Positions 1-64,000 of a DNA stretch of 64,000 nucleotides are shown here, in pieces. The first letter of the stretch is position 1; each line of letters starts with the position of its first letter. Location: assembly GCA_030066085.1 (NCBI GenBank), contig JASJCI010000039.1, forward strand, positions 1 to 64,000, given 5' to 3'. The notes under the pieces were generated by a model. The model searched no databases. It saw nothing but the letters and a program-made list of their open reading frames with translations, and was not told the origin of the DNA. The stretch comes from Gammaproteobacteria bacterium (GTDB lineage Bacteria; Pseudomonadota; Gammaproteobacteria; GCA-001735895). A program made the translations under genes and the position numbers.

Positions 1-169
1 GGAGAGGTGTCCGAGTGGTTGAAGGAGCACGCCTGGAAAGTGTGTATACGTTAATAGCGTATCGAGGGTTCGACAAATCGCGTGAGCGATTTGGACCGCC
101 GCAGGCGCCCCCGAAGGGGGTCGAAACGCGGGTCGCAACCGCGTTTCGAGTCAATCCCTCTCTCGTGCA
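1..169 (+). pseudogene. Broken tRNA-Ser copy interrupted in the T-loop
   Basis: Bases 1-73 are identical to bases 1-73 of the intact tRNA-Ser at 241, as far as the T-loop TTCGA. The sequence then breaks into a 76-base hairpin-rich insert (74-149) plus three bases. It resumes with AATCCCTCTCTC (153-164), the 3' side of the T-arm and part of the acceptor strand. The last bases of the acceptor strand and the CCA are missing (GTGCAA instead of TCCGCCA), so the acceptor stem cannot close. There is no terminator after it. I read it as a tRNA remnant or one junction of an insertion, not a working tRNA. Confidence 0.75.
74..149 (+). repeat. Hairpin-rich element, copy 1, in the T-loop position of a tRNA-Ser remnant
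   Basis: Three successive inverted repeats are visible. The first is CAAATCGC-GTGA-GCGATTTG (74-93). The second is a short CCCCC-GAA-GGGGG stem. The third is a perfect 11-bp stem, TCGAAACGCGG (121-131) with CCGCGTTTCGA (139-149) around a 7-base loop. A second copy lies at 423-515. No open reading frame with coding character is present. It may be a small non-autonomous repeat or a recombination-site remnant. Confidence 0.65.
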
Positions 170-240
170 AGAAATAGGTATTCGGGAGGGATGCAACAGA
201 ATGTAGAATGCGAATTGAATCGCAGTGCATTACCAAATCA

Positions 241-331
241 GGAGAGGTGTCCGAGTGGTTGAAGGAGCACGCCTGGAAAGTGTGTATACGTTAATAGCGT
301 ATCGAGGGTTCGAATCCCTCTCTCTCCGCCA
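241..331 (+). tRNA. tRNA-Ser (anticodon GGA), CCA encoded
   Basis: A full cloverleaf can be drawn. The acceptor strand GGAGAGG pairs with TCTCTCC. The anticodon stem CACGC/GTGTG encloses the loop CTGGAAA with anticodon GGA. A long variable arm (ATACG...CGTAT), typical of class II serine tRNAs, follows. The T-arm is GAGGG-TTCGAAT-CCCTC. The discriminator base is G and CCA is encoded at 329-331. A rho-independent terminator follows immediately. It reads UCC/UCU serine codons. It is flanked on both sides by partial copies of itself. Confidence 0.97.
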
Positions 332-332
332 G

Positions 333-372
333 ATACAAAAAAAGCCCCCGCCAGGGGGCTTTTTTCGTATCT
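333..372 (+). terminator. Rho-independent terminator of tRNA-Ser
   Basis: A GCCCCC-GCCA-GGGGGC stem (about 345-360) is followed by TTTTTT. The outer arms (GATAC...GTATC) extend the pairing. Confidence 0.9.
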
Positions 373-422
373 GGTTGAGCGGGAGGCTTTGGTGAGAACC
401 CTGGCGCGTAGCGCCGGTTCGA

Positions 423-515
423 CAAATCGCGCCAGCGATTTGGACCGCCGCAGGCGCCCCGGAGGCCAGCGCAGCTGGCTGCAGGGGTCGAAACGCGGGC
501 CGCACCGCGTTTCGA
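423..515 (+). repeat. Hairpin-rich element, copy 2
   Basis: This is the same architecture as the copy at 74-149. The first hairpin is CAAATCGC-GCCA-GCGATTTG. The middle stem is longer (GCCCC...CCAGC/GCTGG...GGGGTC). The third is the same 11-bp TCGAAACGCGG/CCGCGTTTCGA stem (488-498 with 505-515) around a 6-base loop. The loops differ between copies while the stems are kept. It is preceded by GGTTCGA, the tRNA T-loop sequence, and followed by a tRNA-Ser 3' end. Confidence 0.65.
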
Positions 516-519
516 GTCT

Positions 520-537
520 ATCCCTCTCTCTCCGCCA
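520..537 (+). pseudogene. 3' fragment of a tRNA-Ser gene
   Basis: Bases 520-537 match the last part of the intact tRNA-Ser (T-arm 3' strand, acceptor 3' strand, discriminator and CCA). They are followed by an A-rich start of a terminator, as after the real gene. No 5' half adjoins it; only the eight-base GGTTCGAC-like stretch lies before the element. It is a tRNA remnant. Confidence 0.7.
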
Positions 538-542
538 GACAC

Positions 543-570
543 AAAAAAGCCCCGCTTGCCGGGGCTTTTT
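543..570. terminator. Rho-independent terminator, probably bidirectional
   Basis: An AGCCCCG-CTTG-CCGGGGCT stem has AAAAAA before it and TTTTT after it. It lies between the tRNA-Ser fragment and the 3' end of the leftward gene at 591-884, so it can serve both strands. Confidence 0.85.
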
Positions 571-590
571 CATTACCGTTTGCTCCGCAG

Positions 591-884
591 CTAGAATGCC
601 GAACAACTCCAGCCGTAACCCTCGAGTTTTGCCGCCAGTCCATCGGCTTTTTGTTCGCAGTAGGCACCGTCGGTCCTGGCGGTCCACAAGACCGTGGAAC
701 CCTGGCCTTCGGAGTCCTTGTTGTAGACCACCGAGCAGGGAGCAGGATCGCCGCTTTCACGTTCGACACTGATCTCGCGAACCATGTTGGAATGTTCGCA
801 GATCCATGATTCCGCGTGGGCAATGCCTGGTGCAAGCAAGAACGCTGCAATGACAGTCAGGACTGCACTGGTTAACTTTTGCAT
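591..884 (-). CDS. Small secreted protein of unknown function
   Basis: It encodes 97 residues from an ATG at 884 preceded by a GGGGAT ribosome site; an upstream in-frame ATG would place 23 non-signal-like residues in front. Residues 1-24 are a typical Sec signal peptide (MQKL..., hydrophobic core, ending AHA). The mature part has four cysteines, which could form two disulfides after export. I recognise no family. It stands alone between the tRNA-Ser remnants and the leftward GAF gene. A periplasmic or extracellular location is inferred from the signal peptide only. Confidence 0.7.
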   Translation of the reverse strand: MQKLTSAVLTVIAAFLLAPGIAHAESWICEHSNMVREISVERESGDPAPCSVVYNKDSEGQGSTVLWTARTDGAYCEQKADGLAAKLEGYGWSCSAF

Positions 885-1042
885 TGGTTTGATCCCCGTT
901 TCGAGTATGGACAGGCCAGCAGGACCGGTTTCGGGCAATGGAAAGTGAAGCAAAACCGATCGTTTGCCTCTTCTGTTATAGCAGTCCTGTCGAACTCTGC
1001 AGGTTCACGTTCGCAAGCACGGGTTTTTTGCGCGTACATTAC

Positions 1043-1525
1043 CTACAGGATTTCGCCCAGCCAGGCGCAGATTGCCTCGAGTCCCTCCACGTCGATCGCG
1101 CTGAAATCATCGGCTTGATCGCTGTCGATATCGAGCACGCCGATGATCTCTCCCGCCTTGAAAATCGGCACCACCACTTCCGAGCGCGAGGCGCTGGCGC
1201 AGGCGATGTGTCCCGGGAAGGCATCTACATCCGCTACCAGCTGGCTGCGGGCCTCCAGCCAGGCGGTGCCGCAGACACCGCGCCCCCTGGCGATACGCGT
1301 GCAGGCTATATCGCCCTGGAACGGACCGAGCACGAGTTCGTCGCCATCGACCAGGTAGAAACCGACCCAGAAAAAGCCGAAAGCCTGGCGGATAGCGGCC
1401 GCGACGTTGGCCAGGTTCGCGATACGGTCGGGTTCGCCCGCGGCAAGCGCGCGCAGCTGCGGCAGCAGCTCGGCGTAACGCGTCGCACGGTCGCTGTCGT
1501 AATTCAGTCGCAGTTCTTCCGCCAT
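1043..1525 (-). CDS. msrC: Free methionine-(R)-sulfoxide reductase, GAF-domain type
   Basis: The 160-residue single GAF domain matches fRMsr enzymes, which reduce free methionine-R-sulfoxide in the cytoplasm with thioredoxin. Residues 47-60 carry the aromatic WVGFYL stretch. The three family cysteines are in place: C75 (IACTRI), C85 (GRGVCGTAW) and C109 (GHIACAS), followed by EVVVPI and the GVLDIDS end of the domain. The start at 1525 overlaps by a few bases an out-of-frame region upstream of the divergent FAH gene. Longer in-frame extensions lack coding character. The role would be repair of oxidised methionine. Confidence 0.85.
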   Translation of the reverse strand: MAEELRLNYDSDRATRYAELLPQLRALAAGEPDRIANLANVAAAIRQAFGFFWVGFYLVDGDELVLGPFQGDIACTRIARGRGVCGTAWLEARSQLVADVDAFPGHIACASASRSEVVVPIFKAGEIIGVLDIDSDQADDFSAIDVEGLEAICAWLGEIL

Positions 1526-1652
1526 GAGGCCGGGACCAGTTGTCGATACCGACGGAATTATCGGCCAGTCCGGCCGTGGACGCAAAAGCGGGGACAGTAG
1601 CCGCGGCCGCGCGTATACTGCCGTAGCGCCGAACGAGAGACAGGCACCACCA

Positions 1653-2513
1653 ATGAAGCTGATGCGCCATGGGCCCGCGGGACAGGAAATGCCGGGACTG
1701 ATCGATGCGGCCGGGCGACCGCGCGACCTGAGCGAAGTCGTGGCCGATATCGATGCATCCTGCCTTGCGCAGGACCGGCTCGAACATCTGCGGGGGCTAG
1801 ATCCGGAATTGCTGCCGGTGCTCGATCCCGCGGTGCGTCTCGGTCCTCCCGTAACGGGCGTCGGCAAGATCGTCTGTATCGGCCTCAACTACACCGACCA
1901 CGCGCGCGAAGCCGGTATGCCGATCCCGGATGAGCCGATCGTGTTCCTGAAATCACCCACGTCGATCTCGGGGCCGACCGACCCGGTACTGTATCCGCCG
2001 GATGCGCGCAAACTCGACTGGGAAGTCGAGCTCGCTTTCGTGATCGGCCGGCAAGCGCGCCGCGTGGCGGTCGACGACGGCCTGGCCTGTGTCGCCGGCT
2101 ACATGGCGCTCAACGATATCTCCGAGCGTGGATTTCAGCTCGAGCAGGGCGGGCAATGGGTCAAGGGCAAATCCTGCGACAGTTTTTGCCCGATCGGCCC
2201 CTGGCTGGTGACCGCCGACGAGGTGCCCGCGCCCGACGCGCTCGACCTGTGGCTCGAAGTCAACGGGCAACGCTACCAGCAGGGCAACACCGGCACGATG
2301 ATTTTCGACATTGCTTTCCTGGTGTCCTACCTGTCGCGTTTCATGACGCTGCTACCGGGCGATATCGTCACTACCGGAACGCCGCCCGGGGTCGGCATGG
2401 GCATCAAGCCCGACCCGGTTTTTCTGCAGGTCGGCGATCAAATACGGCTCGGCGTCGAGGGTCTGGGCGAGCAGCGGCTGCGGGTCGTTGCCGACGAACG
2501 CGGCGGCGGCTGA
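1653..2513 (+). CDS. Fumarylacetoacetate hydrolase (FAH) family protein
   Basis: A 286-residue protein with a short N-terminal region and a C-terminal FAH fold. Visible family signatures are GKIVCIGLNYTDHA, FLKSPTSISGP, DWEVELAFVIG (metal-binding Glu residues), GYMALNDISERG, and the TTGTPPGVG loop near the end. Close relatives include ureidoglycolate lyase-like and 2,4-diketo-3-deoxy-L-fuconate hydrolase-like enzymes, which cleave a C-C bond or hydrate a keto acid using Mg2+. The substrate cannot be read from the sequence. The ATG at 1653 is chosen because the family starts with MKLxRxG; an upstream ATG at 1524 gives a low-complexity extension. Confidence 0.85.
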   Translation: MKLMRHGPAGQEMPGLIDAAGRPRDLSEVVADIDASCLAQDRLEHLRGLDPELLPVLDPAVRLGPPVTGVGKIVCIGLNYTDHAREAGMPIPDEPIVFLKSPTSISGPTDPVLYPPDARKLDWEVELAFVIGRQARRVAVDDGLACVAGYMALNDISERGFQLEQGGQWVKGKSCDSFCPIGPWLVTADEVPAPDALDLWLEVNGQRYQQGNTGTMIFDIAFLVSYLSRFMTLLPGDIVTTGTPPGVGMGIKPDPVFLQVGDQIRLGVEGLGEQRLRVVADERGGG

Positions 2514-2526
2514 CCCGTTCGGCACG

Positions 2527-3186
2527 CTAGCCCGGGTTTTCGACTTCCTTCGGGATCACGACCGGTGAAACGCCCCACACGAGGATGGTTTCGTGCTCGG
2601 TCCGGTTGCGCGCATGGTGGGGAATATCAGCGCGGAAACTATAGCTGTCACCCGCGCGCAGGGTAATGGTTTCGTCACCGAGCGTCATTTCGAGCTCGCC
2701 CTTGACGATCACGCCGTGCTGTTCGCCATCGTGCTGGTGCACTGGTTCATCCGGTCGGTCCGCGCCCGGCGCATAGTGGGAAATACCCATGTAAAAGCGG
2801 CCACCGATCGAGCTAGACAACAGCGCGTCTGTATAGCCGATCTCTTCCGCGGACTGGTTGTAAAGCGTGTTGAGCCTGCGCCGGTTGTTGGCGCGCACGA
2901 TGTAAGCGCGCTCGAGTGGGCCGGCACCTCTGCGGGTCGGAAAAAACCAGTGCACGTCCACCTGGAGCGCGTCGGCGACCGCCTGGATAGCGTCCACGGA
3001 GGGTTTACCGACGCCGCGCTCGATGGCGCTGATATAACTGACCGACACGCCCGAGGCCGCGCTCAACTGCTTGAGCGTCAGTTTGCGCGCCTTGCGTAAC
3101 TGCTTGACCTCGATACCGAGCGGGTTGTGGCCTGATGGCGCGCCTTTCACCTTGCCCGCGCGCGTTGATTTGCCTTTTGCCGTCAT
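2527..3186 (-). CDS. XRE-family regulator with C-terminal cupin domain
   Basis: 219 residues. An N-terminal Lys/Arg-rich tail is followed by a helix-turn-helix of the Cro/C1 type (about 25-85, LTLKQLSAASGVSVSYISAI) and a cupin barrel (about 145-210, with PVHQHDGEQHG, LRAGDSYSF, and PHHARN). The arrangement is that of PuuR-like regulators, in which the cupin is thought to sense a small ligand. It is divergent from the substrate-binding protein gene at 3356, so control of that gene and perhaps the hydrolase downstream is likely but inferred. TAGTGT direct repeats near 3222-3238 in the shared spacer are possible binding sites. Confidence 0.88.
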   Translation of the reverse strand: MTAKGKSTRAGKVKGAPSGHNPLGIEVKQLRKARKLTLKQLSAASGVSVSYISAIERGVGKPSVDAIQAVADALQVDVHWFFPTRRGAGPLERAYIVRANNRRRLNTLYNQSAEEIGYTDALLSSSIGGRFYMGISHYAPGADRPDEPVHQHDGEQHGVIVKGELEMTLGDETITLRAGDSYSFRADIPHHARNRTEHETILVWGVSPVVIPKEVENPG

Positions 3187-3221
3187 GCTTTACAGCGTCC
3201 TCAATCCGCAAAATCTTGAAC

Positions 3222-3327
3222 TAGTGTCGAAATAGTGTAATTATCGGGCAAAATTCTTCTGAAACCCTGATTTGGGCTCAATTTTATTGGAGTCCCGGTC
3301 ACCCAGTCAAAGCGACTTATCGATAAT
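3222..3327. promoter_or_regulatory. Divergent promoter region with TAGTGT direct repeats
   Basis: The spacer (3187-3355) is AT-richer than its flanks. It holds two TAGTGT repeats 11 bases apart (about 3222-3238) and a TTATCGATAA palindrome (about 3318-3327). A strong GGAGGGGGAG ribosome site precedes the ATG at 3356. Binding by the XRE-cupin regulator is a guess from position. Confidence 0.35.
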
Positions 3328-3355
3328 CCCTGATAAAACACCGGAGGGGGAGTAA

Positions 3356-4990
3356 ATGAAAGACAAGATCGAACCCGTAAAAACGCCGGGCGCGCTCGGT
3401 TTCGACGATCTGTGCGCGGCCGACCAGGCGCTGGTCGAAAAGACCATTGCCGACGGTTGTTCGCGGCGCGATGTCATGAAACTGATGGCGGTCACCGGGG
3501 TGACCCTGGCGACCGCGCAAAACCTGCTCGGCACCGGCGGCGAAGCCATGGCGATGACGCCGAAAAAAGGCGGTTCCATCCGCATGGCGTCGAGCCTGCA
3601 CGGGCCGGACGACCAGCTCGATCCCGCGCTGTTCACGTCGACCATCGATTACACGCGCGGTCGCGCGACCTACAACAGCCTGGTGCAGCACGCCAACGAC
3701 CTCACGCCGCAGCCCGAACTGGCCGAATCCTTCACGCCCAACAAGGACGCTACCGAGTGGACCTTCAAGCTGCGCAAGGACGTACGCTGGCACGACGGTT
3801 CGAAATTCACTCCCGAGGACGCGGTCTACAGCATGAATCGCCACCTCACCGAAGACTCGACCTCGGTCATCAAGGCGGTACTGTCATCGGTCAAGGAATG
3901 GAAGAAGACCGGCCCGAACGAAATCAAGGCGATCATGAATTCGCCGAACTCGGACTTGCCGACGCTGCTCGGCGTCTACCAGGCCAAGATAATCAAGGAA
4001 GGCAGCAAGGGCGACGGCATGGGTACGGGGCCCTACAAGATGGAATCCTTCGAGCCCGGGGTAAAGTCGATCCACTCGCGCAACGACGATTACTGGCGCG
4101 AGGGCGCCAACCTCGACTCGATCGAAATCACCGCGATCACCGACCCGGTAGCGCGTTCCAACGCGTTGATTTCAGGTGACATGCAGCTGGTCACGCAGGT
4201 AGATCCGAAAGCGATCCGCCAGGTGGAAGCTGCGCCGGGCGTGCGCGTGTCGTCGATTCCGGCCGGCACCTACATGGGGATTTGCTGCCTGACCAATACG
4301 GCGCCCGGCAACAATCCCGATTTCGTCAAGGGCATGCAGTACATCCAGGATCGCAAGCGCATCGTCAAGCGGATCCTCAAGGGTCACGGCACCCTGGGTA
4401 ACGATCAGCCGATCAACGCCGCTTACGGCACCGATTTCTGCAGTGAGCTGCCGCAGCGCGAGTTCGATCCGGACAAGGCCAAGTTCCACTTCAAGAAATC
4501 GGGTGTCGACTCGGCCGAGGTGTACTCAGCGCCGGTGGTCGCCGGTATCGAGGAAGCCGTGCTGCTGGCACAGACCAACTGCGCCAAGATCGGCTTCGAC
4601 CTCAAGGTCAAGAAGGTGCCCACCGATGGTTACTGGGGCGCGGTCTGGATGGTCGAGCCGGTCAACGTCGTGACCTGGAACATGCGCCCGACCGCCAACT
4701 CGATGATGGCTATCGGCTTCGCGCCGGGCGCGGCCTGGAACGACACCTACTGGAACAACCCGCGCATGGGCGAGCTGTTGACCAGGTCGTTGAGCGAAAC
4801 GGATCCGGACAAGCGCCACGCGATGTACTGCGAAATGCAGACCTTGATCCACAACGAGTGCGGCATGGTCATTCCCGCGCACGTCAATATTCTCGACGGT
4901 GTCTCCGAACGCGTCCAGGGTCTGCCCACGGTGCCGCTGGGCCAGCTCGGCGCCTGCGAGTGGCCGGAATTCGCCTGGCTGAGTTCCTGA
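3356..4990 (+). CDS. ABC-transporter substrate-binding protein, family 5 (oligopeptide/dipeptide type)
   Basis: 544 residues. The N-terminus carries a twin-arginine pattern (SRRDVMKLMAVTGV, about 36-49), so export is probably by Tat, with an unusually long n-region. The mature protein has SBP_bac_5 features: LTPQPELAESFTPN, W-F-LRKDVRWHDG, the FTPEDAVYSM stretch, and the GTGPYKMESF segment. Such proteins deliver peptides, opines or other substrates to an ABC importer. No permease or ATPase genes lie beside it, so its partner is elsewhere or missing. It is divergent from an XRE-cupin regulator and followed by a strong hairpin and a CocE-like hydrolase. Confidence 0.9.
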   Translation: MKDKIEPVKTPGALGFDDLCAADQALVEKTIADGCSRRDVMKLMAVTGVTLATAQNLLGTGGEAMAMTPKKGGSIRMASSLHGPDDQLDPALFTSTIDYTRGRATYNSLVQHANDLTPQPELAESFTPNKDATEWTFKLRKDVRWHDGSKFTPEDAVYSMNRHLTEDSTSVIKAVLSSVKEWKKTGPNEIKAIMNSPNSDLPTLLGVYQAKIIKEGSKGDGMGTGPYKMESFEPGVKSIHSRNDDYWREGANLDSIEITAITDPVARSNALISGDMQLVTQVDPKAIRQVEAAPGVRVSSIPAGTYMGICCLTNTAPGNNPDFVKGMQYIQDRKRIVKRILKGHGTLGNDQPINAAYGTDFCSELPQREFDPDKAKFHFKKSGVDSAEVYSAPVVAGIEEAVLLAQTNCAKIGFDLKVKKVPTDGYWGAVWMVEPVNVVTWNMRPTANSMMAIGFAPGAAWNDTYWNNPRMGELLTRSLSETDPDKRHAMYCEMQTLIHNECGMVIPAHVNILDGVSERVQGLPTVPLGQLGACEWPEFAWLSS

Positions 4991-5007
4991 ACGTCACTCC
5001 TCGGTTG

Positions 5008-5040
5008 GGGACCGGCATCCGCGGATGCCGGTCCCGCTTT
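5008..5040 (+). terminator. 28-bp perfect palindrome, probable terminator
   Basis: Bases 5008-5035 form a perfect palindrome (stem GGGACCGGCATCC), followed by GCTTTT. It sits 17 bases after the binding-protein stop codon. It covers the alternative ATG at 5025 of the next gene, which argues for the later start at 5082. Confidence 0.65.
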
Positions 5041-5081
5041 TCTGCCTCGCCACCACCGGCCAGAACCCGACCTGCCTGCTG

Positions 5082-7073
5082 ATGGACGGCAACACCGAGC
5101 GCTGCCAAGTCACCGAGATCGAGCACTGCTGGGTACCGATGCCCGACGGCGTGCGCCTGTCGGCGCGCCTGTGGCTGCCGACTCGGTCCCCGGCACCCGC
5201 CATCGTCGAATACATTCCCTACCGCAAGCGCGACATGGTGCGCGCGCGCGACGAACGTAACCACCCCGTGTTTGCCGCCAACGGATTTGCCTGTGTCCGC
5301 GTCGATATGCGTGGTTCCGGTGATTCCGAGGGCATCATGCGCGATATGTACGGCGACGAGGAGCTCGATGACGTTCGCCACGTGCTCGCGTGGATCGCGG
5401 CACAGGAATGGTGTAACGGCAGGATCGGCATGATGGGAACTTCCTGGGGTGGTACCAGCGCGCTGCAGGCCGCGGCGGCCGGCACCGGTTTGCTCAGTGC
5501 CGTGATTGCGGTCTGCGCGACCGATAACCGCTACGCAGACGATATTCACCACATGGGCGGTTGCCTGTTAACCGACTCGATCGAGTGGGGCGCAACGCTG
5601 CCGGCCATCCTGGCATTGCCACCGGCGCCCGCAAGCGATCCGGACGGCTGGCGCGAGCGCTGGCTCGAGCGGCTCGAGCAGATCGAGTTCCCGCTGTTTC
5701 ACTGGATCGAGCACGAAACCCGCGATAGCTACTGGCGCCACGGCTCGGTCTGCGAAACGCCAGGAACATTCGACTGCCCGGTACTGGCTATCGGCGGCTG
5801 GGCCGATCGCTACAGCAACACGGTCATGAACCTGCTGACCGACAACCCCGCGATTGCCTGGGGCATCGTCGGTCCCTGGGGACATCATTATCCCGATCAC
5901 GGTACCCCGGGCCCGGCGATCGGATTTCAGCAGGAAGCCCTGCGCTGGTGGGATCGCTGGCTGCGCGACACCGACAACGGCGTGGATACGGAGCCCAGGC
6001 TGCGGGTCTGGTGCGGTGATTTTCAGACCCCGGCTGACTTCATCGGCCAACGCAACGGCCGCTGGCTGGAGCTCGCACACTGGCCTCCGGAGGCGACCGG
6101 GTCGTCCGCGAGGCTCGAACTCAGGCCTGGTTCCGGCCTGACCCGGGTCGACCGTGGATACGTCGAACTGCCGGGTGATCTGAGGGTAGGCCTCGCGGCC
6201 GGCGACACCGGCTATTTCGGACGGCCCGGCGGACTGCCGCTGGAGCAAACCAGCGAGGATGCCCGATCCCTGGTGATCGACAGCGAGCCGCTGGAGACCG
6301 CGCGATGCCTGGTCGGTTGCGCGGTGATCGAGCTGCGGCTGCGGGTCGATCAGCTCCCGGCGCAGCTGGTAGTGCGAATCAACGACGTCGCGCCGGATGG
6401 CCAGGTCATGCGGGTGGTTTACCGCATCTCGAACCTGGCGCTGGACGTGGACGATCAACCTCTGGCCGAGGGCAGCGCGGCGGGCGAGCGTCGACTGCTT
6501 GTCCGGCTGCCGAACGCGGCCCACCGCTTCGCGCCCGGGCACCGGATTCGCGTCGCCCTGTCCTCGTCATACTGGCCGCTGGTCTGGCCGTCCGCGAGCA
6601 ACCGGGGTTGCGAAGTCGACCCGGACTCGCTCGTGCTGCAGCTACCGCTCGTCGCCGATGGCCGCGAGCCGGACTCGTCACCGTTCGCCGATTCGGCGGT
6701 AGCGCCGCCGTTCGACGCGGTTAGCATCAACACCCGCATTCGCCGGGGTCTCGAGACCGAGGGACCCGTTATCGTCAACTGGTGGCAACAACCCCTGGCC
6801 ATGACGGTGCATCCCGGCGCCGGGCTCGAGTTCGGCGCCGAGTCCAGCGCCGAGCATCGCATCGATGTCGACGATCCGCTGTCCGCCGACAGTCGTTTCG
6901 AACATCGGCTGGTGGCGCACTATGGCCAACGTCGATTCGAAACCCTTGGATGCGCGCGAGTGCGCGCCAGCCGGGAGTGTTTTTTCGTCACGGGCTCGTT
7001 GCGCGTGTTCGAAAAAGGCGAGTTGATCTTCAGCCGCGAATGGTCGCGCGATATCGCTCGCAGCTACGGCTAA
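5082..7073 (+). CDS. CocE/NonD-type alpha/beta hydrolase (X-Pro dipeptidyl-peptidase S15 family)
   Basis: 663 residues from the ATG at 5082. The N-terminal catalytic domain starts with EHCWVPMPDGVRL. It holds the nucleophile motif MMGTSWGGTS, the acid region GGWADRYSN and the His motif GPWGHHYPDHG. The C-terminal half is the beta-sandwich domain (jelly roll) seen in CocE and acyl hydrolases of this group. Members cleave esters or amides; the natural substrate here is unknown. It follows the orphan peptide-binding protein, so it may process the imported compound. No signal peptide is seen, so it is probably cytoplasmic. The ATG at 5025 would add 19 residues across a terminator hairpin. Confidence 0.85.
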   Translation: MDGNTERCQVTEIEHCWVPMPDGVRLSARLWLPTRSPAPAIVEYIPYRKRDMVRARDERNHPVFAANGFACVRVDMRGSGDSEGIMRDMYGDEELDDVRHVLAWIAAQEWCNGRIGMMGTSWGGTSALQAAAAGTGLLSAVIAVCATDNRYADDIHHMGGCLLTDSIEWGATLPAILALPPAPASDPDGWRERWLERLEQIEFPLFHWIEHETRDSYWRHGSVCETPGTFDCPVLAIGGWADRYSNTVMNLLTDNPAIAWGIVGPWGHHYPDHGTPGPAIGFQQEALRWWDRWLRDTDNGVDTEPRLRVWCGDFQTPADFIGQRNGRWLELAHWPPEATGSSARLELRPGSGLTRVDRGYVELPGDLRVGLAAGDTGYFGRPGGLPLEQTSEDARSLVIDSEPLETARCLVGCAVIELRLRVDQLPAQLVVRINDVAPDGQVMRVVYRISNLALDVDDQPLAEGSAAGERRLLVRLPNAAHRFAPGHRIRVALSSSYWPLVWPSASNRGCEVDPDSLVLQLPLVADGREPDSSPFADSAVAPPFDAVSINTRIRRGLETEGPVIVNWWQQPLAMTVHPGAGLEFGAESSAEHRIDVDDPLSADSRFEHRLVAHYGQRRFETLGCARVRASRECFFVTGSLRVFEKGELIFSREWSRDIARSYG

Positions 7074-7084
7074 ATCGACTAAAA

Positions 7085-7110
7085 GACCCCGCCGAGGCGG
7101 GGTCATAACG
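7085..7110 (-). terminator. Terminator between cocE-like gene and hupC
   Basis: A GACCCCGCC-GA-GGCGGGGTC stem (7085-7104) is followed on the minus strand by TTTT, so it best fits the end of the leftward hupSLC operon. It also lies just after the rightward hydrolase gene. Confidence 0.7.
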
Positions 7111-7138
7111 AGAAGTCAGCGCATGCATCACTCGTGCC

Positions 7139-7843
7139 TCAGTGGCCGTCGTCGACCTCGCGGTTATCCTTGAAAGTCCGCCAGCCGCTGATCATCGTGC
7201 TGATCAGGCTTTGGCGCGACATGATGTCCTCGCGGATCGCGACGTACACGTGGGTAATAACGAACAACAGGATGAACCACATACCCAGGCGATGAAAGGT
7301 ATGTACGTCCTGGCTCTGTCCGAACAGCGGTATGACCCAGGAACTGAACCAGGTGTATTGCCAGCTATCCATGCCCGTGCCCTCGCCGTAGAGTGCAAGA
7401 CCGGTCACGATCATGAAAACCGTGCCCCACACCAGCATCACGTGCATCGTAATGACCGCGAGCGGGTTGTGGCCGGTGTACTTGCGCGGCTCCCTGGCAA
7501 TGAAGGCATACCACTTGATTTCGTGCCGCACCCCGTCCCAGAAATCGGGATTAGTTATCGGTGGCAGGAAGATCTGGCGCGCGTGTTCATTGCCGACGAA
7601 TGCCCAGTAGATGCGAAAGACGAAGCCGATCACGAAGATATAGCCGGCGGCAAAGTGAGCAAAACGGATGTATCCCATCAGGAAATGGTCACTGGCCTCG
7701 CCGCTTAGCGTCGGCAAAGGCGCACCGATGAAATAACCGGTCACGCACAGCACCAGCAGCGCAAATGCGTTGAACCAGTGCCACAGACGTAGCGGTGCCT
7801 CGTAGACGTAGACAGCCGGTTCGTTACGGATCGTGGTACCCAT
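7139..7843 (-). CDS. hupC: [NiFe]-hydrogenase b-type cytochrome subunit
   Basis: 234 residues with four hydrophobic helices (about 20-45, 60-85, 130-155 and 185-210). This is the Ni/Fe-hydrogenase cytochrome b family that anchors the HupSL dimer to the periplasmic face and passes electrons to quinone. The N-terminal YVYEAPLRLWHWFNAF segment with its heme-ligand histidine is characteristic, as are HFAAGYIF and RLGMWFILLFVITHVY with further heme His residues. The start is 11 bases past the hupL stop, and the operon order is hupS-hupL-hupC. Confidence 0.96.
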   Translation of the reverse strand: MGTTIRNEPAVYVYEAPLRLWHWFNAFALLVLCVTGYFIGAPLPTLSGEASDHFLMGYIRFAHFAAGYIFVIGFVFRIYWAFVGNEHARQIFLPPITNPDFWDGVRHEIKWYAFIAREPRKYTGHNPLAVITMHVMLVWGTVFMIVTGLALYGEGTGMDSWQYTWFSSWVIPLFGQSQDVHTFHRLGMWFILLFVITHVYVAIREDIMSRQSLISTMISGWRTFKDNREVDDGH

Positions 7844-7854
7844 GGCAATTCCTC

Positions 7855-9660
7855 CTACGCCCCGATCGGGCTCGTGGTTACCGTCGCCAGTTCCTCGCCG
7901 TCCTCGGACATGACATGCGTCGAACAGGCCAGGCAGGGATCGAAGCTGTGGATGCTGCGCAGGATCTCGACCGGCTCGTCCGGCACCTCGATCCTGGTGT
8001 TCATCAGCGATGCCTCGAAGGCGCCGATGTTACCGGCCTCGTCGCGCGGCGATCCGTTCCAGGTGGTCGGTACCACGCACTGGTAGTTGTCGATACGCGT
8101 GTCCTTGATCTTGATCCAGTGACCCAGCGCGCCGCGCGGCGCTTCGGTGAAGCCGACCCCCTTGGCTTCCGCGGGCCAGTCGGCCGGATCCCACATTTCG
8201 CCGCTGTGCGTGCTGCTGTCGCCGTTGTTGATGTTGGTCATCATCTTGTCGAAGAAGTAGAGCTGCATATCGGCGGCCCACTGGGCTTCCAGCGCGCGTG
8301 CGGCGGTGCGGCCGAGGGTCGAGAACAGCGCGGTGACCGGCACATCGAGAGTTTTCAGCACCAGGTTGATCTGCTCGGTGATGACTTCGTGGCCCTGGGC
8401 GTAGCCGATGATGTAACGCGCCAGCGGGCCGACTTCCATCGCGTTGCCGCGCCAGCGCGGCGCCTTGATCCACGAGTAGCTCGCGCCCTCGTCGAGTTCC
8501 TCGATGTTTTGCGGGCTGCCCTTGGCGCTGTCGACGTTGAAATCGGGATCGGTCACGCCGTCCCAGGGGTGCAGGCCCTTGACCCCGTCCGGGTACTTGT
8601 ACCAGGAGTGGGGCACAAATTCCTGCACCTGTTCGGGGTCGGTGAGATCGATTTCATGCACCACGGACAGGTCGCCGTTGATGATCGCGCCGCGCGGCAT
8701 CATCAGGTTGGCCGCGGAGTAGTCGTTGGCCTTGTCCGGGATATCGCCGTAGGACATGACGTTCTGACTCGACAGGCCGCCGCCGTAGAGCCAGCCCTTG
8801 TAGAACTGGCCGATGGCGAGAATGTCGGGGATCAGCACGTTGTCGATGAAGGTCTTGGTGTCCTGCAGGATCTGGTGAACCTGGTTGAGATTCACCTTGT
8901 TGAGTGCACCAACCGCGCCGGTATCGCTGAGATTGATCGGGCAGGGCACACCACCGACGGTCCAGTTGGGATGCGTGTCCTTGCCGCCGAAGATCGTGCG
9001 CGTCTTCATGATTTCCTTCTGGAAATCGAGCGCCTCGAGATAATGTGTCACCGCCATCAGGTCGGCTTCCGGCGGCAGCAGGTAGGCCGGGTTGGTCCAG
9101 TAACCGTTGCGGAACGGACCGAGCTGGCCGGATTCGACAAACTTTTTCAGTCGATTCTGGATGTCGCGGAAATAACCCGGTGAAGATTTCGGGTGATTCG
9201 GCGATACCTGCATCTGCAGCGCCGACGTCGCCCTCGGATCGGCCTTGAGCGCGTTGACCGGGTTGACCCAGTCGAGTGCATGCAGGTGGTAGAAATGCAC
9301 GAGGTGATCGTGCACCTGCAGCGACAGCTGCATGATGTTGCGAATCGAGTTGGCGTTTTCCGGGATATTGATACCGAGTGCGTCCTCGACCGCGCGCACC
9401 GAGGTCAGCGCGTGCGTGCCGGTGCAGACGCCGCAGATGCGCTGCACGAAGGCCCAGGCATCGCGCGGATCGCGACCTTTGAGGATGACTTCGAGACCGC
9501 GCCAGATCGTGCCGCTGGAGACCGCGTTGGTGATCACGTTGTTCGAGTCGATGTTGACCTCGGCGCGCATGTGACCCTCGATCCGGGTGACCGGATCGAC
9601 GACGATGCGCTGCCCGGACTTGTCCAGCTTGAAACCGTTGGGTGTCGTGACAGTGCTCAT
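7855..9660 (-). CDS. hupL: Uptake [NiFe]-hydrogenase large subunit
   Basis: 601 residues; it carries the Ni-Fe(CN)2CO active site that splits H2. The four nickel cysteines are present in [10 protein letters not shown] (C76, C79) and DPCLACSTH (C576, C579). A C-terminal tail of 19 residues follows H582 and is the part removed by the HupD protease after metal insertion. The N-terminal [13 protein letters not shown] signature is intact. The ATG overlaps the hupS stop by one base. It is exported together with HupS, having no signal of its own. It belongs with group 1d-type membrane-bound uptake enzymes by neighbours and by its partner subunit. Confidence 0.98.
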
Positions 9661-10745
9661 TATTCCTGGTCTCCTTTCTGTTGCGTTCTCTTAAGCGCCG
9701 ATACCGCGGCGTGCGCGGCGACCGCACCGCCGACGATGGCGGCCGCGGTGCCGCCGACCGTGTCGGCATTGGCTTCGACACCGAATTGCGGGATGTTGGT
9801 GAGGCGGTCGTAAAAGCCGCCCTTGTCCCAGAAGCCGTCCTCGGAGCAGCCGATGCAGGGGTGGCCGGACTGGATCGGGAACGACAGGCCGCCGTTCCAG
9901 CGTACCGTCGAGCAGGCGTTGTAGGTGGTCGGGCCCTTGCAGCCCATCTTGTACAGGCAGTAACCCTGGCGCGCGCCCTCGTCATCCCAGGCCTCGACGA
10001 ATTGACCGGCGTCAAAGTGGGGCCGCCGGTAGCACTTATCATGAATCCGCTGGCTGTAGAACATCTTGGGCCGTCCCTGCCGGTCGAGTTCGGGCAGACG
10101 GTCGAAGGTGACGAGATAAGTGACTACCGCGGTCATGACTTCCGCGATCGGGGGACAACCCGGTACCTTGATGATGGGTGCATTGCCGATGCCGGGCACC
10201 TTGTGAATCGGTGTTGCACCGGTCGGATTGGGCGCCGCTGCCTGAACGCAGCCCCAGGAGGCACAGGAGCCCCAGGAGATAATGGCCTTGGCGTCTTTCG
10301 CCGCCATGCGGAGCTGTTCGGTGTAGGGTCGGCCCGCAACCACGCAGGACATACCGCCGGTGACGTCCTGCTCGAGACCGGGATTACCCTCGCAGGCGAG
10401 GATGTATTCACCCTTGTGCTCGGCGATGACTTCTTCGACGATGGCTTCGGCCTGGTGACCCGCCGCCGCCATGATGACGGAGTCATAGTCGAGCGAAATC
10501 ATCGACAGGATGACATCTTTAGCCAGCGGATGACCGGAGCGGAGGAATGATTCGGAGCAACAGGTGCATTCGAGACCGTGCAGCCAAAGTACCGGGATTC
10601 GGGGCTTGGTTTCCATCGCGTGGGCTATCTTGCTTGCGTACAGGGGACTCAGGCCCATCGCCGCAGCCGTCAGGCTGCAGAATTTCAGGAAACTGCGCCG
10701 GGTTATCCCCTGTCGGCGCATCACATCGTAAAAGGTTTCTTTCAT
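9660..10745 (-). CDS. hupS: Uptake [NiFe]-hydrogenase small subunit, Tat-exported, six-Cys proximal cluster
   Basis: 361 residues. A twin-arginine signal (RRSFLKF at 16-22) ends near AHA43. The mature protein begins with the proximal cluster motif [10 protein letters not shown] (C60, C62, C63), and GSCASWGC supplies two more cysteines. These correspond to Cys17/19/20 and 115/120 of oxygen-tolerant enzymes such as E. coli Hyd-1 and Ralstonia HoxK. The medial and distal cluster motifs ([30 protein letters not shown]) follow. A C-terminal hydrophobic helix (about 335-355) anchors the enzyme in the membrane. A ribosome site AGGGGGAG lies upstream of the ATG, and the gene has its own sigma54-type promoter. 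Confidence 0.98.
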
Positions 10746-10785
10746 CAGGCTCCCCCTGTTGGAAGGTTGTTTACCGGAACAGTTG

Positions 10786-10801
10786 TGCAGGGTTGGTGCC
10801 A
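10786..10801 (-). promoter_or_regulatory. Sigma54-type -24/-12 promoter of hupSLC
   Basis: Read on the minus strand, the sequence is TGGCACCAACCCTGCA. It matches the consensus TGGCACG-N4-TTGCA with GG and GC exactly 12 bases apart. The predicted transcription start is about 10776, some 30 bases before the hupS ATG at 10745. Upstream AT-rich DNA could bind IHF. HupR, encoded in the divergent operon, is the obvious candidate activator. Confidence 0.75.
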
Positions 10802-10850
10802 GTTTTTATTAATCCATTTAAAAACAATGGTTTATCTGATTTTGCCGCAA

Positions 10851-10864
10851 TTGATCCAGGTCAA
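10851..10864. promoter_or_regulatory. FNR/ANR-type box between hupS and hupD
   Basis: TTGATCCAGGTCAA matches the FNR/ANR consensus TTGAT-N4-ATCAA/GTCAA. It lies about 65 bases upstream of the -24/-12 element of hupS and about 150 bases from hupD. Oxygen- or redox-responsive control of one or both divergent operons is the natural reading. Confidence 0.65.
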
Positions 10865-11013
10865 GAGCCGGTAATTAAAATTACATAAGATTCAAAAATC
10901 GATTAATTAATTACCAGCAGATCTCAACTGCAAAAACAAAAAACGTAAAAAAAGTTTACAAAATAATTCAAACATGTAACTATTTTTTCCACTAATATTC
11001 CGGAATCACGCTC

Positions 11014-11709
11014 ATGACGCCCAAAATCCTCATTCTCGGTATCGGTAACATCCTCTGGGCGGACGAAGGTTTCGGGGTTCGCGCCGTCGAGCATCTCGAT
11101 CGCCACTTTCAGTTTGACGACTCGGTTACCTTGATGGACGGGGGGACCCAGGGCATCTATCTCGCGCACCATGTGCAGCAGGCCGACATCCTGGTGGTGT
11201 TCGATGCGATCGATTACGGCCTGGAGCCAGGCACGATCAAGTTGATCGAGGGGGACGACGTGCCCAAATTCATGGGCGCCAAGAAAATGAGTCTGCACCA
11301 GACGGGTTTCCAGGAAGTACTGGCGATGGCCGAAATGCTCGGGGATTACCCGGACCACCTGCTGCTGGTCGGAGTGCAGCCGGTGCAACTCGAAGACTAC
11401 GGCGGCAGCCTGCGCGAAAAAACGCGCGCGCGGATCGAGCCGGCCATTACCCTGGCCCTGAACTGGCTTGCCCGGTTCGAAGTGCATGGCGAACGCCGCG
11501 AGCAGGCGCGAGACGCCAGCGAATCCCTGGCCGGCGCCGAAATCGAAATGATGGCCTACGAAAACCAGCGGCCGTCGGCGGCCGAGGCCAGTCGCGTCGG
11601 CGATGACCGGGTATTGCGCGACCGCAATTTTCACCTGTCGAATCGCACCCATCCGGTCGATCCGGGGTCGAAAATCGCCTGCGACGTCGATCACCGCGGT
11701 AAGTACTGA
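11014..11709 (+). CDS. hupD: Hydrogenase maturation endopeptidase
   Basis: 231 residues. The first 160 match the HyaD/HupD protease family: LILGIGNILWADEGFGVRAVE with the first metal-binding Glu, VVFDAIDYG with the Asp, and MSLHQTGF with the His. It removes the C-terminal tail of HupL once nickel is in place. The last 70 residues are a hydrophilic extension unlike the core protease and of unknown role. It is the first gene of the rightward maturation train. Its stop overlaps the hupF start (TGATG). Confidence 0.95.
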   Translation: MTPKILILGIGNILWADEGFGVRAVEHLDRHFQFDDSVTLMDGGTQGIYLAHHVQQADILVVFDAIDYGLEPGTIKLIEGDDVPKFMGAKKMSLHQTGFQEVLAMAEMLGDYPDHLLLVGVQPVQLEDYGGSLREKTRARIEPAITLALNWLARFEVHGERREQARDASESLAGAEIEMMAYENQRPSAAEASRVGDDRVLRDRNFHLSNRTHPVDPGSKIACDVDHRGKY

Positions 11710-12068
11710 TGTGTATCGGTGTCCCGATGCAGATTGTCGAACCCGGGTTCGGGTTTGCGCGTTGTGAAGGTCTCGGGATGTCGCGCATGATCAATACGCT
11801 GCTGGTCGGCGATCAGCCGGCCGGTACCTGGTTACTGGTTTTTCTCGACAGTGCGCGGGAGATAATCAGCGCCGCGGATGCCGAGCGCATCGGCGATGCG
11901 GTGCGCGCACTCGACCTGGTCATGTCCGATCCGGATGCCGCCGGTGTCGATCCGCTGGCGCGCGACAGTATCGATGCCCTGTTTGCCGACCTGGTCGACC
12001 GGGAACCGCAAAAACCCCCATCGCTGCTCGAGCTCGAGCGGCGCCAGAACCAACCCGACGGAGATTAG
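11709..12068 (+). CDS. hupF: HypC/HupF-family hydrogenase chaperone
   Basis: 119 residues. It begins MCIGVPMQIVEPGFGFARCEG, so it has the essential N-terminal cysteine of the HypC/HupF family. It has the C-terminal extension typical of HupF. HupF is known to protect the large subunit during maturation under oxygen. It is distinct from the true HypC at 24307. It is translationally coupled to hupD (one-base overlap) and followed after one base by hupG. Confidence 0.93.
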   Translation: MCIGVPMQIVEPGFGFARCEGLGMSRMINTLLVGDQPAGTWLLVFLDSAREIISAADAERIGDAVRALDLVMSDPDAAGVDPLARDSIDALFADLVDREPQKPPSLLELERRQNQPDGD

Positions 12069-12069
12069 A

Positions 12070-12501
12070 ATGTCATCGCCATTGCTCGACAAGATGCTTA
12101 CGCAGTACCAGTACCCGCTGCTGGACGAAGACACGATCGATGCGTTCCTCGCTGCCCAGGATGAATGCGTGCTGTTTTTTACCGAGGATCCGCAGCGCTT
12201 TCCCGAAACCAATGACGTCGTCATGATCCTGCCGGAGCTGGTGAAGGAATACGGCGGTCGTTTCAGTGTCGGTGTAATCAGCCAGAAATCGCAGCGCAAG
12301 CTGCAGGCGCGTTACGGTTTTCGCGAATGGCCGACGCTGGTATTCCTGCGCCAGGGTCAATTTCTCGGCAGCATCAGCCGGGTGCAGGACTGGGTCGACT
12401 ACATCATCAGGATCAACGACCTGCTGAGCTCGGAAGGGCGACCCGAGCCCGGCTTCGACATACCGATCGAAGTCGAGAATTCGACGCGCTGCAGCGCCTG
12501 A
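12070..12501 (+). CDS. hupG: Hydrogenase expression protein HyaE/HupG, thioredoxin-like
   Basis: 143 residues from the ATG at 12070, one base after hupF. The fold is thioredoxin-like, with LFFTEDPQRFPETNDVVMILPEL and the FREWPTLVFLRQGQFLGSISRVQDW end typical of HyaE. The redox CxxC motif is absent, as in the family. HyaE/HupG binds the Tat signal of the small subunit and helps its assembly. Longer upstream in-frame extensions run through hupF in another frame and are not real. Confidence 0.93.
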   Translation: MSSPLLDKMLTQYQYPLLDEDTIDAFLAAQDECVLFFTEDPQRFPETNDVVMILPELVKEYGGRFSVGVISQKSQRKLQARYGFREWPTLVFLRQGQFLGSISRVQDWVDYIIRINDLLSSEGRPEPGFDIPIEVENSTRCSA

Positions 12502-12519
12502 CAATCGAAGGAGTGAGGC

Positions 12520-13377
12520 ATGAAATCAATCGAAATCCCGATCGTAACCGGACCCGGTTCACAACCCGCTGAGCGTGACGGCGCGGAAATGGAGTTCATG
12601 CAGTTGCCGTCGGGCATGAGTACCTACAGTGCGCCGATAGTGCCCGAGGCAGAGGACACCGAAGGCCTCGAGGCGGCCCTGGAATTGACCGAAACCCTGC
12701 TTGACCAGCTGCGGTCATACCGGCTCGGCGACGACAATGCGCAACTGATTCTCGATCAACTGGACGATGCGAACCGGGAGTTTTTCGACCAGTTGCTGGG
12801 CGAAGGCGAAGTCAGTGTGCAGTGCAACCAGCCCTTTCATGCCGTCATCCAGGAATCGGTGCTGGCGGGTGTATGGCGCGTGCGTTATCTCGATTCCGAG
12901 GATCGTGTGGTTCACGACGTGATCGAAATAGGCGATATCCCTGCACTGGTCAAACAGGACTGTTTCAACGACGCCGAAACGGCCTTCGACCCGAGCGGAC
13001 TCGAGATTCCGGAGACGGTCTACAATGCCGCGCCGCTGCTGACCGAAATCGCCGACAAGCTGACGCAGTTCACGCCAGGGGATGACGTGCACGTGATCAA
13101 CCTGTCGCTGTTACCGCATACCGAGGAAGACCTGCAGTTCATGAGCGACCGGCTCGGTATCGGGCCGATCGTGGTACTGTCACGCGGTTACGGCAACTGT
13201 CGTATCAGTGCCACCAACACGCGTTACGTCTGGTGGGTGCAGTATTTCAACTCGCAGGAAACGCTGATTCTGAACACCCTCGAGATCAGCCCGGTGCCCG
13301 ATGTGGCCTGTGCATCGCAGGAAGACATCATTGAGAGCGCCGAACGGCTGGACGAAATCCTGTCGATTTACCGGTAA
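12520..13377 (+). CDS. hupH: Hydrogenase expression protein HupH/HyaF
   Basis: 285 residues of the HupH/HyaF family, which helps assemble the iron-sulfur clusters of the small subunit. Typical segments are MEFMQLPSGMSTY, LLGEGEVSVQ, VLAGVWRV, the LLTEIADKL region and the C-terminal LGIGPIVVLSRGYGNCRIS and WWVQYFN. It starts 18 bases after hupG with an AAGGAGTGAGG ribosome site. Confidence 0.95.
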   Translation: MKSIEIPIVTGPGSQPAERDGAEMEFMQLPSGMSTYSAPIVPEAEDTEGLEAALELTETLLDQLRSYRLGDDNAQLILDQLDDANREFFDQLLGEGEVSVQCNQPFHAVIQESVLAGVWRVRYLDSEDRVVHDVIEIGDIPALVKQDCFNDAETAFDPSGLEIPETVYNAAPLLTEIADKLTQFTPGDDVHVINLSLLPHTEEDLQFMSDRLGIGPIVVLSRGYGNCRISATNTRYVWWVQYFNSQETLILNTLEISPVPDVACASQEDIIESAERLDEILSIYR

Positions 13378-13384
13378 CGCCATC

Positions 13385-13618
13385 GTGAACCATCGCCCGC
13401 AAGATCAATTTCTGCCCGGTTCCTTTGGCGGCGACATCGACAAGCTCGCCGACGATACCCGCCTCGAATGCAAGATCTGCTGGTATGTCTACGATCCGGC
13501 GCTGGGCGACGACTACTGGCAGATTCCACCCGGCACGCCGTTTGCGCAACTGCCCGATCACTGGAGCTGCCCTGAATGTGACGGCCGCCGCCAGGATTTC
13601 ATGGTGCTCGACCCGTGA
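13385..13618 (+). CDS. hupI: Rubredoxin of the hydrogenase operon
   Basis: 77 residues from a GTG at 13385, seven bases after hupH. The two rubredoxin knuckles are CKICWYVYDP (about 31-40) and CPECDG (about 64-69). They are separated by the canonical DYWQIPPGTPF stretch and bind a single Fe(Cys)4. A 25-30 residue N-terminal extension precedes the fold, as in HupI/HoxR. HoxR-type rubredoxins are known to be needed for the modified proximal cluster at high oxygen, which fits the six-Cys HupS here. Confidence 0.93.
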   Translation: MNHRPQDQFLPGSFGGDIDKLADDTRLECKICWYVYDPALGDDYWQIPPGTPFAQLPDHWSCPECDGRRQDFMVLDP

Positions 13619-14244
13619 CGGATACCACGCTCGCCGGCCTGGCCGAACGCCTGCAATCCCTGTATGCGCGGATCGAGCGCGAACGTATGGCGGACGTGCC
13701 GATTCTGAATCCCGCGATCGGCATCCACGCGATCGGTTTTCAGCGCTGGCAGCAGGGTTATCTCGGCGTCATGGTGACGCCCTGGTTCATGAACCTGATG
13801 TTGCTGCCGGGCGACGACGAAAACTGGGACGATTTGCCGGTGTTGAGCCAGTCGACCCATGTTTTTCCGTCCGGTCGTTACGAGTTTACCGTGGGGCACG
13901 AAGCCGACCTCGGCAAGTACCGGATGTGTTCGCTGTTTTCGCCGATGTTCGAGTTTGCCGATGATGCGGCCGCGGTCGAAACCGCGGGCGCGGTCATCGC
14001 GGCGCTGATGGCCGAGGAAAATCGTGACGCAGGCGATATCTCGATGAAGGAGATGAATCAAATCTGGCGCGGTGAGCGACCGCATCCCGGCGACGACGAT
14101 TTATCGGCCGACGAGATCAACATCGATCGGACGGAAATCGGCGAGAGCGAGGCTGTCGGCGGTCTCGGCGAGCGCCTGGAAAAACCGCTGAGCCGGCGCC
14201 AGCTGCTGCGCGCCAGCCTGTTACAGGAGGACGGCGAGCGGTGA
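13615..14244 (+). CDS. hupJ: Hydrogenase assembly chaperone HupJ/HybE
   Basis: 209 residues from a GTG overlapping the hupI stop by four bases. The HybE/HupJ core is residues 10-140: MADVPILNPAIGIHAIGFQRW, LGVMVTPWFMNLMLLPG, FPSGRYEFTVGHEADLGKYRMCSLFSPMFEF. The family acts in Tat-signal recognition and small-subunit maturation. The C-terminal 60 residues are an acidic tail ending with an SRRQLLRAS segment that resembles a rubredoxin/HupJ tail. Confidence 0.93.
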   Translation: MTDTTLAGLAERLQSLYARIERERMADVPILNPAIGIHAIGFQRWQQGYLGVMVTPWFMNLMLLPGDDENWDDLPVLSQSTHVFPSGRYEFTVGHEADLGKYRMCSLFSPMFEFADDAAAVETAGAVIAALMAEENRDAGDISMKEMNQIWRGERPHPGDDDLSADEINIDRTEIGESEAVGGLGERLEKPLSRRQLLRASLLQEDGER

Positions 14245-15410
14245 ACCCGGTCGAGGGCCGTATCGATATCGATCTTCACCCGGCGCCGGGTGAGGCCACG
14301 CGCGTGGACGTCGAATCGAGCCGGCCGCTGCAGGCCTGCCGGGTCATGATCGGCAAAGCCCCCGACGAAGTGCTGTCGCTCCTGCCCCTGATGTTCAACG
14401 TCTGCGGCGTGGCGCAGGCGCGCGCAACACTCGCCGCGATCCAGCGAGAACTCGGTGTCACGGTTCGGCAGGGCGATGAAGCGGCACGCGACCTGCTGGT
14501 TGCGGTGGAAACCGCGCGCGAACATCTGCTGCGCATTTTCCTGGACTGGCCGCGCCTGTTCGAGCTGGATTTCGACAATCGCGTGCTACCCCGGATCAGT
14601 CATCTGAATTCCGATTTCGCGGCCTGCCTGTTTCGCGGCGGCAACGGCTTTGCGCTGCATAGCACAAGCGAACCCGACCAGGCCGGCCTGGCGCAACAGT
14701 GCGATCGACTCGAGGCGATTCTACAGGAGTCCGTGTTCGGCGTGCCCTGCGATGAATGGCTGGCGCTACGCGGTATCACCGAACTCGAGTCCTGGCTGGA
14801 CCACGATCACAGCGTGGCCGCCCGGGCGACGGCCCAGATTCATCGTCGCGGCTGGAGCGAGCTGGCGCAGACAAGCTGTGCCGATCTGCCCGAACTGTCA
14901 GCGCAGGATCTGCTGGCGCGTTTCAGCGACGAGTCGGTCGACCGGTTCGTCGCGTTACCGCAATGGGACGGGCAGTGTTACGAGACTACCCCGCTGTCGC
15001 GTCAGCGATGCCACCCGCTGGTGTTATCCCTTGGCGACGATCTTGGCAGCGGATTGCTGGTGCGCTGGGTGGCACGGCTGGTGGAGCTCGCGACGATACC
15101 CGGGCGGATTGCAAACCTCGGCCAGGCACTGGTCGAGGATGACCAGGTCGACGTGGAAATGCCCGTCGACACCGTTGGTATCGCGCAGGTCGAGGCCGCG
15201 CGCGGGCGCCTGGTGCATCGTGTCAGTATCGACGACGGTGTTGTCGCCGATTACCGGATCCTCGCGCCTACCGAGTGGAACTTCCATCCGGACGGCATTA
15301 TCGGCGAGGGTCTCGCGCAATTGACCGAGCGCAAGTCGATCGACGTCTGTGCGCGCACCGTCATCAACGCCATAGACCCCTGCGTCGGTTATCACCTGAG
15401 GGTGCACTGA
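14241..15410 (+). CDS. hupK: HupK, large-subunit-like assembly protein
   Basis: 389 residues from a GTG overlapping hupJ by four bases. HupK/HoxV resembles a degenerate hydrogenase large subunit. Here FNVCGVAQARA replaces the L1 motif and the C-terminus ends AIDPCVGYHLRVH, keeping one cysteine in each half. It is proposed to act as a scaffold for the Fe(CN)2CO unit before transfer to HupL. The neighbours (hupJ, hypA) are as in other hup clusters. Confidence 0.92.
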   Translation: MNPVEGRIDIDLHPAPGEATRVDVESSRPLQACRVMIGKAPDEVLSLLPLMFNVCGVAQARATLAAIQRELGVTVRQGDEAARDLLVAVETAREHLLRIFLDWPRLFELDFDNRVLPRISHLNSDFAACLFRGGNGFALHSTSEPDQAGLAQQCDRLEAILQESVFGVPCDEWLALRGITELESWLDHDHSVAARATAQIHRRGWSELAQTSCADLPELSAQDLLARFSDESVDRFVALPQWDGQCYETTPLSRQRCHPLVLSLGDDLGSGLLVRWVARLVELATIPGRIANLGQALVEDDQVDVEMPVDTVGIAQVEAARGRLVHRVSIDDGVVADYRILAPTEWNFHPDGIIGEGLAQLTERKSIDVCARTVINAIDPCVGYHLRVH

Positions 15411-15751
15411 TGCACGAAATGTCGTTGTGCGAGGGTATACTGCAGGTGCTCGAAGACGAGGCTGGCAAACAGGGTTTCAGCGAAGTCAGGCAGGTCTGGC
15501 TCGAGATCGGGCGGCTCGCCGGGGTCGAACTGGACGCCCTGCGTTTCAGCTTTGACGTCGTTGTACGTGACACGCTGGCCGACGGCGCGAAGCTCAGCAT
15601 CATCGATGTACCGGGCGTGGCCTGGTGCCTGCAGTGCGCCGAGTCGGTGCCGGTCGAGCAGCGTTTCGACGCCTGCCCGCAATGCGGCAGTTACCAGTTG
15701 CAGGTGACCGGCGGCGATGAAATGCGAATCAAGGAACTGGAGGTGAACTAA
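15410..15751 (+). CDS. hypA: Hydrogenase nickel insertion protein HypA
   Basis: 113 residues starting [11 protein letters not shown], where His2 is the nickel ligand. A zinc finger is formed by [21 protein letters not shown] (about 73-93). With HypB it delivers Ni to the large subunit. The ATG overlaps the hupK stop by one base and its own stop overlaps hypB by one base. Confidence 0.97.
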
Positions 15752-16655
15752 TGTGTACCGTCTGTGGCTGCGGTGAAGGCGAAACCCGGATCGAGGGTCA
15801 CGATCATGCGCACGATCACGCGCATACTCACGATCATCACCACGATCACCATCACCATCATCATGATCACGCGCATGACCACCACGGTCATGGCCACGAT
15901 CATCACGATTACGGGCAGGGCCCGGCGCGCGCGCATGCGCCCGGTATGAGCCAGGCGCGCATGGTGCAGATCGAACAGGACATTCTCGGCAAGAACAACC
16001 AGTATGCCGAGGCCAATCGACGCCTGTTCGGCGAACGCGGCATGCTGGTGCTGAACCTGGTATCGAGCCCGGGCTCGGGCAAGACCACGCTGCTGACGCG
16101 CAGCCTGGAGGACCTGCAGGCCGACATGTCACTGGCGGTCATCGAGGGTGACCAGCAAACCAGTAACGATGCCGAGCGCATCCGCGCCACCGGGGTGCCG
16201 GCGCTGCAGATCAACACCGGCAAGGGCTGTCACCTCGATGCGCACCAGGTCGGCCACGCGCTCGAACACCTGGATCCGGCGGAGCGCTCGGTGCTGTTTA
16301 TCGAAAACGTCGGTAACCTGGTCTGTCCGGCGGCTTTCGATCTCGGCGAAGCGCACAAGGTCGCCATCCTGTCGGTGACCGAGGGCGAGGACAAGCCGAT
16401 CAAGTATCCCGATATGTTCGATGCCGCCGACCTGCTGCTGCTGAACAAGATCGACCTGTTGCCTTACCTGCAGTTCGACGTCGATAAATGCATCGACTAC
16501 GCGCGCCGGGTCAATCCGGGTATCCAGGTACTGCAGGTGTCGGCGACCAGTGGCGAAGGTATGGCCGACTGGTACCAGTGGATCCGGCTCGCACACCAGA
16601 CCCGGCTGGTCGGTTTCCGTTCCGCCAGCGCGGTTGCAGAGCGGCAGGTGAACCC

Positions 16656-16659
<4 letters not shown>
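15751..16659 (+). CDS. hypB: Nickel-binding GTPase HypB
   Basis: 302 residues. The N-terminal CTVCGCG is the high-affinity nickel site. A very His-rich stretch (about 17-52, more than 20 His) suggests nickel storage. The G domain starts with a P-loop [11 protein letters not shown] (about 106-115) and has [13 protein letters not shown] (NKxD motif). GTP hydrolysis drives nickel delivery with HypA. It overlaps hupR by four bases. Confidence 0.98.
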
Positions 16660-18130
<1,471 letters not shown>

Positions 18131-18134
<4 letters not shown>

Positions 18135-19504
18135 GCGAAGCGCGCGTCCACACCCGCTCGCGCCTGCTCGACCAGGCGGGCCTGTCACCGGAACTGGAGG
18201 AAGAGGCACGTCGCGCGGACGACCAGGCCTGGATCGACGTCATCCAGCGTATGGACAGCATTTATACCGACCTGGTGCACTACCAGGTCGAGCTGGAAGA
18301 AAAAAACAGCGAACTCGAGGACGCGCAGCGTTTCATCCAGAGCGTGATCTCGTCGATGACCGAGGTACTGATCGTGTGCGACGTCAGCGGTCGAATCCAG
18401 CAGGTCAACCAGGCCCTGCTCGATCACATCGGCGTCACGGCCGAGGCATTGATCGGCGAATCACTGACGATGTTGTTCAGCAAAAAGGACCTGTCCAAGG
18501 TAGCCGACTTTCCGCAGCATATTCGCGCCGGTTCGCTGATCGAGTGCGAGGTCGACCTGGTAGACAGCAAGCGGCAACTGGTGCCGATGGCGCTGAACTG
18601 CAGCGCGCGATTCGATCACGATAATCTGCCCTCGGGACTGGTGATCACCGGCCGCCCGCTGGGTGAACTGCGACGTGCCTACAGCGATTTACATCGCGCG
18701 CACGAGGACCTGAAGGCGGCGCAGCAGCACCTGGTCCAGTCCGAGAAGCTTGCCAGTCTCGGTCGCCTGGTGGCCGGTGTTGCGCATGAACTGAACAACC
18801 CGATCAGCTTCCTGTTCGCCAACATGCACGCGCTGTCGGGTTATCGCGACAAGCTGGCAACCTACCTCGACGCGATCCACGCCGATGTCGAGCACGACGA
18901 GCGCGAGCGGCTGCGCGCGGAGCTGCGTATCGATCACCTGCTGCAGGATATAGCGCCACTGCTCGAGGGTTCGATGGAAGGCGCGGAACGGGTCAGCGAA
19001 ATCGTGCAGAACCTGCGCCGTTTCGCCACCCCGCAACAGGGGGAGCAGGTCGATTTCGACCTGGTGAGCGTGGTCGACCGGGCGATCAACTGGGTGTTGA
19101 AAGCGGCGTCGGTCAAACCCGAGGTCGTCACCCACTTCCCCGAGTCGCTGGTGTTGTGCAACAGCGAAGGTCACGTGCATCAAATCCTCGTCAACCTGCT
19201 GCAAAACGCGCTCGACGCGATGGCGCTGATCGATCGACCCAGGCTCGAGATCACGATCGAGGCCGGGGCCGAGTTTGCGCGCGTGCGCGTACGCGATTTT
19301 GGTCACGGTATCAACGATGCCGATTTGCTGCGCCTGTTCGATCCGTTTTTTACCACCAAGGCCGTGGGCACCGGCACCGGGCTCGGTCTGTATATCAGCT
19401 ACGGTCTTGCGACCGAACAGTGCCGCGGTAACCTGGAGGCGCGCAGTTTCGGCAGCGACGGTGCCGAATTCGCGCTCAGCCTGCCGCTCGGAGGGGAGCA
19501 ATGA
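18131..19504 (+). CDS. hupT: Sensor histidine kinase of the H2-sensing system
   Basis: 457 residues, cytoplasmic, with no membrane helix. A short coiled coil (about 40-70) leads into a PAS domain (about 70-190) and the kinase core. The phospho-acceptor is H219 in VAGVAHELNNP, the N-box is LVNLLQNALDAM and the G-box is GTGTGLGLYI. HupT/HoxJ is held inactive or active by contact with the regulatory hydrogenase HupUV according to H2. It overlaps hupR and hupU by four bases each. Confidence 0.95.
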
Positions 19505-20505
19505 GCGAATTCAACCTGCTCTGGCTGCAATCCGGCGGCTGCGGCGGCTGCAGCATGTCGGTGCTGAACGCCGAAGCGCCGGACTTTTATCGCAGCCTGT
19601 CGCGAAACGGCATCAACCTGTTGTGGCATCCGTCCTTCAGCGAGGCCAGCGGACGCGAATTTCTCGACCTGATCCAGCGCATCGAGGACGGTGAAATCCG
19701 GCTCGATGCCCTGTGCCTCGAGGGCTCGGTGATGATGGGACCACGCGGCAGCGGGCGGTTTCACCTGCTCGCCGGCAGCCGCCGACCGATGTTCGACGTG
19801 ATTCGCGCGCTTGCCGGGCAGGCGCGGTTTACCGTCGCCATCGGCAGTTGCGCGGCGTTCGGCGGCATTACCATGGCAGGGCCGAATCCGGGCGAGGCAA
19901 TCGGCCTGCAGTACGAGGGCAAACAGGCCGGTGGTCTGCTCGGCAGCGAGTGGCGCAGTGCCGGCGATTTGCCGGTGATCAATATCGCGGGCTGCCCGAC
20001 CCATCCGAACTGGGTGATCGATACGCTGGTGCAGCTGGCCGCCGGTGAACTGGGTCAACGTCAGCTCGATAGCAATCATCGACCCCGCAGCTACACCGAT
20101 CACCTGGTACACCACGGCTGCCCGCGCAACGAGTATTACGAATTCAAGGCCAGTGCCGAAAAGCCCTCCGACCAGGGTTGCATGATGGAGCATCTCGGCT
20201 GTCTCGGCACGCAGGCGCGCGCCGACTGCAATACGCGCCTGTGGAACGGCAGCGGTTCATGCCTGCGCGGCGGTTACGCCTGCATCAACTGCACCGCGCC
20301 CGAGTTCGAGGAACCCGGACACTGCTTTACCGAAACGCCCAAGATCGCCGGTATCCCGATCGGCCTGCCGACCGATATGCCGAAGGCCTGGTTCGTGGCG
20401 CTCGCTTCGCTGGCCAAGGCCGCTACGCCGAAACGCCTGCGGGTCAACGCCAGTACCGATCGCATCCGGATATCGCCGGGACAACACGACGAGCGGGACG
20501 ACTGA
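19501..20505 (+). CDS. hupU: Regulatory (H2-sensing) hydrogenase small subunit
   Basis: 334 residues without a Tat signal or membrane anchor, so it stays in the cytoplasm, as expected of HupU/HoxB. The proximal motif is SGGCGGCSMSV, lacking the extra cysteine of HupS. Further cluster cysteines are IGSCAAFGG, AGCPTHPN, HHGCPRNEYYEF, GCMMEHLGCLGT and YACINC. With HupV it forms a low-activity oxygen-insensitive H2 sensor that talks to HupT. Confidence 0.96.
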   Translation: MSEFNLLWLQSGGCGGCSMSVLNAEAPDFYRSLSRNGINLLWHPSFSEASGREFLDLIQRIEDGEIRLDALCLEGSVMMGPRGSGRFHLLAGSRRPMFDVIRALAGQARFTVAIGSCAAFGGITMAGPNPGEAIGLQYEGKQAGGLLGSEWRSAGDLPVINIAGCPTHPNWVIDTLVQLAAGELGQRQLDSNHRPRSYTDHLVHHGCPRNEYYEFKASAEKPSDQGCMMEHLGCLGTQARADCNTRLWNGSGSCLRGGYACINCTAPEFEEPGHCFTETPKIAGIPIGLPTDMPKAWFVALASLAKAATPKRLRVNASTDRIRISPGQHDERDD

Positions 20506-20506
20506 C

Positions 20507-21955
20507 GTGGGCGAGGGCAAGCGTATCCTGGGACCTTTCAACCGGGTCGAGGGCGACCTCGAAGTCACGGTCGAGTGCAGCGACGGCCGGGTTAGCCAGG
20601 CCTGGGTGAATTCGCCGCTATATCGCGGCTACGAGCAGATTCTGCAGGGCAAGGATCCGCGCGATGCACTGGTGTATACCCCGCGCATCTGCGGCATTTG
20701 CTCGGTATCGCAGTCGGTGGCCGCTGCCCGCGCGCTGGCCGCGGCACAGGGCATCGAGCCGACCGCCAACGGCAGCCTGTGTACCAACCTGATCCTGGCG
20801 GCGGAAAACCTGGCCGATCATCTCACGCATTTCTACCTGTTCTTCATGCCTGACTTTGCCCGCGAACAGTACGCCGGGCGTGACTGGTACGACGCGGTGG
20901 CGCGGCGATTCAGGGCACAGACCGGCGAGGTTGCCCGCCAGGTATTGCCCGCGCGCGCCGATTTTCTGCACCTGACCGGTATTCTTGCCGGCAAGTGGCC
21001 GCATTCGCTGGCGCTGCAGCCGGGCGGCAGCACGCGTCCGATCGCGGCCCACGAGCGCGTCAAGCTGGCCAATACGATCGACGATTTTCGCGAATTCCTC
21101 GAACAGGTACTGTTCGATGCCGCGCTCGAAGAGGTGACAACCATCAACGACCAGGATGCGCTGCTGACATTTTGTCAGTCCCGCGCCAGCGGCGATTTTG
21201 CGCAGTTCGTGCGCATCGCGCAGGATCTCGAGCTCGCCGGGATCGGTCGCGCCGCGGATGCTTTCCTGAGCTACGGTGCCTATACCGGCAACGATTCGCC
21301 GCTGTTTCGCGCGGGTCGCTGGGCGGGTGCGGAGCTGGTCTTCGATGCGGCCGACATTTCGGAGGACATCAGCCACAGCTGGCTCGACGGCCAGCGGGAG
21401 CCCGCGCACCCCTGGGACGGCAGCACGATACCGGTGGATGACGAAGCGGCCGGCTACAGCTGGTGCAAGGCGCCGCGTATCGATGGTCACGTGGTCGAGG
21501 TGGGCGCGCTGGCGCGCCAGGTGGTCGACGGTCAACCGCTGATCCGCGACCTGGTTGCGCGTAATGGCGGCAATGTATTCAGTCGCGTGGTCGCGCGTTT
21601 GCTGGAACTCGCGCGCGTGGTGCCGGCGATGCAGTCGTGGGTGCGGCAAATCGAGCCGTCGCAGAGTTTTTGCGAACATGCCGCTGTGCCCGACGAGGGG
21701 CAGGGGGCGGGCCTGGTCGAGGCAGCGCGCGGCAGCCTTGGACACTGGCTGCGGATTCGCAACGGTCGTATTCTCAATTACCAGATCGTGGCACCGACCA
21801 CGTGGAATTTTTCACCGCGCGATCGCGACGCGGTGCCGGGTGCGCTGGAGCAGGCGCTGGTCGGTACCGAGGTGGGTGATTCGGTCGAGGACAGCGTCGC
21901 GATACAGCACGTGATTCGATCCTTCGATCCGTGCATGGTCTGCACGGTGCACTGA
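20507..21955 (+). CDS. hupV: Regulatory (H2-sensing) hydrogenase large subunit
   Basis: 482 residues from a GTG one base after hupU. The L1 motif is RICGICSVSQS and the L2 motif DPCMVCTVH is the very C-terminus. There is thus no cleavable tail, the hallmark of sensor hydrogenases that need no protease. FNRVEGDLEVTVE replaces the usual TRIEGH. It forms the H2-sensing heterodimer with HupU. Confidence 0.96.
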   Translation: MGEGKRILGPFNRVEGDLEVTVECSDGRVSQAWVNSPLYRGYEQILQGKDPRDALVYTPRICGICSVSQSVAAARALAAAQGIEPTANGSLCTNLILAAENLADHLTHFYLFFMPDFAREQYAGRDWYDAVARRFRAQTGEVARQVLPARADFLHLTGILAGKWPHSLALQPGGSTRPIAAHERVKLANTIDDFREFLEQVLFDAALEEVTTINDQDALLTFCQSRASGDFAQFVRIAQDLELAGIGRAADAFLSYGAYTGNDSPLFRAGRWAGAELVFDAADISEDISHSWLDGQREPAHPWDGSTIPVDDEAAGYSWCKAPRIDGHVVEVGALARQVVDGQPLIRDLVARNGGNVFSRVVARLLELARVVPAMQSWVRQIEPSQSFCEHAAVPDEGQGAGLVEAARGSLGHWLRIRNGRILNYQIVAPTTWNFSPRDRDAVPGALEQALVGTEVGDSVEDSVAIQHVIRSFDPCMVCTVH

Positions 21956-21956
21956 C

Positions 21957-24302
21957 ATGGCCATACCGCTGCGCGAACCGTCCGACCACTGCGAGCGCAT
22001 TCGCGTGCGCGGCCAGGTACAGGGGGTCGGTTTTCGGCCGACGGTGTGGCAACTGGCGCAGCGCCACGGGCTGGCGGGCGAGGTCGGCAATGACGGCGCC
22101 GGGGTCGTCATCGTGGTCCGTGGCCACAGCACGACCATCGACGCGTTTTTACTGGAGCTCGAGACCGCGCCGCCACCGCTGGCGCGTATCGATGCCATCG
22201 AGCGCGCGGTGCTCGACGCCGCTCCGGTAACCGCGGGCTTCACGATTGCGGCCAGTGTGTCCAGTGCCGCCAGCACCGGCATCGTCGCCGACGCGGCGAC
22301 CTGCGCCGACTGTCGCGCCGAACTCGAGCGGGCAGGGGATCGTCGACACAACTACGCCTTTACCAACTGTACCCATTGCGGCCCGCGGCTGAGCATCGTG
22401 ACCGATATTCCCTACGATCGCACCAATACCAGCATGGCGACGTTCGAGATGTGCCCGGCCTGTCGCGCCGAGTATGAAAATCCCGCCGATCGTCGTTTCC
22501 ATGCTCAGCCCAACGCCTGCCCGCAATGCGGACCGCAGCTGAGTCTGCGTGACCCGCGCGGTGACGAGGTCGAAGCTGTCGACCCCTTGCGGCGCACGGC
22601 CGAGGCGATTCGTGCCGGCGAGATCGTGGCGATCAAGGGTATCGGCGGTTACCAGCTGGCCTGCGATGCCGCCAGCGAGGCCGCGGTGGCGCGCCTGCGC
22701 GCGCGCAAGCAGCGGCCGCACAAGCCGCTGGCGTTGATGGCGCGCGACCTCGAACAGGTTCGTTGCTATTGCCAGGCCGACGATGCAGAACACGGCCTGC
22801 TCGAATCGAGCCAGGCCCCGATCGTATTGCTAACACGGCGCGAACAGGGGGCTGCGCTGGCGGATTCGGTGGCTCCGGGTCAACGCCGTCTCGGTTTCAT
22901 GCTGCCGAATACACCGTTGCATCACCGCCTGCTGGCGTTGCTGGATAAACCGATCGTGCTGACCTCGGGTAATCCCCCGGGTGAACCGCAGTGTATCGAC
23001 GATGCCCTGGCCTTCGCGGGGCTGGGTTCTGTCGCCGACTGGTTCCTGGCGCACGACCGCGCCATCGTCAACCGGGTCGACGATTCGGTAGTGCGCGTCG
23101 ATGCGCATGGCGTTCAATTGCTGCGCCGCGCCCGCGGTTACGCGCCGACGCCACTGCGACTGGTCGACAGGCTGGCCGCGGATCAGCGCATCCTGGCCTG
23201 CGGCGCCGAGCTCAAGAACACGTTTTGCCTGTTGCGCGACGACCAGGCCACGCTGTCGCAGCACATCGGCGATCTCGAGGATGCGCGAACCTGCGACGAC
23301 TACGAACGCGGCATCGCGCTGTACCGGCGGCTCTACCAGTTCGAGCCGACCTGCGTCGCAGTCGATTTACACCCGGAATACCTGTCGAGCAAGTACGGGC
23401 GCGCGCTGGCCGAGGAGCAGGGTCTGACCCTGGTCGAAGTACAGCACCATCACGCGCACGTCGCCGCCTGCCTCGCGGATAACCGCTGGCGGGGCGGCAC
23501 GGTGCTCGGGATCGCGCTCGACGGCCTCGGATACGGCGCCGACGGCACTATCTGGGGCGGCGAATTCCTGCTCGCCGACTATGCCGATTACGAGCGGGTC
23601 GGCCGCCTGCGCCCGGCGGCGCTGGCCGGCGGTACCCGCGCCATCCTCGAGCCCTGGCGCAGTGCCTGGGCGCAGTTGCTGGCCCACCCGGACGGCGAAC
23701 AGCTGCGCCAGCGCCTGCGGGATCTCGAGATCGGACGGCGTTTCACCGGCAAGCCGCTGCACACGCTGGAACACATGATCGAGTCCGGTTTCAATACGCC
23801 GCTGACGTCGTCCTGCGGGCGCCTGTTCGACGCGGTCGCGGCGCTGCTCGGCATCGCCTTCGACGGCATCAGTTACGAGGGCCAGGCCGCGATCGAGCTG
23901 GAGAACCTGTTGACACCCGGTCGGCTCGGCAGCGTGCAACCCTATCCGTTTGCGCTGGGCAGCGGGGAGCTGTACGAAATCGACCCGGCACCGATGTGGT
24001 CGGCGTTGATCGACGACCTGCAACGGGGGCGCGATCGGGCAGCCATTGCCGCGTCGTTTCATGCCGGGCTGTCGCGGGCTGTTGCCGAACTGGCGGCGCA
24101 CATCGCGAGCGAGCGGGGAATAGCCGCTGTTGCCCTCAGCGGCGGTGTTTTTCAGAATCGCAGCCTGTTCGAAGACAGCGTCGAGCGCCTGCAGTCCGCC
24201 GGACTGCAGGTATTGTTTCACCGGCAGGTGCCCGCCAATGACGGCGGCCTGTCCCTGGGCCAGGCGGCGGTTGCCGCGGCCCGACTGTTACGCAACGAGT
24301 AA
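21957..24302 (+). CDS. hypF: Carbamoyltransferase HypF
   Basis: 781 residues with the full HypF architecture. An acylphosphatase domain (about 10-100, RVRGQVQGVGFRPTVW) is followed by two zinc fingers (CADCRAEL...CTHCGPR and CPACRAEY...CPQCGP, about 115-190), a YrdC-like domain (about 205-390, with KGIGGYQLACDA) and a Kae1-like C-terminal domain (HHHAHVAACLADN; ALSGGVFQN). It makes the thiocarbamate on HypE from carbamoyl phosphate, the source of active-site cyanide. It follows hupV by one base. Confidence 0.97.
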   Translation: MAIPLREPSDHCERIRVRGQVQGVGFRPTVWQLAQRHGLAGEVGNDGAGVVIVVRGHSTTIDAFLLELETAPPPLARIDAIERAVLDAAPVTAGFTIAASVSSAASTGIVADAATCADCRAELERAGDRRHNYAFTNCTHCGPRLSIVTDIPYDRTNTSMATFEMCPACRAEYENPADRRFHAQPNACPQCGPQLSLRDPRGDEVEAVDPLRRTAEAIRAGEIVAIKGIGGYQLACDAASEAAVARLRARKQRPHKPLALMARDLEQVRCYCQADDAEHGLLESSQAPIVLLTRREQGAALADSVAPGQRRLGFMLPNTPLHHRLLALLDKPIVLTSGNPPGEPQCIDDALAFAGLGSVADWFLAHDRAIVNRVDDSVVRVDAHGVQLLRRARGYAPTPLRLVDRLAADQRILACGAELKNTFCLLRDDQATLSQHIGDLEDARTCDDYERGIALYRRLYQFEPTCVAVDLHPEYLSSKYGRALAEEQGLTLVEVQHHHAHVAACLADNRWRGGTVLGIALDGLGYGADGTIWGGEFLLADYADYERVGRLRPAALAGGTRAILEPWRSAWAQLLAHPDGEQLRQRLRDLEIGRRFTGKPLHTLEHMIESGFNTPLTSSCGRLFDAVAALLGIAFDGISYEGQAAIELENLLTPGRLGSVQPYPFALGSGELYEIDPAPMWSALIDDLQRGRDRAAIAASFHAGLSRAVAELAAHIASERGIAAVALSGGVFQNRSLFEDSVERLQSAGLQVLFHRQVPANDGGLSLGQAAVAAARLLRNE

Positions 24303-24306
24303 TACC

Positions 24307-24591
24307 ATGTGTTTGGGAATTCCCGGAAAGATCATCGAGATCAGTGAAAACGACCCGTTGACCGCGACGGTCGACGTCGGCGGCGTGCGCCGGCCGGTCA
24401 ACATCGCCTGCATCGTGTCCGCTGACAGACCCTCGGCGTCCTGCGTCGGCGACTGGGTGCTGGTACACGTCGGCTTTGCAATGAGTCGCATCGACGAGGA
24501 CGAGGCGCAAAAAACGCTGGCGCTGCTGGCCGAACTGGGTGAAATGCAGGAGGAAATCGACGCCATGCAACATTCCGCGGAGCTGACATGA
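24307..24591 (+). CDS. hypC: HypC hydrogenase maturation chaperone
   Basis: 94 residues starting MCLGIPGKIIEI, with the essential Cys2. The body has VDVGGVRRPVNIACI and GDWVLVHVGFAMSRIDEDEA, standard for HypC. With HypD it holds the iron centre while CN and CO ligands are added. Upstream in-frame codons lie within hypF and are not used. The stop overlaps the next gene by four bases. Confidence 0.97.
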   Translation: MCLGIPGKIIEISENDPLTATVDVGGVRRPVNIACIVSADRPSASCVGDWVLVHVGFAMSRIDEDEAQKTLALLAELGEMQEEIDAMQHSAELT

Positions 24592-25277
24592 GCGACGACG
24601 AACGACTCGAGTCGCTGTACCCGTTTCTGCACGCGAAAGCGAAGGATTCGACCAGCGAAAACGCGGCATTACTCGAGTCGGTACGGCAAAAGTCGCAGTA
24701 CAGCGTCGACGTCAAGCAGGCGTTTTTCGACGCCAGTGCGCAGGCGCTGGTCGATGCCGCGCAAACCCTGGCCGACTGTTACCGACGCGGCGGCAAGCTG
24801 CTGTCGATGGGTAACGGTGGCTCCAGCTGCGACGCGTCGCACGTGGCGGTCGAGTTCCAGCACCCGGTGACCGCGGGACGACCGAGCCTGCCGGCGTTCA
24901 ACCTGGTCAACGACAATGCCTTTTTCAGCGCGGTCGCCAACGACGTTGGCGTGCAACACGTGTTTGCCCGCCAGGTCGAGGCGCATGGCCGGCGCGAGGA
25001 TTGTCTGATCGGTTTTTCCACCAGCGGTAATTCCGCCAACCTCATCGCCGGATTTCGCAAGGCGCGCGAGCTGGGGCTGGCCAGTATCGGTTTTGCCGGC
25101 GGCGACGGCGGTGAAATGTTGTCCAGCGGCCTGGTCGATCACTGCCTGGTGGTCGACACCGATTCGATTCACCGCGTGCAGGAAGTGCACGTTGCCTGTT
25201 ATCACATCCTGTGGGACCTGACGCATACGTTGCTGGCGGATCATCGCGGCAAGCTGGCGGAGGAGACATCATCATGA
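24588..25277 (+). CDS. SIS-domain protein (GmhA/phosphoheptose-isomerase-like) inside the hyp operon
   Basis: 229 residues. An N-terminal helical region of 45 residues precedes a SIS fold (about 50-215). Sugar-phosphate-binding motifs of the GmhA type are present: LLSMGNGGSSCDASHVAVEF and GFSTSGNSANLIAGFRKARE. It overlaps hypC and hypD by four bases each, so it is co-translated with the Fe(CN)2CO assembly genes. Heptose synthesis neighbours are absent. I recall similar SIS genes in other hydrogenase clusters, but no defined function. It could bind a phospho-sugar or phosphorylated metabolite linked to maturation. Confidence 0.85.
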   Translation: MSDDERLESLYPFLHAKAKDSTSENAALLESVRQKSQYSVDVKQAFFDASAQALVDAAQTLADCYRRGGKLLSMGNGGSSCDASHVAVEFQHPVTAGRPSLPAFNLVNDNAFFSAVANDVGVQHVFARQVEAHGRREDCLIGFSTSGNSANLIAGFRKARELGLASIGFAGGDGGEMLSSGLVDHCLVVDTDSIHRVQEVHVACYHILWDLTHTLLADHRGKLAEETSS

Positions 25278-26428
25278 AATACGTCGACGAATTCCGCGAT
25301 CCCGACATGGCGCGGGCGCTGGTCGAGCGGATCGCGACCCTGACCGCAAACCTGATGACTAACCGGCAGCTGCCGCTGCAGCTGATGGAATTCTGCGGCG
25401 GTCACACGCATACCATTTTCCGCTACGGCATCGAGCAGATGCTGCCGGACGAGATCGAGATGGTACATGGACCGGGGTGCCCGGTGTGTGTTCTGCCGAT
25501 GGGACGGGTTGACGATTGCGTTGACCTGGCCGAGCGACCCGACGTGATCTTCACCACTTTTGGCGATGCGATGCGCGTGCCGGGTTCGCGCAAGAGCCTG
25601 CTGCAGGCCAAGGCCGACGGCGCCGATGTGCGCATGGTCTATTCACCGCTGGATGCGCTCGAACTGGCGCGACGCAATCCCGATCGACAGGTCATCTTTT
25701 TTGCGCTCGGTTTCGAAACCACCATGCCGAGCACGGCGTTGACCGTGCTGCAGGCGAAACGCGAGGGCGTGACCAATTTTTCGCTGTTCTGCAACCACAT
25801 TACCACCGTGCCGACGATCAAGGCGATTCTCGATTCGCCGGACATGATGATCGACGGCTTTCTCGCGCCCGGACATGTCAGCATGGTGGTCGGTGAACAG
25901 CCCTTCCGGTTCATTGCCGACGTTTATGACAAGCCGATCGTCATTACCGGTTTCGAGCCGCTGGATATCCTGCAGTCGATTCACATGCTGCTGGCGCAGA
26001 TGGCCGAGGGCCGCTGCGCGGTCGAAAACCAGTACCAGCGCGTGGTGCAGGCCGGCGGTAATGTCGCCGGGCTCGATGCAATCCACGAAGTGTTCGAACT
26101 GCGCGAGTTTTTCGAATGGCGCGGGCTCGGCTCGATCGATCACTCCGGCGTGCGCATGCGCGATGCCTTTGCCGATTTTGATGCCGAGCGCAGGTTCAGC
26201 GTACCCAACCTGAAGATTGCCGATCCCAAGTCCTGCCAGTGCGGCGAGGTGCTCAAGGGCGTCATCCGTCCCTGGGAGTGCAAGGTATTCGGCACGCAGT
26301 GTAACCCGGAAACGCCGATGGGCGCGCTGATGGTATCGACCGAGGGCGCCTGCGCGGCCTACTACAACTTCGGCAACCTCGACGAACTGCTGCACAAGCG
26401 CGAGCGCAAGGCCGCGGTGTCGTCATGA
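25274..26428 (+). CDS. hypD: HypD, Fe-S scaffold for Fe(CN)2CO assembly
   Basis: 384 residues from the ATG at 25274, coupled to the SIS gene. Conserved motifs are FCGGHTHTIF (about 43-52), GPGCPVCVLP (about 69-78), GFETTMPS, LAPGHVS, and a C-terminal [4Fe-4S] region CQCGEVLKG...CKVFGTQCNP. HypD with HypC carries the iron to which CN and CO are attached. All visible signature cysteines are kept. Confidence 0.97.
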   Translation: MKYVDEFRDPDMARALVERIATLTANLMTNRQLPLQLMEFCGGHTHTIFRYGIEQMLPDEIEMVHGPGCPVCVLPMGRVDDCVDLAERPDVIFTTFGDAMRVPGSRKSLLQAKADGADVRMVYSPLDALELARRNPDRQVIFFALGFETTMPSTALTVLQAKREGVTNFSLFCNHITTVPTIKAILDSPDMMIDGFLAPGHVSMVVGEQPFRFIADVYDKPIVITGFEPLDILQSIHMLLAQMAEGRCAVENQYQRVVQAGGNVAGLDAIHEVFELREFFEWRGLGSIDHSGVRMRDAFADFDAERRFSVPNLKIADPKSCQCGEVLKGVIRPWECKVFGTQCNPETPMGALMVSTEGACAAYYNFGNLDELLHKRERKAAVSS

Positions 26429-27489
26429 GCGAAACGGTAAAACAGCCCGTCGTTCGCGGTCGTCTGCGGGCCGATACCATTACGCTGGCGCACGGCAGCG
26501 GCGGCAAGGCCATGCGCGACCTGATCGACGACCTGTTTGTCGCCGGATTCGACAATCCCGAGCTCAGCCGGCTCGAGGACCAGGCCAGCTTCGATATCGC
26601 GACCCTGACGTCGGCCGGTGACCGGCTGGCGTTGACCACCGATTCCTACGTCGTCGATCCGCTGTTTTTCCCGGGCGGCGATATCGGCAAGCTTGCGGTC
26701 AGTGGCACGGTAAACGATCTCGCGGTTGGCGGCGCGCGGCCACTGTACCTGACCTGCGGCATGGTGATCGAGGAAGGTATGGCAGTCGCGCAGCTGCGGC
26801 AAATCGTTGCCTCGATGAAAGCCACCGCTGACCTCGCCGGCGTATCGATCGTCACCGGCGATACCAAGGTTGTCCAGCGCGGCGCGGCCGATAAACTGTT
26901 CATCAACACTGCCGGGGTTGGTGTCATCGCGCGCGGCATCAGCCTCGATGCCGGCAGCGCTCAACCCGGTGACTGCGTGCTGATCAACGGCGAGATCGGC
27001 AATCACGGCGCCGCGATCGTCGATGCGCGCGGAGAAATGGCGCTCGACAACAGCATCGAGAGCGATTGCCGCCCGCTGGCATCACTGATCGAGGCCATGC
27101 TCGACGCCTGTCCCGAGATTCGCTGCATGCGCGATGCAACCCGCGGTGGGCTGGCCACCGTGTTGAACGAGTTTGCCACCGCCAGCGGCGTCGGCATACG
27201 CATCGACGAGGCCGCCGTGCCGCTGCGCGAGGACGTGCGCGGCGTATGCGAAATCCTGGGCCTCGACCCGCTCTACCTCGCCAACGAGGGCAAGGTGGTC
27301 GCGATCGTGCCGGCAGCCGCTGCGGACAGCGTACTCGCCGCGATGCGCGCCCATCCGGACGGCGTCGACAGCGCGCGCATCGCCGAGGTGACCGGGGGGC
27401 CGTCGGGACGCGTGACGCTGGCGACGCGCTTCGGCGGCGATCGCGTGGTCGACATGCTGGTCGGCGAACAACTCCCCAGGATTTGCTAG
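26425..27489 (+). CDS. hypE: HypE, carbamoyl dehydratase
   Basis: 354 residues of the PurM-like fold, starting with ITLAHGSGGKAMRDLI. ATP-binding motifs include TDSYVVDPLFFPGGDIG and GDTKVV. The protein ends PRIC, the invariant C-terminal cysteine that is carbamoylated by HypF and dehydrated to thiocyanate. It overlaps hypD by four bases and is followed after ten bases by the nickel transporter gene. Confidence 0.97.
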   Translation: MSETVKQPVVRGRLRADTITLAHGSGGKAMRDLIDDLFVAGFDNPELSRLEDQASFDIATLTSAGDRLALTTDSYVVDPLFFPGGDIGKLAVSGTVNDLAVGGARPLYLTCGMVIEEGMAVAQLRQIVASMKATADLAGVSIVTGDTKVVQRGAADKLFINTAGVGVIARGISLDAGSAQPGDCVLINGEIGNHGAAIVDARGEMALDNSIESDCRPLASLIEAMLDACPEIRCMRDATRGGLATVLNEFATASGVGIRIDEAAVPLREDVRGVCEILGLDPLYLANEGKVVAIVPAAAADSVLAAMRAHPDGVDSARIAEVTGGPSGRVTLATRFGGDRVVDMLVGEQLPRIC

Positions 27490-27499
27490 GAGCCAGGCC

Positions 27500-28192
27500 A
27501 TGTTCAGTTTACTGTTTCTCGGTTTCGTCATCGGCATGCGCCACGCGCTCGAGGCGGATCACCTGGCCGCGGTAGCTTCGCTGGCCAGTCGCAGTGCATC
27601 GCTGCGCCAGTCGGTGCGCCACGGCACGGCCTGGGGCATCGGCCACACGCTGACGCTGTTCCTGTTCGGCGGGCTGGTGCTGGCGATGGACAGTTTGGTA
27701 CCGCAGGACTTCGCGCGTACGCTGGAAGCGGTGGTCGGAGTCATGCTGGTGCTGCTCGGCGCCGACGTTATTCGGCGCGTTATCCGCCAGCGGATTCATT
27801 ACCACGCGCATCGGCACGGCGCCGAAAATCCGCATTTCCACGCGCATTCGCACGCCGGCGAGGGTGATCATGCGCACAGTGATCACGCCCATGCCCACGA
27901 CCGCGATTTTCCGCTGCGCGCGCTGCTGGTGGGCCTGGTACACGGCATGGCCGGCTCCGCAGCGCTGATTTTACTGACCCTGGAAACGGTCGAGTCGGTA
28001 GCGCTGGGGATTGCTTACATCGCGCTTTTCGGCCTGGGGTCGATTGCCGGCATGGCCCTGCTATCGGCGGTGATTTCGCTACCGTTGCGTTTTTCCGCGC
28101 GTCGCCTGACCTGGCTGCATAACGGCCTGCAGCTGTCGATCGGCTGCCTGACGCTCGCTATCGGCAGTGCGGTCGTATGGCAAAGCTGGTAG
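27500..28192 (+). CDS. NicO/NiCoT-like nickel permease
   Basis: 230 residues with about six membrane helices. The first helix carries RHALEADHLAAVASL, containing the H-x4-D-H nickel/cobalt signature. A second helix has GIGHTLTLF, and HGMAGSAALILL follows after the loop. The central loop (about 95-135) is His-rich (HAHRHGAENPHFHAHSHAGEGDH style, split here by other residues). It is the last gene of the hup-hyp train, ten bases after hypE, so it most likely supplies nickel for the hydrogenases. A bidirectional terminator follows. Confidence 0.88.
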   Translation: MFSLLFLGFVIGMRHALEADHLAAVASLASRSASLRQSVRHGTAWGIGHTLTLFLFGGLVLAMDSLVPQDFARTLEAVVGVMLVLLGADVIRRVIRQRIHYHAHRHGAENPHFHAHSHAGEGDHAHSDHAHAHDRDFPLRALLVGLVHGMAGSAALILLTLETVESVALGIAYIALFGLGSIAGMALLSAVISLPLRFSARRLTWLHNGLQLSIGCLTLAIGSAVVWQSW

Positions 28193-28210
28193 GCGCAGGG
28201 TTGCCGGCAC

Positions 28211-28235
28211 AAAAAAGGCCCTCGCGGGCCTTTTT
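28211..28235. terminator. Bidirectional terminator
   Basis: AAAAAAGGCCC-TCGC-GGGCCTTTTT separates the rightward hydrogenase train from the leftward uspA-like gene. Confidence 0.9.
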
Positions 28236-28253
28236 CGCAACTGGCGGAAATTA

Positions 28254-28664
28254 CTAGCGCACCACCAGCACCGAGCAGGGCGCGTGGCGCACGACCTTGG
28301 CCGCGGTGGAGCCAAGAAAGTAATCCTGCAGCCCCGGGCGGTGCGACGCGATGATGATGAGGTCGGCGTTGGTTTCCTCGGCCACGTCGAGAATGGTGGA
28401 ATAGGAATGCCCCGTGCGTACCAACACGTCCATCTTGCGGCCGCTGGCATTGACCACGGCTTTCAGCTCGCTCTGCGCGTCGGTAGTCGATTTCTCGATG
28501 ATCTCGGTGGGGATCGCAACCGATGCCCAGCCCGGGATTTCCTCGATCACGTTGAGCAGCACGATGCGCGTCTCGTCCGATGCATGCGCCACGGCGAGGT
28601 CGATGGTGAGCTTGCCCTCGGCGATGTGGGCGATGTCGACCGGTACCAGTATGGTTTTGTACAT
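28254..28664 (-). CDS. Universal stress protein, UspA family
   Basis: 136 residues, single Usp domain starting MYKTILVPVDIAH. The C-terminal ATP-binding signature reads SHRPGLQDYFLGSTAAKVVRHAP-CSVLVVR across 110-136. Usp proteins of this type bind ATP and are often induced by oxygen limitation or stress. A FNR/ANR-like sequence lies 60-73 bases upstream of the start. It is a single-gene unit. Confidence 0.93.
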   Translation of the reverse strand: MYKTILVPVDIAHIAEGKLTIDLAVAHASDETRIVLLNVIEEIPGWASVAIPTEIIEKSTTDAQSELKAVVNASGRKMDVLVRTGHSYSTILDVAEETNADLIIIASHRPGLQDYFLGSTAAKVVRHAPCSVLVVR

Positions 28665-28723
28665 TACGTTATCCCCGTCAGTCAGGTTTAGTTTTACTGT
28701 GCGGACACGCGCCCGCGCAGATC

Positions 28724-28737
28724 GTGATCCAGGTCAG
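28724..28737. promoter_or_regulatory. Degenerate FNR/ANR-like box upstream of the Usp gene
   Basis: GTGATCCAGGTCAG shares the inner 12 bases TGATCCAGGTCA with the box at 10851-10864 but differs at both outer positions. The centre is about 66 bases before the ATG at 28664, a usual place for an activator site. Confidence 0.4.
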
Positions 28738-28745
28738 GCGATGCC

Positions 28746-29519
28746 CTAGTCGGCCAGGAGGTCGATGTTGACCGTCAGGTTCGCCGGCATCTCTTCGTCG
28801 ACGTCGAACGCAACCCCGAGCTCCAGTGCTGGATGGTTGTTGCCCCCGACGATGACGCGGCGCCCGACTTCGACCACGCGACCGGTGAAAGTGCGTTCAC
28901 CGTAGCGGACCTGCGCTTGCTGTCCTATGACGATCTTGCCACTTAACTCGAGCGGTAACAAGGCGCGCGCCAACATCGGCCGATCGGCCCCCAGCCTGAT
29001 CAGCACCGGGTCGCCGTTCAGCGTATTGACATACTGGCCGACAAACGCGTCGATTGCGAGTACGGTGGCATCCGCCGGGGCACGCAGTTCGGCCTGCGAC
29101 TTGCGGTGCTGTGCCTTGGTCATTTCCGCGCGCGCGGCGGCAAGACGCGCCTCCGCGATCGCGTAATCCTGTTCGGCCCGCTGCAATTCGACCATCGCCA
29201 GCGAATCGCGGTCGAACAGCTCCTGCGCCTTTTCCAGCTCGGTCGCCATTTCCTGGCGCACCGGTTCGAGCGCGGCGATGCGGGCTTCGGCGAGGGCCAC
29301 GTCAGCGTCTAACAGGGTAGCGTCGAGGCGCAGCAGGATATCACCGGCGTTGACTCGCTGGCCGGGCGAAACCTCGATCGCGACCACGCGCGCGCTGATG
29401 CTGCTGGTCAGGTCGAGCTGCTGCCTGAACTCGGTCTTGCCGGTGAGCTCGACCGCGCCAGCGGCGGCGGCGAAAAAAAACAGCAACGATGCAAGGCACA
29501 AACGCATATGGGTCCCCAC
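28746..29519 (-). CDS. Periplasmic adaptor (HlyD/RND membrane-fusion) protein
   Basis: 257 residues with a Sec signal peptide (ending about AAGAVE, residue 23). It has a split lipoyl/barrel-sandwich part (ARVVAIEVSPGQRVNAGDILLRLD and ELRAPADATVLAIDAFVGQYV) around an alpha-hairpin of about 60 residues with coiled-coil pattern. It is shorter than most RND adaptors. It starts at the stop of the TolC gene (29520), so the two are co-expressed. It would bridge an inner-membrane pump and TolC; no pump gene is adjacent. The RND pair at 36006 is one possible partner. Confidence 0.85.
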   Translation of the reverse strand: MGTHMRLCLASLLFFFAAAAGAVELTGKTEFRQQLDLTSSISARVVAIEVSPGQRVNAGDILLRLDATLLDADVALAEARIAALEPVRQEMATELEKAQELFDRDSLAMVELQRAEQDYAIAEARLAAARAEMTKAQHRKSQAELRAPADATVLAIDAFVGQYVNTLNGDPVLIRLGADRPMLARALLPLELSGKIVIGQQAQVRYGERTFTGRVVEVGRRVIVGGNNHPALELGVAFDVDEEMPANLTVNIDLLAD

Positions 29520-30821
29520 TTACTGGCTCGGCAAGGTCTCGAGAAATTCGTCGCCGACCAGCCGTGCCAGCCGACGCCAGGCGAGTTCGAAGGCATAGAT
29601 GGCACGCAGGCGTGCGGCACTGGTGCGGGAAAACTCGATCATCGAGTCGCCGAGATCGGATTTGAATTCGAGTTCGTATTCGGCCCTGCTGCGATCGAGG
29701 TAACGATCGCGATACTCACGCTCTATTTCGAGGCCCTCGATAGTCAGCTGCAGGTGCTGCAGCTCCTGCCACAGTTCGAGGATTTCGATTTGCAGCTGGA
29801 TCCGGGCCGAGGATTGACGGGCGAGGGCTTCGCGATAGCCCGCGGCGGCGCGGTCGACACGCGCCGGGGCGGACGCCGAGTACAGCGGGATATCGAAATA
29901 AATACCCGCGCGCCAGTCATCACGGGTGCTGGTTTCGCGCGAATAGCTCGACAGTTCCAGCTCGAGCCCGATGCTGCCATTGTCCTCCGCTTCGGCGATG
30001 CCGATGGCCGCCTGTGCCGCGCGTGCGCGGATTTCGCTCGCGCGTGCTTCGAGGCTGTGCTGCAGCGCGCGCCCCACCAGGACATCGACGTCGTCGGGGA
30101 TGATACGCTGCAGCTCGATGGGCGGCGCCACCAGGTCCGAGGGTAAAGCCTCGGGGTAGCCCATCGCCGCGGCCAGCCGCGCCCGGGTCAGGCGCTGCCG
30201 CTGCTCGGCCCGATAACGCTGCTGGCGGATGCGCTCGTACTCGGTTTGCAGGCGCAGCACGTCGATTTCGGCGACCAGCCCGAGTGCAAAATCCTGCTGC
30301 GCGTTGTCATAGCGAATGAAACCGATCGCGAGCGCTTCGTTTTCGGCCAGGAAGTGGTTATCGGCGTTGAGCACGTCGAAATAGCGCCGCGCGATTTCGA
30401 CGCGGCGCAGCTCCACCCTGAGTGCCAGCTCGGTCTCCAGGGCCTGCTGCTGCAGCGCAAGCGCGCGCTCGCGTGAATCCTGGCCACCGAAATCGTACAG
30501 CGGCCGCGACAGGATCAGGCTGGCGGCGTTGTCGTCGAGCGAGTCGTCGTCGGTAACGACGGCATCCGACGGCCCGACCTCGCGTATGCGGGCTTCGAAG
30601 TCGAGGCTGAAACCGTAGTCGCCATCGGTGATGCCCTGTTCGGCTCGCAGCGCCTGCAGGCGGTGCCCGAGTTCGAGTAATTCGGGGTGCTCCGGGTTGT
30701 TCGCGGTCGCCAGTGCGGCCGGCAGCGTCAGGGGCTCTGGCAGCGGATTCGCCGCGACCGTCGCGGCCGCGAACAGCAGCAGGGCGGCGCATACCCGGCA
30801 ATGAATCGGTGCTGTCGGCAT
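29520..30821 (-). CDS. TolC-family outer-membrane efflux protein
   Basis: 433 residues from the ATG at 30821, which gives a proper signal peptide (hydrophobic CAALLLFAAATVAANP). An in-frame ATG at 30860 would add 13 basic residues. The body is two repeated helical bundles with TolC features (YDFGGQDSRERALALQQQ, FDIPLYSASAPARVDRAAAGYREA). It should form the outer-membrane tunnel for the adaptor encoded directly downstream. Confidence 0.87.
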   Translation of the reverse strand: MPTAPIHCRVCAALLLFAAATVAANPLPEPLTLPAALATANNPEHPELLELGHRLQALRAEQGITDGDYGFSLDFEARIREVGPSDAVVTDDDSLDDNAASLILSRPLYDFGGQDSRERALALQQQALETELALRVELRRVEIARRYFDVLNADNHFLAENEALAIGFIRYDNAQQDFALGLVAEIDVLRLQTEYERIRQQRYRAEQRQRLTRARLAAAMGYPEALPSDLVAPPIELQRIIPDDVDVLVGRALQHSLEARASEIRARAAQAAIGIAEAEDNGSIGLELELSSYSRETSTRDDWRAGIYFDIPLYSASAPARVDRAAAGYREALARQSSARIQLQIEILELWQELQHLQLTIEGLEIEREYRDRYLDRSRAEYELEFKSDLGDSMIEFSRTSAARLRAIYAFELAWRRLARLVGDEFLETLPSQ

Positions 30822-30870
30822 CGTCGTTGAATACCTCCGGTAAGCGCGGATCGAGCGCAAACCCGGACGC

Positions 30871-31425
30871 TCAGAGCGCCCCGTTTTTCTTCATTTTCTT
30901 GTAGCGCGTGAAGCGGATGTTACGCCCGCTGTCGTCTTTTTGCAGGTAGATTTCCTCGGCGATGTATTCGCCCATCCACAGGAATTCGTCGACCCCCGCA
31001 GTTGCGCCGACATACTTGAATATGCGTTCGCCATCGAGGTCGAAAAACGCCATCAGCGGGGTTGCCCGCACGCGCTGGCCGCGGGCAAATTCCTTCTGGG
31101 TCGTGTCTTCGCCGGTGAAATCGACGATTTCGACGTCACCCTCGATATCGATGGTCAGCGAGTGGAAGTGCTGCTTGAAATAAGCCTGGACCTCGGGCTG
31201 GCTCAGCACGGCCTGTTTCATGCGGTGACAAAAAGGGCACTCGTCCATTTCGAAGAAAACGAACAGTGCGCGCTTGCCTTCCTCGCGCGCAATCTCGAGT
31301 TCCTCGGTCAAGTCACCCAGGCTTTGCTCGAAGAAGAAGCGATAAGGGTCGCGGGGCGCCGCCGACTGCGCGGTGAGCGGCAACAGGCAGAGCAGTAAAA
31401 CGAAAACGGGAAGCCTGGCTATCAT
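30871..31425 (-). CDS. SoxW-like periplasmic thioredoxin
   Basis: 184 residues with a signal peptide (about 1-21). It has a thioredoxin fold with the active site MDECPFCHRMK (about 57-67) and the cis-Pro segment VRATPLMAFFD. SoxW-type thioredoxins reduce disulfides or bound sulfane sulfur in the periplasm of sulfur oxidisers. The tail (150-184) is basic. It lies between the TolC gene and the Met-Asn-Pro repeat gene, all leftward. Confidence 0.87.
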   Translation of the reverse strand: MIARLPVFVLLLCLLPLTAQSAAPRDPYRFFFEQSLGDLTEELEIAREEGKRALFVFFEMDECPFCHRMKQAVLSQPEVQAYFKQHFHSLTIDIEGDVEIVDFTGEDTTQKEFARGQRVRATPLMAFFDLDGERIFKYVGATAGVDEFLWMGEYIAEEIYLQKDDSGRNIRFTRYKKMKKNGAL

Positions 31426-31512
31426 CGCGAACTCCGTGCTTCAATGACAGCCGAGCTTCCCATGTTTGCGGACGCTTTTCAACGGTCCGCGATCATGCCA
31501 GGCAGGCCACGC

Positions 31513-32127
31513 TTACTGCTGCGCAGGTGCCTGCGGCTGGGTTTGCGGCATCATCATGCCGGTCCACGCGTTGGGGTCGAACCAGTTGAAGCCCGTACCG
31601 CTGCCGTACGGCATGCTGGCAGTGCTGGCACCGCCGGGAACGTAGGCGTTCGGATTCATCCAGGCCATGTAGGTATTCGGGTCCATGAAAACCTGGTAGC
31701 TGGCCGGATTCATCGGCTGCATGTAGATGCCCGGGTTCATGAACTGCATGTACGCCATCGGGTTCATCATGTTCATGTAAGTGGCCGGGTTCATGTAAGC
31801 GCTGTAAGCCGCCGGATTCATCCACGCCATCATGTTGTTCGGGTCAGCGAACTGCATGTAGAACTGTGGCGTCATGAACTGGCCGTAGGTCGCCGGGTTC
31901 ATGAACTGCGGATAGTTCATCGGGTTCATGAAAACGGTGTAGCCCTCGGGCCGCGCCAGGTTCATGCGCTGTACGTTGGGCTGTGAATTCATGACACCCA
32001 TCCATGAAAACGGGTTCATCATATCGGTCGGCTGCGCCGTACCGGTGGCGGGTGCGTCCGCCGCGTAGGCCTGGCCGCCCACCAGGGCGAGGCCGAGAGC
32101 CAGGGTTGCTGCAATTTTCTTGATCAT
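31513..32127 (-). CDS. Secreted Met-rich protein with eleven 9-residue MNPxxY repeats
   Basis: 204 residues from the ATG at 32127, preceded by a GGGGGATCC ribosome site. Residues 1-22 are a Sec signal peptide ending AYA. Residues 66-164 are eleven in-register 9-residue units of the pattern (F/W/Y)-M-N-P-x-x-Y-x-x (for example FMNPATYGQ, WMNPAAYSA, FMNPGIYMQ). They contain about 20 methionines and a Pro in every unit. Degenerate units (MNPFSWMGV, FDPNAWTGM) flank the array. There are no cysteines. I recognise no family; regular Met spacing could bind Cu(I) or form a solenoid, both inferred. A TATTAG-N6-CTAATA palindrome lies 33 bases upstream. Confidence 0.85.
   Translation of the reverse strand: MIKKIAATLALGLALVGGQAYAADAPATGTAQPTDMMNPFSWMGVMNSQPNVQRMNLARPEGYTVFMNPMNYPQFMNPATYGQFMTPQFYMQFADPNNMMAWMNPAAYSAYMNPATYMNMMNPMAYMQFMNPGIYMQPMNPASYQVFMDPNTYMAWMNPNAYVPGGASTASMPYGSGTGFNWFDPNAWTGMMMPQTQPQAPAQQ
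31636..31932 (-). repeat. 27-bp coding repeat array (11 units)
   Basis: DNA encoding the eleven MNPxxY units. Unit length is 27 bases without slippage across the array. Codons for the conserved M-N-P (ATGAACCCG/ATGAACCCC) are nearly constant, while the other positions vary. Confidence 0.85.
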
Positions 32128-32159
32128 TGTTGGATCCCCCATAAAAAGAGTCTCCATTC

Positions 32160-32177
32160 TATTAGTAAATCCTAATA
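32160..32177. promoter_or_regulatory. Palindromic operator TATTAG-N6-CTAATA, copy A
   Basis: A perfect 6-bp inverted repeat with a 6-base spacer. It lies 33 bases upstream of the leftward repeat-protein gene and 126 bases from the rightward MotA-like gene. The same half-sites and spacing recur at 35947-35964. The form resembles sites of ArsR-family repressors. Confidence 0.6.
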
Positions 32178-32302
32178 TACGAATAACCATTCTGGGGTAG
32201 ATTGTGGGGTTTTTGGGTATAGGCCGGTTGGCGAAGGCGATATAGGCCTGTTCGGGGCTTGCAGCGCGGCCGACAGCGCTTAATATGGTCGCGGAGACTG
32301 CC

Positions 32303-32953
32303 ATGAAAGCAATAATCGACAAACCATACGGCCTGTTGCTGCTGTTTTGCCTGCTGCTCGGTATCGAGACCTTCGCGCTCATGCTGCTGCTGCAAAACGG
32401 CCTGCTGCAAACGCTGCTGGCCGAGGACTACAGCTTCGTATCGCGCGCCATCCTGGTGATATACGCTCTCGCCAGCCTGCACGTGCTGCTGTCGGCCTAC
32501 CGGATTTCGCTCGAGATTCACGATCTCGCGACTTTCGCGGAGCGCGCCGCGCGCGGACGCCACGTAGTGCGCTATTTCCGCCAGCTGCGCGAACCCGACG
32601 GTGCCGACGAGCCGGGCGAGCTGCTGATCGACGTGCTCGACGGTCGCTGCCGTGGACAGTTCCGCCTGGGTTACGTGGTAGCCGACCTGATGCTCAAGCT
32701 CGGACTGCTCGGTACCGTGATCGGGTTCATCTTCATGCTCGGCTCGCTGGTCGATTTACAGAGTATCGATATTACCGTGATGCAAAAACTGCTCGGGCAG
32801 ATGAGCGGGGGCATGAAGGTCGCGCTGTTTACCACCCTGGCCGGTATGAGTTGCGGGGTATTACTCAATATAAAGTACCAGCTGCTCGACTGGAGCGTGG
32901 ACGGGTTGCTCGACGACGTGCGCGAGCGAACCTACGAGGCGCGCGGCGGATGA
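32303..32953 (+). CDS. MotA/TolQ/ExbB-like proton-channel protein
   Basis: 216 residues from the ATG at 32303 (an ATG six codons earlier is also possible). Membrane helices lie at about 8-30, 45-62, 122-150 and 165-190. The last two carry the family pattern LKLGLLGTVIGFIFMLGSL and MKVALFTTLAGMSCGVLLN. Such proteins form the stator pore that uses proton flow to move a partner. Its stop overlaps the next gene by four bases, and that gene encodes a single-helix partner. Confidence 0.85.
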   Translation: MKAIIDKPYGLLLLFCLLLGIETFALMLLLQNGLLQTLLAEDYSFVSRAILVIYALASLHVLLSAYRISLEIHDLATFAERAARGRHVVRYFRQLREPDGADEPGELLIDVLDGRCRGQFRLGYVVADLMLKLGLLGTVIGFIFMLGSLVDLQSIDITVMQKLLGQMSGGMKVALFTTLAGMSCGVLLNIKYQLLDWSVDGLLDDVRERTYEARGG

Positions 32954-33591
32954 GGGTTACGCGCCATAACCATCAGACCACCGATCCGTTTACCGACCTG
33001 CTGTTCAACACGCTGCTCGGTTTTACCCTGCTGTTCTTTATTTCGATCATTTTCATGAATCCGATCGCGAAGCTCGGCAACATCAATTACAAGGCCGAGT
33101 ACATCATCACCGCGAGCTGGCCCGAGGACCAGCCCGACGATGTCGATCTCTGGGTACAGAGCCCCTACCAGGAAACCGTGTCCTACCTGCAAAAAGATGC
33201 GGGCTGGCTGCACCTCGATCGCGACGATCGCGGCGATCTCAACGACACGGTGACGATCAACGGGCGTGAAATGGTGCATTCGATCAACCAGGAAGTGGTA
33301 ACGATACGCGGCATCATCTCCGGTGAATACGTGGTCAACCTGCATTATTACGAGTCCAAGAGCGAGCAACCCGTACGCGTCAATCTCAAGATCGAAAAGG
33401 TCAATCCGACGCTGCGCCTGGTGTTTATCGACCAGCTCGTGCTGAACGCGGTCGACGACGAAGTCACCGCGTTGCGTTTCGAGCTCGACGGCAACGGTGA
33501 CTGGATCGGCATGAACCGCATCGACAAGGTGCTGACGCCCTATCGCCTCGATCCGGAGCAGCTGAACCCCGGCTCGGAGTCGGGCCAATGA
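32950..33591 (+). CDS. Single-helix membrane protein with periplasmic YfaP-like domain (ExbD-position partner)
   Basis: 213 residues. An N-terminal cytoplasmic segment with DPFTDLLFNTLLGFTLLF leads into one membrane helix (about 15-38). The Asp next to the helix is placed as in ExbD/TolR. The remaining 170 residues are periplasmic; DVDLWVQSP, LHLDRDDRGD and the GEYVVNLHYYE stretch resemble DUF2135/YfaP beta-sandwich domains. No TolR/ExbD peptidoglycan or TonB domain is seen. It is coupled to the MotA-like gene and the unknown gene downstream. Confidence 0.75.
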   Translation: MRVTRHNHQTTDPFTDLLFNTLLGFTLLFFISIIFMNPIAKLGNINYKAEYIITASWPEDQPDDVDLWVQSPYQETVSYLQKDAGWLHLDRDDRGDLNDTVTINGREMVHSINQEVVTIRGIISGEYVVNLHYYESKSEQPVRVNLKIEKVNPTLRLVFIDQLVLNAVDDEVTALRFELDGNGDWIGMNRIDKVLTPYRLDPEQLNPGSESGQ

Positions 33592-34076
33592 GCGGGGTCA
33601 CCGGTATCGCGCTGGCATACGTACTGCTCGCCAGCCTGCTGCTGCTGGCGGTATTGCGCAGCGATATCCGGCCCGTGACCAAGCTGCTGCTGGTGATCGC
33701 CTGCGCCGGCTTTTACCTCTGGCACTTGCAGGCACTGCAGGCCTGGCGCGGATGGCCGGCGAGCGACCACCTGCCGCAAAACTTCGAGTTGATCGACAGC
33801 GTTACGGTCGAGCCCGATCTGCGCCGCGGCGAGCCGGGTGCGATCTACGTCTGGATTCGTGATCTCGACGCCGATAAGCCGCTGCCGCGCGCCTACCGCT
33901 TCGATTACGACAAGTCGCTGCATCGCCAGGTCGACGACAGCCTGCGCAAGCAGCGCGAGGGCCGCTACCAGGTCGGTTCGCCGCGGCCGGGCGGCTCGAT
34001 CAGCAGGCCAAGGGTCGATTTCGAAGAGGTCACGCGCGACACGCGCGGGCTCAAGGGAGCCGCCAGCGGCGGCTGA
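33588..34076 (+). CDS. Small membrane protein of unknown function
   Basis: 162 residues, overlapping the preceding gene by four bases. Two helices (about 5-22 and 28-48) precede a 110-residue soluble part with VTVEPDLRRGEPGAIYVWIRDLD, and a basic, Gly-rich tail. I recognise no family. Constant coupling to the MotA/TolQ-like and single-helix proteins suggests a third subunit of one complex. Confidence 0.75.
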   Translation: MSGVTGIALAYVLLASLLLLAVLRSDIRPVTKLLLVIACAGFYLWHLQALQAWRGWPASDHLPQNFELIDSVTVEPDLRRGEPGAIYVWIRDLDADKPLPRAYRFDYDKSLHRQVDDSLRKQREGRYQVGSPRPGGSISRPRVDFEEVTRDTRGLKGAASGG

Positions 34077-34097
34077 GATTGTCGTCGCCGCCGCGAC

Positions 34098-35909
34098 TCA
34101 GGCGTCGCCCGCGGCGCGCAACAGGATGAAACTGCCGTAAAAGTAGGGCGCATCCAGCATTTCGCGCGTGGCCCGGGTTAGCATCTGTTCGGCGTCGCGG
34201 CGCACCTCCTGGTCCAGCCCGCGCAGGTTCAGCGCGGTTTCCAGCCACAGCGACATCGGCGAGTAAAACACCAGGTCGGGCATGATCCACTTGCCGGCCG
34301 CGACCGGGATCAGCGGCTGCGCCTTGGGTTGCCAGCGGCCGTTGCGCAGAAAACGGGCGTGAGCGCGCTCGACCAGTCGCGCGGCAAGCTGGCGTGCGTC
34401 GGTGTCGTCGAAATGTCGACCGTAAAAATCGAAAGCCCTGGCCAGTTGGGCATAATCCTCGAATACCGCGGCCGCAACCTCGGCGTTGCCGGCAAAACGG
34501 ATCAGCTCGCCGTCGCGATAAAACAGCCTCTGCAGGTCCCGGTACAGGATTTGTGCGCGGCGCTCGAAACGCTCGTCGAAACTGCTGGCACGCGTCAGTG
34601 CTTCCAGCAGCATCGCGTTCCAGCTGGCCAGGCGCTTGTCGTCGGCCGGCATCGTTGCATCGCGCAATTTGAGCTTTTGCCGGATCCGCTGGTTGCGCTC
34701 GGGCTCGCCGTCGGCGAACGCCCCGATCAGCGGTCCAGCGAGAAACTCGCCGCTGGCGGGATTCAGCTGCCAGAGTTTTTCGACGTAGGCAAAATCGTCG
34801 GCGCCGAGCAGTTCGGCGAGTTGCGCGCGCTGCCACCAGTAGGCGCCACCCTCGCGGTCGTCGCGGTCGACCGCCGACAGGCTCGACATGTAGCCGCCGT
34901 CGGGATGTTTCAGGTTGTCCTCGACGAAGTCCAGCGTGCGCAGTGCCAGCGCGCCGTAGCCCGCATCGGGCCACAGCTGCGCAGCCCGCAGGTACAGCGA
35001 TGACAACTGCGCGTTGTCATAGAGCATCTTTTCGAAGTGCGGTGTCTGCCAGTCGGGATCGGTGGTATAGCGAAAGAAACCGTCGTTGACGTGATCGGCA
35101 AGGTTGCGCGTGGCCATCGCCTGCAGCGTCAGGCGGACGAAATCGGCCACGTCCGCATCGAGCCCGGGATCGCGCCTTACCGCCTCGAGCAGGCTGCCGA
35201 GCTGGGGTACGTTCGGAAACTTGCTGGTATCGCCGAAGCCGCCGAGCATTTCGTCGGCTGCCAGCATGGCCTGCGCAACGAAGGCATCGACGAGTTTGGC
35301 GGACGGGATCTGCGGTGCGTTGTAAGCCTCGTTGCCGTCGTCGGCCATCTGTTCCTCGAAGAAGCGTTGCGCGGCGGCGGCGAGTTGTGCGTGATTGGCT
35401 TGCCATTCCTGCTGCAGCTGGTCGAGCACGTCGGCAAAGCCATCGCGCGGCAGGTAGGTGAAACCGGTGATCGGGTATCCCTGCGGGGTCAGGAATACGT
35501 TCAGCGGCCAGCCGGCCGAGCCCCGGATGGCTTCGACGAAGCCGACCAGGCGCTGGTCCAGGTCGGGCTCGAGTTCGCGATCGATCTTGACCGAAATGAA
35601 GTGCTCGTTGAGCAGTTTCGCCACCGCGTCATCCTGGTAACTCTCGCGCTGCATCACGTGGCACCAGTGGCAGGAAAAGTAGCCGATGGAAACGAATACC
35701 AGCCGGTTGTCGGCACGCGCATCGCGAAACACGTCTTCGCGCCAGTCGCGCCAGGCGACCGGGTCGCCGGCATGCTGCGCGAGGTACGGCGAGGGGTGAC
35801 CATCGAGTTGATTGGCCGCCAGCGCCGCGCTGGACCAGCCGAACAGGAACAACAGCAGCGGCAGGCAGGCTGAACGAAGACGCCGGAGCGAGTGTGATGT
35901 CGACAACAT
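34098..35909 (-). CDS. DUF255/YyaL-type protein with thioredoxin-like domain, exported
   Basis: 603 residues. Unlike the usual cytoplasmic family members it starts with a signal peptide (LLLFLFGWSSAALAA, ending near residue 32). The N-terminal thioredoxin-like domain has SPYLAQHAGDPVAW and YFSCHWCHVMQRESY (about 79-93), then an (alpha/alpha)6-barrel follows (GLGGFGDTSKFPNVP-like, HFEKMLYDNAQLSSLYL, SWNAMLLEAL). The function of the family is unsettled. It is divergent from the RND adaptor across a TATTAG-N6-CTAATA palindrome. Confidence 0.9.
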   Translation of the reverse strand: MLSTSHSLRRLRSACLPLLLFLFGWSSAALAANQLDGHPSPYLAQHAGDPVAWRDWREDVFRDARADNRLVFVSIGYFSCHWCHVMQRESYQDDAVAKLLNEHFISVKIDRELEPDLDQRLVGFVEAIRGSAGWPLNVFLTPQGYPITGFTYLPRDGFADVLDQLQQEWQANHAQLAAAAQRFFEEQMADDGNEAYNAPQIPSAKLVDAFVAQAMLAADEMLGGFGDTSKFPNVPQLGSLLEAVRRDPGLDADVADFVRLTLQAMATRNLADHVNDGFFRYTTDPDWQTPHFEKMLYDNAQLSSLYLRAAQLWPDAGYGALALRTLDFVEDNLKHPDGGYMSSLSAVDRDDREGGAYWWQRAQLAELLGADDFAYVEKLWQLNPASGEFLAGPLIGAFADGEPERNQRIRQKLKLRDATMPADDKRLASWNAMLLEALTRASSFDERFERRAQILYRDLQRLFYRDGELIRFAGNAEVAAAVFEDYAQLARAFDFYGRHFDDTDARQLAARLVERAHARFLRNGRWQPKAQPLIPVAAGKWIMPDLVFYSPMSLWLETALNLRGLDQEVRRDAEQMLTRATREMLDAPYFYGSFILLRAAGDA

Positions 35910-35945
35910 GGGGCGGAGTCTACCTCCTTGGTGATATTGAATCTA

Positions 35946-35965
35946 TATTAGAGAAATCTAATATG
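35946..35965. promoter_or_regulatory. Palindromic operator, copy B (20-bp perfect palindrome around TATTAG-N6-CTAATA)
   Basis: ATATTAGAGAAATCTAATAT lies 37 bases upstream of the leftward DUF255 gene and 41 bases upstream of the rightward RND adaptor, so one regulator could control both. Half-sites and spacing equal those of copy A at 32160-32177. Confidence 0.65.
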
Positions 35966-36005
35966 TTGGCCAGATTCGAGAGTCTCTCGCCACCCGGAGT
36001 TCGAC

Positions 36006-37043
36006 ATGTCTTGCAGGCTAAAGTTTGTCCTGGCCATCCTGGGCCTGCTGGCCGCGTCCCGGCTGGCGGCCGCGCCGCTGGAAACCCTCGTTACCGAGCG
36101 GGTCGTGCAGCCGCTGGAATACCGGGTTGACGGTGTCGTCGAGGCGCGTCGCCAGGCGACCCTGTCGGCACAGGTCGCGGGCGAAGTAGAGGCCGTGTAT
36201 TTCGACGTCGACGATTTTGTCGAGCAGGGCAGCCTGGTGATGAAGATTCGCGACCGCGATTATCGTGCCCGCGCCGAGCAGGCGCGCGCGGCGCGCGCCG
36301 AGGCCGAAGCCGCGCTGCGCGAAGCACGCCTCGAGTTCAGCCGTAGCGAGGATCTGCGCAAGCAGAAGCTGATTTCCCAGGCCCAGTTCGATCGGGCCGA
36401 GGCCGGCCTGGCGGCGGCGGTCGCGCGCGCCGCTTCGGCCACCGCCGCGGTTGCGGGTGCCGAGGAATTACTGGGCTACACGGTGCTGCGTGCGCCCTAT
36501 AGCGGCGTGGTGGTCGAGCGGCACGTCGAGCCAGGGGAGAGCGTGCAGCCCGGGCAGCCGATCATAACCGGTTATGCCGAGGGCGAACTGCGGGTCAGTG
36601 CCGACGTGCCGCAGTCGCAGATCGACGCGCTGCGGCGCCTGCGCGAGGTGCGCGTTATCCGCGTGGAAACCGGTGCATCGCTCGCGGTCGACAAGATCAC
36701 GATTCACCCCTTCGCCAACCCGGCGAATCATTCCTTCCGCGTGCGTCTCGACCTGCCGTCGCAGGTGCCGGGCCTTTATCCGGGAATGCTGGTCAAGGTG
36801 GCGCTGGCGGTCGGCCAGACCGAGCGCTTGCTGTTGCCGAGCGTCGCGCTGGTGTCGCGCAGCGAGGTCAACGCCGTGTATGTCGCCGATGCCGAGGGCA
36901 GGCTTTCCCTGCGCCAGGTTCGTCCCGGTAATCGTTACGGCGAACAGATCGAGATTCTCGCCGGGCTCGAGGCGGGTGAGCGCGTGGCGCTGGACCCGGT
37001 GAAGGCGGGAATCGAGCACAAACGCCAGCTGGCGGGTGAGTAA
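36006..37043 (+). CDS. RND efflux periplasmic adaptor
   Basis: 345 residues with a Sec signal (about 1-22). It has a complete adaptor layout: a biotinyl-lipoyl half (ATLSAQVAGEVEAVYFDVDDFVEQGSLV, in parts), an alpha-hairpin (about 80-150, coiled-coil), the second half (YTVLRAPYSGVVVERHVEPGE) and beta-barrel/membrane-proximal domains. Its stop overlaps the pump gene start (TAATGG), showing co-translation. The exported substrate is unknown. Confidence 0.92.
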   Translation: MSCRLKFVLAILGLLAASRLAAAPLETLVTERVVQPLEYRVDGVVEARRQATLSAQVAGEVEAVYFDVDDFVEQGSLVMKIRDRDYRARAEQARAARAEAEAALREARLEFSRSEDLRKQKLISQAQFDRAEAGLAAAVARAASATAAVAGAEELLGYTVLRAPYSGVVVERHVEPGESVQPGQPIITGYAEGELRVSADVPQSQIDALRRLREVRVIRVETGASLAVDKITIHPFANPANHSFRVRLDLPSQVPGLYPGMLVKVALAVGQTERLLLPSVALVSRSEVNAVYVADAEGRLSLRQVRPGNRYGEQIEILAGLEAGERVALDPVKAGIEHKRQLAGE

Positions 37044-40000
37044 TGGCTGACGACCTGGGACTGTCCGGCAGGATTGCCAAAACTTTCCTGGTCTCGGAAA
37101 TCACGCCGCTGCTGGCGCTGATCGGGCTGCTGCTCGGAATCTTCGCCGTGGCGATCACGCCGCGCGAGGAAGAGCCGCAGATCGACGTCACCTTCGCCAA
37201 CGTCTTCATCCCGTTCCCGGGGGCGACCGCGTTCGAGGTGGAGCAGGTAGTCAGCACCCCCGCCGAGCAGGTGCTGGCCGAAATCGTCGGCATCAAGCAC
37301 ATCTACTCGGTGTCGCGCCCGGGAATGGCAATCCTGACGGTGCAGTTCGAGGTAGGCGAGACCCGCGCCGACGCCATCGTGCGCCTGTATAACAAGCTTT
37401 ATTCGAACGCGGACTGGTTGCCGGCCAACATGGGTGTCGGTGAACCGATCGTCAAGCCGCGCGGTATCGACGACGTACCCGTGGTGGCGCTGACCCTGTG
37501 GCAGCGCGAACCCCTGCGTGGTTCGGTCGAACTGCTGCAGGTGGCGCACTCGCTCGAAGCCGAGCTGAAGCGGGTGCCGGGTACGCGCGATATTTATACC
37601 CTGGGCGGTACCGAGCGCAGCCTGCGTATCCTGCTCGACCCCGTGCGCATGGCCGGCTATGGCATCGACCTGCAGCAGATCCGGCACGGGATTCTGGCCG
37701 CCAACCGGTCCTACGATGCCGGTGCGGTAGTGCGCGACAATCGCGAGATCAGCCTGCAGTCGGGCCTGTTCCTGAGCGAAGCGTCCGAGGTGGGCGACCT
37801 CGTGATCGGCCTGTCGGACGGTGTACCGGTCAGCCTGGGCGACATCGCCGAGATCGAGACCGAACCGGGCCAGGCCGGCCAATACGTTCTGTTCGGCACC
37901 GGTCCCGCGGCAGCCGACAAGGGTATCGAGGCCGATGGTCGCTATCCCGCCGTTACCATCGCGGTGGCGAAGAAACCCGGCAGTAACGCGATCGATGTCG
38001 CCGAACAGGTAATCGGCCGCATCGACCAGTTGCGCGGCCTGGTTATCCCCGACGACGTCGAGGTAACGGTGACGCGTAACTACGGCGAAACGGCCAACGA
38101 AAAGGCGATGACACTGATGCAGAAGCTGGCGTTTGCCACCGCTGTCGTGGTGCTGCTGGTGGTGGTCACGCTCGGCCTGCGCGAGGCCGTGATCGTCGGT
38201 GTCGCGGTCGTGGTTACTCTCGCGCTGACGCTGTTCGCGTCCTGGGCATGGGGCTTCACCCTGAACCGGGTATCGCTGTTTGCGCTGATCTTTTCCATCG
38301 GTATCCTGGTCGACGATGCCATCGTCGTGGTGGAAAACATCCACCGCCACATGGGCATTGGCGAAAAGAGCCTGCGCGAAGCCATTCCGCTGGCGGTCGA
38401 CGAGGTCGGCGGTCCGACTATCCTGGCCACCTTCACCGTGGTTGCGGCGCTGTTGCCGATGGCCTTCGTCAGCGGCCTGATGGGGCCGTACATGAGCCCG
38501 ATCCCGATCAACGCCAGTATCGGCATGCTGATTTCGCTGGCGGTAGCTTTTATCGTGACCCCGTGGATGAGCCTGAAGCTGCTCGGCGGCAAGGCCGAAG
38601 CCGGCGGGCACGGCGCGCACGGCGATCAGTCGCTGTATCCGCTGTTCAGCCGGATTTTTACCCCGTTCCTCGATCCGCGACGCGGTCGCCGCAACCGCTG
38701 GCTGCTGCTGCTGATCATTATCGCGCTGATCCTGGCCTCGCTCAGCCTCGCGGGTTTCAAGCTCGTGGTGCTGAAAATGCTGCCGTTCGACAACAAGTCC
38801 GAAATCCAGGTTATCGTCGACCTGCCGGAAGGCACCAGCCTCGAGCGCAGCCGGCGCGTAGTCGAGGAGCTTGCCGACGCGGTCGCCGGGTTCGACGAGG
38901 TCACGGATTACCAGGCTTACGTCGGTACCGCGGCGCCGATCAATTTCAACGGGCTGGTGCGCCAGTACTACCTGCGGGAATCGGCGCAGCTCGCCGACAT
39001 CCAGGTCAATCTCAGGCACAAGTCGCTGCGGGATCGCAAGAGCCACGAAATTGCGCTGGCGATGCGCGCACCGCTGCAGGCGATTGGCCGGCGCTACGAC
39101 GCCAACGTCAAGATCGTCGAGGTGCCGCCGGGACCCCCGGTGCAGGCGCCGCTGGTGGCCGAGATCTACGGCATCGATTATGCCGGGCAGATCGCGCTGG
39201 CACGCGAACTGCGCGGCGTGCTGGAAAGCACCGACGGCATCGTCGACGTCGACGACAGTGTCGAGACCGATTCGGAGCGCTGGATCTTCGCCATCGATCG
39301 CGAAAAAGCGACCCGGCTGGGACTCGACCAGGCGGCGATCGCCGGCGCTATCGCCACGCTCGTCGGTGGCGAGGATGTCGGTTACCTGCATCGGGACGAC
39401 ATCAAGTATCCCGTTCCGCTGCGCCTGCAGCTCGCCGAGGGCGATCGCGCCGAACCCAATCGACTGCTGTCGCTCGAGCTGCGCTCGGCGCAGGGCAGCC
39501 TGGTGCCTTTGTCGGAGGTGGTGCGCAAAATCGAAAGCCGCAACGAGGTTAGCATCTATCACAAGGACCTGCTGCCGGTCGTGTTCGTAACCGGCGACAT
39601 GGCGGGTGAACTCGACAGCCCGCTGTACGGCATGTTCGACGTGCTGCTGCAGTTACAGGAGCCGGACGTGCTGGCCTCGCTGGACCAGCCGATCGAGCAG
39701 TACCTGATCCAGCAGCCGGAAAATCCCTACCGTTACAGTCTCAAGTGGGATGGTGAATGGCAGGTGACCTACGAGACTTTTCGCGACATGGGGCTGGCTT
39801 ATTCCGTGGGACTGATCATGATTTACCTTCTGGTGGTTGCGCAGTTTCGTTCCTACGCGACGCCGCTGGTGATCATGGCGCCGATTCCGCTGACCATAAT
39901 CGGCGTGCTGCCGGGACATGCGGTGATTTCCCTGTTCGGCTCGACCGCCCAGTTTACCGCGACCTCGATGATCGGCATGATCGCGTTAGCCGGCATTATC

Positions 40001-40282
40001 GTGCGTAACTCGATCCTGCTGGTCGATTTCATCAACGAGCAGCTGGCCGCGGGCGTCGATCTTGCCGAAGCGGTGGTGCAGGCGGCGGCCGTGCGGGCGC
40101 GGCCGATTGCGCTGACCGCGCTGGCGGCCGTGCTCGGCGCGTTTTTCATTCTCGACGACCCGATATTCAACGGTCTCGCGATCGCGCTGATTTTCGGCAT
40201 CCTGATATCGACGCTGTTGACCCTGATCGTGATCCCGGTGGTCTACTTCGCCCTCAGGTCGCGGGATTACCAACAGGCATGA
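37043..40282 (+). CDS. RND-family efflux permease
   Basis: 1079 residues with about 12 membrane helices and two large periplasmic loops. The proton-relay pair is in SIGILVDDAIVVVENIHRH (helix 4 DD). Other family marks are VDLPEGTSLERSRRVVEEL and the C-terminal MIALAGIIVRNSILLVDF. The first helix is followed by PREEEPQIDVTFANVFIPFPGATA, a form common in the group of proteobacterial AcrB/CzcA relatives with unknown drug or metal substrates. Metal-pump signatures are not evident, so the substrate is open. Confidence 0.93.
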   Translation: MADDLGLSGRIAKTFLVSEITPLLALIGLLLGIFAVAITPREEEPQIDVTFANVFIPFPGATAFEVEQVVSTPAEQVLAEIVGIKHIYSVSRPGMAILTVQFEVGETRADAIVRLYNKLYSNADWLPANMGVGEPIVKPRGIDDVPVVALTLWQREPLRGSVELLQVAHSLEAELKRVPGTRDIYTLGGTERSLRILLDPVRMAGYGIDLQQIRHGILAANRSYDAGAVVRDNREISLQSGLFLSEASEVGDLVIGLSDGVPVSLGDIAEIETEPGQAGQYVLFGTGPAAADKGIEADGRYPAVTIAVAKKPGSNAIDVAEQVIGRIDQLRGLVIPDDVEVTVTRNYGETANEKAMTLMQKLAFATAVVVLLVVVTLGLREAVIVGVAVVVTLALTLFASWAWGFTLNRVSLFALIFSIGILVDDAIVVVENIHRHMGIGEKSLREAIPLAVDEVGGPTILATFTVVAALLPMAFVSGLMGPYMSPIPINASIGMLISLAVAFIVTPWMSLKLLGGKAEAGGHGAHGDQSLYPLFSRIFTPFLDPRRGRRNRWLLLLIIIALILASLSLAGFKLVVLKMLPFDNKSEIQVIVDLPEGTSLERSRRVVEELADAVAGFDEVTDYQAYVGTAAPINFNGLVRQYYLRESAQLADIQVNLRHKSLRDRKSHEIALAMRAPLQAIGRRYDANVKIVEVPPGPPVQAPLVAEIYGIDYAGQIALARELRGVLESTDGIVDVDDSVETDSERWIFAIDREKATRLGLDQAAIAGAIATLVGGEDVGYLHRDDIKYPVPLRLQLAEGDRAEPNRLLSLELRSAQGSLVPLSEVVRKIESRNEVSIYHKDLLPVVFVTGDMAGELDSPLYGMFDVLLQLQEPDVLASLDQPIEQYLIQQPENPYRYSLKWDGEWQVTYETFRDMGLAYSVGLIMIYLLVVAQFRSYATPLVIMAPIPLTIIGVLPGHAVISLFGSTAQFTATSMIGMIALAGIIVRNSILLVDFINEQLAAGVDLAEAVVQAAAVRARPIALTALAAVLGAFFILDDPIFNGLAIALIFGILISTLLTLIVIPVVYFALRSRDYQQA

Positions 40283-40329
40283 AGCTCGCCCGGGCGCCGT
40301 GCGGTTGGAGCGTGGTCCCGGGTCGACAC

Positions 40330-41262
40330 TCAGTTGCTGGCGAGGTAGTGACGGCCGTTGCGCGCGATGAACTTCCACAGCGCCTCGGCCGAGGGCAGGA
40401 AACGCTTGCCGGCATGCTTGACCAGGAACCACTTGCGGTTGATCGGCAGCCCCTTGACGTCGAGTGCCACGAGGCGCCCCTCGGCCAGCTCGGCGGCGAC
40501 GGTATGGGCCGAGATCACCGCGATTCCCATGCCGGCCATGACGGCCTGCTTGATGGTTTCATTGCTGCCGAACTCGAGCCCGGAACTGGGCAGCTGCTTG
40601 TCGCGGCTGAACAGTCGATCGGTCACCCCGCGGGTGCCCGAACCGGTTTCGCGCAGCAAAAACGTCTCGCCGCGCAACGCCTGCAGCGGAATTCTCGACT
40701 CCTGCGCCAGCGGGTGATCGGGGGCCGCAATGATGATTTGCGGATTTTTGCTGATGAACTCGCGCTTGACCTCGAAGTGTTCCGGCGGCGTGCCGGTGAT
40801 CGCAAAGTCGAGCTCCAGCCGTTCGAGTTTTTCCATCGTGCTCGCGCGGTTACCCACCTGCAACTGGATGCGGATGTCGGGATAAATCTTCATGAATGCC
40901 GCGAGCACCGTGGGCGCGAAGTAGCGCGCGGTGCTGACCACGCCCACCGAGACCACGCCGTGGTCGACGCCCTTGAGCGCGTCGACGGTTTCCCCGAAGC
41001 GCAACATCAGCGCGTCGATTTCGCCCACCAGCTCTTCGAGCTCGCGACCGATGCGGGTCGGCGTCATCGACCCGTCCACGCGGTCGAACAGCGGGGCGCC
41101 GATGGCGTTTTCGAGATCGCGCAGCTGCAGCGACACCGCCGGTGGCGTCAGGTGCATCAGCTTGGCCGCGCCGGAAAGCGAACCGGCGCGCCTGACCGCG
41201 TCGAATCCGCGTAACTGGCGCAGGGTGATATTGCGCAACCAGGGGTAAAGATTTTCTTTCAT
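40330..41262 (-). CDS. cbbR: LysR-type regulator of the Calvin-cycle operon
   Basis: 310 residues. The winged HTH (about 12-72) reads TLRQLRGFDAVRRAGSLSGAAKLMHLTPPAVSLQLRDLE, in parts typical of CbbR. A LysR effector domain follows. It is divergent from cbbF across a 78-base AT-rich gap, the usual arrangement for CbbR, which senses Calvin-cycle metabolites or NADPH and activates cbb genes. Confidence 0.93.
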   Translation of the reverse strand: MKENLYPWLRNITLRQLRGFDAVRRAGSLSGAAKLMHLTPPAVSLQLRDLENAIGAPLFDRVDGSMTPTRIGRELEELVGEIDALMLRFGETVDALKGVDHGVVSVGVVSTARYFAPTVLAAFMKIYPDIRIQLQVGNRASTMEKLERLELDFAITGTPPEHFEVKREFISKNPQIIIAAPDHPLAQESRIPLQALRGETFLLRETGSGTRGVTDRLFSRDKQLPSSGLEFGSNETIKQAVMAGMGIAVISAHTVAAELAEGRLVALDVKGLPINRKWFLVKHAGKRFLPSAEALWKFIARNGRHYLASN

Positions 41263-41340
41263 AAGTATAAAGATTATTAAACTTTACTTAAATCTTAAAT
41301 AGGAATAATTTCCTTGTCAAACACGGGGTTTTAAACATCA
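41263..41340. promoter_or_regulatory. cbbR-cbbF divergent promoter with LysR-type inverted repeat
   Basis: The 78-base spacer is strongly AT-rich. It holds TAAAG-N9-CTTTA (41268-41286), followed by the direct repeat TTAAAT-C-TTAAAT (41288-41300). These are plausible CbbR contact sites. No clear Shine-Dalgarno precedes the cbbF ATG at 41341. Confidence 0.5.
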
Positions 41341-42372
41341 ATGAAAACAGGGTTGAACTTGCCGACGGTACTCGACCGTTGGGCTGAAAACGTAGCTGGC
41401 CGCCAGCAACTGGCCACCATCGTGGCGACCATCGCCGATGCCGGCATCAGGCTTTCGCGCGTCATCGCCCGCCACGACCTGGTCGATTACGGCAGTGTCG
41501 GCGGCAGCGAAAACGCGGACGGAGACTTGCAAAAAGCGCTGGACGTCTTTTCCCACCAGCTTTACGAAAAAGCACTGGAGCGACTGCCCCTGACGTTTAT
41601 CGCTTCGGAGGAGCGCGAGCTCCTGCGCGAGCTCGATCCCGGCGCGCGTTACGGTGTAGCGCTGGACCCGCTGGACGGTTCCAGCAACATCGACACCAAC
41701 CTGTCGATCGGGACTATCTTTTCGGTGCTCGAAGTCAGCGCCGCCGACCTGTTCGAAATCCCGCCCGGCAAGTGCCAGCGCGTGGCCGGGTTCATCTGCT
41801 TCGGGCCGCAGACACGGCTGACCCTGAGCCTCGGCGATGGCACGCAGGTGTTTTTGCTCGACCCCGAGAGCGGCGAGTTCCTGCTGGTCGAAGACCAGGT
41901 CGAGATACCGCCGGCACGGCCGGAATTTGCGATCAATACCTCGAATTACCGTTTCTGGGATGACAACGTGCGGCACTTCATCGACGACTGCATCGCGGGA
42001 CAGGACGGTAACCTCGGCCGTGATTTCAACATGCGCTGGAATGCGTCGCTGGTGGCCGAAGCAGGCCGCATTCTCGAACGCGGCGGAGTATTTCTCTATC
42101 CCGGCGATTCGAGGCCCGGCTACGGCAGCGGCCGCCTGCGCCTGCTCTATGAAGCGGTGCCGCTGGCGATGATCGTCGAACAGGCCGGTGGTCGTGCCTG
42201 CGACGGCAACGAGCACATTCTCGGCAAGCGCCTGGAATCGCTGCATCAGCGGGTGCCGCTGATCTTCGGCTCGCACGACCGGGTCGAAGAAGTCATCGAC
42301 TACATTTCGGGCCAGGCGCTGGAAACCACCCATTTCCCGCTTTTCGAGCACCGCGGATTATTCAGAAACTAG
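41341..42372 (+). CDS. cbbF: Fructose-1,6-bisphosphatase class I
   Basis: 343 residues. Class I FBPase motifs are present: SVGGSENADGDLQKALDV, the metal-binding YGVALDPLDGSSNIDTNLSIGTIF, LLYEAVPLAMIVEQAGG, and the RVPLIFGS end. It dephosphorylates fructose-1,6-bisphosphate (and possibly sedoheptulose bisphosphate) for RuBP regeneration. It is the first gene of the cbb operon. Confidence 0.96.
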   Translation: MKTGLNLPTVLDRWAENVAGRQQLATIVATIADAGIRLSRVIARHDLVDYGSVGGSENADGDLQKALDVFSHQLYEKALERLPLTFIASEERELLRELDPGARYGVALDPLDGSSNIDTNLSIGTIFSVLEVSAADLFEIPPGKCQRVAGFICFGPQTRLTLSLGDGTQVFLLDPESGEFLLVEDQVEIPPARPEFAINTSNYRFWDDNVRHFIDDCIAGQDGNLGRDFNMRWNASLVAEAGRILERGGVFLYPGDSRPGYGSGRLRLLYEAVPLAMIVEQAGGRACDGNEHILGKRLESLHQRVPLIFGSHDRVEEVIDYISGQALETTHFPLFEHRGLFRN

Positions 42373-42381
42373 GGCGCAAAC

Positions 42382-43257
42382 ATGTCGACCAAACATCCCA
42401 TACTGTCCATCACCGGTTCCTCCGGCGCCGGCACGACCACGGTCAAGGAAACTTTCGAGCACATTTTCTTTCGTGAAAGCATCAAGGCCTGTTACATCGA
42501 GGGTGACGCCTTTCACCGCTACAACCGCCAGCAGATGAAGCAGGCCATGGCCGCGGCGGAGGAGTCGGGTAACAAGCATTACAGCCATTTCGGCCCGGAA
42601 GCCAACCTGTTCGCCGAGCTCGAGGACGTGTTTCGCCAGTACAGTGAAACCGGCACCGGGCGGACCCGCCATTACGTGCACGACGATGCCGAGGCTTCGA
42701 CCTATGGTGTCGAGCCGGGCAATTTCACCGACTGGGAGCAGTTTCCGGCGGACACCGACATCCTGTTCTACGAGGGATTGCACGGGGCGATCAACACGCC
42801 GCAAGGCAACGTTGCCCAGTATGCCGATCTGAAGGTCGGCGTGGTGCCGGTCATCAATCTCGAATGGATCCAGAAAATGCATCGTGACAAGGCCAAGCGC
42901 GGTTACTCCACCGAGGCGATTACCGACACGATCCTGCGGCGCATGCCGGATTACATCGATTATATCTGTCCGCAGTTCAGCAATACCGACATCAACTTCC
43001 AGCGTGTACCCGTGGTCGATACCTCGAACCCGGTCATTTCGCGCTGGATACCGACCGCCGACGAGTCGATGGTCGTGATCCGCTTCGCCAACCCGCGCGG
43101 GATCGATTTTCCCTACCTGCTGAACATGATTCACAACAGCTTCATGTCGCGCCCCAACGTCATCGTCATCCCGGGCGGCAAGATCGATCTCGCGATGCAG
43201 CTGATTTTTACCCCGCTCGTGCTGCAGATGGTCGAGCGCAAACGGCGCGCCGCCTGA
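42382..43257 (+). CDS. cbbP: Phosphoribulokinase, proteobacterial type
   Basis: 291 residues. The P-loop is [16 protein letters not shown] (about 8-23). [15 protein letters not shown] carries the ribulose-phosphate site, and [13 protein letters not shown] the catalytic region. It converts ribulose-5-phosphate and ATP to RuBP, substrate of RuBisCO. Length and motifs match the octameric bacterial enzymes. It starts nine bases after cbbF. Confidence 0.97.
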
Positions 43258-43270
43258 AGGAGGAAAGATC

Positions 43271-45280
43271 ATGGATACCAAGGTCAAGCAGGATGTTTCC
43301 CGTAGCGAAACGCGCAAGCGCATGGCCAATGCGATCCGGGCGTTGTCGATGGACGCGGTGCAGGCCGCCAACTCGGGCCATCCCGGCATGCCGATGGGTA
43401 TGGCGGACGTCGCCAGCGTACTGTTCGCCGACTATCTCAAGTTCGACCCGTCGGCACCGGACTGGCCGGATCGCGATCGTTTCGTGCTGTCCGCCGGGCA
43501 CGGCTCGATGCTGCTCTACAGCCTGCTGTATCTGTGTGGCTACGCAGACATCACGATCGATGAAATCCGCAATTTCCGCCAGCTCGGCGCGCGTACCGCC
43601 GGCCACCCCGAGTACGGCTACGCCGCCGGTATCGAAATGACCACCGGCCCGCTGGGGCAGGGTATCGCCACCGCGGTCGGCATGGCGCTGGCCGAGCACA
43701 AGCTGGCGGCCGAGTTCGGCAGCGACATCGTCGATCATCATACCTACGTGCTCGCCGGCGATGGCTGCCTGATGGAGGGTATCAGCCACGAGGCGATCGA
43801 CCTGGCCGGGCACCTGCGGCTCGACAAGCTGATCGTGCTGTTCGACGACAACTCGATTTCCATCGACGGACCCACCAGCCTGGCAACGTCGACCGACCAG
43901 CTCGCGCGCTTCGCCGCGGCCGGCTGGGATACCTGTTACATCGACGGGCACGACCCGGCAGCGATCGCGGGCGCAATCGAGCAGGCGCAACAGTCCGAGC
44001 GGCCATCGCTGATCGCCTGCCGCACCGTGATCGGCTACGGCGCGCCCAACAAGCAGGGCACTGCGGCTACCCACGGCGCACCGCTCGGCGACGAAGAGAT
44101 CGCCGCTGCCCGCAAGCAGCTCGACTGGGAGCATCCGCCGTTCGAAATTCCTGCCGATCTGCTCGATCGCTGGCGCAGCTGCGCGCTGCGCGGCGTGACC
44201 GCACGCCAGGCCTGGCAGGCCAACCTGGCGCGACTGCCGGCAAGTTCCCGGCAACGCCTTGACAGCATGCTCGCCGGCGATCTCGGCGCTGATTTCGATG
44301 GCGTAATCGCGGCGCTGAAAAAACGCTTCAGCGAGGAGCAACCCAAACTCGCGACGCGCCAGTCGTCGCAGGTGGTCATCGAAGCGCTGCTCGACGAGGT
44401 CCCGGGCCTGCTCAGCGGGTCGGCCGATCTGAGCGGTTCGAACGGTACCCGTCCGGCCAATGCCGTATCGATCACGCCACAGGATTTCAGCGGCAACTAC
44501 CTGCATTACGGCGTGCGCGAACACGCGATGGCCGCGGCGATGAACGGCATTGCCCTGCACGGTGGATACATCCCGCTGGCCGGCACCTTTCTCGCCTTCG
44601 CCGACTACAGCCGTCCGGCGATCCGGCTCGGCGCGCTGATGCATCAGCGCGTGGTGCACGTTATGACCCACGATTCGATCGGGCTCGGCGAAGACGGCCC
44701 GACGCACCAGCCGGTCGAGCAGATCGCGTCGTTGCGCGCGATGCCAAACCTGCTGGTGTTTCGCCCGGCGGACGCGGTCGAGGTGGCCGAATCCTGGGCC
44801 TGCGCGCTGCAGCAGCGGGATTGTCCGTCGGTGCTGTGCCTCACGCGCCAGGGTTTGCCGACGCTGCGTATCGAACACCGTCGCGAGAACCTCGTCGGCC
44901 GCGGTGCCTACGTCATGCGCGAAGCCGAGGGCAAACGCCGCGCGACGCTGCTCGCGACCGGTTCCGAGGTCGCGATTGCACTCGCTGCGGCCGAGATGCT
45001 GGCACGCTTCGGCGTCGAGGTAGCGGTCGTGTCCATGCCGTGCTGGGAGCTGTTCGAGCAGCAGTCCGAGGAATACCGGCAGGCCGTGCTCGGTAACGAG
45101 TTCCGGGTTGCGATCGAAGCCGCTTCGCCGCTGGGCTGGGAGCGCTGGACCGGGCGTTACGGCCACGTGATCGGCATGCAGGGTTTCGGCGCTTCGGGCA
45201 AGGCGGAAGATTTATACACGCACTTCGGCATTACCGCGCAAGCGGTGCACGACGAAGTCAGAAGCATGCTGCAGATTTAA
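43271..45280 (+). CDS. cbbT: Transketolase
   Basis: 669 residues. The N-terminal thiamine-binding domain has [31 protein letters not shown] and the GDGCLMEG...NS diphosphate motif. The middle domain has [17 protein letters not shown], and [17 protein letters not shown] is the transketolase signature. It moves two-carbon units in RuBP regeneration. A good AAGGAGGAAAG ribosome site lies between cbbP and its ATG. Confidence 0.97.
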
Positions 45281-45299
45281 CCACCGGGGGATTCGAGAA

Positions 45300-46379
45300 A
45301 TGGCACGAATTACGCTGAGACAGTTGCTGGACGACGCCGCCGAGCGTGGCTATGGCGTGCCGGCATTCAATATCAACAACATGGAGCAGGTGCTCGCGAT
45401 CATGCAGGCAGCCAGCGAGGTCGATGCGCCCGTGATCCTGCAGGCCAGTCGCGGTGCGCGCGGTTACGCCGGCGACATCATGCTTCGCAAGATGGTCGAG
45501 GCGGCGGAGGAAATGTTTCCGCGCATTCCGATCTGCCTGCACCAGGATCACGGCAACAACCGCGCGACCTGCGTGTCGGCGATGCAGGCCGGCTTCACCT
45601 CCGTCATGATGGACGGCTCGCTCGAAGCTGATGCAAAAACTCCCGCCAGTTACGACTACAACCTCGGCATTACCGGCGAAGTCACTGCCATCGCGCACGA
45701 CATCGGCGTGTCGGTCGAGGGTGAGCTCGGCTGCCTCGGTTCGCTGGAGACGGGCGAGGGCGAGGCCGAGGACGGCCACGGTTTCGAGGGCAGTCTCAGC
45801 ATGGAGCAGCTGCTGACCGACCCGGACCAGGCGGTGGACTTCGTGACCCGCACGCGGGTCGATGCACTCGCGATCGCGATGGGTACTTCGCACGGTGCCT
45901 ACAAGTTCAGCCGCAAACCCGACGGCGACATCCTGGCGATGAACGTGGTCAGGGAAATCAACGAAAAGCTGCCCGAGGTGCACCTGGTCATGCACGGATC
46001 GTCGTCGGTACCGCAGGAACTGCAGGATATCTTCAACCAGTTCGGCGGCGAAATGCCGCAAACCTACGGCGTGCCGGTCGAGGAAATCGTCCGCGGCATC
46101 AGGCACGGCGTGCGCAAGGTCAACATCGACACCGACTGTCGCCTGGCGATGACCGGCGAATTTCGCCGCATCGGTGAACAGGACAGGAGCCAGTTCGACC
46201 CGCGCAAGTTTCTCGCGCCGGCGCTCGCGGCCATGCAGCAGCTGTGCCGCGATCGCTTCGAACAGTTCGGTACCGCCGGCAACGCCAGCCGTATCCAGCC
46301 GATCGCGGTGGCCGAGATGGCCAAACGCTACGCCGCGGGCGAGCTCGATCCGAAAGTCGCGCGCCCCACGGCCGCATGA
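45300..46379 (+). CDS. cbbA: Fructose-bisphosphate aldolase class II, Calvin-cycle subtype
   Basis: 359 residues. Zinc and catalytic motifs are [40 protein letters not shown], and the HGSSSVP and NIDTDCRLA regions. This subtype condenses dihydroxyacetone phosphate with GAP or erythrose-4-phosphate. It lies between transketolase and RuBisCO as in other cbb operons. Confidence 0.97.
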
Positions 46380-46404
46380 ATTCAGTCTGTAACGGAGAAA
46401 ACAC

Positions 46405-47829
46405 GTGAGTGATAGAAAAACCTACGACGCGGGGGTCAAAGAATACCGCGAAACCTACTGGATGCCGGAGTATTCACCGGCTGATTCCGATATCCTGGCC
46501 TGCTTCAAGATCACGCCGCAGCCAGGCGTGCCGCGCGAGGAAGCCGCCGCCGCGGTGGCCGCGGAATCGTCCACCGGTACCTGGACCACGGTCTGGACCG
46601 ACCTGCTGACCGACCTCGATTACTACAAGGGCCGTGCCTACGCGATCGAGGACGTGCCCGGCGACGACAGCTGTTTTTACGCTTTCATCGCTTACCCGAT
46701 CGACCTGTTCGAGGAAGGTTCGGTGGTCAACGTCTTCACCTCGCTGGTCGGCAACGTGTTCGGCTTCAAGGCGGTCCGCGGACTGCGCCTCGAGGACGTA
46801 CGGTTTCCGCTGGCCTACGTCAAGACCTGCAACGGGCCACCCAACGGCATCCAGGTCGAGCGTGACCGGCTCAACAAGTACGGCCGCCCGCTGCTGGGCT
46901 GCACGATCAAGCCCAAGCTGGGCCTGTCGGCGAAGAACTATGGACGCGCCGTATACGAATGCCTGCGCGGCGGTCTCGACTTCACCAAGGACGACGAGAA
47001 CGTCAATTCGCAGCCCTTCATGCGCTGGAACCACCGTTTCGATTTCTGCATGGAGGCGATCCACAAGGCCGAGCAGGAGACCGGCGAGCGCAAGGGGCAC
47101 TACCTCAACGTCACCGCGCCGACGCCGGAAGAGATGTACAAGCGCGCCGAGTACGCCAAGGAACTGGGTGCGCCGATCATCATGCACGACTACCTGACCG
47201 GCGGTTTCTGCGCCAACACGGGCCTGGCGCAGTGGTGTCGCGACAACGGCATGTTGCTGCACATCCACCGCGCGATGCACGCGGTACTCGACCGCAACCC
47301 GACCCACGGTATCCACTTCCGCGTGCTGGCCAAGGCGCTGCGCCTGTCGGGCGGCGACCACCTGCACTCCGGTACCGTTGTCGGCAAGCTCGAGGGTGAC
47401 CGCGAGGCGACGCTCGGCTGGATCGACATCATGCGCGATTCGTTTATCAAGGAAGACCGCAGCCGCGGCATCTTCTTCGACCAGGACTGGGGTTCGATGC
47501 CGGGTATTTTCCCGGTCGCCTCGGGCGGCATCCACGTCTGGCACATGCCGGCGCTGGTCAGCATTTTCGGCGACGATTCGGTGCTGCAGTTCGGCGGCGG
47601 TACGCTGGGGCACCCGTGGGGCAACGCCGCCGGCGCGGCCGCCAACCGGGTAGCGCTGGAAGCCTGCGTGCAGGCGCGCAACGAGGGTCGCGAAGTCGAG
47701 AAAGAGGGCAAGGATGTCCTGACTAATGCCGCCAAGTCCAGCCCCGAACTCAAGGCGGCGATGGAAACCTGGAAGGAAATCAAGTTCGAGTTCGATACCG
47801 TCGACAAGCTCGACGTTGCCCACCGGTAA
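46405..47829 (+). CDS. cbbL: RuBisCO large subunit, form I
   Basis: 474 residues from a GTG with a GGAG site. Active-site motifs are complete: [11 protein letters not shown], the carbamylated lysine in [32 protein letters not shown], and [11 protein letters not shown]. The fit to form IA (not the red IC type) comes from the sequence and from the neighbouring cbbQ and cbbO. It fixes CO2 to RuBP. A repeat hairpin separates it from cbbS. Confidence 0.98.
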
Positions 47830-47845
47830 ACGAAGTGAAATCCAT

Positions 47846-47934
47846 CGTCATTGCGAGGAGCGAAGCGACGAAGCAATCTCTTAAAGATTGCTTCTACCCC
47901 GAGGGCATAAAGGCCTTGCGGCCTCGCAATGACG
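47846..47934. repeat. Palindromic repeat element in the cbbL-cbbS spacer
   Basis: The outer arms CGTCATTGCGAGG (47846-47858) and CCTCGCAATGACG (47922-47934) are perfect inverted repeats. Inside are GAAGCAATC and GATTGCTTC, another pair. The sequence resembles a dispersed CGTCATTGCGAGG-type repeat that I recall from many bacterial genomes. It would fold as a long hairpin in the mRNA between the two RuBisCO genes. Confidence 0.8.
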
Positions 47935-47957
47935 GGAGAATTTAAGAGGAATCAATC

Positions 47958-48314
47958 ATGAGCGATATTCAAGACTACAAATCGAGCCTCACCGACCCGG
48001 CGAGTCGCAAGTTCGAAACCTTTTCCTACCTGCCGGAAATGAATGCCGAGCAGATTCGCCGCCAGGTCGAGTACATCGTATCCAAGGGCTGGAACCCGGG
48101 GATCGAGCATACCGAGCCGGAAAACGCGACCAGTAACTACTGGTACATGTGGAAACTGCCGATGTTCGGCGAAGCCGACGTCGACACGATCATCAGCGAG
48201 TGCGTCGCCTGTCACAACGCGCATCCCGGTAACCACGTGCGCCTGCTCGGCTTCGACAACTACGCCCAGTGTGCCGGTGCGTCGATGGTCATTTACCGCG
48301 GCAACACGATTTAA
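47958..48314 (+). CDS. cbbS: RuBisCO small subunit
   Basis: 118 residues. The family signature is present: [30 protein letters not shown], the [11 protein letters not shown] segment and [11 protein letters not shown]. The ribosome site AGAGGAA lies before the ATG. It completes the L8S8 enzyme with CbbL. Confidence 0.97.
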
Positions 48315-48323
48315 GGCGGCGAC

Positions 48324-49157
48324 ATGGCGGAAGCGGTGAGTCAAATGAAAGTCGTCGAACCCGATCGCGAGCAGTACCTGGTCAAGCAGGAACCGTTCTA
48401 CCGGGCAGTTGCCGACGAGGTGACGAATTACGAGGCGGCTTACCAGGTCCGCATGCCGGTCATGCTCAAGGGCCCGACCGGCTGCGGCAAGTCACGTTTC
48501 GTCGAGTACATGGCGTGGAAGCTGAAAAAACCCCTGATCAGCGTCGCCTGTACCGAGGACATGACCGCCTCCGACCTGGTCGGCCGTCATCTGCTCGATA
48601 TCAACGGCACGCGCTGGCAGGACGGCCCGCTCACGGTGGCCGCGCGTATCGGTGCGATCTGCTACCTCGACGAGGTAGTCGAGGCGCGCCAGGATACGAC
48701 GGTCGTGATTCATCCGCTGACCGACCACCGGCGCGAGCTGCCGCTGGAAAAGAAGGGTGAAATGGTCCACGCGCACGCGGATTTCCAGCTGGTCATTTCG
48801 TATAACCCGGGTTACCAGTCGCTGATGAAGGACCTGAAGCAGTCGACCAAGCAGCGTTTCGGCGGTATCGATTTCGACTACCCCGAGGCCGGGGTCGAGG
48901 CCGAAATCGTCGCGCACGAGGGTGGCGTCGATCTCGAGGTGGCCAGGAAACTGGTCCAGGTCGGCGCCAGTTCGCGCAACCTCAAGGGGCATGGCCTCGA
49001 CGAGGGCATGTCGACGCGACTGCTGATCTACGCCGCGCAGCTGATGGCGCAGGGTGTCGAAGCCACGGCCGCGTGCCGCATGGCGCTGGTGACGCCGCTC
49101 AGCGACGATCCCGACATGCGCGATACGCTGTACGCGGCGGTCGATACGTACTTTTGA
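48324..49157 (+). CDS. cbbQ: RuBisCO activase component CbbQ (AAA+, MoxR family)
   Basis: 277 residues. Walker A GPTGCGKSRF (about 51-60), Walker B ICYLDEVVEA, sensor ISYNPGYQ. With CbbO it forms the ring-shaped CbbQO activase, which removes inhibitory sugar phosphates from form I RuBisCO. It starts nine bases after cbbS. Confidence 0.96.
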   Translation: MAEAVSQMKVVEPDREQYLVKQEPFYRAVADEVTNYEAAYQVRMPVMLKGPTGCGKSRFVEYMAWKLKKPLISVACTEDMTASDLVGRHLLDINGTRWQDGPLTVAARIGAICYLDEVVEARQDTTVVIHPLTDHRRELPLEKKGEMVHAHADFQLVISYNPGYQSLMKDLKQSTKQRFGGIDFDYPEAGVEAEIVAHEGGVDLEVARKLVQVGASSRNLKGHGLDEGMSTRLLIYAAQLMAQGVEATAACRMALVTPLSDDPDMRDTLYAAVDTYF

Positions 49158-49221
49158 CAAGTAGTACTTGTCTTCGCGCAATGTTGTATTACCGCATGAG
49201 CAGGAACTGGGTAAAGGGTAT

Positions 49222-49296
49222 TCGTCATCCCCGCGCAAGCGGGGATCTCCATGAAATGCCGAGATTTGTAGGTCCCCGCTTGCGCGGGGACGACGA
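49222..49296. repeat. Palindromic repeat in the cbbQ-cbbO spacer
   Basis: Two hairpins, CCCCGC-GCAA-GCGGGG and CCCCGC-TTGC-GCGGGG, flank a short centre. Together with TCGTC/GACGA ends they form one larger inverted repeat. The sequence is of the TCATCCCCGCGCAAGCGGGG type, which I recall as a dispersed repeat in proteobacteria. It lies in the 149-base spacer before cbbO. Confidence 0.8.
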
Positions 49297-49306
49297 GTGA
49301 GACGTC

Positions 49307-51682
49307 GTGCATCCCGAACTCGCCGAATACCTGGCATGCATCGACCCCGAGGACCTGGGTGACGCCGACCTGGTCGAGCCGTCCTACCTCGAGGCGCAGC
49401 GCATCATGTCGCCGCAGGGGCTGGAAAACTACCTCGTCGGCATCAAGGCGATGTGTACCCTCGGCAAGGGGCAGGACCTGGTTTTAACCTACGTGCAGGA
49501 AATGCCGCAGGTGGTCAAGGAGGTCGGCGAAGACATCATTGCCGATGTCGTCGAGGCGCTGATGAAGCTGGCGTCACTGACCTCCGGTTCGGTGATTACG
49601 CTGATCCTCGCCAACCTGCCGCTGGCGGCCACCCGGCTCGGCGATGCCGAGCTGCTGCGCGGATACCTGAAGCTGTTACACCAGCTCGCGGGCAAGGCGC
49701 CGCGCGGCCTGCGCCCGATGATGGAGTGCCTGGGCGAACTGCTGTCCAAGCTGACGCTGGGCGGATTGCGCCGCTGGGCGAACTGGGGCGCGCAGGCTTA
49801 CCAGCGCGACCTGGACGGCCAGAGCGCCTACTTCGGGCTCGCGACGGAAACCTCGAAATCGATTCTGCAGCGTGAACGCCGTGGCACGCTGTTCATCGAC
49901 AACCAGCGCAAGCTCAATTTTTACCTGCGCGCGCTCTGGGGCAGGGCGTTTTTCATGCGCCCCACCGCCGAGGACTTCGAAACGCGCCAGGGCAGTAAAC
50001 CCTACATCGAATCGCACCTGGTGCATCTGCCGGACGCATTCGACAGCTACGATGGTATCGACGGGGTCGACGTCTACCGCGCGGCCGCGGCGCATGCCGC
50101 GGCGCACATCGTGTATACCGAGTCGGAACTCGATGGCGATGGCCTGAGCCCGGCGCAGCGCTGCTGCGTCGAGGTGTTCGAGGACGCGCGCGTCGAGTTT
50201 CTCGCTTACCGGCGTTTCCCGGGTCTGCGCAGGCTCTGGGCCAGGTTTTTCGGGCGTGCGCTGGAGCAGGCGCAGGAGGATCTGCATCCGATGGTCGACC
50301 TCATGTTACGCATGAGCCGGGCATTGCTCGATCCCGACTACCGCGACGAGGAATCCTGGGTGGCAGATCTCGCGGCCGATTTCAGCGCGCGCCTCGAAGG
50401 GGCCGGCGACGGGGTTTCGATCAGCCGCGAATTCGGGCTCGCGTTTTTTGACCGTATCCGCGCGCAGACGCAAATTCCGTCGCTGCGTATCCTGCAGCAA
50501 ACGCCAGTCCCTTACCGCGACGATAATCGCTACAGCTGGGAATTCAGCGGCGATCAGCTCGGCGCCGGCGAGTACGAACGCCTGCCCTGGCGGCAGCCGA
50601 CAGTGCGCAGGCACGTCAACATCATGCAGATGGTCAACGAAATCGATTCCGAGCTCGAGGACGGCAGCCCGCAGGAAGTCTGGGTCCTGCCGACCGAAAT
50701 GTTCCCCTACGAAGATCACGGAGTCAGCTACAACGAGTCCGAGGGGGTCGAACCGGTTTCCGAGCCGTTTCACTACGACGAGTGGGATTACCAGGTGCAG
50801 CTGGCACGGCCCGAGTGGACCACGGTGATCGAACGCCGCCAGCCCCGTGACGATGCCGGGATCATGGATGACATTCTCGCCAAGCACAAGCCGATCGCGA
50901 GCCGCATCAAGCACCTGATCGATGCGCTGCAGCCGCAGGGCATCGTGCGCAGGCGCGGCTACGAGGATGGTGACGAGATCGATATCGACGCGGCGGTACG
51001 CGCGATGATCGATATTCGCCGCGGTATCATGCCCGATCCGCGTATCGGAATCCGGATAACGCGCCATTTGCGCGACCTGTCGATGATCGTGCTGATGGAC
51101 CTGTCGGAGTCGACCAACGACCGTATCGGCGATCTCGGCGAAGATGACGAGGGTTACGCACAGCAGCCGTCTATCCTCGACCTGACGCGCGAGGCGACCG
51201 GCCTGCTGTCGTGGGCGGTGGATGCGATCGGTGATAATTACGCGGTACACGGTTTCGCGTCCGATGGCCGCCACGACGTGCAGTATTACCGTTTCAAGGA
51301 TTTCGACCAGCCCTACGGCGACGAGGCCAAGGCCCGGCTGGCCGGTATGCGCGGCGGGTTGTCGACGCGCATGGGCGCGGCCCTGCGCCATGCCGGTTAC
51401 CATCTTTCGCAGCAGGTCAGCCAGAAACGGCTGATCCTGCTGATTACCGACGGCGAACCGGCGGATATCGACGAGCGCGATCCGCAATACCTGCGCCAGG
51501 ATACCAAGCACGCGGTCGAGGAACTGGCCGCCAGGGGTATCTACACCTATTGCCTGACGCTGGACCCTGACGCGGACCGCTACGTGTCGCGCATATTCGG
51601 CCCCAATCACTACTCGATCGTCGACAACATCGAGCGCCTGCCGGAACGGCTGCCGCGGGTGTTCTCCGCCCTGACCGCCTAG
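49307..51682 (+). CDS. cbbO: RuBisCO activase component CbbO (VWA domain)
   Basis: 791 residues from a GTG at 49307. The long N-terminal helical region includes LGKGQDLVLTYVQEMPQVVKEVGE and HAAAHIVYTESELDG. The C-terminal von Willebrand A domain carries the metal-site pattern VLMDLSESTND (about 590-600) and LITDGEPADID. CbbO is the adaptor that binds RuBisCO and is driven by CbbQ. The expected length is about 770-790. Confidence 0.95.
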   Translation: MHPELAEYLACIDPEDLGDADLVEPSYLEAQRIMSPQGLENYLVGIKAMCTLGKGQDLVLTYVQEMPQVVKEVGEDIIADVVEALMKLASLTSGSVITLILANLPLAATRLGDAELLRGYLKLLHQLAGKAPRGLRPMMECLGELLSKLTLGGLRRWANWGAQAYQRDLDGQSAYFGLATETSKSILQRERRGTLFIDNQRKLNFYLRALWGRAFFMRPTAEDFETRQGSKPYIESHLVHLPDAFDSYDGIDGVDVYRAAAAHAAAHIVYTESELDGDGLSPAQRCCVEVFEDARVEFLAYRRFPGLRRLWARFFGRALEQAQEDLHPMVDLMLRMSRALLDPDYRDEESWVADLAADFSARLEGAGDGVSISREFGLAFFDRIRAQTQIPSLRILQQTPVPYRDDNRYSWEFSGDQLGAGEYERLPWRQPTVRRHVNIMQMVNEIDSELEDGSPQEVWVLPTEMFPYEDHGVSYNESEGVEPVSEPFHYDEWDYQVQLARPEWTTVIERRQPRDDAGIMDDILAKHKPIASRIKHLIDALQPQGIVRRRGYEDGDEIDIDAAVRAMIDIRRGIMPDPRIGIRITRHLRDLSMIVLMDLSESTNDRIGDLGEDDEGYAQQPSILDLTREATGLLSWAVDAIGDNYAVHGFASDGRHDVQYYRFKDFDQPYGDEAKARLAGMRGGLSTRMGAALRHAGYHLSQQVSQKRLILLITDGEPADIDERDPQYLRQDTKHAVEELAARGIYTYCLTLDPDADRYVSRIFGPNHYSIVDNIERLPERLPRVFSALTA

Positions 51683-51702
51683 TCGCGGGAGACGGGCAAA
51701 AA

Positions 51703-51735
51703 TGTAATAGCGCCTATCGCCATAGGGTTATTACA
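51703..51735. terminator. Inverted repeat after cbbO
   Basis: TGTAATA (51703-51709) pairs with TATTACA (51729-51735), and inside it CCTAT pairs with ATAGG. There is no U-tract, so it is either a weak terminator, a processing hairpin, or an operator for the cytochrome gene that starts at 51808. Confidence 0.4.
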
Positions 51736-51807
51736 ATGCCATTCACCTTTTGTTAAGTTGGCCGGATTTACGCTTGCCTGTCTGGCAAATTTAGAATGGA
51801 GCATAAA

Positions 51808-52116
51808 ATGAAGAAAACAATCCTGGTTTCGTTGATTGCGCTTGCGGGCCTCGTCAATATGCCGTTGCAGGCGGGTGATGCCGGCGCCGGCGCCAACGCG
51901 TACAACGCCAAGGGCTGTATCGGCTGTCACGGGATGTCGGGTAAGCAACCGATTGCCGATTACCCGGCTATCGGCGGCAAGCCGGCGGACTATATTGCCG
52001 CCGAGCTGAACAAGTTTCGCAGCGGCGAGCGCAACAACCCGATCATGATGCCGATGGCGGCGGGCCTGAGCGACGCCGACGTGGCCAACCTCGCGGCTTA
52101 CCTGGCGACGCAGTAG
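51808..52116 (+). CDS. Monoheme class I cytochrome c, periplasmic
   Basis: 102 residues from the ATG at 51808 (GGAG site seven bases before). The signal peptide ends near QAG (22). The heme motif CIGCH is at 37-41. Axial Met is one of NPIMMPMAAGLSDADVANLAAYLA. It is a small cytochrome c of the c4/c5-like group. It lies between cbbO and the soxB region, so it could accept electrons from thiosulfate oxidation; that role is inferred. Confidence 0.9.
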   Translation: MKKTILVSLIALAGLVNMPLQAGDAGAGANAYNAKGCIGCHGMSGKQPIADYPAIGGKPADYIAAELNKFRSGERNNPIMMPMAAGLSDADVANLAAYLATQ

Positions 52117-52196
52117 ACCCGACCGGCCGCAAGTGTATGCCAACGGTGCTTTCGACGCCGGAACAGTCGCACGATCCTGCCGGCGTCAGTGAGGCC

Positions 52197-52880
52197 ATGG
52201 CGGCCCCGATCAGGTTCGACAACATTCGCCTCGTCCTGTTCGACCTCGACGGTACGCTGGTCGACAGCGTGCCCGACCTGGCCTGGGCGGGCAACCGGAT
52301 GCTGTCGCTGCTGGGATTGCCGGTGCGTGATCCCGGGCTGGCGCGCGTCTGGGTCGGCAACGGCATCGAGCGTTTCGTCAAACGTTTCCTGACGGGCGAG
52401 CTGGCGGCAGAGCCGGATCCGGCGCAGTTCGAACGCGGTCTCGAGATTTTCCGCGACGCCTATGCCGGGCACGTCAGCGATCTGAGCGAGGTTTATCCCG
52501 GGGTAGTCGATACCCTGGAACACCTGTCGCAAACCAGCCTGAGGCTGGCCTGCGTCACCAACAAGGCCGGCAGTTTTACCCGCGACCTGCTCGCGGCACT
52601 CGAACTCGATCGCTATTTCGAGCTGGTCGTCGCCGGTGACACCACCGCGCGCAAGAAACCCGATCCCATGCCGCTGCATTACGCCGCTGATCACTTCGGC
52701 TTCGACTACGCGGACTGCCTCATGGTTGGTGATTCGAGCAACGACGTGCGGGCCGCGCGTGCGGCCGGCTTCGGCATCGTCTGCGTACCCTACGGTTACA
52801 ACCATGGCGTCGATATTCGCGAATCCCGGCCCGACCTGGTCATCGAGAATATGCGTGAACTGAGCGCCTGCTTTTCCTGA
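52197..52880 (+). CDS. gph: Phosphoglycolate phosphatase
   Basis: 227 residues from the ATG at 52197, which gives the family start FDNIRLVLFDLDGTLVDSVPDL; an ATG at 52137 would add 20 unrelated residues. HAD motifs are DLDGTLVDS, VTNKAG, KKPDPMPL and MVGDSSNDVRAARAAG. It removes phosphate from 2-phosphoglycolate formed by RuBisCO oxygenation, so its position after the cbb genes makes sense (CbbZ role). Confidence 0.92.
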   Translation: MAAPIRFDNIRLVLFDLDGTLVDSVPDLAWAGNRMLSLLGLPVRDPGLARVWVGNGIERFVKRFLTGELAAEPDPAQFERGLEIFRDAYAGHVSDLSEVYPGVVDTLEHLSQTSLRLACVTNKAGSFTRDLLAALELDRYFELVVAGDTTARKKPDPMPLHYAADHFGFDYADCLMVGDSSNDVRAARAAGFGIVCVPYGYNHGVDIRESRPDLVIENMRELSACFS

Positions 52881-52892
52881 GGAGGAATCGAC

Positions 52893-54656
52893 ATGTACCT
52901 GAATCGTCGAGAATTTATTCGTTTGATGGGCCTGGCCGGTGCGGCCGGGATCTTGCCGGCAACTGCCATGAGCGCGGACCAGGACCACTCGAAGCTCTAC
53001 GACATGCCGGCCTTCGGTAATGCCCGCATCCTGCATTTTACCGATTGCCATGCCCAGCTGAACCCGATTTATTTTCGCGAGCCCAGCGTCAATCTCGGGG
53101 TCGGCGAGGCGCTCGGCAAGGCACCTCATCTCGTGGGTGAGAGACTGCTGAGCCAGTTCGGTATCGCCGGCGGCGGCATCGAGTCACACGCCTACACCTA
53201 CCTCAATTTCGAGGAAGCCGCGCGCACCTACGGCAAGGTTGGTGGCTTTGCCCACCTGGCCACGCTGGTCCAGAAGATGCGGACAGAGTACGCGCAGGGC
53301 CGCTCGCTGCTGCTCGACGGTGGTGATACCTGGCAAGGTTCCGGCACGGCTTACTGGACCCGCGGGCGCGACATGGTCGAAGCCTGCAACCGGCTGGGGG
53401 TCGATGTCATGACCGGGCACTGGGAATTTACCTACCTGGCCGCGGAAGTACTGGACAACGCCGAGTTCTTTGCCGGCGAATTCGTCAGCCAGAACTGCAA
53501 GGTCAAGGAAGACGCCCTGTTCGATTACGAGCTGGCCGACATCGGCGACTTCAACGAGGACACCGGCCACGTGTTCAAGCCCTACAGCATGCGCGAGATG
53601 GGTGACCTGCGCATCGCGGTCGTGGGCCAGTCTTTTCCGTACACGCCGATTGCCAACCCGCAGCGCTTCATTCCCGACTGGACTTTCGGTATCGACGAAG
53701 AGGGTATGCAGGAAGTCGTGGACATGGCGCGCGACGAGGAAAAGCCGGATGCGGTCATCGTTATTTCGCACAACGGCATGGACGTCGATCTGAAAATGGC
53801 CTCGCGCGTCAGCGGCATCGACGCGATCTTCGGCGGCCACACGCACGACGGCGTACCCGGCGCGATCCCGGTGTCCAACCCGGGCGGCAAGACGCTGGTA
53901 ACCAACGCGGGTTCCAACGGCAAGTTCCTGGGCGTCATGGACATGGATATCCGTGGCAAGAAGCTGCGCGACTTTCGTTACCGCCTGCTGCCGGTATTTT
54001 CCAACCTGTTGCCGGCGGACGGCGAGATGCAGGACTTCATCGACGGTATGCGTAAACCCTACGTACAGCAACTGACCGAGGAGCTCGCCGTGGCCGACGA
54101 ACTGCTGTTTCGTCGCGGTAATTTCAACGGTACCTTCGACCAGGTCATCTGCGATGCGCTGCGTATCGAGGGTGATGCGCAGGTTTCGCTGTCACCCGGA
54201 TTTCGCTGGGGCACCACGGTGCTGGGAGGACAGGCGATCACGATGGAACACGTGATGGACCAGACCTGTATCACCTATCCCGAAACCTACGTCAACGAGA
54301 TGAATGGCGAAACCATCAAGCTGATTCTCGAGGACGTCGCCGACAACCTGTTCAACAAGGACCCCTATTACCAGCAGGGTGGCGACATGGTGCGTGTCGG
54401 CGGCCTGGACTACGTGATGGATCCGATGGCCGGTGCCGGTGAGCGCATCTCCGGTATGCAGCTCGACGACGGTACACCCATCGAGGCATCGAAGATTTAC
54501 AAGGTAGCCGGCTGGGCAACGGTAGGCTCACAATCGCCGGGAGCGCCGATCTGGGAGGTCGTGGCGGACTACCTGCGGCGGGTCAAGGTTGCGCGGATCG
54601 ACAAACTGAATACGCCGAAACTGAAAAACGTCGACGGTAACCCCGGAATTGCCTGA
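52893..54656 (+). CDS. soxB: Thiosulfohydrolase SoxB
   Basis: 587 residues. A twin-arginine signal NRREFIRLMGLAGAAG starts the protein. The two-domain 5'-nucleotidase-like fold has the dimanganese motifs HFTDCHAQLNPIYFREPSVN, LLDGGDTWQGSG, and GHWEFTY, the SoxB variant of the GNHE site, then VISHNGMDVD and GGHTHDGVPG. SoxB hydrolyses sulfate from the SoxYZ-bound intermediate in the periplasm. No other sox genes lie nearby in this window. Confidence 0.97.
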   Translation: MYLNRREFIRLMGLAGAAGILPATAMSADQDHSKLYDMPAFGNARILHFTDCHAQLNPIYFREPSVNLGVGEALGKAPHLVGERLLSQFGIAGGGIESHAYTYLNFEEAARTYGKVGGFAHLATLVQKMRTEYAQGRSLLLDGGDTWQGSGTAYWTRGRDMVEACNRLGVDVMTGHWEFTYLAAEVLDNAEFFAGEFVSQNCKVKEDALFDYELADIGDFNEDTGHVFKPYSMREMGDLRIAVVGQSFPYTPIANPQRFIPDWTFGIDEEGMQEVVDMARDEEKPDAVIVISHNGMDVDLKMASRVSGIDAIFGGHTHDGVPGAIPVSNPGGKTLVTNAGSNGKFLGVMDMDIRGKKLRDFRYRLLPVFSNLLPADGEMQDFIDGMRKPYVQQLTEELAVADELLFRRGNFNGTFDQVICDALRIEGDAQVSLSPGFRWGTTVLGGQAITMEHVMDQTCITYPETYVNEMNGETIKLILEDVADNLFNKDPYYQQGGDMVRVGGLDYVMDPMAGAGERISGMQLDDGTPIEASKIYKVAGWATVGSQSPGAPIWEVVADYLRRVKVARIDKLNTPKLKNVDGNPGIA

Positions 54657-54709
54657 TCGCGCGTTCGCCGGCCATCATCCGGCAGGCCCGAGCTGGCAAA
54701 AGATCATTC

Positions 54710-55006
54710 CTAGTCGTCGAATGCCACGGCGATGCTGAGCAGCTCGCGCGGCGTCTTGATTTTTTTGCCGAACACCACGGGCTGGTCGAGCTGGACGATC
54801 CCTTCCTGGAACGGCACCAGCCGGGTGCCGCGCAACAGGAAGATGCCGTTGCTGGAATTCATATCGCGCAGGAACACGCGCCCCTGGCGCACCGAAATCT
54901 CGGCGTGATGCTTGCTGATCGCCGGGTGATTCAGGTAGATATGGCCTTCCCGGCCGATGATGAAGCTGCGGCCTTCCAGGCTCGCCAGTCTGCTGGTGTC
55001 GTTCAT
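54710..55006 (-). CDS. Small FHA-domain protein
   Basis: 98 residues from the ATG at 55006 (an ATG at 55042 adds 12 residues). Nearly the whole protein is a forkhead-associated domain: FIIGREGHIYLNHPAISKHHAEISV, FLRDMNSSNGIFLL. FHA domains bind phosphothreonine peptides. No kinase or secretion gene is adjacent, so the partner is unknown. Confidence 0.88.
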   Translation of the reverse strand: MNDTSRLASLEGRSFIIGREGHIYLNHPAISKHHAEISVRQGRVFLRDMNSSNGIFLLRGTRLVPFQEGIVQLDQPVVFGKKIKTPRELLSIAVAFDD

Positions 55007-55163
55007 CGGATCGAATCTGGCGGCGAAACGCCGCGTCTGCATGTCTTATAGCCCAAATAGCCGGTTTCGGTCGAAAAAACGGGAAAATGGCGGGTCTGGC
55101 AATAGCGTTGACCGCAGCCGCGTCGCTGGGTATCTTGGCCCGGTTTGACGCGAGGCCCGGAAG

Positions 55164-55832
55164 ATGTTGCGTTGCCTGTTGTGGCGGCTGTTGTTCGAAC
55201 TAGCCAACCTGCGGCGGCTGTTCGGCGCCGGCGATAAAACCGTGGAATACCTGGCGTTCGGCGCCAATCTCAGCGATGCCATCATGCGTGAGCGACGCAT
55301 CCGGCCGCTGGCGAGCGAGTATTTCACGCTGCGGGATCACGGCCTGCGCTTCGATCATCCCGCCGCCTACCGCGGCTGTGCCTACGCCTCCGCGGAATAC
55401 GCGGCGGGCGAACGGGTCCACGGTTTCCTCTACACCCTCTACGAGCGCGATGCCGCGCGCATGGATTTCTACGAGGTGGTGCCGGTGATCGGACGCTATC
55501 GCCGCACCTGGGTCGAACAGGACGGCCGCCGGCTGTTTTTTTACCAGAGTAACCGCTCGACGCCGGGTCTTTGCCCGACGCGGGAATACCTCGGTTACAT
55601 CGTCGATGGGCTGGCGCAACACCCGGATGTCGAGCCCGAATACCTCGCGCACATGGCGGCAACGCCGACCGCGGAACCCGGACCGATCATGCCGTTTTAC
55701 TTCCGCTCCGAGATTTATACCGAGGGACGCTGGCTCGACCGCTTGCGCGACCGTTACACGCGCCTGGTCACGCGGGTATTCCTGCACGGTATTTACCGCC
55801 TGTCACTGACCGAGTTCTTGCTGCGACGCTGA
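55164..55832 (+). CDS. Gamma-glutamylcyclotransferase-like (AIG2/GGCT fold) protein
   Basis: 222 residues. The GGCT signature YLAFGANLSDAIMRERRI (about 30-47) is followed by LRFDHPAAYRGCAYASAEYAAGERVHGFLYTLYE, with the catalytic-type Glu region and MDFYE. C-terminal 90 residues are an extension with DVEPEYLAHMA, seen in bacterial members. The substrate is unknown. The N-terminus is hydrophobic (LLWRLLFEL), possibly a membrane contact. Confidence 0.8.
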   Translation: MLRCLLWRLLFELANLRRLFGAGDKTVEYLAFGANLSDAIMRERRIRPLASEYFTLRDHGLRFDHPAAYRGCAYASAEYAAGERVHGFLYTLYERDAARMDFYEVVPVIGRYRRTWVEQDGRRLFFYQSNRSTPGLCPTREYLGYIVDGLAQHPDVEPEYLAHMAATPTAEPGPIMPFYFRSEIYTEGRWLDRLRDRYTRLVTRVFLHGIYRLSLTEFLLRR

Positions 55833-55857
55833 CCGAGCCGTTACCAACGAACGGCAT

Positions 55858-56433
55858 TCAACCGGGTCGACGCGCTACGATCTGGGCACTGGCAAGGCGC
55901 TCGCCGTCGGGCGTGCTGCGATGCGATTCGTCGTCGTGCAGGATTTCCAGCGTTGCGAGGCTATTGCGCAAGGCGCCCGGGGCGACGCGAAAGGCCGGAT
56001 TTTGCGGGCCGATCACGCTCTCGGTAGTCAGCAGGTGTTGCTCGCTCAGGAGGCAGCCACCGGGTGCCAGGCAGTCGGCCAGGCGCCCGATCAGCGGCAG
56101 GTTGACGTACCAGGTGACGACGACCAGGTCGTAGTCAGGCGCAAAGTCGAACGGCTGCTCCAGGTCGTGTTCGATCCAGTTCACCGCGAGCCCCAGCTGG
56201 TCGGCGCGCGAGCGCGCGCGGCGCAGTCCCTCGCCTGATATGTCGATGGCGTCGACCCGGTAACCGGTATCGGCCAGCAGCAGCGCATTGCGACCGACAC
56301 CGCAGGCAACGTCGAGCGCGTGTCCGCGCGGCAGGCGGGGCAGCCACTGTTGTAACAGGGTAACGGGATTCTGCTGGTTGAATGCGCCGTCGCGGTAGCG
56401 TTGGTCCCACTTGCGTCGGTCGGCGTCGCTCAC
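55858..56433 (-). CDS. SAM-dependent methyltransferase, class I
   Basis: 191 residues from a GTG at 56433 overlapping the preceding gene stop by four bases. RKWDQRYRDGAF starts the TehB/UbiE-like core; the SAM motif is ALDVACGVGRNALLLA (about 41-56), followed by VDAIDISGEGL and DLVVVTWYVN. The C-terminal part is short. Target unknown; TehB-like small-molecule methyltransferase is likely. Confidence 0.85.
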   Translation of the reverse strand: MSDADRRKWDQRYRDGAFNQQNPVTLLQQWLPRLPRGHALDVACGVGRNALLLADTGYRVDAIDISGEGLRRARSRADQLGLAVNWIEHDLEQPFDFAPDYDLVVVTWYVNLPLIGRLADCLAPGGCLLSEQHLLTTESVIGPQNPAFRVAPGALRNSLATLEILHDDESHRSTPDGERLASAQIVARRPG

Positions 56434-57455
56434 GTCGCGTCCGTGCGCGCATCGATGCCGACCGCCGGATCCCAGATGCGTCGCCAGACGCGCATCAATG
56501 CACCGGGCTGCCAGCTGTTTTCCAGCTGTATCGGTTTGATCGGGCGCGGATGGGGGTTGCTGATATCGGCCACCGCGAAGCTGAACACGTAGCTGGGTTC
56601 GACGCCCATGCGCAGGTCGCTGACAACCACCTTGCCGTCGCGTTCGGCCACCGCGTAAAAGCCCTTGCTGAACCAGCGCAGGCGCTGCGCGGGCCAGTGC
56701 TGCTCGAGCCCGGCGAGCAGTTCGTCGCGGCTCGTATGCGGCGTAAAACGGATCTCGGCATCGCCGTCGAACAGCGAGTAAAACGCCTCGTAGTAGCGAC
56801 CATCGGTGCGGACCACGGCACGCCAGAGCACCGAATTGAAGGGTGACGGCACGGTGAACAGGCCCTCGTATTCGATCGACTGGGCGCGCAGCGCGGCCTC
56901 GAAACGCGTTTCGACCAGCGTCTTGGCGACGATGGTCCAGCCGAGATAGAGCGTGCTCGCGACCAGGCCGAAGCGATTGACCAGGTGTCCGCGGTTGTTT
57001 TCGCGTGTCATCACCAGCGCGGCGATCACGCCGACCAGCAACGGCAGCGTGTAAGCCGGATCGATGATAAACAGGGTTGACCAGGTCATCGGCATGGTCC
57101 ACAGCGGCCAGAATATCTGCGTCCCGTAGGCGGTGAAGCTGTCGAGCAGCACGTGGGTAGCGAACACGAGGTAAAACATCAGCATCCATTGCCGCCGCAG
57201 TTCGGCCAGGCGCGGGTGGATGCGGCAGGCCAGCCAGGCCATCAACGGCGTGACCAGTGCCAGCACGAACAGCGAGTGGCTGGCCGAACGATGGTAGGTG
57301 AAATCAGCCACGGCGTCGCCGAGCGGAACGAAAACGTCGAGGTCGGGCAGGGTGCCGGCGATCGCGCCCCACAGGATTGCGCGATGACCGATCTTGCGGC
57401 CGAGCGTCGCTTCGCCGACCGCGGCACCCAGCGTCAGCTGGGTCAGGGAGTCCAT
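56430..57455 (-). CDS. YdjM/DUF457-type membrane-bound metal-dependent hydrolase
   Basis: 341 residues. The start MDSLTQLTLGAAVGEATLG and the metal residues in AGTLPDLDVFVP, HRSASHSLF and HVLLDSFTAYGTQIFWP identify the family of inner-membrane putative hydrolases. About four helices lie in residues 1-170. The C-terminal 170 residues form a soluble domain. The substrate is unknown. It is coupled to the methyltransferase gene. Confidence 0.88.
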   Translation of the reverse strand: MDSLTQLTLGAAVGEATLGRKIGHRAILWGAIAGTLPDLDVFVPLGDAVADFTYHRSASHSLFVLALVTPLMAWLACRIHPRLAELRRQWMLMFYLVFATHVLLDSFTAYGTQIFWPLWTMPMTWSTLFIIDPAYTLPLLVGVIAALVMTRENNRGHLVNRFGLVASTLYLGWTIVAKTLVETRFEAALRAQSIEYEGLFTVPSPFNSVLWRAVVRTDGRYYEAFYSLFDGDAEIRFTPHTSRDELLAGLEQHWPAQRLRWFSKGFYAVAERDGKVVVSDLRMGVEPSYVFSFAVADISNPHPRPIKPIQLENSWQPGALMRVWRRIWDPAVGIDARTDAT

Positions 57456-57540
57456 GAGGGTATGCGGGCGCTTGAAGTCATGTGGCTGTTACGTGTAAAC
57501 CGCCGTTTTAGATCGCGGGCTCGCTGGCACCGCTCGCCGG

Positions 57541-58203
57541 TTACTCGTCGATCTGCTCGGCGGCGCGATGATTGTGCTCGATGTACATGACCGCGGCCTC
57601 GACGCGCGAGTGTACGTTTAGCTTGCGCAGCACGGCCTTGACGTGAAGCTTTACCGTACCGTCGGAAATACCGAGGTTGCGCGCGATCAGCTTGTTGCCC
57701 TGGCCCTCGGCCATCAGCTCCAGGATTTCGGTTTCGCGCGGTGTCAGTTCGCTGAAGGGCCCCTTGCTCTGCGAAACCGTCATGTCACCCTTGACGAAAC
57801 GCACCAGTACCGAGGTCAACGGCGGTGCAACCACGGTTTTGCCGGCATTGATGTCGCGCAGCGCCGTCACCAGGCCGTCGGGTTCCATGTCCTTCAGCAG
57901 GTAGCCGCTGGCGCCTGCCTTGAGCGCATTGAGCAAATCCTGCTCGTTAGAGCTGGTGGTCAGCATCACGATCGGTTTTTCGAGATCCAGCTTTTTGAGC
58001 TGTTTCAGAACGCTGATGCCGTCCATGATCGGCATGCGCATGTCGAGCAGAATGATATCGGGTTGCAGTTCCTGCGCGAGCCTGATGCCCTCGTTGCCGT
58101 CGCCGGTAGCTGCCATGACCTCGATGTTACGTCTTTGCAGCAGGCTGATCAGGCCCTCGCGAAACAGCATGTGATCGTCAATCAGCAGTACTTTGAGACT
58201 CAT
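57541..58203 (-). CDS. NarL/FixJ-type response regulator
   Basis: 220 residues. The receiver domain (1-120) has DDH near residue 10, phospho-acceptor D54 in IILLDMRMP, and K104 region GYLLKDM. The C-terminal LuxR-type HTH (about 150-212) reads LTPRETEILELMAEGQGNKLIARNLGISDGTVKLHVKAVLRKL, in family form. Its ATG overlaps the upstream reductase gene by four bases, so it is the last gene of the kinase-reductase-regulator operon. Confidence 0.95.
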   Translation of the reverse strand: MSLKVLLIDDHMLFREGLISLLQRRNIEVMAATGDGNEGIRLAQELQPDIILLDMRMPIMDGISVLKQLKKLDLEKPIVMLTTSSNEQDLLNALKAGASGYLLKDMEPDGLVTALRDINAGKTVVAPPLTSVLVRFVKGDMTVSQSKGPFSELTPRETEILELMAEGQGNKLIARNLGISDGTVKLHVKAVLRKLNVHSRVEAAVMYIEHNHRAAEQIDE

Positions 58204-59666
58204 GATAAGGATCCCGTGGATATGGGTTCAAAGGTTACCCGGTGTGGCGGCAGCACCTGGTTTTCGGCAAAGTGGCGCAAACTGGCTTCCAGCGCCGGGC
58301 TGCCGCAGGCGTAAAAATCCCAGGCATCGAGACCGTCGCTCGGCAGCAGGTGCTGCAGGCGGTCCTCGAGCCCGGCCGCCGCCGGGCTGTCGAGCGTTAC
58401 GTAGTCGAAATTGTCGAGCGCGTCGTTCCACGCCCGGCAGAGATTGTGCAGGTACGGCGGACCGTCGCCGCCGACGCGTACGAGCAGGATACGTTCGGCC
58501 GCATCGAGCGCCATCGCGTGTTCGATCAGGCCCTTGATCGTTGCGAAGCCGATACCCTCGGCGACGAACAGCAGCGAATTGGGCGAGTCTTCGTCCAGCA
58601 CGAAGGCACCCCGCGGTCCCTCGAGGTTGACCAGGTCGTTGTTGCGCGCCGATTCGGCGAGAAAGTTCGCGATCGGGTCATGCGGATCGCGAGCCACGTG
58701 AAACTGCAGGTTCATGTCGTCGCAGGGGCAACTGGCTATCGGGTAGTGACTGCGGCCGACGTGCTCGATGGCGAGATCGGCGCCCTGTCCGGCGAGAAAA
58801 CGCAGGCGACTGGTGCGCGGCGTGCGCGTGCTGACGATCAGCACGTCGTCGGTGGTGTCGATTTTCTTGATCCGGAGCGGGATATGCTGCAGCGGAATGT
58901 CGGCGGCACTGCCGGCCTCGTCGGCTTCGAGTACGACGTCGGTCACCGCGGTGTAACAGCAGCCCAGCAGGTAGCCCAGCCCTTTTTCGGCCTCGGTCAG
59001 GGTGTAGTCGTGGTGCCGGATCCGGCGGGTTTCACCGGACACCACACGCATTTTGCACAGCCCGCAGTTGCCGTTGCTGCAACCGTAATTGAGCGCGAGC
59101 CCGCCACGCAGACCCGCTTCCAGCAGGGATTCGGCGCCCTCCACGAAAAACTCGTGACCGCTGGGAATGACGCTGGCCTGTGCCGTCATGACGCGTAGAT
59201 AAGTCTCGTTGACCCGGGATGGATCTATTGTATCACCGACCTGCTCGATTCCACTGGCGGCGTCATCGAGCCAGGCACGCAGCTGCTGCAACGCGTCGGC
59301 AACGCCATCGAGTGATTCGATTTTTTCCCGCAGTTGCGCCTGCAGGCGCCGATAGGCCGCGACCCGCAGTTTTTCTAGCGAGAGTTCCTCGCTCAGTGCC
59401 ATTACGCGCGCGGTCAAGGCGACGTTGTCGGGCTTGCGCGCGGCATGTTCGACGTTGATGAAGCTCGCCTGCTCGATGATCTGTTCGACACGCTCGAGCA
59501 TCGACGAATCTTCGACGCGCGCGTCGGGGTAGGCCTGCAGCAGGTCGGCCAGCAGGATTTCACCCTCGAAGGTCTGCAGATCGCCGGCGCGGATCTGTTG
59601 CTGCAGGGTGCCACGCTTGACGCCTACCAGGCGGGCCGCACGCGAAAGTGAGATCCGTTGGGCCAC
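58200..59666 (-). CDS. Fusion protein: N-terminal HTH, coiled coil, [2Fe-2S] ferredoxin and flavin/NAD reductase
   Basis: 488 residues. Residues 1-55 look like a MerR/excisionase-type helix-turn-helix (LSRAARLVGVKRGTLQQQIRAGDLQTFEGEILLADLL, in parts). Residues 60-150 are helical and partly coiled-coil. Residues 165-260 are a plant-type ferredoxin with CSNGNCGLC (C-x4-C-x2-C) and a later GCCY. Residues 270-488 are FNR-like, with FLAGQGADL, PIASCPCDD and NSLLFVAEGIGFATIKGLIEHA. It starts two bases after the kinase stop. The layout suggests a redox-active regulator or signalling partner; the function is not known to me. Confidence 0.85.
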   Translation of the reverse strand: MAQRISLSRAARLVGVKRGTLQQQIRAGDLQTFEGEILLADLLQAYPDARVEDSSMLERVEQIIEQASFINVEHAARKPDNVALTARVMALSEELSLEKLRVAAYRRLQAQLREKIESLDGVADALQQLRAWLDDAASGIEQVGDTIDPSRVNETYLRVMTAQASVIPSGHEFFVEGAESLLEAGLRGGLALNYGCSNGNCGLCKMRVVSGETRRIRHHDYTLTEAEKGLGYLLGCCYTAVTDVVLEADEAGSAADIPLQHIPLRIKKIDTTDDVLIVSTRTPRTSRLRFLAGQGADLAIEHVGRSHYPIASCPCDDMNLQFHVARDPHDPIANFLAESARNNDLVNLEGPRGAFVLDEDSPNSLLFVAEGIGFATIKGLIEHAMALDAAERILLVRVGGDGPPYLHNLCRAWNDALDNFDYVTLDSPAAAGLEDRLQHLLPSDGLDAWDFYACGSPALEASLRHFAENQVLPPHRVTFEPISTGSLS

Positions 59667-59668
59667 GC

Positions 59669-61327
59669 TCAGCCGGTTGATTCGAGCAGGTTCTGCGGCG
59701 CCTCGGGGCGGAAGCTGAGATGAATCCGGGTACCGTCACCAGGCTCGCTTTCGATGTCGATCTCGGCATCGATCTGGGAGGCCCGGTCGCGCAGTATGTT
59801 GAGTCCCAGGTGCCTGCCGCCCTCGGGTTTGACGTTGCTCTCCTCGAAGCCGATGCCGTCATCCTCGATCAGCAGCGTGAACAGGCCGTTGCGGTGGGTC
59901 AGCAGCACGCGCACGCCTTCCGCCTGGCTGTGCTTGCGGATATTGGCGAGACACTCCTGCACGATGCGCAGCACGTTGAGTTCCACCTCGGCCGAGAAAT
60001 CGCACTCGGGCCACTCGTTCTGGAAATATATCGGAATGCCGAGTTCGTCCTGCGTGCGGCGAATGGTTTCCTCGATCGATGCGATCAGGCCCTGCGGATC
60101 GACCGGCACACGGAAATGCGCGATCAGTTCGCGCAGCTGGTTGTTGGCCTGGTCGATGGTGTATTCGATACGCTCCATCTGGTGCCAGATGGCTTTCTCG
60201 TCGTTGGAGTGAAAAGTCTCGTCGATGACCCGGATCTGTATCCTGAGGCTGGCGATGGTCTGCGCCAGCGAATCGTGCAGTTCGTGCGAGATGCGCTGAC
60301 GTTCCTGCATCACCAGCAGTTCGGACTCTTCCTCGATCAGGCGAAACTTTTCCACCGCGCTGCCCAGGTGCTGGCCGATGCTGAGCAGCAGCGCGCTGTA
60401 ACTTTCCAGGTCCAGCGAAGTATCGTCGTCGAAGAACAGGTGGATGGCGCCGAGGACCCCTTCGCGGTACTGCAGCAGGACCGACAGCACCAGCAGCTGG
60501 CGGTCGTCGTCACTATCGCCGGTATCGAGCACGGTGCTGCGCTGCAGGCGGTCGATGCGGTAGATCCGATCCAGCTTGATTTCGTCGAAAGGGTACTGGA
60601 TCGGCAGGAAACGGTCGGCGCTGGCGAGGAAACTCTGCTTGATCTCGCCGTGCGCGGCAACCAGGTCGCGCTTGTTCTTGCCCATGAACTGGCGGATGAT
60701 GCCGCCGCGCGCGTTCAGGTTGTCGCACAGCGATTGCAGCGACTTGTCGAACAGCGCATTGATGTCGTAGGACAGGTTGATGCTCGAGGCCACGTCGTAG
60801 AGGATCGCCAGCGAGCGCGACTCCCGCGATATGTGGTCGGTGTGTTTTTGCAGCTGGATCTCGGTATCGCGCGACAGCTGGTTGATCATGTTGCCGAGCA
60901 TGTTGATGTCGCGCGCGAGCTCGCCGAAATCTGAATCGGCGGGCAGCTTGACCCTCGCATCGAAATTGACGCCGCGCATCAGGTCGGCCCAGTCGCACAG
61001 GCGCAGCAGGGGCTGCAGCAGTTCGCGCCAGATTTGCCAGAACAGCACGATCAGCAGCAGGATTTCGAGCCCGTGCATCCAGATGGCCCAGGGCTGCAGC
61101 CACTGCGCCAGCGGCTCGTCCGGATTGGCCAGCACCAGCAGGTTCAGCAACAGCAGCACGAGGATCGAGAACGACAGGAACAGCAGGCGAAAGCGCCCGC
61201 TTTTCAGGAGGTTACGCTTGCTGCTGTCTAGCTTGACGAACCATGCGTTGAACAGGTTGACCTTGCGCAGCAGGTGAGGATCTTTTTGCACCATCAGGAA
61301 TAATTCGTTGGAAATTGCTGGTTTCAT
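59669..61327 (-). CDS. NarX-like sensor histidine kinase (HisKA_3 type)
   Basis: 552 residues. Two helices (about 45-67 and 85-105) enclose a very short periplasmic loop, so there is no large external sensor. A HAMP-like linker (to about 165), a GAF-like domain (about 170-330) and the kinase core follow. The phospho-acceptor is in QERQRISHELHDSLAQTIASL. The ATPase has NVLRIVQECLANIRKHSQA and GIGF. The sensing domain is therefore cytoplasmic. It lies 62 bases after dsrR and is coupled to the HTH-reductase gene. Confidence 0.93.
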   Translation of the reverse strand: MKPAISNELFLMVQKDPHLLRKVNLFNAWFVKLDSSKRNLLKSGRFRLLFLSFSILVLLLLNLLVLANPDEPLAQWLQPWAIWMHGLEILLLIVLFWQIWRELLQPLLRLCDWADLMRGVNFDARVKLPADSDFGELARDINMLGNMINQLSRDTEIQLQKHTDHISRESRSLAILYDVASSINLSYDINALFDKSLQSLCDNLNARGGIIRQFMGKNKRDLVAAHGEIKQSFLASADRFLPIQYPFDEIKLDRIYRIDRLQRSTVLDTGDSDDDRQLLVLSVLLQYREGVLGAIHLFFDDDTSLDLESYSALLLSIGQHLGSAVEKFRLIEEESELLVMQERQRISHELHDSLAQTIASLRIQIRVIDETFHSNDEKAIWHQMERIEYTIDQANNQLRELIAHFRVPVDPQGLIASIEETIRRTQDELGIPIYFQNEWPECDFSAEVELNVLRIVQECLANIRKHSQAEGVRVLLTHRNGLFTLLIEDDGIGFEESNVKPEGGRHLGLNILRDRASQIDAEIDIESEPGDGTRIHLSFRPEAPQNLLESTG

Positions 61328-61389
61328 TTCCGAGTATTCCCGTGAGTATACCGCGTTAGCCGATCCTGCAAACCCGCATCGAGCGTCGT

Positions 61390-61704
61390 TCAGCCCTCGG
61401 GCGGCACATAATCCGGGTCGTTGGGATTGAGAAAGATGAACTGCCAGCTGCCGGGTTCGAGTTCGACGTAGTCGATCGTCATGCCGTCGGCAAGCGGCTT
61501 GCTGGTGGTCGAGACGACCAGGTCGATGCCGTCGAAATTATAGTATTCGTCTCCCGGCAGGCGTTGATCGTCGAAGCCCATGGCGTAGTGAAAACTGCCG
61601 TCCTGCTCGGTTTTGACCGCAATCCGCAGCGGCATGCTGGCCATGTCGCCATCCGCGGCCGAGCGGCGCATCTGCTCGATCGCGCTGGTGGTAACGCGGA
61701 TCAC
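61390..61704 (-). CDS. dsrR: DsrR-like A-type (IscA-like) protein without cysteines
   Basis: 104 residues from a GTG overlapping the dsrN stop. The fold follows the IscA/HesB pattern (LRIAVKTEQDGSFHYAMGFDD, GIDLVVSTTSKPLADGMTIDYVE, FLNPN). All three iron-sulfur cysteines of IscA are absent. This matches DsrR of Allochromatium, an IscA-like protein known to lack Fe-S binding and to affect expression of dsr genes. The position after dsrN supports the name. Confidence 0.88.
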   Translation of the reverse strand: MIRVTTSAIEQMRRSAADGDMASMPLRIAVKTEQDGSFHYAMGFDDQRLPGDEYYNFDGIDLVVSTTSKPLADGMTIDYVELEPGSWQFIFLNPNDPDYVPPEG

Positions 61705-63110
61705 GAGCCGGTCCCGGCGACATCCACCTGCGACCCGGCGCGCAACTTGCAGTCGCGCACGAACTGCAGAAAGCGCCTGACCCATGGATTATCGACGGTA
61801 TTGCGCTGGTGGCTGTAGGCGGCCAGCAGGTTGCGGTAAACCACCCCGTCGCGCTGCTGCTCGATACCCCTGCCGCGCTCGACCCGCCAGCTGAAGCGGC
61901 TGTCGCGCGGCAGGCCTTCGAGGGTCGAGTAGTGAAACTCGTGCGCGTTGAGCGTTGCGTCGCGCAGGTTGCCCAGCGGCCACAGCGCGTCGGTTTCCCG
62001 CAGCCTGACGTAGCCACGGCCCTGCGGTCTTGCGTGCATGCGAGTCTCGGCAGCGAGCGCACCGACCATGTCGTGCGACTCGCCGTGCCAGTGCAGGCGG
62101 CGGCTAAGGTACATCAGGCCGCCGCATTCCGCGTAAGCCGGCAGACCGTTCTCGATTGCGCCGCGGATGGATGCACGCAGGGACCGGTTGGCCGCCAGGC
62201 CGGCCGCGTGCCGCTCGGGGAAGCCGCCGCCGATCCAGAGACCGTCGGCCTCGGGCAGTCGCGCGTCGCGCAGGGCATCGAAAGGAACCAGTTCGGCGCC
62301 CGCGCGCGCGAACGCATCGAGGTCGCCGGGATAATAGAAACCGAAAGCCCGATCGCGTGCGATGGCGATGCGCAGGCCGGCAAATTCGTTGCTGGCCGGC
62401 AGGGGCGAGGATGCCGCCTGTACGCTGCCGGCCTGGCTGGCAATGTCCTCGAGCCGCGCGAGATCGATGTGCTCCGCCACCGCCGCCGAGATGCGATCGA
62501 TGCGCTGGATCGCGGCCGGATCCTCGTATCCCGGGATCAGGCCGAGGTGACGCTCGTCGAGTTCCAGCTCGGAGTGCTTGCCGAGCGCGCCGAGAAACGG
62601 AATGTCGGTGTATTCCTCGACCGCTGCACGCAGTTTCGATTCATGTCGCGAGCCGCCGGTCAGGTTGGCGATCACGCCGGCGATGTTGACCTCGCGGTCG
62701 AAGACCTGGTAGCCGATCAGCAAGGGCGCGATACCGCGCATGGTACCGCGGGCATCGACCACCATGATCACCGGCGACCGCAGCGCCTTGGCCAGCGCTG
62801 CATTGCTGTTGCTGCCGTCGAGATCGAGACCGTCGTACAAACCCTTGTTGCCCTCGATAATGCTGAGATCGGCATGCTGGCTGCGGTGACAGTATTCGTC
62901 GATGGTTTGCTGGCGACCGGCGACGAAGTAATCCAGGTTGTAGCAGGCGTTGCCCGCGGCCATGCCGAGCCAGATCGGGTCGATGTAATCCGGGCCTTTC
63001 TTGAACGGCTGGATAGCGAGTCCGCGAGCGCGCAGGGCGGCGCATACGCCGAGGGTCAGAGTAGTCTTGCCGGACGATTTGTGCGCGGCCGAGAAGAACA
63101 GGGCAGCCAT
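61701..63110 (-). CDS. dsrN: DsrN, siroheme amidase (CobB/CbiA-like)
   Basis: 469 residues. The N-terminal dethiobiotin-synthetase-like ATPase has FSAAHKSSGKTTLTLGVCAAL and QPFKKGPDYIDPIWL. The C-terminal class I glutaminase-type domain has GLWIGGGFPERH, AYAECGGLMYLSRRL with the nucleophile Cys, and HEFHYS. DsrN amidates siroheme to the siro-amide used by reverse dissimilatory sulfite reductase. It lies between dsrP and dsrR, the order known from purple sulfur bacteria. Confidence 0.92.
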   Translation of the reverse strand: MAALFFSAAHKSSGKTTLTLGVCAALRARGLAIQPFKKGPDYIDPIWLGMAAGNACYNLDYFVAGRQQTIDEYCHRSQHADLSIIEGNKGLYDGLDLDGSNSNAALAKALRSPVIMVVDARGTMRGIAPLLIGYQVFDREVNIAGVIANLTGGSRHESKLRAAVEEYTDIPFLGALGKHSELELDERHLGLIPGYEDPAAIQRIDRISAAVAEHIDLARLEDIASQAGSVQAASSPLPASNEFAGLRIAIARDRAFGFYYPGDLDAFARAGAELVPFDALRDARLPEADGLWIGGGFPERHAAGLAANRSLRASIRGAIENGLPAYAECGGLMYLSRRLHWHGESHDMVGALAAETRMHARPQGRGYVRLRETDALWPLGNLRDATLNAHEFHYSTLEGLPRDSRFSWRVERGRGIEQQRDGVVYRNLLAAYSHQRNTVDNPWVRRFLQFVRDCKLRAGSQVDVAGTGS

Positions 63111-63112
63111 GC

Positions 63113-64000
63113 TCAGTCGCTCTCCGCCGGCAGGCCTTCGGGCAGGATCGGCAGCACGCGCAGCGCCAGCAGGGCGAGTAACAACGCGGCCGCGACGCCG
63201 CCCAGGCCGAGCAGCAATTCCCAGATACTGGGTGCATAGTCCGCGATCACGCCGTCGAAAAAGCTGCTTTCGACCTCGTACCCGGGAAAGATGTTGAGCG
63301 GAAACGCCTGGCCACCGATGATGATGATGTAGAGCTGGGCAAAAGCGCCGGCAATGACCAGCAGGCAGGCAGCGAACAGCGCCCGGGCCGAGCCGGCGAA
63401 AGCGGGCATGAAGCAGATGGCCAGCGGCAGCAGGTTGCCGAGCCCGATTTGCACCAGCCAGAACAGCAGCGTGTAGGTGCCGCCGTCGGTCAGGATGAAG
63501 CGCTCGAAGGGATGGTTCTGCGTGCCGTAGAGCTTGGTCAGGTGGAACACCAGCACGAAGTAGAAGATACCGGCGACGAACAGGCCCAGCAGGCGGCGCA
63601 GGCGCTCGACGTGGGACTGGTCGAGCTCACGGCCGTCGAAGCGAAAACTGAATCCCAGCAGCAGCGCGAACAGGGCGAGGCCGAAGGCGAAGGACATTAC
63701 GATGAACAGTGGCGCGAGTATGGCGGTATCGTAGGCTTCGCGCGCGACCAGGAAGCCGAAGATGGAACCGGTACCCGTGGTCAGCACCAGGCGCCAGATC
63801 AGCGCCGCGACACCAGCCGGCTTGCTGAAGGCCTGCATGCGGCGTTCCATCATGAGCCACAGGTAAACGACGACGATGCCGATAAAACCGCTGTACAGCA
63901 GGATATTCCAGGCGAAGATCGATTTGAAATTGTAATGCGTCATGGCAACGATCAGGCGGTCGGGGCGGCCGAGATCGAGTAACAGGATCGCCAGGCCGCC
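63113..64000 (-). CDS. dsrP: DsrP, NrfD-family membrane protein (5' part beyond the window)
   Basis: The reading frame stays open to the window edge; the codons before the ATG at 63943 read LLLDLGRPDRLIVA, typical of NrfD proteins, so the real start lies outside. About 295 residues with seven or more helices are visible. DsrP is the quinone-linked membrane part of the DsrMKJOP complex, which passes electrons in sulfur oxidation. The stop is two bases before dsrN. Confidence 0.9.
   Translation of the reverse strand, partial: GGLAILLLDLGRPDRLIVAMTHYNFKSIFAWNILLYSGFIGIVVVYLWLMMERRMQAFSKPAGVAALIWRLVLTTGTGSIFGFLVAREAYDTAILAPLFIVMSFAFGLALFALLLGFSFRFDGRELDQSHVERLRRLLGLFVAGIFYFVLVFHLTKLYGTQNHPFERFILTDGGTYTLLFWLVQIGLGNLLPLAICFMPAFAGSARALFAACLLVIAGAFAQLYIIIIGGQAFPLNIFPGYEVESSFFDGVIADYAPSIWELLLGLGGVAAALLLALLALRVLPILPEGLPAESD

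Follow-up and report, generated by a model that had tools for sequence, protein, structure and literature searches.

A nine-residue MNPxxY-repeat protein family of Dsr-type sulfur-oxidising Gammaproteobacteria, with a possible role in coating periplasmic sulfur

In this study, we analysed a 64,000-nucleotide stretch of gammaproteobacterial DNA (the window) and found that a predicted exported protein built from MNPxxY repeats belongs to an undescribed small family, which is confined to Dsr-type sulfur oxidisers in the samples searched. We tentatively propose, with a probability of roughly 0.4, a structural protein of Sox/reverse-Dsr sulfur oxidation, located in the periplasm and possibly associated with the envelope, that coats or binds zero-valent sulfur. 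The direct basis of the proposal is the signal-like exported sequence, the fixed and conserved array, the restriction to dsrA-positive genomes in our samples and, in other lineages, the linkage with sox genes; that the protein sits on sulfur, forms helical turns and acts as a sulfur coat is inferred.

The gene and its repeat array

The MNPxxY gene (31513..32127, minus strand) starts with ATG at 32127, ends with a stop codon at 31513 and encodes a protein of 204 residues (P0001), as judged from the translation of the open reading frame and from orthologues. Its hydrophobic N-terminal segment (MIKKIAATLALGLALVGGQAYA-) resembles a signal sequence when read by eye and is retained in homologues; hence, we assign a putative Sec signal peptide to residues 1-22 (32062..32127, minus strand), which supports the original prediction of export. 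The array itself comprises eleven in-register nine-residue repeats at residues 66-164 (31636..31932, minus strand) and is preceded by a degenerate unit, LARPEGYTV (residues 57-65). Position 4 of the unit is Pro in 11 of 11 repeats, whereas position 2 is Met and position 7 is Tyr in 10 of 11 each, the exception being unit 4, which has Ala and Met at these two positions, respectively. Self-identity at a lag of nine residues reached 45 matches, compared with 10.0 +/- 2.9 (maximum 22) in 20,000 shuffles of the same residues. Methionine accounts for 20 of the 99 array residues and for 29 of the 182 residues of the putative mature protein, which contains nine MxxM pairs and is devoid of Cys, His and Lys. 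Thus, the translation and the lag-9 shuffles bear out what had been read from the letters, namely a Cys-free array in perfect register with 20 Met in 99 residues, one proline per turn and an aromatic at a fixed position. Scanning for promoters and terminators at the gene, and folding the RNA of the gap 3' of it, revealed nothing.

Ten orthologous arrays gave dN/dS values of 0.014-0.037 against the window copy, with synonymous sites saturated in one of the pairs. Moreover, amino-acid identity between species is 94% for repeats that occupy corresponding positions in ten orthologues, while repeats at different positions within one gene share 48%. Given the low dN/dS (about 0.03), along with the observation that every repeat retains its individual sequence in the ten orthologues, we regard the open reading frame as a functional gene; the position-specific identity further indicates that the array is old, fixed in number and position-specific. 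A slippage-prone or young repeat, which we also considered, is ruled out by the same two percentages. Two AlphaFold runs with 8-9 sequences yielded no usable fold (mean pLDDT 40 and 47), both low-confidence models drawing roughly one short helix per repeat. The earlier idea of a regular solenoid or surface polymer is therefore retained in part: a defined structure would agree with the constant number of repeats and their position-specific conservation, but the modelling was of low confidence and settled on no fold.

Family membership and distribution

Neither Pfam nor NCBIfam holds a model for the MNPxxY protein, and a sequence search of the PDB returned nothing useful. A Pfam match to JmjN (E 0.003, below cut-off, 15 residues) is due to chance. 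A search of the literature for Met-rich proteins in connection with sulfur globules, soxB or DUF302, with most subscription journals outside its scope, found no description of the family, and tblastn against plasmids found nothing. The suspicion that no described family has this form has thus held throughout the Pfam, NCBIfam, PDB sequence and literature searches.

Orthologues are 74-85% identical within the genus and 52-58% identical over their full length outside it. A profile built from 14 sequences detected the family in 7 of 369 genomes of the class (Gammaproteobacteria), which come from six families, and gave no match in a 398-genome sample of the phylum except in the source genome. Among the nearest relatives, matches were found in 10 of 23 congeners and in one genome of another family, some of these resting only on the type of a second copy. 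This second copy lies elsewhere in the source genome, is 36-43% identical and has a Cys-bearing C-terminus; a more distant, Cys-bearing MNP type is present in several of the same genomes. In two congeners, stretches of the second-copy type (G002:C185:24007-24576 and G008:C421:10231-10782) carry one in-frame TAG, which suggests decay or a sequence error. The relatives include the Gamma 3 symbiont of Olavius algarvensis, which has been described as a sulfur oxidiser (PMC4744751).

In these samples, the distribution lies within that of reverse-Dsr sulfur oxidation. DsrA scored over its cut-off in all seven family-positive genomes of the class, as compared with 112 of 369 overall (p = 2e-4, or 7e-4 if the six families are counted as six draws). 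SoxY was found in six of the seven, an excess that is weak when taken alone (p = 0.07). Two congeners of the class sample (G003 and G010) and one family member (G177) possess dsrA and lack the MNP gene; hence, the gene is not required for the pathway. A long DUF302 protein occurs in five of the seven MNP-positive genomes vs 1 of 362 others (p = 2e-9), the long form having been defined post hoc, as the top-scoring hits, after the list was seen. SoxC over its cut-off is absent from the source genome and from five of the six other positives of the class sample, and among the 14 MNP-positive genomes tested it was found in only three (G237, G012 and G023). Absence of SoxCD has been proposed as an explanation of sulfur deposits (PMC5248467).

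Gene context

Within the source genus, the MNP gene is neighboured by thioredoxin, TolC, HlyD and ExbB genes, and sox genes are not adjacent. In the window, the next gene downstream encodes an exported thioredoxin-like protein (Thioredoxin_2, with the motif CPFC; 30871..31425), followed by a TolC-type outer membrane efflux protein (Pfam OEP; 29520..30824) and a HlyD-type periplasmic adaptor (28746..29519), all on the minus strand and assigned by Pfam. Divergent from the MNP gene, on the plus strand, are a MotA/TolQ/ExbB-type proton channel (Pfam; 32303..32953) and a membrane-anchored protein of 213 residues (32950..33591), which has no Pfam model and is syntenic. The thioredoxin and TolC genes lie downstream of the MNP gene in nine of ten distinct genus loci (the exception being L008), and the channel with the 213-residue protein is divergent from it in eight of ten. 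HlyD comes next after TolC wherever the flank is long enough, except at L024, a contig of Olavius Gamma 3, where transposase-like and mobile-element-like reading frames (7618-10575) break up the HlyD gene region. A 603-residue Thioredox_DsbH (DUF255) protein is encoded at 34098-35909 of the window and is near the MNP gene in several congeners as well. No match to the thioredoxin/TolC/HlyD/ExbB block was found in the non-genus MNP loci tested.

In three other lineages, only 1-3.5 kb separate MNP-family genes from soxB or soxYZ, and further Met-rich exported proteins are encoded next to them. G037 has two MNP genes in one group with those for SoxZ, SoxY, a long DUF302 protein and a Met-rich CxxCH protein. 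After the MNP gene of G237 come genes for a long DUF302 protein, a CxxCH protein, a transporter of the YedE type, a SoxB-like protein, a thioredoxin and TusA; a distant MNP type in SS_bin_92 is found 1 kb from SoxYZ, which were identified by sequence and not by model. YedE-type sulfur transporters accompany the clusters of MNP-type and sox genes. For G067, G110, G234 and G348, we noticed no sox gene in the parts of the MNP surroundings that were read. On the source contig, SoxB thiosulfohydrolase is encoded at 52893..54656 of the window (plus strand; NCBIfam TIGR04486, 845.7 bits against a cut-off of 550), 20.8 kb from the MNPxxY gene, a distance that is given as context and does not imply joint action. 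The sox locus of this contig contains SoxY and SoxX beside long DUF302 and CxxCH proteins, and a dsr operon (dsrA identified by model, the rest by eye) is located just past the end of the window. Thioredoxin-like genes are present both in the G237 cluster and in the sox locus of the source contig.

The Met-rich proteins of these clusters deserve a brief description. CxxCH Met-rich proteins adjoin the long DUF302 protein in G037, G237 and SS_bin_92. An exported CxxCH protein of 307 residues at L062 (3415-4338; on the source contig, C49, at about 86.9-87.8 kb) ends in an MMNPMMM / GMPGMP tail and, with 79 Met (25.7%), is richer in methionine than the MNPxxY protein. At L028 (6796-7386), a 196-residue protein with MMPQQ repeats adjoins two tandem MNP genes, and its C-terminal half looks helical and, by eye, Spy/CpxP-like.

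Possible roles and comparison with known systems

The high methionine content had originally raised the possibility that Cu(I) is bound by thioethers. A protein that buffers periplasmic Cu(I)/Ag(I), holding the metal by clustered thioethers, would suit the 29 Met and nine MxxM pairs of the putative mature protein, as well as the presence of an RND pump and adaptor 4 kb away. However, across ten non-redundant homologues Met is retained at only 59%, vs 95% for Trp, 82% for Pro, 78% for Tyr and 74% for Phe; it is replaced mostly by Ala, Leu, Thr or Ile, six Met positions are Ala in the G237 member, and the homologue alignment contains no invariant Met column. Moreover, the pump is nearer to the multidrug model (456.7 bits) than to the CusA/CzcA model (236.8 bits), neither being over its cut-off, Pfam and NCBIfam profiles of copper-protein families did not match the MNPxxY protein, and the context is one of sulfur oxidation rather than copper. 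Hence, we consider copper buffering improbable. Since Met drifts while Pro and the aromatic residues are better kept, the pattern points to a structural, hydrophobic role of the array, as far as can be judged from the sequences, rather than to a thioether metal site.

Two further explanations draw on the neighbourhood within the genus. The protein might be a secreted or surface fibre or adhesion protein whose export involves the adjacent TolC-HlyD, with the ExbB-like channel supplying energy, as the conservation of this block in most genus loci and the regular, nearly uncharged repeats would allow. We regard this as unlikely, given the Sec-type signal (seen by eye), the lack of any ABC or protease partner in view and the fact that outside the genus MNP genes are found without TolC/HlyD and, in several cases, beside sox genes. 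It is likewise rather unlikely that the protein is an accessory of Sox/thiol redox chemistry, acting as a scaffold or client of thioredoxin or as a sacrificial Met-rich oxidant sink. The secreted CPFC thioredoxin that follows the gene in the genus and the thioredoxin-like genes of the sox loci mentioned above speak for such a role, but the main MNP form has no Cys for exchange, and a role as oxidant sink gives no reason for Pro and aromatic residues to be conserved above Met.

Our preferred reading, a role similar to that of a sulfur-globule coat, is drawn from the analogy with SgpD and from the gene context. According to this proposal, the protein would be exported via Sec into the periplasm, where the Pro-punctuated, almost charge-free array may form, by folding or assembly, a series of short N-P-capped helical turns that each present a Met-rich and aromatic face, and could thereby coat or bind zero-valent sulfur deposited there. 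Several observations count against a sulfur coat: the Olavius symbiont described as storing much sulfur is gamma1, whereas the MNP family member is from gamma3 (PMC4744751); the three MNP-positive genomes named above have SoxC; some dsrA-positive relatives lack the gene; and within the genus sox genes are not among its immediate neighbours. We also entertain, as a doubtful extension, a sulfur-storage coat of a new class, in which solenoids of Met/Pro/aromatic nine-residue units, together with Met-rich CxxCH and long DUF302 partners, would form a dedicated module holding elemental sulfur or polysulfane from SoxYZ until its use by rDsr. Knowledge of how bacteria keep elemental sulfur outside the cytoplasm comes largely from a small number of Sgp proteins in purple sulfur bacteria. 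The present family, conserved and unannotated, accompanies sox genes in sulfur oxidisers, uncultured and symbiotic ones among them; its MNP protein, along with the long DUF302 and CxxCH Met-rich proteins, is therefore a candidate for the sulfur-holding step.

Among known systems, the Met-rich copper proteins (PcoC/CopC, CopA and the methionine clusters of CusA) are likewise periplasmic and Met-rich (PMC10092412), but differ from the MNPxxY protein in the profile matches, methionine conservation and gene context discussed above. The occurrence of DUF302 genes within sox operons was noted earlier (PMC5248467), and the long DUF302 form that travels with the MNP family sits in the same sox clusters; DUF302 is, however, another domain, which the MNP protein lacks. 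A further likeness, judged by description, is to the envelope proteins SgpA-D of Allochromatium vinosum, a gammaproteobacterium that oxidises sulfur by the rDsr route, and the MNPxxY protein may work in a similar manner. The Sgp proteins are exported and extremely hydrophobic; SgpD shares with the others a repetitive sequence with regularly spaced prolines, is attached to sulfur globules and is not essential (PMC10386293). The strict nine-residue Met-rich unit sets the MNPxxY protein apart from the Sgp proteins, and SgpD is reported to be almost limited to Chromatiaceae. The MNPxxY array is itself repetitive and hydrophobic with prolines at regular spacing, and all seven carriers in the class sample have dsrA, two of the features by which we judged likeness to the Sgp proteins.
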